A stretch of 32,859 bases of DNA from the NCBI GenBank assembly GCA_017853245.1, contig JAFMJY010000018.1, forward strand, positions 1 to 32,859, written 5' to 3'. The stretch is from Burkholderiales bacterium. Its GTDB lineage: Bacteria > Pseudomonadota > Gammaproteobacteria > Burkholderiales > Usitatibacteraceae. Under the pieces are notes generated by a model, which was given only the letters and a program-made list of their open reading frames with translations, made no database searches and was not told the origin of the DNA. The translations under genes and the position numbers were made by a program. Numbering within the stretch: the stretch's first letter is position 1; each line of letters starts with the position of its first letter. Of this stretch, positions 1-32,859 are shown in pieces.

Positions 1-123
1 GGCATCGGCACATCGCGCGCCTTCAGCATCCACCCGCAGGCGGGCGCCTACGCGAGCCTCGGCATGGGCTTGCACGGCGTGTTAGGCGCTGTCTTGATCC
101 CCATGCTCATGGCGTGGGTGTAG
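1..123 (+). CDS. LrgB/CidB-family membrane protein, C-terminal end only
   Basis: The first 40 codons in frame 1 run to a TAG at 121-123. They encode GIGTSRAF, then HPQAGAYASLGMGLHGV and a hydrophobic end. This matches the conserved C-terminus of LrgB/CidB/YohK proteins, where a GIGTARA motif is followed by a small-residue-rich final membrane helix. LrgB is a polytopic inner-membrane protein that works with LrgA; the pair is linked to murein hydrolase control and, in some bacteria, to pyruvate or glycolate export. The rest of the gene, and any lrgA, lies to the left of the window. The next gene starts 8 bp downstream on the same strand, so the two are probably co-transcribed. Family assignment rests on a short fragment but the motif is distinctive. 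Confidence 0.75.
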   Translation, partial: GIGTSRAFSIHPQAGAYASLGMGLHGVLGAVLIPMLMAWV

Positions 124-131
124 CCGACACC

Positions 132-986
132 ATGGCCACCCTCGACATCGCGCCGCTCGCCCAGTGGGTTGGCCGATCGGAATCCCGCGACGACGTCGTG
201 ACTCTCGCGCCGTTGCGCGCCCTCGCCTCGACGCTCGACTATCCGGATGAGCCGTGGCCAGCGACTCGCGAGGTGCCCCCCTTCTGGCACTGGCTGTACT
301 TTCTTCCTACCCATCGGCAATCGGAACTGGGCCCCGACGGCCACGCGGAGCGCGGCGGCTTCCTGCCGCCCGTGGCGCTGCCGCGCCGCATGTGGGCGGG
401 CAGCCGAATCACGTTTGCCGCGCCGCTGCGCCCCGGGCAATCGATGCGCCGGACATCCACCATCGAAGCTGTTCGCGCCAAGGATGGCCGCACGGGCAGC
501 CTCGTCTTCGTCACCGTTCGCCACGAAGTTCGCGCCGAGGGAGCGCTCTCGCTTGTCGAACATCAGGACATCGTCTATCGCGATGCGCCGAAAGCCGGCG
601 AGCCCGGCCCGGCTCCCGTCGCGGCATCGTCATCGCCAGCCTGGTCCCGGCGCATCGTGCCCGACCCCGTGCTGCTGTTCCGATACTCGGCGCTCACGTT
701 CAACGGCCACCGTATCCACTACGACCAGCCCTTCACCGTTCGCGACGAAGGCTACCCGGAAATCATCGTGCACGGCCCGCTGATCGCCACGTTGCTGTTG
801 GACCTCCTGCATCGCTCCCAGCCCGGCGCCCGGGTGAGTGAATTCTCATTCCGGGCGATGCGGCCACTGTTTTCCGGCACGGCGTTCGACGTGTGCGGCG
901 AGCGCCGGGGCAGCGGAAAAGTGCAGTTGTGGGCACGGTCGCCCGAGGGGCATGTTGCGATGCAGGCCGAGGCGACGCTTGGCTAG
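132..986 (+). CDS. HTD2/mesaconyl-C4-CoA hydratase-like MaoC-family dehydratase
   Basis: A 284-aa protein with the two-hot-dog layout of the FAS1-type dehydratase / HTD2 / mesaconyl-C(4)-CoA hydratase group. It has an N-terminal degenerate hot dog starting with LAQWVGR, and a C-terminal catalytic hot dog carrying FNGHRIHYD, the hydratase motif with the active-site His and Asp, followed by a PEIIVHGPL segment. Members hydrate enoyl thioesters such as mesaconyl-C4-CoA or itaconyl-CoA, or dehydrate 3-hydroxyacyl thioesters. The exact substrate cannot be read from the sequence. I chose the ATG at 132 because family members begin close to the DxxxLxxWxGR motif; a GTG at 114 would overlap the lrgB end and add six residues. 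No CoA-transferase or lyase of an itaconate or methylaspartate pathway is visible nearby. It converges on the TauE gene with a 10-bp gap. Confidence 0.8.
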   Translation: MATLDIAPLAQWVGRSESRDDVVTLAPLRALASTLDYPDEPWPATREVPPFWHWLYFLPTHRQSELGPDGHAERGGFLPPVALPRRMWAGSRITFAAPLRPGQSMRRTSTIEAVRAKDGRTGSLVFVTVRHEVRAEGALSLVEHQDIVYRDAPKAGEPGPAPVAASSSPAWSRRIVPDPVLLFRYSALTFNGHRIHYDQPFTVRDEGYPEIIVHGPLIATLLLDLLHRSQPGARVSEFSFRAMRPLFSGTAFDVCGERRGSGKVQLWARSPEGHVAMQAEATLG

Positions 987-993
987 CGGCGTC

Positions 994-1007
994 GGCTCAG
1001 CTGAGCC
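994..1007. repeat. 14-bp perfect palindrome at a convergent gene junction
   Basis: GGCTCAGCTGAGCC is a perfect palindrome lying 8 bp past the stop of the plus-strand hydratase and overlapping the last codons of the minus-strand TauE gene. It can fold as a 5-bp stem with a 4-nt loop in RNA from either strand. No T-run follows on either side, so a classical intrinsic terminator is not supported; a weak bidirectional terminator or RNA-stabilising hairpin is possible. Confidence 0.4.
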
Positions 1008-1752
1008 CCTTGAGCATGAGGCTCAGCCCCATCAGCACCATCACGATGGTGATGCCCTTCTCGAACTGGGCCTGGCTGATGCGCGAGCGGATCTGCATGC
1101 CGGCAACAATACCCGCCACGGTGGGCACGAGGGCGAAGGCCGAGTAGAGCAGCACCGGGCCCGTCAGCACCGCCGCCTGCGCCAGGAAAATGGCCATGGC
1201 GCTCCCCCCCAGCAGGAAAAGGAACGCGATGGCGGCAGTGAAGAGGTCCTTCGGCAGCCTCAACATGGTGAGGTACACGAGGAGCGGCGCGGCATAAAAG
1301 CCCGTGATCCCACCCAGGACGCCCGAAAAGGCGGCCACGGGCGGCCCGGCCAGGCCTTCCTTGCGCGCATCCAACTGGTAGCTCGGCCGGAACAGCCGCA
1401 CGAGTGGCTGCACGAGCACCACGCATCCCATGAGGATGTAGAGCGTGCCGGGGCTCAATCGCACCAGCACTTGCGTGCCGGCGCCAATGCCCAGCATCAG
1501 GGCGAGGCCCGTCCATCGAAAACGCCTCCAGACGGTGCCGAGCTGCCCCCCCTGCACGGACTGCCAGATGTTGGTGACGAAAATGGGAACCGTGAGGATG
1601 GCCAGCGCTTTGGGCACCGGCATGGTGAGCGCGAGGATCGGAACAGCAATGAGCGGAAGCCCGAGCCCCAGCGCGCCCTTTGCGAAGCCGCCGAGAAAAA
1701 GGCCCGCCGTGCCGGCCACGACAGCCAATAATGGCAGCGACTCGGATGCCAT
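997..1752 (-). CDS. TauE/SafE-family membrane permease
   Basis: A 251-aa, almost wholly hydrophobic protein with about eight membrane segments in two repeats. The N-terminal half begins with LFLGGFAKGALGLGLPL, the hallmark of the TauE/SafE (formerly DUF81) family, and the second half has FSGVLGGITGFYAAPLLVY at the equivalent place. Members export sulfite, sulfoacetate, taurine-derived or other small organosulfur anions across the inner membrane, but most are uncharacterised and the substrate here is unknown. The ATG at 1752 is preferred; a TTG at 1758 is in frame and abuts the stop of the upstream gene. The gap from the DUF2817 gene is 6 bp, so the two are almost certainly one transcript. Nothing in the neighbourhood encodes sulfur metabolism. 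Confidence 0.85.
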   Translation of the reverse strand: MASESLPLLAVVAGTAGLFLGGFAKGALGLGLPLIAVPILALTMPVPKALAILTVPIFVTNIWQSVQGGQLGTVWRRFRWTGLALMLGIGAGTQVLVRLSPGTLYILMGCVVLVQPLVRLFRPSYQLDARKEGLAGPPVAAFSGVLGGITGFYAAPLLVYLTMLRLPKDLFTAAIAFLFLLGGSAMAIFLAQAAVLTGPVLLYSAFALVPTVAGIVAGMQIRSRISQAQFEKGITIVMVLMGLSLMLKGLS

Positions 1753-1758
1753 GGGCAA

Positions 1759-2865
1759 TCAGGGTGCCTGGCCGGCGAGCCCGGCAACGGCCTGGCAAAG
1801 GAAGACTTCAGACGCCTTGAGCACCGCCTCGCGCCATTCGGGCGCGCTCGGATAGAACGCCTCGACATAGTCGGCGCGCACGCGCTCGGCCAGCGCAGGG
1901 TCGCGGTCGGCATGGCGCCGCAGCCAGCAGAGCGACAGGCTCGCCTTTTGCATTTCCACACGCGAGCGAGTGCCGAACTCGATGGCCGTCGCTGTCGTCT
2001 CCACGCCAGGCAGGAGATCGACAAACGCATCGATCAGCAGGCCCTTGTAAACCGCGAGCGCCTTGTGCGTGGAGCCCTGTCGGTTCACGGCTCGCTCGCC
2101 CCACCAGCGCCGCGCGCGCTCCCAGGCGGGCGAGCCCGGGGCGTGAAAGCACAGGAACACATGCTCGCACCAGCCACCGATGCCAGTGTGAAGGTCGATC
2201 AGCGCCGCGGCCTTTGCGCCCGCAACGTGCTCGGCAATGGCGGCGCGAAAAGCCTGGTTGCTCCACTGCTCGCGCCGGCCGCCGTAGAAAACGCCGTCCG
2301 GAAAATCGTACTGGCCTCCGTTGTAGGCGTCCGAAAACGCCTGCTCCCCCACGCGCGCCCGGAAGGCGTCCAAGGCGGCGAAGATTCCCGCCACGGAGGC
2401 TTCCGTCCATTCGCTGGGCACCAGCGAGGAATGCAACTCGGCGTAGCCGGGGTTGGCTCGGGGCCCCGCGCCATGGTCGATGAAGTTGCGGTTGAGGTCG
2501 ACATTCTCCTCCGTCGTCCGATGCCGATGCGCGAAGCCCCACGGGTTGATGCCATGCAGAAAGACCACGGCTGTGTCTGGCGGCAGCCTCGACGGGCCCG
2601 GCCCCGACAGCCACGCGGATTGAACCGCAGACCCGGAGTAGCCCTCGATGCCGTGCGTGCCGCTCGCCACCACCAGCCGATTCGGCGCCGCCGGGTCGCC
2701 CGCGACGGCCACATCGAGGTACAACCCTTCCCCCTCGGGGCCACGCTGCATCGCGTGCTCCATGGACGTCACGCGCGCGCGCGCCGCGAGCGCAGCCGAG
2801 AGAAAGCGCTCGCGCGCTTCGGTGTATCGGGCAGCAAAAAAATTCAATCCTGCGGCCTGCGACAT
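1759..2865 (-). CDS. DUF2817 M14-like zinc carboxypeptidase-fold protein
   Basis: A 368-aa protein of the DUF2817 family, which has the M14 carboxypeptidase fold. The visible metal-site pattern is intact: SGTHGIEGYSG (His and Glu ligands) near residue 68, VDLNRNF near 122, DLHTGIGG (third ligand His) near 222, and EFGT near 293, which carries the likely catalytic Glu. There is no signal peptide, so it is probably cytoplasmic. M14-fold members hydrolyse C-terminal residues, amides or aminoacyl esters; the substrate of this group is unknown. A GGAG sits 7 bp upstream of the ATG. The gene heads a two-gene unit with the TauE/SafE permease and is divergent from the acyl-CoA synthetase fragment, with 59 bp between them. 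Confidence 0.85.
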   Translation of the reverse strand: MSQAAGLNFFAARYTEARERFLSAALAARARVTSMEHAMQRGPEGEGLYLDVAVAGDPAAPNRLVVASGTHGIEGYSGSAVQSAWLSGPGPSRLPPDTAVVFLHGINPWGFAHRHRTTEENVDLNRNFIDHGAGPRANPGYAELHSSLVPSEWTEASVAGIFAALDAFRARVGEQAFSDAYNGGQYDFPDGVFYGGRREQWSNQAFRAAIAEHVAGAKAAALIDLHTGIGGWCEHVFLCFHAPGSPAWERARRWWGERAVNRQGSTHKALAVYKGLLIDAFVDLLPGVETTATAIEFGTRSRVEMQKASLSLCWLRRHADRDPALAERVRADYVEAFYPSAPEWREAVLKASEVFLCQAVAGLAGQAP

Positions 2866-2924
2866 CGAGTCACTCCGTCGTTATCGTGGCGCCAAGACCC
2901 GCAGGACACGACGCACCCGCCTTC

Positions 2925-3245
2925 ATGGATCATACCGTTCCCTTCAACCTCGGCGACCTTTACGACCGGGCGCAGGACCCCGACAAAATCGCGCTGATCG
3001 ACGCCGGAGTCGACGGCCATCCGCGCGAATACACCTATCGCGAGTTCGAGGCGCTTATCTGTGCGTGCGCGCGCGGGCTGGCTCGGCGCAGCCTCGAGCG
3101 GGGCGACTCGGTGGCCATCGCGGCGCGTATCAGGATTCCCCCGGCTGCCGGCCACATTCTCGGCAGCCAGGCCATTCGCGTCATCCACGCGAAGGTGGTG
3201 TTCTGGGACCGCGGCGCCACGTCCCAATCGCTGAGCAGCGAATAA
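2925..3245 (+). pseudogene. Decayed N-terminal remnant of an AMP-dependent acyl-CoA synthetase
   Basis: From the ATG at 2925 the frame encodes about 106 residues. The first 70 look like the start of a long-chain or aryl acyl-CoA synthetase: FNLGDLYDRAQDPDKIALID, then REYTYREFE and RGLARRSLERGDSVAI. After this the expected segment (loss of SANRAEYLAAYFG-like residues) is missing. A short stretch ending AKVVFWDRG resembles the next conserved block (AKLVFCDR in intact relatives), as if small in-frame deletions had occurred. The frame then stops. All catalytic motifs, including the P-loop, adenylation core and C-terminal lid, are absent; intact enzymes are about 500 residues. Identity of the first part is fairly sure; the reading of the tail as deletions is inference. 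A GTG at 2886 could extend the frame but adds nothing recognisable. Confidence 0.65.
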
Positions 3246-3265
3246 GGCGGGCCGGGGCGGTCGTT

Positions 3266-3271
3266 TACAAT
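3266..3271 (+). promoter_or_regulatory. Candidate -10 box upstream of the polysaccharide ABC exporter
   Basis: TACAAT within CGTTTACAATCG is a good -10 hexamer and an unusually AT-rich spot in this sequence. No convincing -35 lies 16-18 bp upstream. It would start a transcript with a leader of about 80 nt before the GTG at 3358, containing the hairpin at 3316-3339. Confidence 0.3.
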
Positions 3272-3315
3272 CGGCGGGCCGCGGTCGTCGCGCTGGCCAA
3301 CGGCATTGAACCCAT

Positions 3316-3339
3316 CCTCGGGACATCATTTCCCCGAGG
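3316..3339 (+). repeat. 7-bp perfect inverted repeat (leader hairpin) before wzt-like gene
   Basis: CCTCGGG (3316-3322) and CCCGAGG (3333-3339) are exact reverse complements separated by a 10-nt AT-richer loop. The hairpin ends 18 nt before the GTG start of the ABC ATPase. No T-run follows it, so it is more likely a leader structure or the scar of a rearrangement than a terminator. Confidence 0.45.
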
Positions 3340-3357
3340 CACTGCGCCCCTCCGCCC

Positions 3358-4578
3358 GTGCCCAAGCCCGACACTCTCATCAGCCTGGAAGGCGTTTCCA
3401 AGGAATACCCCAAGCTCGTGACGGGCCGGGATCGCCTGCGCACGATGGCGAACCTGTTCCTGCGCCGCCGGGCGCCTCCCGGTTTCCGGGCACTCCATGA
3501 CGTCACGCTGCGCGTGGACCGTGGCGAGTCAGTGGGAATCATCGGCGAGAACGGGGCGGGAAAGTCGACGCTGCTCAAGGTCATCGCGGGGGTGACTCGG
3601 CCTTCGGCAGGCAAGGTGGCCGTGAGCGGGCGCGTGGGCGCGCTGCTCGAGCTCGGCACAGGCTTTCACATGGAATACACCGGCCGAGAGAACATCCGGC
3701 TGTCCGGGGCGCTCGCCGGCCTCTCCCCCCGGGAGACCTCGCGCAAGTCGGCGGCGATCATCGAGTTCGCCGACATCGGCGAGCACATCGACGACCCCAT
3801 CAAGCACTACTCTTCCGGCATGGTCGTGAGGCTGGGGTTCGCCGTCGCCACCGCCCTCGAGCCGGAGGTGCTCATCACCGACGAGGCCCTGGCCGTCGGC
3901 GACGAGTCCTTCCAGCGCAAGTGCATTCGCTGGCTCACGGACTTCCGCGCGTCCGGCGGCACGCTGCTGCTGGTCTCGCACAGCATGTATCACGTCCAGT
4001 CGCTCTGTAACCGCGCGGTGTGGATTGACCACGGCCAGGTTCGCCGGGAGGGCCCCGCCCACGATGTCACCCGGGAGTATCTCGCCTGGCATGAGCGAAG
4101 TGCCGCCAACTTGCCCCAGCCTCAGGCGCAGGCCACGCCCAACAACGCGATCCCCAGGGTGCTGTCTCTGTGGGCCGAGGACGGAAGCGGTCGCGAGGCC
4201 CATGCCTTTCCCATGGGCACGACCGTGACATTTCAGGGCACCGCCTTCGACCCGCACGACGCCCCCCCCGTGCTCCTGGTGGGGATCGTTCGCATCAATG
4301 GCACCGGGGTATGCGGCCTGCATTCCCACGACCACGGCTACCAGCCGGTTCGCGTCTCGCCGAAGCACTTTGCCTTTGCGATTCGCTTCGAGTCGCTACA
4401 ACTGCTTCCCGGTCAGTATGAGTTCCGCGCGCACGCCATGGACCCCGAGGGGCTGCGCCTGTTCGACACGGTCGTGGTCGAGTTCACGGTCACCGGGGAG
4501 ACGAGAGACTACGGTGTCGTCCGCCTCCCGCACGCGTGGCTGCCGGGCCGGGGCCAGCGCCCCGCCACCACGCCATGA
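3358..4578 (+). CDS. Wzt-like polysaccharide ABC exporter, ATP-binding subunit
   Basis: A 406-aa ABC ATPase of the O-antigen/teichoic acid exporter type. The nucleotide-binding domain holds Walker A GENGAGKST (63-71), signature YSSGM (151-155, the form typical of Wzt/TagH instead of LSGGQ), Walker B VLITDE (171-176) and an H-loop in LLVSHSMYHV. Residues from about 265 form an extra beta-rich C-terminal domain, as in Wzt proteins where it recognises the modified end of the finished glycan. It would power export of an undecaprenyl-linked polysaccharide with the permease that follows 13 bp downstream. The start is GTG; no ATG fits the N-terminus, and no clear Shine-Dalgarno is seen. No glycosyltransferase, methyltransferase or sugar-nucleotide gene lies nearby, so the glycan must be made from elsewhere. 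Confidence 0.9.
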   Translation: MPKPDTLISLEGVSKEYPKLVTGRDRLRTMANLFLRRRAPPGFRALHDVTLRVDRGESVGIIGENGAGKSTLLKVIAGVTRPSAGKVAVSGRVGALLELGTGFHMEYTGRENIRLSGALAGLSPRETSRKSAAIIEFADIGEHIDDPIKHYSSGMVVRLGFAVATALEPEVLITDEALAVGDESFQRKCIRWLTDFRASGGTLLLVSHSMYHVQSLCNRAVWIDHGQVRREGPAHDVTREYLAWHERSAANLPQPQAQATPNNAIPRVLSLWAEDGSGREAHAFPMGTTVTFQGTAFDPHDAPPVLLVGIVRINGTGVCGLHSHDHGYQPVRVSPKHFAFAIRFESLQLLPGQYEFRAHAMDPEGLRLFDTVVVEFTVTGETRDYGVVRLPHAWLPGRGQRPATTP

Positions 4579-4591
4579 GGGAGCCGGCGCC

Positions 4592-5383
4592 ATGCTGAAG
4601 GCCCTCGTCGCACACCGCTGGCTCGTATGGGAGCTGACACGCCAGGACGTTCAGGCCCGGTACAGGGGCTCTGTGCTCGGCATGGCCTGGCCCCTGCTCC
4701 AGCCGCTTTTGATGCTGCTGGTCTACACCTTCATTTTCTCTGCGGTGTTCAAGGCTCGCTGGCCCGGTGCCGCCACGGGCAGCAACCTCGATGCTGCCGT
4801 GGCGATCTTCACGGGCATGATCGTCCATGGCTTCCTCTCCGAGAGCCTCACCCGCGGGCCGACGCTGATCACCAGCAACCCGGATTTTGTGAAGCGGTCG
4901 GTATTCCCGGTGGGAATACTCTCGTGGGTCGCGCTGGGGACGGCAACATTCCAGGCCGCGGTCTGCCTGATGGTGCTGGCGGCGTTCCTCGCCGCCTCCT
5001 CCATCGGGCTTCAGTGGACCATCCTGTATCTGCCCCTGGTCATGGCGCCCCTCGCCCTCTTCGCGCTGGGGATCCTGTGGCTGCTGGCAGCCTTGGGGGC
5101 GTACGCCAAGGACGTCGGCCAGGTTTCCTCCTTTCTGTCGTCATTGCTGCTCTTCACCTCGCCCGTCTTCTTTCCGCTTGCCTCGCTACCCGAAGGATTT
5201 CGCGAAGTGGTCGCGGCAAACCCGCTCACGTTCTTCATCGAGGAATCCCGCAAGGTCGTGCTCTGGGGCGAGGCGCCCTCATGGCTCGCGTTGTCGCTGT
5301 ATCTCGTCGCCGGGCTGGCATTCGCTGTGTGGGCCAGCCGATGGTTCGAGTCTGTGCGTGGCGGCTTCGATGACGTCCTGTAG
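4592..5383 (+). CDS. Wzm-like polysaccharide ABC exporter, permease subunit
   Basis: A 263-aa ABC-2 type permease. The N-terminus has the family pattern LTRQDVQARYRGSVLGMAWP, with the amphipathic coupling helix leading into the first membrane segment, followed by about six hydrophobic helices. The C-terminal part contains FFIEESRKVVLWGE, as in Wzm/TagG proteins. It forms the membrane channel for a lipid-linked polysaccharide and pairs with the preceding ATPase. The ATG at 4592 is supported by a GAGGGAG-type ribosome site overlapping the ATPase stop, and by the typical start of the family. The same frame stays open far upstream inside the ATPase gene, but that part is out-of-frame noise. Gene order is ATPase then permease, the reverse of the common wzm-wzt order. 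Confidence 0.9.
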   Translation: MLKALVAHRWLVWELTRQDVQARYRGSVLGMAWPLLQPLLMLLVYTFIFSAVFKARWPGAATGSNLDAAVAIFTGMIVHGFLSESLTRGPTLITSNPDFVKRSVFPVGILSWVALGTATFQAAVCLMVLAAFLAASSIGLQWTILYLPLVMAPLALFALGILWLLAALGAYAKDVGQVSSFLSSLLLFTSPVFFPLASLPEGFREVVAANPLTFFIEESRKVVLWGEAPSWLALSLYLVAGLAFAVWASRWFESVRGGFDDVL

Positions 5384-5418
5384 CGCCTGAGTGCCGCACT
5401 GCACTTCCGCTCAAGCCC

Positions 5419-6930
5419 ATGCCTCAATCGTTCGCACGCTTCGACAATACCTATGCCCGTGAGCTGGAGGGTTTCTACACCCCCTGGCAACCCGCGCCAG
5501 CACGCGAACCGAAGCTGATTTATGTGAACCAGCCACTCGCGCTCGAGCTGAGCATCGACCTCACGGCCCTGGGCGAGGCTGCATCGAACGTATTCGCCGG
5601 CAACACCGTTCCCGAGGGAGCCGAGCCCATCGCGCAGGCCTACGCGGGGCACCAGTTCGGCGGATTTTCGCCTCGCCTGGGTGACGGCCGGGCCGTGCTG
5701 CTGGGCGAGGTGCTGGACCGCCACGGCCGTCGGCGCGACATCGCCCTCAAGGGCTCGGGCCGCACCCCTTACGCGCGCAATGGCGACGGCAAGGCCGCGG
5801 TTGGCCCGATGCTGCGCGAAGTCCTGCTCGGCGAAGCAATGCATGCCCTGGGCATCCCGACCACGCGCGCGCTGGCGGTGGCGGCTAGCGGGGAGCAGGT
5901 GATGCGCGAGGGAGCGCTGCCGGGCGCAGTGCTCACGCGCGTGGCGGCGAGCCATATCCGCGTAGGCACCTTCGAGTACTTTGCCGCAAGGCAGGAACAC
6001 GACAACCTCCGAAGGCTCGCCGACTACACCATCCGGCGCCATGACCCCTCGCTCGCACAGCGCCCAGACCGGTACGCCGCGCTCCTGGAAGCCGTTGTCG
6101 AGCGACAGGCGGGCCTCATCGCCCGCTGGATGAACGTGGGGTTCATCCACGGCGTCATGAACACCGACAACATGGCGCTCTCGGGGGAGACGATCGATTT
6201 CGGCCCGTGCGCCTTTCTCGAGGCTTATGACCCGGCCACCGTGTTCAGCTCCATCGACACCCACGGCCGTTATGCCTACGGCAACCAGCCCTCCATCGGG
6301 CAGTGGAACCTCACCCGGCTCGCCGAGGCGCTGCTGCCGCTGCTCGACACGGATGTCGACAAGGCAGTCGCCAGTGCCACCGACATCCTGAACACCTTCC
6401 CCGACCGCTATTTTCGCCATCTCCTGCAAGGCCAGCGCGCCAAGCTGGGCCTTGAACGGGCCAACGAGGCGGAGGCGGAGGCCGACTCCGCCTTGGCGGC
6501 CGATTGGCTGTCGCTGCTGCAGGCACACAAGGTGGACTTCACGCTGGGCTGGCGACGGCTCGCCGACGCGGCTGCGGGTGAGGTGGGGAAGTTGCGCAGC
6601 CTCTTCGATGAGCAGGCGGCACCCGACATGTGGCTCGCCCGCTGGCAAGCGCGCTGCGCCGACGAGGATTCCGCCAGCGGCCTCGAGCCTCGAGCAGCCC
6701 TCGCGGGGCGGGCCGCTCGCATCCGGGCGGCGAGCCCCTTCGTCATTGCCCGCAACCATCGCGTGGAGGAAGCGTTGGCAGCCGCCTCGGTCGATGGCAA
6801 CCTAGTGCCGTTCGAGCGCCTGCTGGGCGCGCTGCAACAACCGTTCAACGAGTCACCCGAGCTCGCCCCCTACGCCGAGCCCGCCCCGCCTGCCGTCACG
6901 GCCTGCTACAAGACTTTCTGCGGAACCTGA
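5419..6930 (+). CDS. selO: SelO/YdiU-family protein adenylyltransferase
   Basis: A 503-aa pseudokinase-fold enzyme that transfers AMP from ATP to Ser/Thr/Tyr of target proteins; in studied bacteria it acts in oxidative stress. Visible family blocks: AGHQFGGFSPRLGDGRA (76-92), IALKGSGRTPYARNGDG (108-124) with the ATP-binding Lys111, the RVGTFEYFA block (181-189), HGVMNTDNM (244-252) holding the catalytic loop residues, and DFGP (260-263) with the metal-binding Asp. Length fits the family. The protein ends CYKTFCGT, so a cysteine stands third from the end, the position of selenocysteine in human SELENOO; C496 lies five residues before it and could be its redox partner. It follows the exporter by 35 bp with no clear Shine-Dalgarno, and is 2 bp from the CorA gene. 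Confidence 0.95.
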   Translation: MPQSFARFDNTYARELEGFYTPWQPAPAREPKLIYVNQPLALELSIDLTALGEAASNVFAGNTVPEGAEPIAQAYAGHQFGGFSPRLGDGRAVLLGEVLDRHGRRRDIALKGSGRTPYARNGDGKAAVGPMLREVLLGEAMHALGIPTTRALAVAASGEQVMREGALPGAVLTRVAASHIRVGTFEYFAARQEHDNLRRLADYTIRRHDPSLAQRPDRYAALLEAVVERQAGLIARWMNVGFIHGVMNTDNMALSGETIDFGPCAFLEAYDPATVFSSIDTHGRYAYGNQPSIGQWNLTRLAEALLPLLDTDVDKAVASATDILNTFPDRYFRHLLQGQRAKLGLERANEAEAEADSALAADWLSLLQAHKVDFTLGWRRLADAAAGEVGKLRSLFDEQAAPDMWLARWQARCADEDSASGLEPRAALAGRAARIRAASPFVIARNHRVEEALAAASVDGNLVPFERLLGALQQPFNESPELAPYAEPAPPAVTACYKTFCGT

Positions 6931-6932
6931 CC

Positions 6933-7898
6933 ATGCTCATCAATTGCGTCGCCTACCAGGAAGGCCGAAAGCTCGCCGACATCGGCATCGGGGACATCCG
7001 TTCGTATCTCGAGCGGCCCGGCTGCTTCGTCTGGGTGGCGTTGCGCGACCCCTCGCCGCGCGAACTCGAGGGATTGCAGGACGAGTTCGAGCTGCACCCG
7101 CTGGCCATCGAGGACGCCCAGAAGGGGCACCAGCGCCCGAAGCTCGAGGAGTACGGCGAGCACCTTTTCATGGTGATGCAGTTGCTCGAGCCGGGGGCCG
7201 AGGGCTGGGAAGCGGGCGAGGTGGCCGTGTTCGTGGGGCGAAATTTCGTGCTCTCGGTGCGCAACCGAAGTGGCGAGGGCTTCCTGGGGGTTCGCGAGCG
7301 CTGCGAACGGGAGCCGGAGCTCCTGCAACTGGGCGCGGGCTTCGTCTTCTATGCGCTCATGGACGCGGTCGTCGACCGATACTTTCCCCTGCTGGCGGCG
7401 CTCGAAGACGAGCTCGAGGCAATCGAGGCCAAGATCTTCGCGCGCCGGGCCGCACGCCGGAATATCGAGCGGCTCTATGCCCTGAAGCGGCGGGTGAACC
7501 AACTGCGCCACGCAGTCACGCCGCTGCAGGAGGCCGCCGGCAAATTGCATGGCGGGCGCGTGCCGCCCGTCTGCCAGGGGACGCAGGAGTATTTCCGCGA
7601 CGTCCACGACCACCTGGCGCGCATGACGGCGGGCATCGACACCGCGCGCGACACCATCGGCACCGCCATCCAGGTCAACGTCTCCATGGTGGCGATCGAA
7701 CAGGGCGAAACGACACGCAAGCTCGCCGCCTGGGCGGCCATCTTCGGTGTGTGCACGGCGCTGGTGGGCATCTGGGGCATGAACTTCAAGCACATGCCCG
7801 AGCTCGACTGGGAATGGGGCTACCCCATGGCGCTGAGCCTGATCGCGGGGTCGGCGGCGTTCCTTTACTGGCGCTTCAAGCGCGCCCGCTGGCTGTAG
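6933..7898 (+). CDS. corA: CorA-family magnesium/divalent cation channel
   Basis: A 321-aa CorA protein. A cytoplasmic alpha/beta domain (to about residue 140) is followed by long charged helices (about 145-260), which form the funnel, and two C-terminal membrane helices. The selectivity signature GMN is at 282-284 in GIWGMNFKHMPEL, and the protein ends with a basic tail. It mediates passive uptake of Mg2+, possibly Co2+ or Ni2+. The ATG at 6933 is chosen because it comes 2 bp after the selO stop and gives a normal CorA N-terminus; the open frame further upstream lies inside selO and is not real. The 2-bp spacing implies co-transcription with selO, whose AMPylation chemistry needs Mg2+ or Mn2+. 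It converges on psd with an 8-bp gap. Confidence 0.93.
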   Translation: MLINCVAYQEGRKLADIGIGDIRSYLERPGCFVWVALRDPSPRELEGLQDEFELHPLAIEDAQKGHQRPKLEEYGEHLFMVMQLLEPGAEGWEAGEVAVFVGRNFVLSVRNRSGEGFLGVRERCEREPELLQLGAGFVFYALMDAVVDRYFPLLAALEDELEAIEAKIFARRAARRNIERLYALKRRVNQLRHAVTPLQEAAGKLHGGRVPPVCQGTQEYFRDVHDHLARMTAGIDTARDTIGTAIQVNVSMVAIEQGETTRKLAAWAAIFGVCTALVGIWGMNFKHMPELDWEWGYPMALSLIAGSAAFLYWRFKRARWL

Positions 7899-7906
7899 GC
7901 CAACGA

Positions 7907-8767
7907 CTAGACGGCCAGCTCTCCCATCGCCTGCCCCAGCCGAACGGGGCTTCCCGGCGCCCAATCCCGGTTCAATTGGACGGTCCCGCGCGGAAACAAC
8001 AGCACCACCGTGGACCCCACCAGAAAACGGCCCATCTCGGCACCGCGCTCGAGCCGAACGCTCTGCCCGGAGTAGTCCCACGTCTTCACCGCGCCCCGGC
8101 GCGGCGGCGTCACCACGCCATGCCAGCTCGTCATCATGCTGCCGACCACGGTCGCGCCGACGAGCACCAGCGCAAACGGCCCGAAGGACGCCTCGAAGAG
8201 GCACGCTACCCGCTCGTTGCGAGCAAAGAGGTCCGGAACGCCCTGCACTGTTGTGGGATTCACGGAGAAGAGCGCCCCGGGAACGTGCACCATGGCCTTG
8301 AGCTCGCCCGCGCACGGCATGTGAATGCGGTGGTAGTCGCGCGGGCTGAGGTAGATGGTGACGGCATCACCATCGCGGAACGCAGCCGCCAGCGCCTCAT
8401 CTCCCCCCAGAAGCGCGCGGGCGCTGTAGCGATGGCCCTTCACCTGCAGAACGCCATCGCCCTGCATCGGCTCGCATTGGCTCACCGCGCCGTCCACGGG
8501 ACACACCAGTGAAGACGACGCGAGGGGCCGCACGCCTTCGCGAAGGGCGCGGGTGAAAAAATCGTTGAAACACGAGTACGACGCCGGGTCCGCGTTCGCG
8601 GCCTCCGCCATGTTCACGCCATAGCGGCGGATGAACCACGGAATGGCGTGGCGGGTAAAAGGCGCCTTGGAGCGGGCCAACGAGCCCAGCACGGAGGTGA
8701 TCACCGACTTGGGCAGCGCGTATTGCGGGAGGACGCGCAGCCGATCAGCCAGGGGGAAAGCAGTCAT
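7907..8767 (-). CDS. psd: Phosphatidylserine decarboxylase proenzyme
   Basis: A 286-aa inner-membrane-associated enzyme that converts phosphatidylserine to phosphatidylethanolamine, using a pyruvoyl group made by self-cleavage. Visible elements: PVDGAVSQ with Asp92, YLSPRDYHRIHMPC with His146 and His149, FSVNPTT, and the cleavage site GST at 251-253 (Ser252 becomes the pyruvoyl). The residue before GST is Val, giving VGST in place of the usual LGST. This is a mild change and the Gly-Ser bond is kept. Length fits the short group of type I enzymes. Upstream sequence is pyrimidine-rich with no obvious Shine-Dalgarno, but a good -10 lies about 65 bp away. It follows an ABC exporter on the same strand by 110 bp. 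Confidence 0.94.
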   Translation of the reverse strand: MTAFPLADRLRVLPQYALPKSVITSVLGSLARSKAPFTRHAIPWFIRRYGVNMAEAANADPASYSCFNDFFTRALREGVRPLASSSLVCPVDGAVSQCEPMQGDGVLQVKGHRYSARALLGGDEALAAAFRDGDAVTIYLSPRDYHRIHMPCAGELKAMVHVPGALFSVNPTTVQGVPDLFARNERVACLFEASFGPFALVLVGATVVGSMMTSWHGVVTPPRRGAVKTWDYSGQSVRLERGAEMGRFLVGSTVVLLFPRGTVQLNRDWAPGSPVRLGQAMGELAV

Positions 8768-8832
8768 CGACGAGGAAAGGGGCGCGGAAGGAGAAGGGGT
8801 GGCCCGGTGATCGTGGGGCCGCGAGGGGTGCG

Positions 8833-8838
8833 ACTATA
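8833..8838 (-). promoter_or_regulatory. Candidate -10 box for psd
   Basis: On the minus strand the sequence reads TTTATAGT, giving a TATAGT hexamer in the gap between the ABC exporter stop (8878) and the psd start (8767). No good -35 is seen at 16-18 bp. If used, psd would have a leader of roughly 60 nt and its own promoter separate from the exporter. Confidence 0.35.
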
Positions 8839-8877
8839 AACCACGCTCCTTCACGGAAGCGTCTGGCACGACCGGCC

Positions 8878-10785
8878 TCAGGCGCCCGTGGCGCGAAGCG
8901 GCCGACGGTCTGCATCGAACCCTTCCTCCGCCTCGTCCCCCAGGAAGCCGCCGCTCTGGTGAGCCCACAGCCGGGCGTAAATTCCGCCGCCCGCAAGCAG
9001 TTGCGCGTGGGTGCCCTCCTCCACCACGCGCCCGTGGTCCATCACCACGAGGCGATCCATCGCCGCGATGGTGGAGAGCCGGTGTGCGATCGCGACCACC
9101 GTCTTGCCCTCCATCAGCCGGTACAGGCTCGCCTGGATGGCCACTTCCACCTCGCTGTCCAGCGCGCTCGTTGCCTCATCGAGGAGCAGGATGGGCGCGT
9201 CCTTCAGCATCACGCGGGCGATGGCAATCCGCTGCCGCTGGCCGCCGGAGAGCTTCACCCCACGCTCGCCCACATGCGCGTCGTAGCCTCGCCGGCCCCG
9301 CGGGTCCACCAGATCGGGCACGAAGTCATCGGCCTCCGCGCGCCGAGCGGCGGCAATCATCTGCTCGTCAGTGGCATCGGGGCGCCCGTAGACAATGTTC
9401 TCGCGCACGGAGCGGTGCAGCAGCGACGTGTCCTGAGTGACCATGCCGATCTGGGCGCGCAACGACTCCTGTGTAGCGCCGGCGATGTCCTGCCCGTCCA
9501 GGAGAATGCGCCCCGCCTGCACGTCGTAGAGCCGCAGCAGGAGGCTCACCACGGTGCTCTTGCCCGCGCCCGAGCGGCCCACCAGGCCAATCTTCTCCCC
9601 CGGCCGGATGTGCAGGTTCAGGCCATCGACCACCTTTCGGCCATTGGCGTAGGCAAAGCTCACGCCCTCGAATCGCACTTCGCCGCGCGAAACCTGCACG
9701 GGCCGCGCGCCGGGCGGGTCGATCACCGACACCGGCCGCGTCAGGAGCTCGATTCCATCCTGCACGGTGCCGACGCTTTCAAAGAGGGAGGTGAATTCCC
9801 ACATCACCCAGTGCGAGATGCCGTTCAGGCGCATGGCCATCGCCACCGCTGCAGCGACGGCGCCAATGCCCACCTCGCCCCGGGACCAGAACCAGAGCGC
9901 AAGCCCGGCGGTGCCGCCGACGAGAGCAACCGACATCGCCTGGTTGGCCACCTCGAAGCCGCTGACGAGCCGCATCTGGGCATGGGCCGTGCCGAGAAAG
10001 TCCTGCATCGCCGAGCGCGCGTAGCCCGCCTCCCGATTGGCGTGCGAGAAGAGCTTCACGGTGGCGATATTCGTGTAGGCGTCCGTGATGCGCCCGGTCA
10101 TCAGCGAGCGGGCATCGGCCTGGTCCTTTGCCGTGCGCGCCAGGCGAGGCACGAAGTAGCGCAGCGCCAAGAGGTAGAGCGCGAGCCAGCCGAGAAACGG
10201 CGCCATCATCCACGGGCGGAAGCCACCGAGAATGGCGGTCATGGTGGCGAAGTAGATGATCACGTAGACGAGGATGTCGGCGATCACCATCCAGCTGTCG
10301 CGCACGGCGAGCGCCGACTGCATGAGCTTGGTGGCGATGCGGCCCGAGAACTCGTCCTGGTAGAAGCTCATGCTCTGGCCGAGCAGCAGGCGATGGAAGT
10401 TCCATCGCAGGCGCATCGGAAAGTTGGCGGCGAGCGTCTGGTGCTTGAAAAGCGTCTGCAGGGCAGCGAGCCCGATGCTGCCCGCGAGCACGGCCGCCAC
10501 CAACGCGAGCGTCAGCTTCTCCCGCGCCCACAACTCGTTCGCCGGCACCGTGGTGAGCCAGTCCACGAGCTGGCCAAGGAGGGCAAAGAGCACGGCCTCG
10601 AATGCGCCAATGGCTGCCGTGAACAGCGTCATGAGCAACAGGTACGGGCGCATGCCCTCGGTGCAGGCCCAGAGAAAGGCGAGAAAACCCTTGGGCGGCG
10701 GCGGGGGGAGGGCCTCGGGGAATGGGTCGACGAGGCGTTCGAACCAGCGGAACACGGCAAGCGGCCTGCGTGGAAGGGCGCCCAT
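8878..10785 (-). CDS. ABC half-exporter (fused membrane and ATPase domains)
   Basis: A 635-aa type I exporter half-molecule that should work as a dimer. A proline-rich stretch (EALPPPPPKG, about 25-33) precedes a six-helix membrane domain (about 45-345). The ATPase domain has Walker A GRSGAGKST (403-411), a Q-loop at Gln451, signature LSGGQ (512-516), Walker B ILLLDE (532-537) and the switch His568 in IAHRLS. An acidic tail follows residue 615. The closest broad relatives are the ABC multidrug / lipid-type exporters annotated ATP-binding/permease; the substrate cannot be told. It lies upstream of psd on the same strand but with a 110-bp gap, so a shared lipid role is only a possibility. It is divergent from the DUF2934-like gene. 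Confidence 0.92.
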   Translation of the reverse strand: MGALPRRPLAVFRWFERLVDPFPEALPPPPPKGFLAFLWACTEGMRPYLLLMTLFTAAIGAFEAVLFALLGQLVDWLTTVPANELWAREKLTLALVAAVLAGSIGLAALQTLFKHQTLAANFPMRLRWNFHRLLLGQSMSFYQDEFSGRIATKLMQSALAVRDSWMVIADILVYVIIYFATMTAILGGFRPWMMAPFLGWLALYLLALRYFVPRLARTAKDQADARSLMTGRITDAYTNIATVKLFSHANREAGYARSAMQDFLGTAHAQMRLVSGFEVANQAMSVALVGGTAGLALWFWSRGEVGIGAVAAAVAMAMRLNGISHWVMWEFTSLFESVGTVQDGIELLTRPVSVIDPPGARPVQVSRGEVRFEGVSFAYANGRKVVDGLNLHIRPGEKIGLVGRSGAGKSTVVSLLLRLYDVQAGRILLDGQDIAGATQESLRAQIGMVTQDTSLLHRSVRENIVYGRPDATDEQMIAAARRAEADDFVPDLVDPRGRRGYDAHVGERGVKLSGGQRQRIAIARVMLKDAPILLLDEATSALDSEVEVAIQASLYRLMEGKTVVAIAHRLSTIAAMDRLVVMDHGRVVEEGTHAQLLAGGGIYARLWAHQSGGFLGDEAEEGFDADRRPLRATGA

Positions 10786-10902
10786 TGTCGCTCAAGCGCG
10801 GCCAGTCGCTCCACGTGCGTGGTTGCGCGTATGGGTTCGCGCGCGCCGGAGGGGTACGGTTGCAGGCGTCGGCCCAGAGCCTTTTTCCTGAGGAGAGACG
10901 CC

Positions 10903-11205
10903 ATGAGCAACACCCCGCAAGAGCCTCGCCCGCCCCGCGCGACGGATTCGCCGCAGCCTGCCCCGGCCGCCGCTGGCGAAAACGCCGTCCCATCGGACGT
11001 TCGCGAACGCAACACCCAGATCGCTCGGCGCGCACTCAACAAGGCCCAGGCGCGGGGATTTTCGGGGCGCACGCTCTCCGACTGGCGTGATGCCGAGGCC
11101 GAGTACGAGGCAGAAATGGCCGCCAAGGACTGGGCGATCGCCCGCGACTTTGCCCGCTCCAACGACTTGCTGCCGCGCGACTTCCAGCTCAACGACCCGG
11201 AGTGA
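10903..11205 (+). CDS. Small DUF2934-like hydrophilic protein
   Basis: A 100-aa protein with no signal peptide or membrane segment. The first 30 residues are proline- and alanine-rich and probably disordered. Residues about 34-70 (QIARRALNKAQARGFSGRTL followed by SDWRDAEAEYE) resemble the DUF2934 pattern of an A-x-x-A helix, a GF/GR turn and a W-x-x-A-E helix. The C-terminal 30 residues are charged and unfamiliar. The ATG at 10903 is well supported by AGGAGAG at 10891-10897. Function is unknown. It stands alone, divergent from the ABC exporter (117 bp) and convergent with the dehydrogenase (4-bp gap). Confidence 0.7.
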   Translation: MSNTPQEPRPPRATDSPQPAPAAAGENAVPSDVRERNTQIARRALNKAQARGFSGRTLSDWRDAEAEYEAEMAAKDWAIARDFARSNDLLPRDFQLNDPE

Positions 11206-11209
11206 CGCC

Positions 11210-12463
11210 TCAGCCGTAGCGCGAAAGCGCGAGCACTCCCGCATCGATGGCGGGCTTTCGCCCGCCCAGCAAGTCCGCCAGCAGCTGGCCGGTGCCGGCC
11301 GACATGGTCCATCCCAGCGTGCCGTGGCCCGTGGCGAGGTGCAGGTTTCGATAGGCCGTAGGCCCCACCACCGGCGTTCCATCCGGTGTCATCGGCCGCA
11401 GGCCCGCCCAAAACGTGGCTCGGGCAACATCGCCGCCCGTCGGGAAAAGGTCGGACACGACGAACTCAAGCGTGCGTCGCCGCCCGGGGCGCAATGTGAG
11501 GTCGTAGCCGGCGAGCTCCGCCGTGCCTCCGACGCGGATGCGGTCGCCCAACCGCGTGATCGCCACCTTGTACGTTTCATCCATCACTGTGGATTCCGGC
11601 GCACCCGCAGCATCGGTGATTGGCACCGTGATCGAGTATCCCTTCACGGGATAGACCGGCAACCGGATGCCCAGTGGCGCGAGCAGCTGCGGCGCGTAGC
11701 TGCCGAGCGCACACACGTACGCATCGCCGCGAACCACGCCCGATGCCGTTCGCACGCCGGTCACCTCCCCTCCCGAGAAGGCGAGCTCCTCGATGGGGGT
11801 CCCGAACTGGAACTGCACACCCCTCGCCTCGGCAAGTCGAGCCAGGCGCTGCGTGAAGAGGTGGCAGTCGCCCGTTTCGTCGTTGGGCAGGCGAAGCCCC
11901 CCGACGAACTTGCCGGACACCCGCGCAAGCGCCGGCTCCGCGCGCGCCACGCCCGATCGATCGAGCACTTCGTAGGGAACCCCGAACTCCCTCAGCACTT
12001 CCGCATCGCGCTCGATGCCCTCCAGCTGCGCCATTGTGCGGAACAGTTGCAACGTGCCGCGCGCGCGGTCGTCATAGGCAATGCCGGTCTCCCGGCGCAG
12101 CTCGCGAAAGCAGTCGCGGCTGTACTCCGCCAGCGAAACCATGCGGCTCTTGTTGCGGCGGTAGGCCCCCGCGGTGCAGTTGGCGAGCAGCGCGAGGCCC
12201 CAGCGCCACATCGCCGGGTCGAGGAGGGGGCGAATCACGAGCGGCCCGTGGGCCATCAGAAGCCACCGGATCGCCTTCAAGGGAACGCCCGGGCCCGCCC
12301 ACGGCGCAGAAAGCCCGGGCGAAATCTCGCCGGCGTTGCCAAAGCTGGTCTCCAGCGCGGCGCCGGGCTGACGGTCGACGACGGTAACCGCGTGCCCGTC
12401 CCGGGCAAGGTAGTAGGCAGTGGCGGTGCCGACGACACCGCTGCCAAGGATGACGACGTGCAT
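11210..12463 (-). CDS. dadA: D-amino acid dehydrogenase (DadA-like FAD oxidoreductase)
   Basis: A 417-aa flavoprotein of the DAO family. The N-terminus [20 protein letters not shown] holds the GxGxxG dinucleotide-binding motif (7-12), and [13 protein letters not shown] follows as in DadA small subunits. The C-terminal FAD and substrate part has [16 protein letters not shown] and a [15 protein letters not shown] end, also DadA-like. DadA oxidises D-alanine and other D-amino acids to 2-oxo acids and ammonia, passing electrons to the respiratory chain at the inner membrane. The start at 12463 is chosen because the fold begins there; an upstream in-frame codon at 12517 would add an unlikely leader. 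No alanine racemase gene is adjacent. It is divergent from fbp. Confidence 0.88.
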
Positions 12464-12570
12464 GGGGCGGAGGAATTCGACGAGGCGCGGAGGATAGCAA
12501 ACGCGCCGGAGGCCCACGCACCGAAACGGTATCCTTACGCCTTCTTGTTCACCCTTCGATTTCCCTCGCC
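12464..12570. promoter_or_regulatory. Divergent dadA / fbp intergenic region with two TATCCT boxes
   Basis: This 107-bp gap must hold promoters for both genes. TATCCT occurs once on each strand: plus strand 12530-12535 (for fbp, start 12571) and minus strand 12491-12496 (for dadA, start 12463). Neither has a good -35 at the usual distance. fbp has no clear Shine-Dalgarno just before its ATG. Confidence 0.3.
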
Positions 12571-13569
12571 ATGCGCAAGGTCCCCCTCTCGCGTTTCCTG
12601 ATCGACGAGCAATGGCAAAGCCAGGCCCTGCCGGCCGAGCTGCGGCTGCTGGTCGAGGTGGTCGCCCGGGCCGTGAAGGCCATCTCGCTCAACGTGAACA
12701 AGGGGGCGCTTGCCGGCGTGCTGGGCGACGCCGGCACCGGCAACGTGCAGGGCGAGGCGCAGAAGAAGCTCGACGTGATCGCCAACGAAATCCTGCTCGA
12801 GGCAAACGAGTGGGGCGGGCACCTCGCGGCGATGGCTTCCGAGGAAATGGAGAAGCCCCACCCCATCCCGCATCGCATGCCGAAGGGTGAATACCTCCTG
12901 CTGTTCGACCCGCTGGACGGCTCCTCCAACATCGACGTGAACATCGCCGTCGGCACCATCTTCTCCGTGCTGCGCTGCCCCGAGGGCGTCGACCCCGCCG
13001 ACGAGAAGGCCTTCCTGCAGTCGGGAACGAGGCAGGTCTGCGCGGGCTTCGCCGTTTACGGGCCCTCCACCGTGCTGGTGCTGACGGTAGGGCGAGGCGT
13101 GCATTCGTTCACGCTGGATCGCGAGGTCGGCTCCTTCATCCTCACGCGCGAGGACATCCGCATTCCGGAGGACACGAAGGAGTTCGCGATCAACGCCTCC
13201 AACCAGCGCTTCTGGGAGCCGCCGGTGCAGCGCTACGTGTCGGAGCTGATCGCCGGCAAGACGGGCCCGCGCGGCAAGGACTTCAACATGCGATGGGTGG
13301 CCTCGATGGTGGCCGACGTCTACCGCATTCTGATGCGTGGCGGCGTGTTCCTTTATCCGCGCGATACCAAGGACCCGTCGAAGCCCGGACGGCTGCGCCT
13401 GCTCTACGAGGCCAACCCCATGGCCATGATCGTCGAGCAGGCGGGCGGCGCCGCAACCACGGGCCGGGAGCGCATCCTCGACGTGGTTCCCACCGCCCTG
13501 CACCAGCGCGTCGCCGTGATCCTCGGCTCGAGGAACGAGGTCGAGGTGGCCGCGCGCCATCACGGCTAG
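12571..13569 (+). CDS. fbp: Fructose-1,6-bisphosphatase class I
   Basis: A 332-aa cytoplasmic enzyme that hydrolyses fructose 1,6-bisphosphate to fructose 6-phosphate in gluconeogenesis (or the Calvin cycle where present). Metal-site motifs are clear: GEAQKKLDV near 61, EE at 91-92, and [11 protein letters not shown] (112-122) with Asp113 and Asp116. The C-terminal half has [19 protein letters not shown] and [14 protein letters not shown], the substrate-phosphate and metal regions. Length matches proteobacterial class I enzymes. The N-terminal [11 protein letters not shown] is the usual start. Its TAG is directly followed by the GTG of tamA with no spacer, so translation of the outer-membrane gene is probably coupled to it. 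Confidence 0.96.
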
Positions 13570-15339
13570 GTGACGCTCCGCTTCCTTCGCCTCGCCGTCC
13601 TCGCCGCCGTCGCGGCCGGGGCGCTGCCATCACTCGCGGCCGACGAAGAGCCCCGGCCACCCCGGCTCCCCGTCGTCTGGGAGGCGCCCGATGCGCTGCG
13701 GGTGCTCTACGAGCGGCACCTCCCGCCACCGGCCGAAGCGACGCAAGACCGCGGCGCCTGGCGACGGTGGTTTCGCGACGTGCGTGCGCGCGCCCCGGGC
13801 ATCGCTGCTGCCGAGGGCTGGGTCTCCGCCACGGTCGACATCCGGGAGGAACAGGATCGCACTCGGGTCGTGTTGACGCCCGGCTCGCGGGCGGTGGTCG
13901 CGGGCATCGACATTCAATTCCGGGGCGACATCGCCGGCGAAGGCGAGTGGCGCGCGCAGCGCCGGGAAAGCCTGCGCACGGGCTGGCAATTGGCCGCGGG
14001 CCAACCTTTCCGGCAGGCCGCCTGGGACGACGCCAAGGCCCGCGTTCTCGAGGCGCTCACCTCCGACGACTACGCCACCGGGGAAATCGTCGCGAGCGAA
14101 GCCCGGGTGGACGCCAACGCAGCCCAGGCGCGCCTCTCGATCACGCTGGACAGCGGCCCGGCGTTCACGCTGGGCGAGCCCGTGGTCACGGGGATCGAGC
14201 GGTATCCGAGGCACCTGGTGGATCGCCTGCTCGACATCGACCCGGGCGAGCCTTACCGCAGCGACCGCCTACTCGACGTCCAGCGGCGGCTGCAGAGCAC
14301 ACCCTGGTTCGCCAGCGTCACCGTGGACATCGATCGCGATCGCGCCCATCCCGGTCGCGCCCCCGTCCGCATCGCAGTGACCGAGCGCCCCCGAGCCGAT
14401 GTCGGGCTCGCAGCCGGCTACGGAACCGATGCGGGGCCCCGCGGCGAAGTGTCCCTTCGCTACCGCAACGCGCTGGGGCGCGGCTACGACATGCAGTCGG
14501 CGCTGCAGGCCGAGCGGACGCGGCAAATCGGTTACGCCGACTTCTACCTGCCCCCGCGCGGCCCCGGCGAGTCGGTGCTCGGCGGGCAGCCGGCCAGGGA
14601 CAGCGTGGGCGTGCTCGGCGAGCGAACCGCGAACCAGGGCCTCGAAACCCGGCGCGGCGCCGTCGCAGCCCGGCGACTGGTTCCCCTGGGCCCGCTCGAA
14701 TTCGGCGCGGGGCTCGGGTTTCAGGTGGAGCAATCCCTCCCCGATGGCGCTGATCCTCGGGTGAGCCGTGCGCTCACGCCGAACGCCCACGTCACGTGGC
14801 GCACCGTCGACGATGTCCTCAACCCCCGTCGAGGCGGCGTGCTCACCGTCGAGGCCACCGGCGCAGCCCGGTCGGTGTTGTCCGACCAGACGTTCCTGCG
14901 CGGGCGGGCGCAATACCAGCACTGGTTCAGCCTCACGCAGTCCAGCCAGCTGATCTTTCGGGCCGAGGCTGGCGTGGTGTGGGCGGCATCGCGCGAGGGA
15001 ATCCCCGAGGACTTTCTCTTCCGCGCCGGCGGCACGCGCTCGGTGCGGGGCTATGCCTACCAGAGCCTCGGCGTCCGCGAGGGCGACGCGATCGTCGGCG
15101 GACGTTATCTCGCGACGGGAACCGTGGAATACGTGCGCTGGCTTTCTGGCGACTGGGGCGCTGCGCTCTTCTGGGATGCAGGCGACGCCGCGGATCGGCG
15201 AGCCGACCTCACGCTCAATCAAGGCTATGGCGTGGGCGCTCGGTGGCGAACCGCGGCGGGGCCCATTGCCGCGGACCTCGGCTGGTCCGAGCGCGACCGC
15301 AAGGCGCGGCTGAGCCTTTCCGTGTCGGTGGCGTTCTGA
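13570..15339 (+). CDS. tamA: TamA-like BamA-superfamily outer-membrane protein
   Basis: A 589-aa Omp85 protein. A signal peptide (hydrophobic run to about residue 23, cleavage near LAA-DEE) is followed by POTRA-type repeats in the periplasm (about 40-280) and a C-terminal 16-strand barrel. The Omp85 loop-6 motif is VRGY at 492-495 in GGTRSVRGYAY, and the chain ends SVSVAF with the terminal Phe of a barrel beta-signal. TamA inserts some autotransporters and other barrels into the outer membrane and joins TamB to span the periplasm; the pair is also linked to phospholipid transport. The start is a GTG abutting the fbp stop; no better ATG precedes the signal peptide. It overlaps tamB by one base (TGATG). 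Confidence 0.92.
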   Translation: MTLRFLRLAVLAAVAAGALPSLAADEEPRPPRLPVVWEAPDALRVLYERHLPPPAEATQDRGAWRRWFRDVRARAPGIAAAEGWVSATVDIREEQDRTRVVLTPGSRAVVAGIDIQFRGDIAGEGEWRAQRRESLRTGWQLAAGQPFRQAAWDDAKARVLEALTSDDYATGEIVASEARVDANAAQARLSITLDSGPAFTLGEPVVTGIERYPRHLVDRLLDIDPGEPYRSDRLLDVQRRLQSTPWFASVTVDIDRDRAHPGRAPVRIAVTERPRADVGLAAGYGTDAGPRGEVSLRYRNALGRGYDMQSALQAERTRQIGYADFYLPPRGPGESVLGGQPARDSVGVLGERTANQGLETRRGAVAARRLVPLGPLEFGAGLGFQVEQSLPDGADPRVSRALTPNAHVTWRTVDDVLNPRRGGVLTVEATGAARSVLSDQTFLRGRAQYQHWFSLTQSSQLIFRAEAGVVWAASREGIPEDFLFRAGGTRSVRGYAYQSLGVREGDAIVGGRYLATGTVEYVRWLSGDWGAALFWDAGDAADRRADLTLNQGYGVGARWRTAAGPIAADLGWSERDRKARLSLSVSVAF

Positions 15340-18300
15340 TGGCCCATCGCGCGCCCCGCTCATGGCTCCGGCTCACGGCTGCCTGGTCTGGCGCCGCCAT
15401 CGCGCTCGCCGCCGGCGGATCGCTGCTGGGCGCAGCCTGGCTCCTGCTGACCACTCCCGGCGCGCGGTACGTGCTCGAGCGCGTGGCCAGCGCCTCTGGC
15501 GCCAAGGTGGCGGGTGTCGAGGGCCGGCTCATTGGGCCGCTCGCCATCGCCGAATGGCAGCTTGCAACGCCAGCCGCGAGGACCACGATCCGCGATGTGG
15601 CGATCGACTGGTCGCCATCGCAGCTCACCGTGCCCGAGGTTCGGATCGACACCGCATCTGCCCGCGAGGTGGTGGTCGAGACGATATCGTCCAACGAGCC
15701 TCCTCGGCTCCCCGACAGCCTCGTCTCGCCGCTGCGCGTCGTGCTGGCGGTCCGCATCGGTGAGCTGCGCGTGGGAACGCTCGACTCCGGCAAGCCACCC
15801 GTATCGATCCGAAACCTTCAGGCCACCGTACTCGGTGACGCGGGCCAGTGGCAGGTTCGCGACCTCCGCGCCGAGACGCCTGTGGGATCGGCGTCGATCT
15901 CCGGCTCGGTCGGCATGGCCTCACCGTTTCCGGTGGCGGCGGCAGCCACCTGGAGCGGCCTGCGCGATGGCGCTGCCTACCGCATCGACGCACGCGCCAC
16001 CGGAGCCCTCGAGCGGATACGCGTCGTGTTCGAGGGCGCGGACGGTGGCATCACAGGCGGGGGCGAGGCCGACCTGCTCCCGTTTGCCAGGTTACCGCTC
16101 GAGCGCGTCGACGCCAGGATTCGCGGCATCAATCTCGCGGGGTTCGCAAGGGCGCCGCGCACAAGACTGGATGTCGAGGCGCAACTCATCACCGACGCAA
16201 CGGGCACGCTACTCGGCCCCGTCCGTATCGCCAACGGTGAGGCGGGGCCGTGGAATCGCGGCCAACTGCCCATCGCTGCGGCGCACGCGAAGCTCACGGT
16301 CGGCGATGGAATCGTCGCGGCCAGCGGGGTCGACCTTGCCCTTCCCGGGAAGGGACGCGTCCGCGGCAACGCCATCTGGGCGCAAGGCAAACTCGACGCA
16401 CGCCTCGACGTGCGCGATGCCAATCTCGCCGCGCTGCACGCCGACCTGCAGCCAACCGCGCTTGCGGGTGCCCTGGTGGCGCAGGTGACGGCGGAGACTC
16501 AATCATTCACCGTATCGCTCGCGGATCCACGCTTCGCGATCGACGGCGCCGCTACCCTCGCCGCCGGCAAGCTCACCGTTTCGCGCGCGCTGGTGAAATC
16601 CGGCGGCGCGCAAGCCCAGTTGCGCGGCGAGCTGGGCCTCACGGGCGACCAGGCCTTCACCCTGGAAGGCAGCCTCGACAGGGCCAACCCGGCCGCCTTG
16701 GTGTCGACGTGGCCAGCGGGAGAGCTCAATGGCGCCCTCAGCGCGCGAGGGCGTCTCACGTCGGGAACAATCGACGAGGCGACGCTCGCTGTGTCTCGCA
16801 GCCGGCTCGGCAACCAGCCGCTCGAGGGGGATGCGGTCGTCTCGCTCGATGGCAGCCGTCTGCGCCGCGCCGACATCAATGCGACCCTGGGCAGCGCCCG
16901 CCTGGTGACGCGGGGCGCGTTCGGCAAGGCGGGCGACCGATTCGATCTCGTGCTGAAGGCACCGGACATTGCGCCGGCCGCCACGGCCTTCGGGCAAACG
17001 CTCGCGGGCGAGGTGACGCTGGAGGGGCGCCTGGAGGGAACGCTTGCCGAACCCTCGGGCCGCGCGACGTTCAACGCGCGAAAGCTTTCGATGTCCGACG
17101 GGATTCGAATCGAATTGCTGGCCAGTGAAGCCGAGCTGGCTGCCGGACGGGCCGGCGTCATCCGCGCTACCGCGTCGCTCGCTGGCCTCTCTCGCGCCGG
17201 TACGCCGCTCGTCGAGCGCGCGGATCTCGCGCTGGACGGCTCACGCGCATCGCACCGCGCCAGCCTCGACGCGCGCTTCCCAGGCAATCGCAGCAGCCGC
17301 GTCGCCGTCGCGGGCGCCCTGGGCGAGGCGAAGGGCGAGCCGGAGTGGCGTGGCACGGTGGGCACCTTCGACGTCCAGGTGGCCACTCCCGTTTCGCTGG
17401 TGGCTCCCGCGCCCCTCGTGATCTCTCGCCAACTGATCGAGCTCAAGGACGCCACTTTGCGTGGCGAAGCCGGTGAAGCGCAATTGCTGCTCACGCGCTG
17501 GGCGAACGACACGCTCGAGGCCAAGGGCCGCTCGCGCGGGGTCGTGGTGCGCACGATCATGCGCATCCTCGGCCTGGAGGATCGCCTGTCGTCGTCGCTC
17601 GAGCTCGCGGGTGAATGGGATGTGCGCCTCGGCGATCGGGTCGAGGGCTACGCGCTCGTGCGCCGGGAGCGCGGCGACCTGCGCGTGGGCGACCCGCGTC
17701 GCTCGCTCGGCCTGCAGGCCCTTGAATTGCGCGCCGATGCCGTCGAGGGCCGGGTGAAGGCCACGCTCGACGTGCAGTCGCGTCTCGCGGGCACGGTGCG
17801 CGCGGAGGGGTCCGCAGCGGTCGTTCGCAACGGCCTGGCTTGGTCTCTGGACCGGCGGGCCCCGGTGGCCGGCCGCTTCGCGGTCGACATCCCGGATCTC
17901 GCGTGGGCTGCCGCCTGGGTCGGGCCCGATGCCCAGCTCGCGGGGCAGGTTCAGGGGGAGGGAACGCTCGCCGGCACCCTCATCGACCCCGTCTGGTCTG
18001 GCCGGCTCGACGCGACGAAGCTCGCACTGCGCGAGCCTGTTTCCGGCGCGGAGATCGCCGAGGGCAATCTCTCCGTCGCGCTGGACAACCGCGAGGCCCG
18101 CATCGAGCGATTCACGCTCTCGACGCCGTGGAAGCTTGCAGGCAACGCCGCCAAGGCGCTTGCAGGCGTGCGTCGTGCCGAGCCGGGAACGCTCTCCGCG
18201 CAGGGGCGACTGGACCTCGGCACCCAAAAAGGCTCGCTCACGCTGAAGGCGGGCGGCTTCCCCCTCACCCGCCTCGACACGCGCTTTCTCGCCGTCTCGG

Positions 18301-19217
18301 GCGAGGCGCGTGCCGACCTCGATGGGCCCCGCATCGCCATCGCGGGCGAGGTCATCGCCGATGCAGGCTGGTTCGGCATTCCCGCCTCCGCCGCACCCAG
18401 CCTGGGTGACGATGTCGTCATCGATCGGGGCAAGCCCGCGGAACGCTCCCGCCGCCCCGAGCAAGTGCGCCTGGACCTTCGGCTTGGCCTTGGCGATCGG
18501 CTCTACTTCCAGGGCCGCGGTATCGACACGCGCCTCGCCGGAAGCCTGCGCGTGACCGGTGAGCCAGGCGTGAACCTGCGCGCCAATGGAACCATGCGAA
18601 CCGTGGGCGGCACCTATGAGGCCTTCGGCCGCACGCTCACCCTGGAGCGCGGCGCGCTCAACTTCGTGGGGCCGCTCGACAACCCGGGGCTCAACGTCCT
18701 CGCGCTGCGCAAGGGGCTGCCGGTGGAGGCCGGCGTGGAGATCGCCGGCACCGTCAGCCGGCCGCGAGCGAGGCTCGCGTCGATCCCGGAGGTACCCGAG
18801 CCCGACAAGCTGGCCTGGCTCGTGCTCGGCCGCCCCCAGGGGGACGTCTCGGCGAGCGACGCAGCGCTCCTCGTCGGCGCGGCCAACAGCCTGTTCGGCG
18901 GCGACTCGCCCGCCAGCGCCCGAGTCCTCGGTGGGCTGGGGCTCGACGAATTCGGTATCGGGCGCGACAGGGGCAGCGCACTGGGCGCCCTCCCCCAAAG
19001 CACCGTCGCCGGGCGCACGCGCTCGGCAACCCCGGCGGAAGTGTTCACAGTGGGCAAGCGCCTCGGCGACGACCTTACGGTGAGCTACCAGCAAGGGCTC
19101 GCGGAAACGGAAGGGTCGCTGCGCGTGGCGTGGCAACTCACCCGCAGCCTGCAACTGATCCTGCGCGCGGGGTACCTGCCGGGGATCGACGCCGTGTATC
19201 GGTTCAGTTTCAATTGA
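15339..19217 (+). CDS. tamB: TamB-like AsmA-family inter-membrane protein
   Basis: A 1292-aa protein anchored by one N-terminal membrane helix (about residues 12-38), followed by a very long periplasmic region of repetitive beta structure rich in Ala, Gly, Leu and Arg. The last 250 residues form the conserved TamB (DUF490) domain: TMRTVGGTYEAFGRTLTLER, then ALNFVGPLDNPGLNVLALR, PDKLAWLVLGRP, TVGKRLGDDLTVSYQQGL, and a final YRFSFN. TamB-type proteins form a hydrophobic groove bridging inner and outer membranes; they dock on TamA and, with YhdP and YdbH, help move phospholipids outward. The ATG overlaps the tamA TGA in TGATG, so translation is coupled. Sequence open upstream in this frame lies inside tamA and is not coding. 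Length is typical. Confidence 0.93.
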   Translation: MAHRAPRSWLRLTAAWSGAAIALAAGGSLLGAAWLLLTTPGARYVLERVASASGAKVAGVEGRLIGPLAIAEWQLATPAARTTIRDVAIDWSPSQLTVPEVRIDTASAREVVVETISSNEPPRLPDSLVSPLRVVLAVRIGELRVGTLDSGKPPVSIRNLQATVLGDAGQWQVRDLRAETPVGSASISGSVGMASPFPVAAAATWSGLRDGAAYRIDARATGALERIRVVFEGADGGITGGGEADLLPFARLPLERVDARIRGINLAGFARAPRTRLDVEAQLITDATGTLLGPVRIANGEAGPWNRGQLPIAAAHAKLTVGDGIVAASGVDLALPGKGRVRGNAIWAQGKLDARLDVRDANLAALHADLQPTALAGALVAQVTAETQSFTVSLADPRFAIDGAATLAAGKLTVSRALVKSGGAQAQLRGELGLTGDQAFTLEGSLDRANPAALVSTWPAGELNGALSARGRLTSGTIDEATLAVSRSRLGNQPLEGDAVVSLDGSRLRRADINATLGSARLVTRGAFGKAGDRFDLVLKAPDIAPAATAFGQTLAGEVTLEGRLEGTLAEPSGRATFNARKLSMSDGIRIELLASEAELAAGRAGVIRATASLAGLSRAGTPLVERADLALDGSRASHRASLDARFPGNRSSRVAVAGALGEAKGEPEWRGTVGTFDVQVATPVSLVAPAPLVISRQLIELKDATLRGEAGEAQLLLTRWANDTLEAKGRSRGVVVRTIMRILGLEDRLSSSLELAGEWDVRLGDRVEGYALVRRERGDLRVGDPRRSLGLQALELRADAVEGRVKATLDVQSRLAGTVRAEGSAAVVRNGLAWSLDRRAPVAGRFAVDIPDLAWAAAWVGPDAQLAGQVQGEGTLAGTLIDPVWSGRLDATKLALREPVSGAEIAEGNLSVALDNREARIERFTLSTPWKLAGNAAKALAGVRRAEPGTLSAQGRLDLGTQKGSLTLKAGGFPLTRLDTRFLAVSGEARADLDGPRIAIAGEVIADAGWFGIPASAAPSLGDDVVIDRGKPAERSRRPEQVRLDLRLGLGDRLYFQGRGIDTRLAGSLRVTGEPGVNLRANGTMRTVGGTYEAFGRTLTLERGALNFVGPLDNPGLNVLALRKGLPVEAGVEIAGTVSRPRARLASIPEVPEPDKLAWLVLGRPQGDVSASDAALLVGAANSLFGGDSPASARVLGGLGLDEFGIGRDRGSALGALPQSTVAGRTRSATPAEVFTVGKRLGDDLTVSYQQGLAETEGSLRVAWQLTRSLQLILRAGYLPGIDAVYRFSFN

Positions 19218-19252
19218 TGAAGTTCGGCATGCCCCCTTCGCGGAGCCCACAG

Positions 19253-21469
19253 ATGAAAGCGCTTTTTCGAAGCAGTGTCCTGGCGGCGTTGGCTTGCGTG
19301 GCACTGGGAACTCCCCCTCTTTCCACCCACGCGGCGGCCGGGGCGCGGCCCAAGGTCGGCCTGGTCCTGGGCGGCGGCGGCGCCCGGGGCGGCGCGCACC
19401 TCGGGGTACTGGAAGTGCTGGAGGAACTGCGCGTGCCCTTCGATTGCGTCGCGGGAACCAGCATGGGCGCCCTCATGGGCGGCGTGTTCCTGTCGGGCGT
19501 GTCGACGGCGGGCATGCGCAAGGCCATCGGCAATACGGACTGGGACTCGCTCTTCGATGACGGCGCGGGGCGTGAGTACGTCAACCTGCGCCGGAAGGCG
19601 ATCGACGACCGCTTCTTCTCCTCGCTGGAGTTCGGCGTCACCAAGGACGGGCTCGCGTACCGCGAAGGCGCCGTTGCCGGCGAAAAGATCAAGCTCTTCT
19701 TCAATGAGCTCGTCCGCGCCGATCTCGGCGAGCGAAACATTGAGGAGCTGCCTCTGCCGGCGACGCTGATCGCAACCGACATCGGAACAGGAGAGCGGGT
19801 AGCCATGCGATCCGGAAGCCTCACCACGGCCATGCGGGCCAGCATGTCGGTCCCCGGCGCCCTCGCCCCAGTCATGCGGGACGGCCGCAAGCTTGTCGAC
19901 GGCGGGCTCGTGGACAACGTCCCCGTCCGCGAGGTTCGCGAGCGCTGCGGCGCCGAAGTGGTGATTGCCGTGAACGTCGGCTCGCCCCTGTTCAGGCCGG
20001 AAGAGGTCACGGGCATCGTCTCGGTCGTGGGCCAGATGGTGAACCTGCTGGCCGAGCAGAACGTCGCCCAATCGCTCGCCTCACTCGGCCCCAACGACAT
20101 CTACCTTCGGCCGGAGCTGGGCAAGATCACGGCTGCGAGCTTCGAGCGCCAGCTCGAGGCGGCGGACATCGGGAGGCAGGCGGCGCTGGGCATCCGCGAG
20201 CGGTTGGCGGCTCTCTCCGTGGGCGCGGCGGACTACGCGAGATGGCAGTCCCAGCTGCGGCAGGGACGCAACCCGGCGCCACCCGTGATCGACGAAATTC
20301 AGCTCGCGGACACGCGCTTCGTGAACAAGGCGGAGCTGCGAGACAACATTCGCCAGCAGGCTGGCGCGACGCTGGACGCGGCAAGGCTCGCGGAAGACCT
20401 GGTCCTCATCTACAGCCGTGGCGACCTGCAGAACCTCGATTACGCCGTTCTGCGCGAGCGCGACCGCACGGTCCTGCGAATCACCCCAATCGAGAACTCC
20501 TGGGGCCCGGACTACCTGCGATTCGGGCTGAACTTCAGCTCCAACCTCGACGCGGAGTCGGACTACAACCTGCGCGCCCTCTACCGCAGGACCTGGCTCA
20601 ACGCGAACGGGGCCGAATGGCTGGTCACGGCGCAGCTCGGAAGCCAGCAACTCCTGGCGACGGAGTTCTACCAGCCGCTTGACTACCGCCAGCGCTGGTT
20701 CATCCAGCCTTACCTCGACACCGCCAGCCGTAAATTCGGCCTCTACTTCGACGGCGCCCGCATCGCCGATTACCGGACACGGGAATCCCGGGCCGGCGTG
20801 GACATCGGGGCGAACCTCGGCCGGGCAGGCCAGGTGAAGGCGGGTTGGATCGAGCGTCATCAGGCCGCCGACCTCATGACGGGACTCCCGGTGCTCCCCA
20901 ACTCACGGCGCAGCGTCGGCGGCATCCGCGCACAGTTGACGGTCGACACTTACGACCAGGCATTCTTCCCGTCGCGGGGGTATCGCGCCGACCTGAATTA
21001 CTTCGACGCCCTCCGCCATGGGCAGGACGCGTCGGCTTACTCGCTTGCCGAGGGCAGAGTCGGCGGTGCCTGGTCCTCGGGGCCGAGCACGGCGCTGGTC
21101 GCGCTGTCGGCCGGCAAGTCGCTCCGGGGAACGCTGCCCCTGGGGGATGCGTTCACCCTCGGCGGCCAGGGCCGGCTGTCGGCCTTCGCGCCAGGGCAGA
21201 TCATCGGCGGCGATTACGCGCTGGCCACCGTGCAGGCGCAGTACCGCTTGAACAAGCCGGTGCCGCTGCTCGGGCTGCAGGCCCTGGTCGGCGTGACCGC
21301 CGAGCGCGCTCGCATGCGCGACTCGATCACCGAGCCCAATCTCACCGGCAACATCGACTCACTGGGGGTCTATCTCGCCATGAACACCCCACTGGGCCCG
21401 ATCTATCTTGGCGTCGCGGATTCCCGCGGCCGCAAAAGCCGCATCTATTTCTTCCTCGGCTCGCCCTGA
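19253..21469 (+). CDS. Patatin-barrel type Vd autotransporter (PlpD-like phospholipase)
   Basis: A 738-aa secreted or surface lipase with its own translocator. A signal peptide (to about residue 28) precedes a patatin domain: oxyanion loop GGGGARGGAH (40-49), nucleophile elbow GTSMG with Ser70, and DGG with Asp216, giving the Ser-Asp dyad. After about residue 340 comes a single POTRA-like segment (VIDEIQLADTRFVNKAEL), then a beta-barrel of the Omp85-related surface-antigen type. This patatin-POTRA-barrel order defines type Vd autotransporters such as PlpD of Pseudomonas, which has phospholipase A1 activity and similar length. The ATG at 19253 has GGAG 7 bp upstream and starts the signal peptide; another ATG at 19217 overlaps the tamB stop (TGATG) and would add 12 residues. 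The chain ends FFLGSP, without the usual terminal aromatic. Confidence 0.9.
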   Translation: MKALFRSSVLAALACVALGTPPLSTHAAAGARPKVGLVLGGGGARGGAHLGVLEVLEELRVPFDCVAGTSMGALMGGVFLSGVSTAGMRKAIGNTDWDSLFDDGAGREYVNLRRKAIDDRFFSSLEFGVTKDGLAYREGAVAGEKIKLFFNELVRADLGERNIEELPLPATLIATDIGTGERVAMRSGSLTTAMRASMSVPGALAPVMRDGRKLVDGGLVDNVPVREVRERCGAEVVIAVNVGSPLFRPEEVTGIVSVVGQMVNLLAEQNVAQSLASLGPNDIYLRPELGKITAASFERQLEAADIGRQAALGIRERLAALSVGAADYARWQSQLRQGRNPAPPVIDEIQLADTRFVNKAELRDNIRQQAGATLDAARLAEDLVLIYSRGDLQNLDYAVLRERDRTVLRITPIENSWGPDYLRFGLNFSSNLDAESDYNLRALYRRTWLNANGAEWLVTAQLGSQQLLATEFYQPLDYRQRWFIQPYLDTASRKFGLYFDGARIADYRTRESRAGVDIGANLGRAGQVKAGWIERHQAADLMTGLPVLPNSRRSVGGIRAQLTVDTYDQAFFPSRGYRADLNYFDALRHGQDASAYSLAEGRVGGAWSSGPSTALVALSAGKSLRGTLPLGDAFTLGGQGRLSAFAPGQIIGGDYALATVQAQYRLNKPVPLLGLQALVGVTAERARMRDSITEPNLTGNIDSLGVYLAMNTPLGPIYLGVADSRGRKSRIYFFLGSP

Positions 21470-21475
21470 CCGGGC

Positions 21476-22837
21476 TCAGGCGGCTACGAGCCGCCAGGCC
21501 AGCCCCGCAGCCGCACACGCGGCGATCACCTCGATCACCCCTCGCTTGTAGCGGAAGAGCGCCAGGGCTGCGCCGAGGGCAATGACGGCGGAGGGCGCGT
21601 CGAAGCGCCCCGACAGCCCATCGGGCCACAGCACGTGGTAGCCGAAGAACACGGCGAGGTTCACGATCACGCCGACCACCGCGCCGGTGATGGCGGTGAG
21701 CGGCGCCGTGAGCCGCAGCTCGCCGTGCGTCGACTCCACCGCCGGGCCGCCGGCGAGGATGAAGAGAAACGACGGCAGGAACGTGACCCAGGTGACCAGC
21801 ACCGCCGCGAGCACGCCACCAAGGAAGAGCGCGTCTGGCCCGAGCGCGGCCTTGAGATAGCCGCCGACGAACGCCACGAACACCACCACCATGATGAGCG
21901 GCCCGGGCGTGGTTTCACCGAGCGCGAGGCCATCGATCATCTGCGCGGCGGTGAGCCAGCCGTAGTGCTCCACCGCGCCCTGGTACACGTATGGCAGCAC
22001 GGCGTACGCGCCGCCGACCGTGAGCAGCGCCGCCTTGGTGAAGAACCATCCCATCTGCGTGAGCGTGTGGTCCCAACCGAAGGCTGCGGCCAGCAGCCCC
22101 ATCGGGATCACCCACAGCATGAGCCCCGCGACGATCACCGCCACCAGATGCGACAAGCGGAAACGCGCATGCGCCGGCACGGGCGTGTCGTCGTCGATCA
22201 ACGCCGGGCCGTAGGATTTTTTTGCCGAGCCGTGGCCGCCGCCGATCGCGAACGTCTCCGGCGACAGGCGCCCGCCCACAAATCCGACCACCGCGGCGGT
22301 GAGGATGATGGCGGGGAACGGAACGTCCAGCGCGAAGATGGCCACGAAGGATGCCGCTGCAATCGACAAGAGCCATGCGTTCTTGAGGGCGCGGGAGCCG
22401 ATGCGGTACGCCGCCTGCACGACGATCGCCGTGACCGCGGGCTTGATGCCGTAGAAGAGCCCCGCCACCACCGGCACGTCACCGTAAGCAAGGTAGACCC
22501 AGGACAGTGCGATGAGGATGAAGAGCGAAGGCAGCACGAAGAGCCCGCCGGAGACGATGCCGCCCCAGGTGCGGTGCATGAGCCAGCCCAGGTAAGTGGC
22601 GAGCTGCTGCGCCTCGGGGCCGGGCAGCACCATGCAGTAGTTCAGCGCGTGCAGGAAGCGGCGCTCGGAAATCCAGCGACGCCGCTCCACCAGCTCCTGA
22701 TGCATGATCGCGATCTGCCCGGCGGGGCCGCCGAAGCTGATGAAGCCCAGCTTGAGCCAGAAGCGGAATGCCTCGCCGAGCGAGACGGGCTCGGGGCGCG
22801 GCAAGTCGGATGGGGAATGGGTCTTCAACTCGCTCAC
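21476..22837 (-). CDS. chrA: Chromate transporter, ChrA family
   Basis: A 453-aa, two-domain inner-membrane protein of the CHR family. Each half carries the conserved pattern: [20 protein letters not shown] in the N-terminal half and [20 protein letters not shown] in the second, followed by [14 protein letters not shown]. About 10-12 membrane helices are visible, with a hydrophilic linker near residues 215-230. ChrA proteins export chromate and lower its cytoplasmic level; many members are assigned by homology only. The start is GTG at 22837; no in-frame ATG lies close by. It converges on the patatin gene (6 bp) and is divergent from the RND efflux genes. No chrB or chrR regulator or reductase is present in the window. 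Confidence 0.92.
21479..21495. terminator. Candidate bidirectional hairpin between patatin gene and chrA
   Basis: GGCGGCT (21479-21485), a 3-nt loop, and AGCCGCC (21489-21495) form a perfect 7-bp GC stem. It begins 10 bp after the patatin stop and covers the last codons of chrA on the other strand. There is no T-run on either side, so efficiency as an intrinsic terminator is doubtful. Confidence 0.35.
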
Positions 22838-22941
22838 CGCGTCATTGTCTCACGGGCGGACAAGACGCCCCCCCTCCCGGAACGAGCTGAACGCTCGGCA
22901 CACGCCTGCTGCGGCGCAGCACGGGGCGTAAAATGCCGCCC
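22838..22941. promoter_or_regulatory. Divergent chrA / RND intergenic region with inverted repeat and -10 boxes
   Basis: On the plus strand TAAAAT (22929-22934) lies so close to the adaptor gene that transcription would begin near its ATG at 22942. On the minus strand GACAAT (22844-22849) stands at the same distance from the chrA GTG at 22837. Both transcripts may therefore be leaderless. A perfect inverted repeat TGCTGC-GGC-GCAGCA (22907-22921) sits 7 bp upstream of the plus-strand -10 and could be an operator. No regulator gene is nearby. The boxes are read by eye and lack good -35 elements. Confidence 0.35.
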
Positions 22942-24000
22942 ATGAGATCCGCCCTTCTGCTCGCCCTCGCCACTGGGGCCATCGCCACCCTCGTTTCGTG
23001 TTCCAAGGTCGAGGCGCCGGCCACTGCCGCTCGGGAAGCCCCCTGGGTCAAGACCGTCGCCCTGCAGAAAGCCGGTGACACGGCGCTTGCCCTCTCCGGC
23101 ACCGTTCGCGCACGTGAGGAAGCGCCGGTCGCGTTTCAGGTGGGCGGGCGAATCCTGAAGCGCCACGTCGATGCGGGCGCGCGAGTTGCATCGGGCGCGC
23201 CGCTCTTCACGCTCGACTCTCGCGACCTCGAGCAGGCAGTTCGCTCGGCAGAGGCGCAATTGGCTGCGGCCGAGGCGGCGTCATCGACGGCGAAATCAGA
23301 GCTGGAGCGGCAACGCGGGCTCGCCGCGCAGGGCTTCATCAGCGCCCAGGCGCTCGAACGTTTCGTGCTGGCCGATCGGGATGCGGCGAGCCGCAAGGCA
23401 GCGGCCGAAGCCTCGGCCGTGCAAGCGCGCAATGCGAAGGGTTATGGCGAACTGCGTGCCGAGCGCGATGGCGTGATCGTCGACGTGCTTGCCGAGGCGG
23501 GGCAAGTGGTCTCGCCGGGCCAGCCGCTCGCGCGCCTGGCCGCCTCGGGGGAACGGGAGGTCGAAGTGCTGCTGCCCGATGGCCCGCGCGCGCCGAAAGC
23601 TGGCACCGCCACCCTCCCCGGCGGCGTCTCGTTGCCGATCACGCTTCGCGAAGTCGCCGGCGCCGCCGAGCCCGACAGCCGCGCCTGGCGTGCGCGCTAC
23701 CGTTTTGCCAAGGGGGCCACCGACGTCGGCCTCGGCACCGTCGTGGCCGTGCGCTTGGTGCCTCACACCCTGCCTGACGCCACCTACCTCGTGCCGCTGG
23801 CAGCGGTGGATGAGCGCGCCGGCGGCGCCCGCCTGTGGCAGGTGGCCGACGGCAAGGCGCAGAGCGTTCCGGCGGAGGTCGTTTCGCTCGGCGCCGAGAA
23901 GGCGCGCGTGAAGGCCTCGCTCGCGCCCGACGCTCGCGTCATCGCGCTTGGCACGCACTTGCTCACGGAAGGAATGGCGGTCCGGGAACGCTCACCATGA
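22942..24000 (+). CDS. RND efflux periplasmic adaptor lipoprotein
   Basis: A 352-aa membrane fusion protein. The N-terminus MRSALLLALATGAIATLVSC has a lipobox (LVSC), so the mature protein should be lipid-anchored at Cys20. It then shows the standard adaptor order: beta-barrel strand near LALSGTVRAREEAPVAF, half lipoyl domain VGGRILKRHVDAGARV, an alpha-hairpin (about 90-150, alanine- and glutamate-rich), the second lipoyl half DGVIVDVLAEAGQVVSPGQP, a beta-barrel and a membrane-proximal domain. It links the inner-membrane pump to an outer-membrane channel. The ATG at 22942 is preferred; an ATG at 22933 adds three residues but overlaps the candidate -10. Its stop overlaps the permease start in ATGA. 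No outer-membrane factor gene follows. Confidence 0.9.
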   Translation: MRSALLLALATGAIATLVSCSKVEAPATAAREAPWVKTVALQKAGDTALALSGTVRAREEAPVAFQVGGRILKRHVDAGARVASGAPLFTLDSRDLEQAVRSAEAQLAAAEAASSTAKSELERQRGLAAQGFISAQALERFVLADRDAASRKAAAEASAVQARNAKGYGELRAERDGVIVDVLAEAGQVVSPGQPLARLAASGEREVEVLLPDGPRAPKAGTATLPGGVSLPITLREVAGAAEPDSRAWRARYRFAKGATDVGLGTVVAVRLVPHTLPDATYLVPLAAVDERAGGARLWQVADGKAQSVPAEVVSLGAEKARVKASLAPDARVIALGTHLLTEGMAVRERSP

Positions 24001-27000
24001 GCTTTCCCAACCTGTCGGCGCTCGCCGTCCGCGAGCGGGCGCTGACGCTCTTCTTCATTGTGCTCGCCATCCTGGGCGGCGCGTATGCGTTCTCCTCGCT
24101 CGGCCGCGCCGAAGATCCCGCGTTCGTGATTCGCGCGCTCGCCGTCTCCGCCACCTGGCCGGGCGCCTCCACGAAGGAAATGCAGGAGCAGGTGGTCGAC
24201 AAGCTCGAGAAGAGACTGCAGGAAATTGATTACCTGTATCGCATCGACACGACCATTCGCCCGGGTCGAGCCGACCTGATCGTCGAGTTCCACGATTACT
24301 CGCCCGCGTCCGTCGTGCCGGCCCTGTTCTACGAGGTGCGCAAACGCATGGCCGACGAAGCGCCGCGACTGCCCAAGGGTGTGGCCGGGCCGTTCGTGAA
24401 CGACGACTTCGCGGACGTTTACTTTTCCCTCATCGCGGTCAGCGCGCCCGGCCTGCCAATGCGCGAGCTCACGCGGGAAACCGAGGGCCTGCGCGACCGG
24501 CTGCAGAACCTCGATGGCGTACACAAGGCCCTGCTGCTGGGCGAGCGGCCCGAGCGCCTGTACCTCGACTTCGACACCACAAAGCTCGCCAACATGGGCC
24601 TTGCTCCACAGGCCGTGTTCGACGCGATCGAGGCGAGTAACGCGCTCGCTCCCGCCGGATTCGCCGACCTCGCCGGCCCCCGAGCCTACCTGCGCATCGA
24701 CGCGGATCTTTCAGACCCCGGCAAGCTCGCCTCGCTGCCCATTCGCATCGGCGATCGCCTCCTGCGCTTGGGCGATATCGCCAAGGTGCAGCGCGGCTAC
24801 CAGGAGCCGCCCGCCTACCTGGTACGCAACCGCGGCGAGGATGCGCTGCTGCTCGGCGTGGTGATGCGCAAGGGCGAAAACGGCCTCACGTTCGGCTCCC
24901 ACCTCAAGCAATGGGTGGAGCGCGAGAACCGCCGCCTGCCGCTCGGCATGCATCTCACGGTGCTCACCAATCAGGCGGACGCCATCGAGCAGGCGGTGAA
25001 CCTCTTCCAGGGCAAGTTCATCGTCGCCGTGGCGGTGGTGATGGCGGTGAGCGTGCTCGCCATTGGCCTGCGCGCAGGGCTCGTGGTCGGCATCGCCATC
25101 CCGCTCACGCTCGGTATCACGTTTCTGCTGATGAAGCTCACGAACGTGAACCTGGACCGCATCACCCTGGGCGCGCTCATCATCGCACTGGGCCTGCTGG
25201 TCGACGACGCCATCATCGCCATCGAGATGATGGTGGTGAAGCTGGAGGAAGGCTGGGATCGGGTGCGCGCCGCGTCGCACGCGTGGTCGGTGACGGCAGC
25301 GCCGATGCTCTACGGCACCCTCGTCACGGCCGCCGGCTTCGTTCCGATCGGCTTTGCGCGCTCGGGCGTGGGTGAGTACGCGGGCAACATCTTCTGGGTG
25401 CTGGCCTATGCGCTGCTCGTCTCCTGGCTCGTGGCCGTGACGTTCACGCCCTACCTTGGTGTCAAGGTCCTGAAGGAGCGCGCCCAGGCCCCTCACGCGC
25501 TCTACGACTCGCCGGCCTACCAGCGGCTCCGCGCTCTCGTCCACGTCTGCGTGCGCCGCCGAAAGACAGTGGTGGCCGGCACGGTCGGCGTACTCGTCCT
25601 GTCCATCGCCGGTATGGCAACCGTAGTCGAAAAGCAATTCTTCCCAGGCTCGGATCGCCCCGAGGTGCTGGTGGCCGTGTACCTGCCGCAGGGCTCGTCG
25701 ATCGCCACGACCGATGCCACGGTGCGACGCCTCGAGGCCCTGATCGCCCCGATGCCGGAGGTGAAGAGCCTCGCTTCCTACGTTGGCGGCGGCGCGCCCC
25801 GCTTCTTCATTTCCGCCAACCCGGAGATGCCGGATCCCGCCTTCGCGAAACTCGTAGCGATCACTAACGGGCCGAAAGACCGCGACCGGGTGATGGCCGC
25901 GCTCGAGAAGCACGTCGCTGACGGAGAGTTTCCCGAGGCCCGCATCCGAGTCACCCGCCTGCTCTATGGCCCGCCGGTGATCTGGCCGGTGAGCTTGCGC
26001 GTTTCTGGGCCGGATCCGGTGAGGCTGCGCGAGTTGGGCCACGCCGTCCGCCAGGTGATGGCCGCCAACCCGCACACCCATGATGCGCACCTGGAGTGGG
26101 ATGAGCGCATGCCGGTACTGAGGCTCGCGTATGACGACGCGGCACTGCGCCTCGCCGGCCTCACGCCGCGCGACGTGGCGCGCCAGCTGCAGTTCCAATT
26201 GGACGGCGTTGCCGTGAGCGAGGCGCGCCAGGGCATTCGCACTGTCGAGATTCGCGCTCGAGGCGCCCGCGGGACGCTCCCGATTCCGGAGGCGCTGGAG
26301 CTTCGCACGCAGGATGGCCGCAAGGTAGCGCTCGCCCAGCTCGGGCGCCTGGAGGTCGGCTACGAGGAGCCCGTGGTGCGACGCCTCAATCGCGAGCCGT
26401 ACGTCGCGGTGCACGCCGACGTTCGCGGCGCGCAGCCGCCGGATGTGAGCGCGGCCGTCTGGCGGGCCCTGGCGCCCGTGCGCGACAAGCTCCCCGAGGG
26501 CTATCACATCGAGGTGGGCGGCTCGGTGGAGCAATCGAGCAAGGCTGACGGCTCGATCCAGAAGCTGCAGCCGGTGATGGTGGCGCTGATGCTCCTCTTC
26601 GTGATGCTGCAGATGCGCTCGTTTTCCGGGATGTTCATGGTGGTGGCGACGGCGCCACTGGGCCTCGTGGGCGCCGTGGTAGCGCTCCTGTTGTTTCGGC
26701 AGCCCTTCGGCTTCGTCGCGCTGCTGGGGCTCATCGGCCTGGCCGGCATCCTCATGCGCAACACCATGATCCTCACCCAGCAGGTCCAGGACAACTTCGT
26801 GGCCGGCCTGCAGCCCACCGAGGCCGTGGTCGAAGCTGCCGTGCGCCGCGCGCGCCCGGTGTTGCTCACGGCACTCGCCGCGGCGCTCGCGTTCGTGCCG
26901 CTCACGCTCGACAGCTTCTGGGGGCCGCTCGCCTACGTCCTGATCGGCGGCGTCGTGATCGGCACGCTCATCACGCTCCTGTTCGTGCCGGCGCTCTACG

Positions 27001-27035
27001 CGCTGTGGTTCCGGCTTCCGGTGGCCGCACGATGA
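23997..27035 (+). CDS. RND efflux pump inner-membrane permease (HAE1/TriC-like)
   Basis: A 1012-aa RND transporter with the two-fold layout: an N-terminal helix, a large periplasmic porter domain, a six-helix block, then a second helix, porter domain and block. The proton-relay aspartates are present as D403 and D404 in GLLVDDAI. In the second block the relay lysine of AcrB is replaced by Arg921 (GILMRNTMIL), a form also seen, as far as I recall, in the TriC/MexK-like clade, which the N-terminal LGRAEDPAFVIRA also resembles. It would pump hydrophobic or amphipathic compounds with proton exchange. The substrate is unknown. The start is the ATG in the ATGA overlap with the adaptor; the stop overlaps the next start the same way. 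Open sequence upstream of the ATG in this frame is not real. Confidence 0.92.
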   Translation: MSFPNLSALAVRERALTLFFIVLAILGGAYAFSSLGRAEDPAFVIRALAVSATWPGASTKEMQEQVVDKLEKRLQEIDYLYRIDTTIRPGRADLIVEFHDYSPASVVPALFYEVRKRMADEAPRLPKGVAGPFVNDDFADVYFSLIAVSAPGLPMRELTRETEGLRDRLQNLDGVHKALLLGERPERLYLDFDTTKLANMGLAPQAVFDAIEASNALAPAGFADLAGPRAYLRIDADLSDPGKLASLPIRIGDRLLRLGDIAKVQRGYQEPPAYLVRNRGEDALLLGVVMRKGENGLTFGSHLKQWVERENRRLPLGMHLTVLTNQADAIEQAVNLFQGKFIVAVAVVMAVSVLAIGLRAGLVVGIAIPLTLGITFLLMKLTNVNLDRITLGALIIALGLLVDDAIIAIEMMVVKLEEGWDRVRAASHAWSVTAAPMLYGTLVTAAGFVPIGFARSGVGEYAGNIFWVLAYALLVSWLVAVTFTPYLGVKVLKERAQAPHALYDSPAYQRLRALVHVCVRRRKTVVAGTVGVLVLSIAGMATVVEKQFFPGSDRPEVLVAVYLPQGSSIATTDATVRRLEALIAPMPEVKSLASYVGGGAPRFFISANPEMPDPAFAKLVAITNGPKDRDRVMAALEKHVADGEFPEARIRVTRLLYGPPVIWPVSLRVSGPDPVRLRELGHAVRQVMAANPHTHDAHLEWDERMPVLRLAYDDAALRLAGLTPRDVARQLQFQLDGVAVSEARQGIRTVEIRARGARGTLPIPEALELRTQDGRKVALAQLGRLEVGYEEPVVRRLNREPYVAVHADVRGAQPPDVSAAVWRALAPVRDKLPEGYHIEVGGSVEQSSKADGSIQKLQPVMVALMLLFVMLQMRSFSGMFMVVATAPLGLVGAVVALLLFRQPFGFVALLGLIGLAGILMRNTMILTQQVQDNFVAGLQPTEAVVEAAVRRARPVLLTALAAALAFVPLTLDSFWGPLAYVLIGGVVIGTLITLLFVPALYALWFRLPVAAR

Positions 27036-28036
27036 GCCGCGCACGCTCGGTGGCGGTCATCGGCGCGGGCATCGCGGGGCTATCCTGCGCCCGGGCCCTC
27101 GACGACGCCGGCCTTACCGTAACCGTTTTCGAGAAGAGCCGTGGCACCGGCGGGCGCATGAGCACGCGACGGCGCGATGAAGCGGCGTGGGACCACGGCG
27201 CTCAATACTTCACAGCGCGCGACCCCGAGTTTCGAGCGCAGGTAGATGAGTGGGTGCGGCAGGGGCATGCCGCCCGGTGGGAGCCTCGTGTTGCCGTGCT
27301 CGGTGCGGGAGCGCAGCGTGACGCGAGCGAGCCGCCCGAGCGTTTCGTCGGCGCCCCCCGCATGACCTCGCCCGCTGCGCACTTGGCGCACGGGCTCACG
27401 GTGCTCACGGAACACACGGTCGCCCGGCTGGAGCCTGACGGCGAGGCCTGGCGCATCGTCACCACCGAGCACGGCGCCCACGGCGCGTTCGACGCGATTG
27501 CCCTCGCGAACCCGTCCCCGCAGGCGCGACGCCTGCTGCTGCCCGTCTCACCCGCGCTCGCGGACTCCGCCGCGAGCGTAACCATGCAGCCTTGCTGGGC
27601 CGCGATGCTCCGCTACGAGTCGGTCATCTCGCTGCCGTTCGATGGCGCGTTCATCAACGAAGGCCCGCTGCGATGGGTCGCGCGCAACAGCGCCAAGCGC
27701 GGGCGCACCGGGGCCGAAGCCTGGGTGCTGCACGCCAGTGCCGAGTGGAGCCTCGCCCATCTGGAAGCAGCCGCCGAAGAGGCAGGACCCTTGCTGGTGG
27801 AGGCCTTCCGCGCCCTTGGCGCGCCGCAGCCCGCCGCGTGGTCTGCGCACCGCTGGCGCTTTTCGCTCGCCGGAACGCCGCTCGGCGTCGATTGCCTGTG
27901 GGATCCGGCCGTGCGTGTCGGCGCCTGCGGCGACTGGGTTCTGGGAGGCCGCGTCGAGGGGGCCTGGCTGAGCGGGCGACATCTGGCCCGCCGGATCGCC
28001 GGGTTGCGCACACCCGAAGGGGCACCGGGGCGTTGA
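27032..28036 (+). CDS. Renalase-like FAD-dependent oxidoreductase
   Basis: A 334-aa flavoprotein. The N-terminal Rossmann motif SVAVIGAGIAGLSCARAL (GxGxxG at 11-16) is followed by VFEKSRGTGGRMSTRR and WDHGAQYFTARD, a signature of bacterial renalases and close NAD/FAD-dependent amine-oxidase-like proteins. The C-terminus has VRVGACGDWVLGGRVEGAWL, the second FAD contact. Bacterial renalases oxidise off-path dihydro isomers of NAD(P) back to usable NAD(P)+, with oxygen as acceptor; this exact activity is inferred. There is no signal peptide, so it is cytoplasmic. The ATG lies in an ATGA overlap with the RND permease, so the two are translationally coupled, an unusual pairing. The start at 27032 puts the Rossmann strand at the N-terminus as expected. 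Confidence 0.85.
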   Translation: MSRARSVAVIGAGIAGLSCARALDDAGLTVTVFEKSRGTGGRMSTRRRDEAAWDHGAQYFTARDPEFRAQVDEWVRQGHAARWEPRVAVLGAGAQRDASEPPERFVGAPRMTSPAAHLAHGLTVLTEHTVARLEPDGEAWRIVTTEHGAHGAFDAIALANPSPQARRLLLPVSPALADSAASVTMQPCWAAMLRYESVISLPFDGAFINEGPLRWVARNSAKRGRTGAEAWVLHASAEWSLAHLEAAAEEAGPLLVEAFRALGAPQPAAWSAHRWRFSLAGTPLGVDCLWDPAVRVGACGDWVLGGRVEGAWLSGRHLARRIAGLRTPEGAPGR

Positions 28037-28053
28037 TCGCTCGGCGATGCCCG

Positions 28054-28059
28054 TATAGT
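28054..28059 (+). promoter_or_regulatory. Candidate -10 box before the DUF3604 gene
   Basis: TATAGT within CCCGTATAGTGTGAGG lies 30 bp before the ATG at 28089. A TTGATC at 28033-28038 could act as -35 but leaves only 15 bp. If used, it separates the DUF3604 operon from the RND operon upstream; a Shine-Dalgarno GGAGA at 28079-28083 follows at a normal distance. Confidence 0.35.
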
Positions 28060-28088
28060 GTGAGGGTTCATCGTCGCTGGAGAAACTC

Positions 28089-30446
28089 ATGACTCGGATC
28101 GCGGCTGTCCTGCTCACCTTGAGCGCATCGGCCCTCGCGCTGCTGCCGACAACAGCGGGCGCCCAGGCAGGCGACTGCCCCACGTACCAGCCCACCCGGC
28201 AGCCGCTCTTCGGCGAGCTGCACCTGCACACTCAGTACTCCGTGGATGCCGCGACGCTGGACACGCGCAACACACCGGCCGATGCCTACCGTTACGCGAA
28301 GGGTTTCAAGGTCGGGTTGCCGCCATTCATCAACACCGCCAATGGCACGGAACCTGGGCCCTCGCCCAACGCACCGTCGCCGTCGGTCTCGGACCATCCC
28401 TACTGCCTGCCCGGAGAGCGCTGCGAGCACATGGCCACGCGCTCGATCCAGCTGCCCAAGGGTCGCGCACTCGACTTTGCGGCCATCACCGACCACGCCG
28501 AGTATTTCGGCGAGAGCAACATCTGCCTGTATGAGCCGACGCGCTCCTGCTCGCAGGATTCCGATTGCCGCACGCTCGGGCAGGCCTGCGTCGTGGGCGT
28601 CTGCGCCCCCCGCGACTGGGCCAACCCCGCCTGCGTGCTCGTGCGCGAAGAGATCAGCCGGCTGCGCGGCGGCCTGGGCACGAACGTCTTTGCGGGCTAT
28701 GTGGCCACCCAGAACCCCGCGCGATTGCCCTTCTGCAAGAGCGACGACGACCCCTATGGCAACGTGACGTGCCGCCTGAACTCGCAGGCCATGTGGGGGC
28801 GAATCAAGGAGGAGGCCAACAAGGCCTACGAGCCCTGCCGGTTCACCTCGCTGATCGCCTACGAGTACACCGCCACGCCAGCCATGGGCCGGTGCACCGC
28901 GCCCTCCGGCAGCGCCGGCTCAGGCCTGCCGTGCTGGGCAAGCGCCGACTGCACGAATGGTGAAACCTGCTCGAGCGGCAACGGAGCAGCGAACCTGCAT
29001 CGCAACATCATTTTCAAGAACGACCGCGTCCCGCTGCTGCCGGTCACCAACATGGAAGCCCCCACGGGCTGCGGCAAGGGGTCGGACTGCCTGAACAAGA
29101 CCCCGCTCGGCTCGCCGCAGGTGCTGCTTGCGAAGCTGGAGAAGGAGTGCGTGCAGGGCCAGCCTGGCTGCGACTTCATCTCCATTCCGCACAACTCGAA
29201 CCTCTCCGGCGGCGCCATGTTCCGTGAGCCGGAGAGCGCAGAGGAAGCGCGCCTGCGCGCCACTTACGAGCGCCTGGCGGAGATCACCCAGATCAAGGGG
29301 CAATCCGAGTGCCGCTTCTCGCCGAAGCGGCCCGGCGCGTGGGGAACCCTGGATGAAAATTGCCAGTTCGAGGCCATGAGCTACGGCCGCCTGAACGGCA
29401 TCTTCTTCGACAACCCCGGCCCCACCGACGTTCTGGCGAGCGACCTGCTGCGCAACGCCCTTTCCCGCGGCCTCGCCTTCGAGCAAAAGAAGGCTGGGGC
29501 CCAGCCCAACCCCTTCAAGGTGGGATTCGTCGGCGCGCTGGACAACCACAACGGCACGCCCAGCGCGACGGACCCGGCCGATTACGCCACCAAGGGCGCG
29601 CACGGCGTGTCGTCCTTCTCGTCGCTCGCCACGGCGCTGAACCAGTTCAATTTCCTCGGGCTGGAGACCAACCCGGGCGGGCTCACGGGCGTGTGGGCCG
29701 AGGAGAACACGCGGGAGTCGATCTTCGCCGCGCTCAAGCGACGGGAAACCTTCGCCACCAGTGGCACCCGCCCGGTGGTTCGCTTCTTCGGCGGCTTTTC
29801 GTTGCCGAACGACATCTGCCAGGCCGGCAATTTCCCGGCCAAGGGCTACGCCGGCGGCGTGCCGATGGGCGGCACCCTCGACAAGCTTCCCGATGCGTCG
29901 ACAGCAAAGCCAACCTTCGCCGTGTCGGCCGTTGCCGACCCCGGCTGGGTCGGCCGGCCCGGCACGCGACTGCAGCAGGTGCAGATCATCAAGGGATGGG
30001 TGGATGCCCAGGGCGCAACCCACGAGAAGGTCGTGAGCGTTGCGGGCAACACGGCCGACAAGGGCCGGATCGACCCCGAAACGTGCGCTCCGAATGCGAC
30101 AGCCGGCGCGACAGACTTGTGCGCCGTGTGGACGGACGCCGAGTTCAACCCGGGCCAAAAGGCGTTTTATTACGCCCGCGTCCTGGAGAACGAGTCGTGC
30201 CGGTGGAACCAGTTCGCCTGCAACGCCATCGGCGTGAGCTGCAAGAAGCCGATGGGCTCCTGCGGTAGCGGCAAGGGCTGCATGAGCGATGCGGACTGCC
30301 AGGGCCCGGCCGATGGCGGCCAGTGCCTCACGCCCCGCAGCTACACGGACTACGAGTACCAGCAATGCTGCTCGGGGCTCGTGCCCAGCACCGTGCAACA
30401 GCGCGCCTGGACGTCGCCGATCTTCTACAACACGTCGTCCATGTAG
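28089..30446 (+). CDS. Secreted DUF3604 PHP-like protein with cysteine-rich inserts
   Basis: A 785-aa exported protein. A signal peptide ends near AGAQA-GDC (residue 27). The DUF3604 pattern is clear: FGELHLHTQYSVDA (41-54) with the HxH metal ligands, AAITDHAEYFGE (131-142), HRN near 304, SIPHNSNLSGG (365-375) and FVGALDNHNGTP (480-491), then WAEENTRESIFAALKRRETFATSGTR split over 536-561. These are the metal-binding His/Asp/Glu sites of a PHP-type hydrolase fold. The reaction is unknown. Three short cysteine-rich blocks with a DxDC or SADC core interrupt the domain: C154-C172, C269-C294 and C725-C746, so disulfides are likely after export. GGAGA precedes the ATG. It heads a tight unit with a parvulin-like protein (3 bp) and a HupE/UreJ protein. 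Confidence 0.88.
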   Translation: MTRIAAVLLTLSASALALLPTTAGAQAGDCPTYQPTRQPLFGELHLHTQYSVDAATLDTRNTPADAYRYAKGFKVGLPPFINTANGTEPGPSPNAPSPSVSDHPYCLPGERCEHMATRSIQLPKGRALDFAAITDHAEYFGESNICLYEPTRSCSQDSDCRTLGQACVVGVCAPRDWANPACVLVREEISRLRGGLGTNVFAGYVATQNPARLPFCKSDDDPYGNVTCRLNSQAMWGRIKEEANKAYEPCRFTSLIAYEYTATPAMGRCTAPSGSAGSGLPCWASADCTNGETCSSGNGAANLHRNIIFKNDRVPLLPVTNMEAPTGCGKGSDCLNKTPLGSPQVLLAKLEKECVQGQPGCDFISIPHNSNLSGGAMFREPESAEEARLRATYERLAEITQIKGQSECRFSPKRPGAWGTLDENCQFEAMSYGRLNGIFFDNPGPTDVLASDLLRNALSRGLAFEQKKAGAQPNPFKVGFVGALDNHNGTPSATDPADYATKGAHGVSSFSSLATALNQFNFLGLETNPGGLTGVWAEENTRESIFAALKRRETFATSGTRPVVRFFGGFSLPNDICQAGNFPAKGYAGGVPMGGTLDKLPDASTAKPTFAVSAVADPGWVGRPGTRLQQVQIIKGWVDAQGATHEKVVSVAGNTADKGRIDPETCAPNATAGATDLCAVWTDAEFNPGQKAFYYARVLENESCRWNQFACNAIGVSCKKPMGSCGSGKGCMSDADCQGPADGGQCLTPRSYTDYEYQQCCSGLVPSTVQQRAWTSPIFYNTSSM

Positions 30447-30449
30447 GGC

Positions 30450-31508
30450 ATGGCGGCCACCGCCGGCGGGGCGATGGCCTTCGGCCGTCACCCGCTGCTG
30501 CACTTCGTGCTGATCGGCGCCGCGCTCTTCGCGGCCGACCGGGCCTATCGCGCCACGCGCCCGCCGCCCGCGCCCATCAGCGTGGCGATCCCCGCTCCCC
30601 GCCCGGAGCGCGATCGCGTCGCCCTGTCTGCGGAGCAACTCGACCGGCTGCGGGACGACTTCACCCGTCAATTTGGGCGCCCACCGACCCTTGAGGAATG
30701 GCTCGGGGTAGCCACGCTCGCGCTCGACGAATCCATACTCGAGGCGGAAGCCCGCCGGCTTGGGCTGCACCGGGGCGATCCTGCGATCGACCGACGCCTC
30801 GTGCAAAAGATGCGCGCAGTCACCGGCCGGCCCGGCGCCGACGATGCGGCGCTGCTCGACGAAGCGCTGAGGCTCGGGCTCGACGACGACCTCATCGTTC
30901 GCCGGCTGCTTCGCGAAAAACTGCGCCTCGCGTTGCGCAGCCACAAGGACGATGCAACGGTCGATGACCAGGCCATTGGCGCGCACGTCGAGCGGCACCG
31001 AGACCGTTACCTGCGCCCGGCGTGGGTGAGCTTTGCCCATGTCTTTGTCAGCACGTCCCGCCGCGGCGTCCAGGCCGACGCCCACGCCAGAGCGCTGCTC
31101 GCGCGCCTTCGATCGGGTGTGGTGCCGCCAGCGAGCGACGACCTTTCAGATGCCTTTCCCTTGGGGCTCGCCTTCCGCGAGCAACCCGAGGACACGCTCG
31201 CCACGCGCTTTGGCGAGGAATTCGCGCGCAGCGTGAGCCGTGCGCCGATCAATGCGTGGTCTGGGCCGTACCCGTCCAGCCTGGGGTTGCATCTTGTACG
31301 CACCACGGCAAAGGGCCAGGGCAGCCTGCCCCCGGTCGAGGCAGTTCGCGAGCGCGCCTCGCTCGAGATCCGGGAGGCGCGAGCCCAGGCACGCCTGAAC
31401 GAGGCCATGCGCAAGCTGCGTGCCGATTACGAGGCTGCGGCAACGCTGGCTGCGGTGCGCGAGCGGCTGGCGGCGACCCCAGCACCCCCGCGAGGGAAGG
31501 CGCGGTGA
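30450..31508 (+). CDS. Membrane-anchored parvulin-like (PpiC/SurA type) foldase
   Basis: A 352-aa protein with one N-terminal membrane helix (about residues 15-30) and a periplasmic body. Residues 50-185 are helical, as in the chaperone part of SurA/PrsA-like proteins. Residues about 193-290 resemble a PpiC rotamase domain: VSFAHVFVS with His197 at the start, FGEEFARSV in the middle, and WSGPYPSSLGLHLVRTT with His281 at the end. The middle of the rotamase, where GGDLGWF is usual, is shortened and altered, so prolyl isomerase activity is doubtful. A charged helix follows to about 330. The ATG at 30450 comes 3 bp after the DUF3604 stop; an in-frame ATG at 30474 is an alternative. Its stop overlaps the next gene's GTG. 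It most likely folds the co-encoded exported protein (inference). Confidence 0.82.
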   Translation: MAATAGGAMAFGRHPLLHFVLIGAALFAADRAYRATRPPPAPISVAIPAPRPERDRVALSAEQLDRLRDDFTRQFGRPPTLEEWLGVATLALDESILEAEARRLGLHRGDPAIDRRLVQKMRAVTGRPGADDAALLDEALRLGLDDDLIVRRLLREKLRLALRSHKDDATVDDQAIGAHVERHRDRYLRPAWVSFAHVFVSTSRRGVQADAHARALLARLRSGVVPPASDDLSDAFPLGLAFREQPEDTLATRFGEEFARSVSRAPINAWSGPYPSSLGLHLVRTTAKGQGSLPPVEAVRERASLEIREARAQARLNEAMRKLRADYEAAATLAAVRERLAATPAPPRGKAR

Positions 31509-32503
31509 AGCGCTTGCTGGCCACGCTCGCGCTGCTCGCCGCGGCCGCCTCGCCCGCCAACGCACACCCGCTGGATCCTGCGCTGCTGGATATCAACGAG
31601 TCGCCGTCGGGGTTGGTCGCTGTTCGGTGGAGCGTCCCGGTCGCGCAACCCCTGGGCGCCGCTCCCCTGCAACCCGTCCTGCCCACAACCTGCCGCGCGA
31701 CGACGTCCCCGCAAGTCGAGGCAGGCGACGTGCGCGCTGTGGCCCGGTGGTCCTTGGAATGCGACTCGCCGGGGCTCACTGGCGCCAGGATCGGGATCGA
31801 CGGGCTACGGGAGCGCGGCACCGACGCCCTGCTGCGGATTCAGCGCGCCGACGGATCGGTTACCCAGACCGTACTGCGCGGCGAGAGGGATCGCCTCACG
31901 CTCGGCGCCGTGTCGAGCCGCGGCGAAGTCTTCGCAGACTATCTCCGCCTGGGGTGGGAACACATCCTGCTGGGCATCGACCACCTGCTCTTCGTGCTGG
32001 GCCTGCTGCTGCTCGTGCGCGGGCGCCAGGCGCTTTTCTGGACGGTGACGTCCTTTACCGTCGGCCACAGCATCACGCTGGCGCTCGCCGCCCTCGGGCT
32101 TGTCGACTTCCCGCCCCGATTGATGGAGGTCCTGATCGCGGCCACGATTCTGGTGCTGGCCCTCGAGTTGGCTCGCCCGGCGCCCGAGCGACGCGGCCTC
32201 ATGGCGCGGTCTCCTTGGGCCACGGCATTCGCCTTTGGCCTGCTTCACGGCGTGGGCTTCGCGGGCGCGCTTTCGGAGGTGGGCTTGCCGCGACACGAGA
32301 TTCCCGCTGCCCTGCTCGCCTTCAATCTGGGCATCGAGGCCGGACAGCTCGCCTTCATTGCGGCGATGATGGCCGCGCGGGCGGCGCTGCAAGGCCTGCC
32401 GGTTCGCTGGCCAACTGCTGCCCGGGCGCTGCCCGCCTACGCCATCGGCTCCCTGTCGGCGTACTGGATTCTCGAGCGCACGTGGAGCATGCTCGCCGCA
32501 TGA
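31505..32503 (+). CDS. HupE/UreJ-family membrane protein with periplasmic N-domain
   Basis: A 332-aa protein starting at a GTG that overlaps the upstream TGA (GTGA). A signal peptide (1-20, ending ANA) would leave His21 as the first mature residue, in HPLDPALLDI. Residues 21-135 form a soluble beta-rich periplasmic domain with two cysteines (C63, C86). The C-terminal half is a membrane domain of about six helices with the HupE/UreJ_2 motifs HILLGIDHLLF (153-163), FTVGHSITLA (184-193) and LLHGVGFAGAL (246-256), rich in membrane histidines. HupE and UreJ are nickel permease-like accessory proteins of hydrogenase and urease, but no hydrogenase or urease gene is here and the metal is unknown. The start is fixed by the overlap and signal peptide; open sequence upstream in this frame lies within the parvulin gene. 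Confidence 0.85.
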   Translation: MKRLLATLALLAAAASPANAHPLDPALLDINESPSGLVAVRWSVPVAQPLGAAPLQPVLPTTCRATTSPQVEAGDVRAVARWSLECDSPGLTGARIGIDGLRERGTDALLRIQRADGSVTQTVLRGERDRLTLGAVSSRGEVFADYLRLGWEHILLGIDHLLFVLGLLLLVRGRQALFWTVTSFTVGHSITLALAALGLVDFPPRLMEVLIAATILVLALELARPAPERRGLMARSPWATAFAFGLLHGVGFAGALSEVGLPRHEIPAALLAFNLGIEAGQLAFIAAMMAARAALQGLPVRWPTAARALPAYAIGSLSAYWILERTWSMLAA

Positions 32504-32507
32504 ATCC

Positions 32508-32527
32508 GGGTGCTAGCATCTGCACCC
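32508..32527 (+). promoter_or_regulatory. Extended -10-like box inside a perfect inverted repeat
   Basis: TGCTAGCAT (32511-32519) matches an extended -10 (TGnTAnnAT). It sits inside an exact 6-bp inverted repeat, GGGTGC (32508-32513) and GCACCC (32522-32527). A start near 32526 would give a leader of about 30 nt with GGAG at 32546-32549 before the SYLF gene. The repeat could be an operator or a weak hairpin ending the upstream operon; there is no T-run. Confidence 0.35.
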
Positions 32528-32557
32528 TCCCCTCACCCAATCTCCGGAGCAACAACC

Positions 32558-32859
32558 ATGGCCGTTCGTCCCCTTGCCTGCCTCGCGCTCGCCGTCGGAT
32601 TTCTGCCCGGCGCGCCCGCTCTCGCTGACGAATTCGCTGACACCGTCGCGCTATTCCAGAAAGCCGGGGAAAGCGGCGCGTTCTTCCGGAATGCCCACGG
32701 CTACGCCGTGTTCCCCACGATCGGCAAAGGCGGCATCGGGATCGGTGCCGCCCATGGCAATGGCCGCGTTTATGAGAAGGGCAAGCACGTCGGCGACACC
32801 TCGATGACGCAATTGAGCGTGGGCCTGCAGCTCGGCGGCCAGGCATTCAGCCAGATCAT
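32558..32859 (+). CDS. SYLF-domain (YSC84-like) lipid-binding protein, 5' part
   Basis: The first 100 codons of a gene cut by the right edge of the window. A signal peptide (about 1-23, ending ALA) is followed by DTVALFQKAGESGAFFRNAH and GYAVFPTIGKGGIGIGAAHG, then VGLQLGGQAFSQI. This is the start of the SYLF / YSC84 domain, which in proteobacteria is usually an exported protein with lipid-binding potential, as in the BPSL1445 group. GGAG at 32546-32549 lies 8 bp before the ATG. The gap of 54 bp and the candidate promoter suggest it is separate from the HupE operon. Confidence 0.85.
   Translation, partial: MAVRPLACLALAVGFLPGAPALADEFADTVALFQKAGESGAFFRNAHGYAVFPTIGKGGIGIGAAHGNGRVYEKGKHVGDTSMTQLSVGLQLGGQAFSQI

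What the first reader, a model, noticed from the sequence alone, without database searches (positions are those of the whole stretch)
13570..21469. tamA-tamB directly followed by a patatin type Vd autotransporter
Seen: tamA and tamB overlap (TGATG), and the patatin-POTRA-barrel gene follows with a start 36 bp after, or overlapping, the tamB stop. Known: TAM helps insert certain autotransporters and TamB-like proteins carry phospholipids across the periplasm; PlpD-like proteins are phospholipases A1. Inference: the lipase may be a dedicated TAM client, or lipid delivery and outer-membrane phospholipid removal may be linked in one operon.
Basis: partly seen in the sequence, partly recalled or inferred. 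Interest (0 to 1): 0.6.

Follow-up and report, generated by a model that had tools for sequence, protein, structure and literature searches.

The report
Phospholipase gene moved behind tamAB
In this uncultured bacterium an ordinary outer-membrane phospholipase gene sits right behind the two TAM genes, but in its relatives it lies in another outer-membrane-building operon, so the pairing looks like a one-off relocation and not a dedicated TAM partnership.

Summary
In detail: fbp, tamA, tamB and a patatin-POTRA-barrel gene lie head to tail at 12571-21469. The last gene most likely starts at 19253, 35 nt after the tamB stop, and belongs to the known PlpD (PL-Omp85) family. The interpretation mostly fails. 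The tamB link was seen in 1 of 14 family genomes that have both genes and in 0 of 31 class genomes that have both. PL-Omp85 also occurs in near-complete genomes with no detectable TamB. In 12 other genomes of the family the orthologue sits in the bamA-lpxD-fabZ-lpxA-lpxB-rnhB-trmH-yhhQ region (8 with the bamA-to-gene stretch seen, 4 with one flank only). The window's genome keeps that locus on one contig, but yhhQ and the phospholipase gene are missing between trmH and the GDSL esterase gene. The gene was therefore most likely relocated on this lineage from the BAM/lipid A locus to behind tamB. Published work on PlpD puts the patatin domain in the periplasm and ties it to outer-membrane phospholipid turnover, so a 'surface lipase delivered by TAM' is unlikely. 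Shared control of phospholipid delivery (TamB) and removal (PL-Omp85) remains possible but untested.

The parts
12571..13569 (+). fbp, fructose-1,6-bisphosphatase, first gene of the head-to-tail string
   Evidence: Pfam FBPase; fbp-tamA order also in L043 (G002)
13570..15339 (+). tamA, Omp85-family outer-membrane protein
   Evidence: Pfam Omp85 and POTRA; starts directly after the fbp stop
15339..19217 (+). tamB, AsmA-like inner-membrane/periplasmic subunit of TAM
   Evidence: Pfam PF04357 E 7.3e-46; C-terminus matches solved TamB chains; TGATG overlap with tamA
19218..19252 (+). 35-nt spacer between the tamB stop and the preferred start of the patatin gene; GGAG at 19242-19245
   Evidence: sequence
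19253..21469 (+). PL-Omp85 (PlpD-family) gene: signal peptide (by eye), patatin domain, POTRA-like segment, 16-strand barrel; alternative start 19217
   Evidence: Pfam; PlpD 5fqu E 4.7e-60; model mean pLDDT 79.2; Foldseek 5fya
19352..20212 (+). patatin phospholipase domain with GGGGARG (19370), GTSMG (19454) and DGGLVDN (19898) motifs
20270..20494 (+). single POTRA-like segment
   Evidence: secondary structure of the model; no Pfam POTRA match at E 0.001
20513..21457 (+). Omp85-type barrel, 16 long strands in the model by my count
21476..22837 (-). chrA-like chromate transporter, convergent right flank; not beside the PL-Omp85 gene in the fetched congener loci
   Evidence: Pfam

Best explanation
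The gene behind tamB is an intact PL-Omp85 phospholipase of the PlpD type. On this lineage it left its ancestral place in the bamA-lpx region and came to lie behind tamB, where it can be read as the fourth gene of an fbp-tamA-tamB transcript. The protein most likely works as a homodimer in the outer membrane, with its patatin domain in the periplasm, hydrolysing phospholipids of the inner leaflet and so tuning outer-membrane lipid content. The relocation changes which operon drives it (BAM/lipid A to TAM), not what it does. Shown here: gene order, orthology, empty ancestral site, intact domains and motifs. From the literature on PlpD: periplasmic patatin domain, dimer, effect on phospholipid levels. 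Inferred: co-transcription with tamAB, and that the same biochemistry holds in this protein. Whether the new place was kept by selection or is neutral is left open (first and third rivals, which are sub-readings and do not exclude this one).
For: Orthology: the window protein groups with the seven congener proteins (97/97 support for the eight; its place as sister of the other seven is weaker, 85/75; 62-67% identity). Ancestral place: bamA-lpx-rnhB-trmH-yhhQ-PL-Omp85 seen in 8 other family genomes, including single-contig G010, G012 and G014, and one agreeing flank in 4 more. Empty site: contig C196 of the window's genome runs bamA-lpxD-fabZ-lpxA-lpxB-rnhB-trmH then, 36 nt on, the convergent GDSL autotransporter gene, ppsR and the start of ppsA, which runs off the contig end; yhhQ was not found in the genome. 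One barrel-type patatin gene was found in the genome. In five congeners tamB is followed within 2.2 kb by a DUF302-like gene (named by eye) and not by PL-Omp85. PlpD biology: Discussion of PMC11116518; the solved PlpD patatin domain matches at 4.7e-60.
Against: The genome is a draft of 202 contigs (98.7% complete, 2.5% contaminated by the tool's figures); read coverage over either junction could not be checked. Relocation and 'duplication followed by loss of the old copy' cannot be told apart. The empty answer for yhhQ is from a draft. No expression data. The window protein is only about 35% identical to PlpD in the patatin domain.
Confidence: 0.75

Rival explanations
1. Functional coupling: placing PL-Omp85 under tamAB control was kept by selection because TamB brings phospholipid to the outer membrane and PL-Omp85 removes the excess, so dosage of the two is matched.
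For: TamB is reported to take part in glycerophospholipid transport to the outer membrane (PMC8912898 abstract); a plpD deletion strain is reported to have more of many phospholipids (PMC11116518 Discussion). In this clade the gene sits in or near outer-membrane building loci several times: bamA-lpx, lpxC (second copies in G012, G014), tamAB (window), tamBA about 3 kb away (L038), against 0 of 60 PL-Omp85 loci fetched outside the clade.
Against: One genome only for direct tamB linkage; the enrichment was noticed after the fact and rests on few independent moves; at L038 the genes are divergent with a recombinase and an OmpA-family gene between; 7 of the 8 clade members outside the family show no such neighbour; 10 of the 60 control loci have under 5 kb on one side.
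Confidence: 0.25
2. Dedicated TAM client: TamA/TamB insert this barrel or help deliver its patatin domain, and the genes travel together for that reason.
For: Adjacency in the window; PL-Omp85 is an Omp85-type barrel and TAM has been proposed to assemble a subset of outer-membrane proteins (PMC11341756, search listing with start of abstract only).
Against: Linkage in 1 of 14 family genomes with both genes and 0 of 31 class genomes with both; PL-Omp85 without detectable TamB in 11 of 42 class genomes and in G008, G011, G013, G015, G017, G055, though these carry relatives of at most 39% identity, not the orthologue. PMC11116518 finds the PlpD patatin domain in the periplasm, so there would be no passenger to deliver.
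Confidence: 0.05
3. Neutral rearrangement: the gene landed behind tamB by chance and is merely tolerated there.
For: Linkage seen in a single genome; the right flank (chrA onward) is also arranged differently from congeners in the fetched DNA; the genome is the smallest of its genus sample (2.75 Mb against 3.2-3.9 Mb drafts).
Against: The gene is intact after long divergence and packed tightly in the same direction, as expected if it still needs expression from the upstream operon.
Confidence: 0.6
4. Assembly artefact joining two unrelated contigs.
For: Draft assembly of 202 contigs; no other assembly of the species could be looked at.
Against: The ancestral site is closed on another contig, so two independent joins agree; no repeat of 12 nt or more from the junction on the same strand of the window, and G+C and third-position G+C of the gene fit the neighbours; the join falls exactly between two intact genes.
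Confidence: 0.05

Closest known systems
PlpD of Pseudomonas aeruginosa (PL-Omp85; formerly the type Vd archetype)
   Same: Patatin domain, one POTRA-like segment and 16-strand Omp85 barrel; catalytic motifs; patatin domain aligns to 5fqu/5fya at 34-36% identity
   Different: Gene lies behind tamB; PMC11116518 holds no occurrence of 'operon' or 'genomic context' in its main text, and where plpD itself lies was not looked up
TAM (TamA-TamB)
   Same: tamA and tamB adjacent and overlapping, Pfam matches to both
   Different: No third TAM gene in this position came up in the searches made
PldA/OMPLA of E. coli
   Same: Outer-membrane phospholipase with a role in lipid balance and LpxC control (PMC5874903 abstract); dimer (PMC11116518 Discussion)
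   Different: A different protein family (recalled); acts on outer-leaflet lipids, while PL-Omp85 is thought to act on the inner leaflet (PMC11116518 Discussion)

Membership tests
PL-Omp85 (PlpD family) | N-terminal patatin domain with Gly-rich loop, GxSxG and DGG motifs | tested here: met
   Pfam; motifs; strongly conserved in the 15-row alignment, (two rows lack the N-terminal part as fetched)
PL-Omp85 (PlpD family) | Single POTRA between patatin domain and barrel | tested here: inconclusive
   Strand-helix-helix-strand-strand segment 348-414 in the model, but no Pfam POTRA match at E 0.001
PL-Omp85 (PlpD family) | 16-strand Omp85 barrel | tested here: met
   Pfam Omp85; 16 long strands in model (my count); Foldseek hits to BamA and TamA
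PL-Omp85 (PlpD family) | Homodimer and phospholipase A1 activity | not testable with these tools
   needs purified protein
Type Vd autotransporter (secreted patatin domain) | Patatin domain crosses the outer membrane | not testable with these tools
   PMC11116518 Discussion argues against it for PlpD
TAM | tamA Omp85 gene next to a tamB gene with PF04357 domain | tested here: met
Dedicated TAM client | Recurrent linkage with tamAB | tested here: not met
   1 of 14 and 0 of 31; one loose, divergent case about 3 kb away in L038
Dedicated TAM client | Found only where TAM is found | tested here: not met
   11 of 42 class genomes with PL-Omp85 lack a PF04357 match; six more by PF04357 and by TamB protein; tested on relatives, as the orthologue itself has a narrow range
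Dedicated TAM client | Assembly depends on TamA/TamB | not testable with these tools
   needs deletion strains

The most novel reading that the evidence does not exclude
In this clade PL-Omp85 is a PldA-like regulator of outer-membrane lipid balance that keeps company with outer-membrane building operons: bamA-lpx by ancestry, lpxC in second copies, tamAB in the window. In the window's lineage, fusing it to tamAB puts phospholipid delivery and phospholipid removal under one promoter.
Probability: 0.2. Interest if true: 0.6.

Novelty: new member of a known kind. Interest (0 to 1): 0.33.

Why it matters
The physiological role of PL-Omp85 proteins is open. The strongest genomic lead found here is not TAM but the BAM/lipid A locus: in this family the gene lies downstream of bamA-lpxD-fabZ-lpxA-lpxB, and two genomes have a second copy just upstream of lpxC. 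That fits the 2024 proposal that PL-Omp85 acts in outer-membrane lipid homeostasis, and it makes a testable prediction about co-regulation with lipid A synthesis. The tamAB placement is a natural variant of that wiring.

Tried and rejected
Dedicated TAM client: rejected on distribution. Recent horizontal acquisition of the gene: not supported; the tree places it with congeners and its composition fits. Misassembly: judged unlikely because of the closed ancestral site. A repeat or shared footprint at the junction: none seen in a short-word comparison with eight loci and within the window. Tracing the right flank: chrA orthologues exist in five congeners (57-62% identity), but in the fetched DNA around them and 20 kb further along the tamB contig of G002 the only other window genes matched were ABC-ATPase paralogues of 24-32% identity, so the kind of rearrangement stays open. 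G018 and G020 hold only fragments of the orthologue; their PL-Omp85 surroundings were not fetched. Gene names rnhB, fabZ, lpxA, lpxD, ppsA and DUF302 are my readings of sequence; yhhQ (Vut_1), trmH (SpoU), ppsR (Kinase-PPPase), lpxB, lpxC, bamA and the GDSL autotransporter were checked against Pfam.
Full report
What is there. The window is one whole contig (C197, 32,859 bases) of a 2.75-Mb draft genome of 202 contigs. It holds fbp (12571-13569), tamA (13570-15339), tamB (15339-19217) and a patatin-barrel gene ending at 21469, all on the + strand and packed closely. tamA follows the fbp stop without a base between them; tamA and tamB share TGATG. The patatin gene has two possible ATG starts, 19217 (overlapping the tamB stop) and 19253. 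I prefer 19253: it has GGAG seven bases upstream and opens with a signal-peptide-like stretch. The congener proteins also have only a short leader before the conserved RPKVGLVLGGGGARG block.

What the gene is. Pfam gives Patatin and Omp85. The patatin part matches the solved P. aeruginosa PlpD domain (5fqu, E 4.7e-60). An AlphaFold2 model from 15 aligned sequences (mean pLDDT 79.2, pTM 0.69) shows a patatin domain, a POTRA-like segment and, by my count, 16 long barrel strands. Foldseek ranks PlpD first (TM 0.92 by target length), then BamA and TamA. The Gly-rich loop, GTSMG and DGG motifs are present. It is a complete member of the PlpD or PL-Omp85 family. The other patatin gene found in the genome (contig C183) is in a short open frame of 342 codons with no barrel match.

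Is the tamB linkage recurrent? In the window's family (28 genomes), 27 have a PL-Omp85 match at E <= 1e-70 and 15 have a TamB match; 14 have both. Only G000, the window's genome, has them together; elsewhere they lie on different contigs or, in the single-contig genomes G010, G012 and G014, more than 150 kb apart. Different contigs of a draft do not strictly exclude closeness, but in five congeners (G002, G003, G004, G006, G007) the DNA behind tamB was read and carries other genes, among them a DUF302-like gene within 2.2 kb. In a class sample of 370 genomes of at least 90% completeness, with at most two candidates scored per genome, there were 44 matches at E <= 1e-70 in 43 genomes, counting G000. 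Of the other 42 genomes, 31 have TamB. On a shared contig the nearest is about 69 kb away (G207); most others are on different contigs, and the DNA fetched around all 43 matches shows no tamA or tamB. Eleven of the 42 have PL-Omp85 and no TamB match. G008, G011, G013, G015, G017 and G055 (99-100% complete) also lack TamB by profile and by the window's TamB protein (G019, G023, G027 and G034 matched in the same search). These TAM-less genomes carry relatives of at most 39% identity, not the direct orthologue.

Where the gene belongs. In eight other family genomes (G002, G004, G007, G009, G010, G012, G014, G016) the orthologue is in the order bamA, lpxD, fabZ, lpxA, lpxB, rnhB, trmH, yhhQ, PL-Omp85; in four more (G001, G003, G005, G006) a contig end leaves only one flank, which agrees. 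Of the ten loci with DNA beyond the gene, ppsR follows in 10, ppsA in 9 and a GDSL-esterase autotransporter in 7 (Pfam checks on examples). In a tree of 48 proteins the window's protein groups with the seven congener proteins (97/97), with weaker support (85/75) for its being sister to them. Two other genera of the family (G009; G010, G012, G014, G016) have the bamA-lpx arrangement, so that arrangement is taken as ancestral. In the window's genome, contig C196 carries bamA to trmH and then, 36 nt on, the convergent GDSL gene, ppsR and the start of ppsA, which runs off the contig end. PL-Omp85 and yhhQ are absent there, and yhhQ was not found elsewhere in the genome; the same yhhQ query finds its counterpart in congener loci. 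The simplest history is that the gene moved from the bamA-lpx locus to behind tamB, or was copied there and then lost from the old place.

A wider pattern. G012 and G014 (single-contig genomes) have a second copy of the same clade upstream of lpxC: about 40 nt away in G014, about 0.6 kb in G012. A soil MAG (L038, JAGTRU010000021.1) has the gene about 3 kb from tamBA, divergent, with a recombinase and an OmpA-family gene between. In contrast none of 60 PL-Omp85 loci outside this clade (43 from the class sample, 17 from order and family; 24 of them placed outside by the tree, the rest by low identity) shows tamA, tamB, bamA, lpxA, lpxB, lpxC, lpxD or fabZ in the fetched 3-20 kb. Ten of these loci have under 5 kb on one side, and the profiles used were built from this family, so distant bamA or lpx genes could be missed. 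A direct check by the Pfam LpxB model (58 of 58 genomes have it) finds it within 5 kb of PL-Omp85 only in G002, G010, G012 and G014; in the 53 others apart from G000 it lies on another contig or more than 50 kb away. Of the eight clade members outside the family in the tree, seven (L029-L032, L034, L035, L041) show none of these neighbours and L038 shows tamBA. The pattern was noticed after the fact and rests on few independent moves, so I treat it as a lead.

How it most likely works. The Discussion of the 2024 PlpD paper (PMC11116518) reports that the patatin domain is periplasmic, that PlpD is a dimer, and that many phospholipids rise when plpD is deleted; the authors propose a role in outer-membrane lipid homeostasis. 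I transfer that to the window's protein by family membership (inference). TamB is reported to take part in glycerophospholipid transport to the outer membrane (PMC8912898, abstract), so joint expression could balance delivery and removal. E. coli PldA, another outer-membrane phospholipase, raises LpxC levels through its fatty-acid products (PMC5874903, abstract), which is why the lpx and lpxC neighbourhoods are suggestive. None of this coupling was tested here.

In print? Searches (titles and starts of abstracts seen) and term look-ups in PMC11116518, PMC11014939 and PMC4104836 (passages) showed no report of a PlpD-type gene next to tamAB or at the end of the bamA-lpx locus. Most subscription papers are not in that library.

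Verdict. What remains of interest is a clean case of a PL-Omp85 gene moving between two outer-membrane building loci, and the ancestral bamA-lpx linkage as a lead on PL-Omp85 function.

Noticed in passing
window 7907-10785: A phosphatidylserine decarboxylase gene (7907-8767, -) lies next to an ABC transporter gene with membrane and ATPase domains (8878-10785, -), 1.8-4.7 kb upstream of fbp-tamAB: another phospholipid-related gene close to TAM.
   Followed up: no
L054:6207-8102; L070:16573-18471: A GDSL-esterase type Va autotransporter gene lies convergent beside the ancestral PL-Omp85 site in 7 of 10 readable family loci and at the closed site in the window's genome, so two lipolytic beta-barrel proteins of different types are neighbours there.
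   Followed up: partly
L060:8821-12069; L061:7231-11119: Second PL-Omp85 copies in two single-contig genomes (G014, G012) lie upstream of lpxC (about 40 nt and 0.6 kb), and are closer in the tree to the window genus than to the same genomes' bamA-linked copies.
   Followed up: partly
L038:1534-12106: In soil MAG CTSoil_122 the PL-Omp85 gene lies about 3 kb from tamBA, divergent, with a SpecificRecomb-family gene and an OmpA-family gene between.
   Followed up: partly
L070:16520-16580: The closed ancestral site in the window's genome carries a G+C-rich inverted repeat between the convergent trmH and GDSL genes that could serve both as a terminator (read by eye).
   Followed up: no
G008, G011, G013, G015, G017: Five genomes of 99-100% completeness of one genus in this family have no detectable TamB although three draft members of that genus do (G019, G023, G027), suggesting loss of TAM within a genus.
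   Followed up: partly
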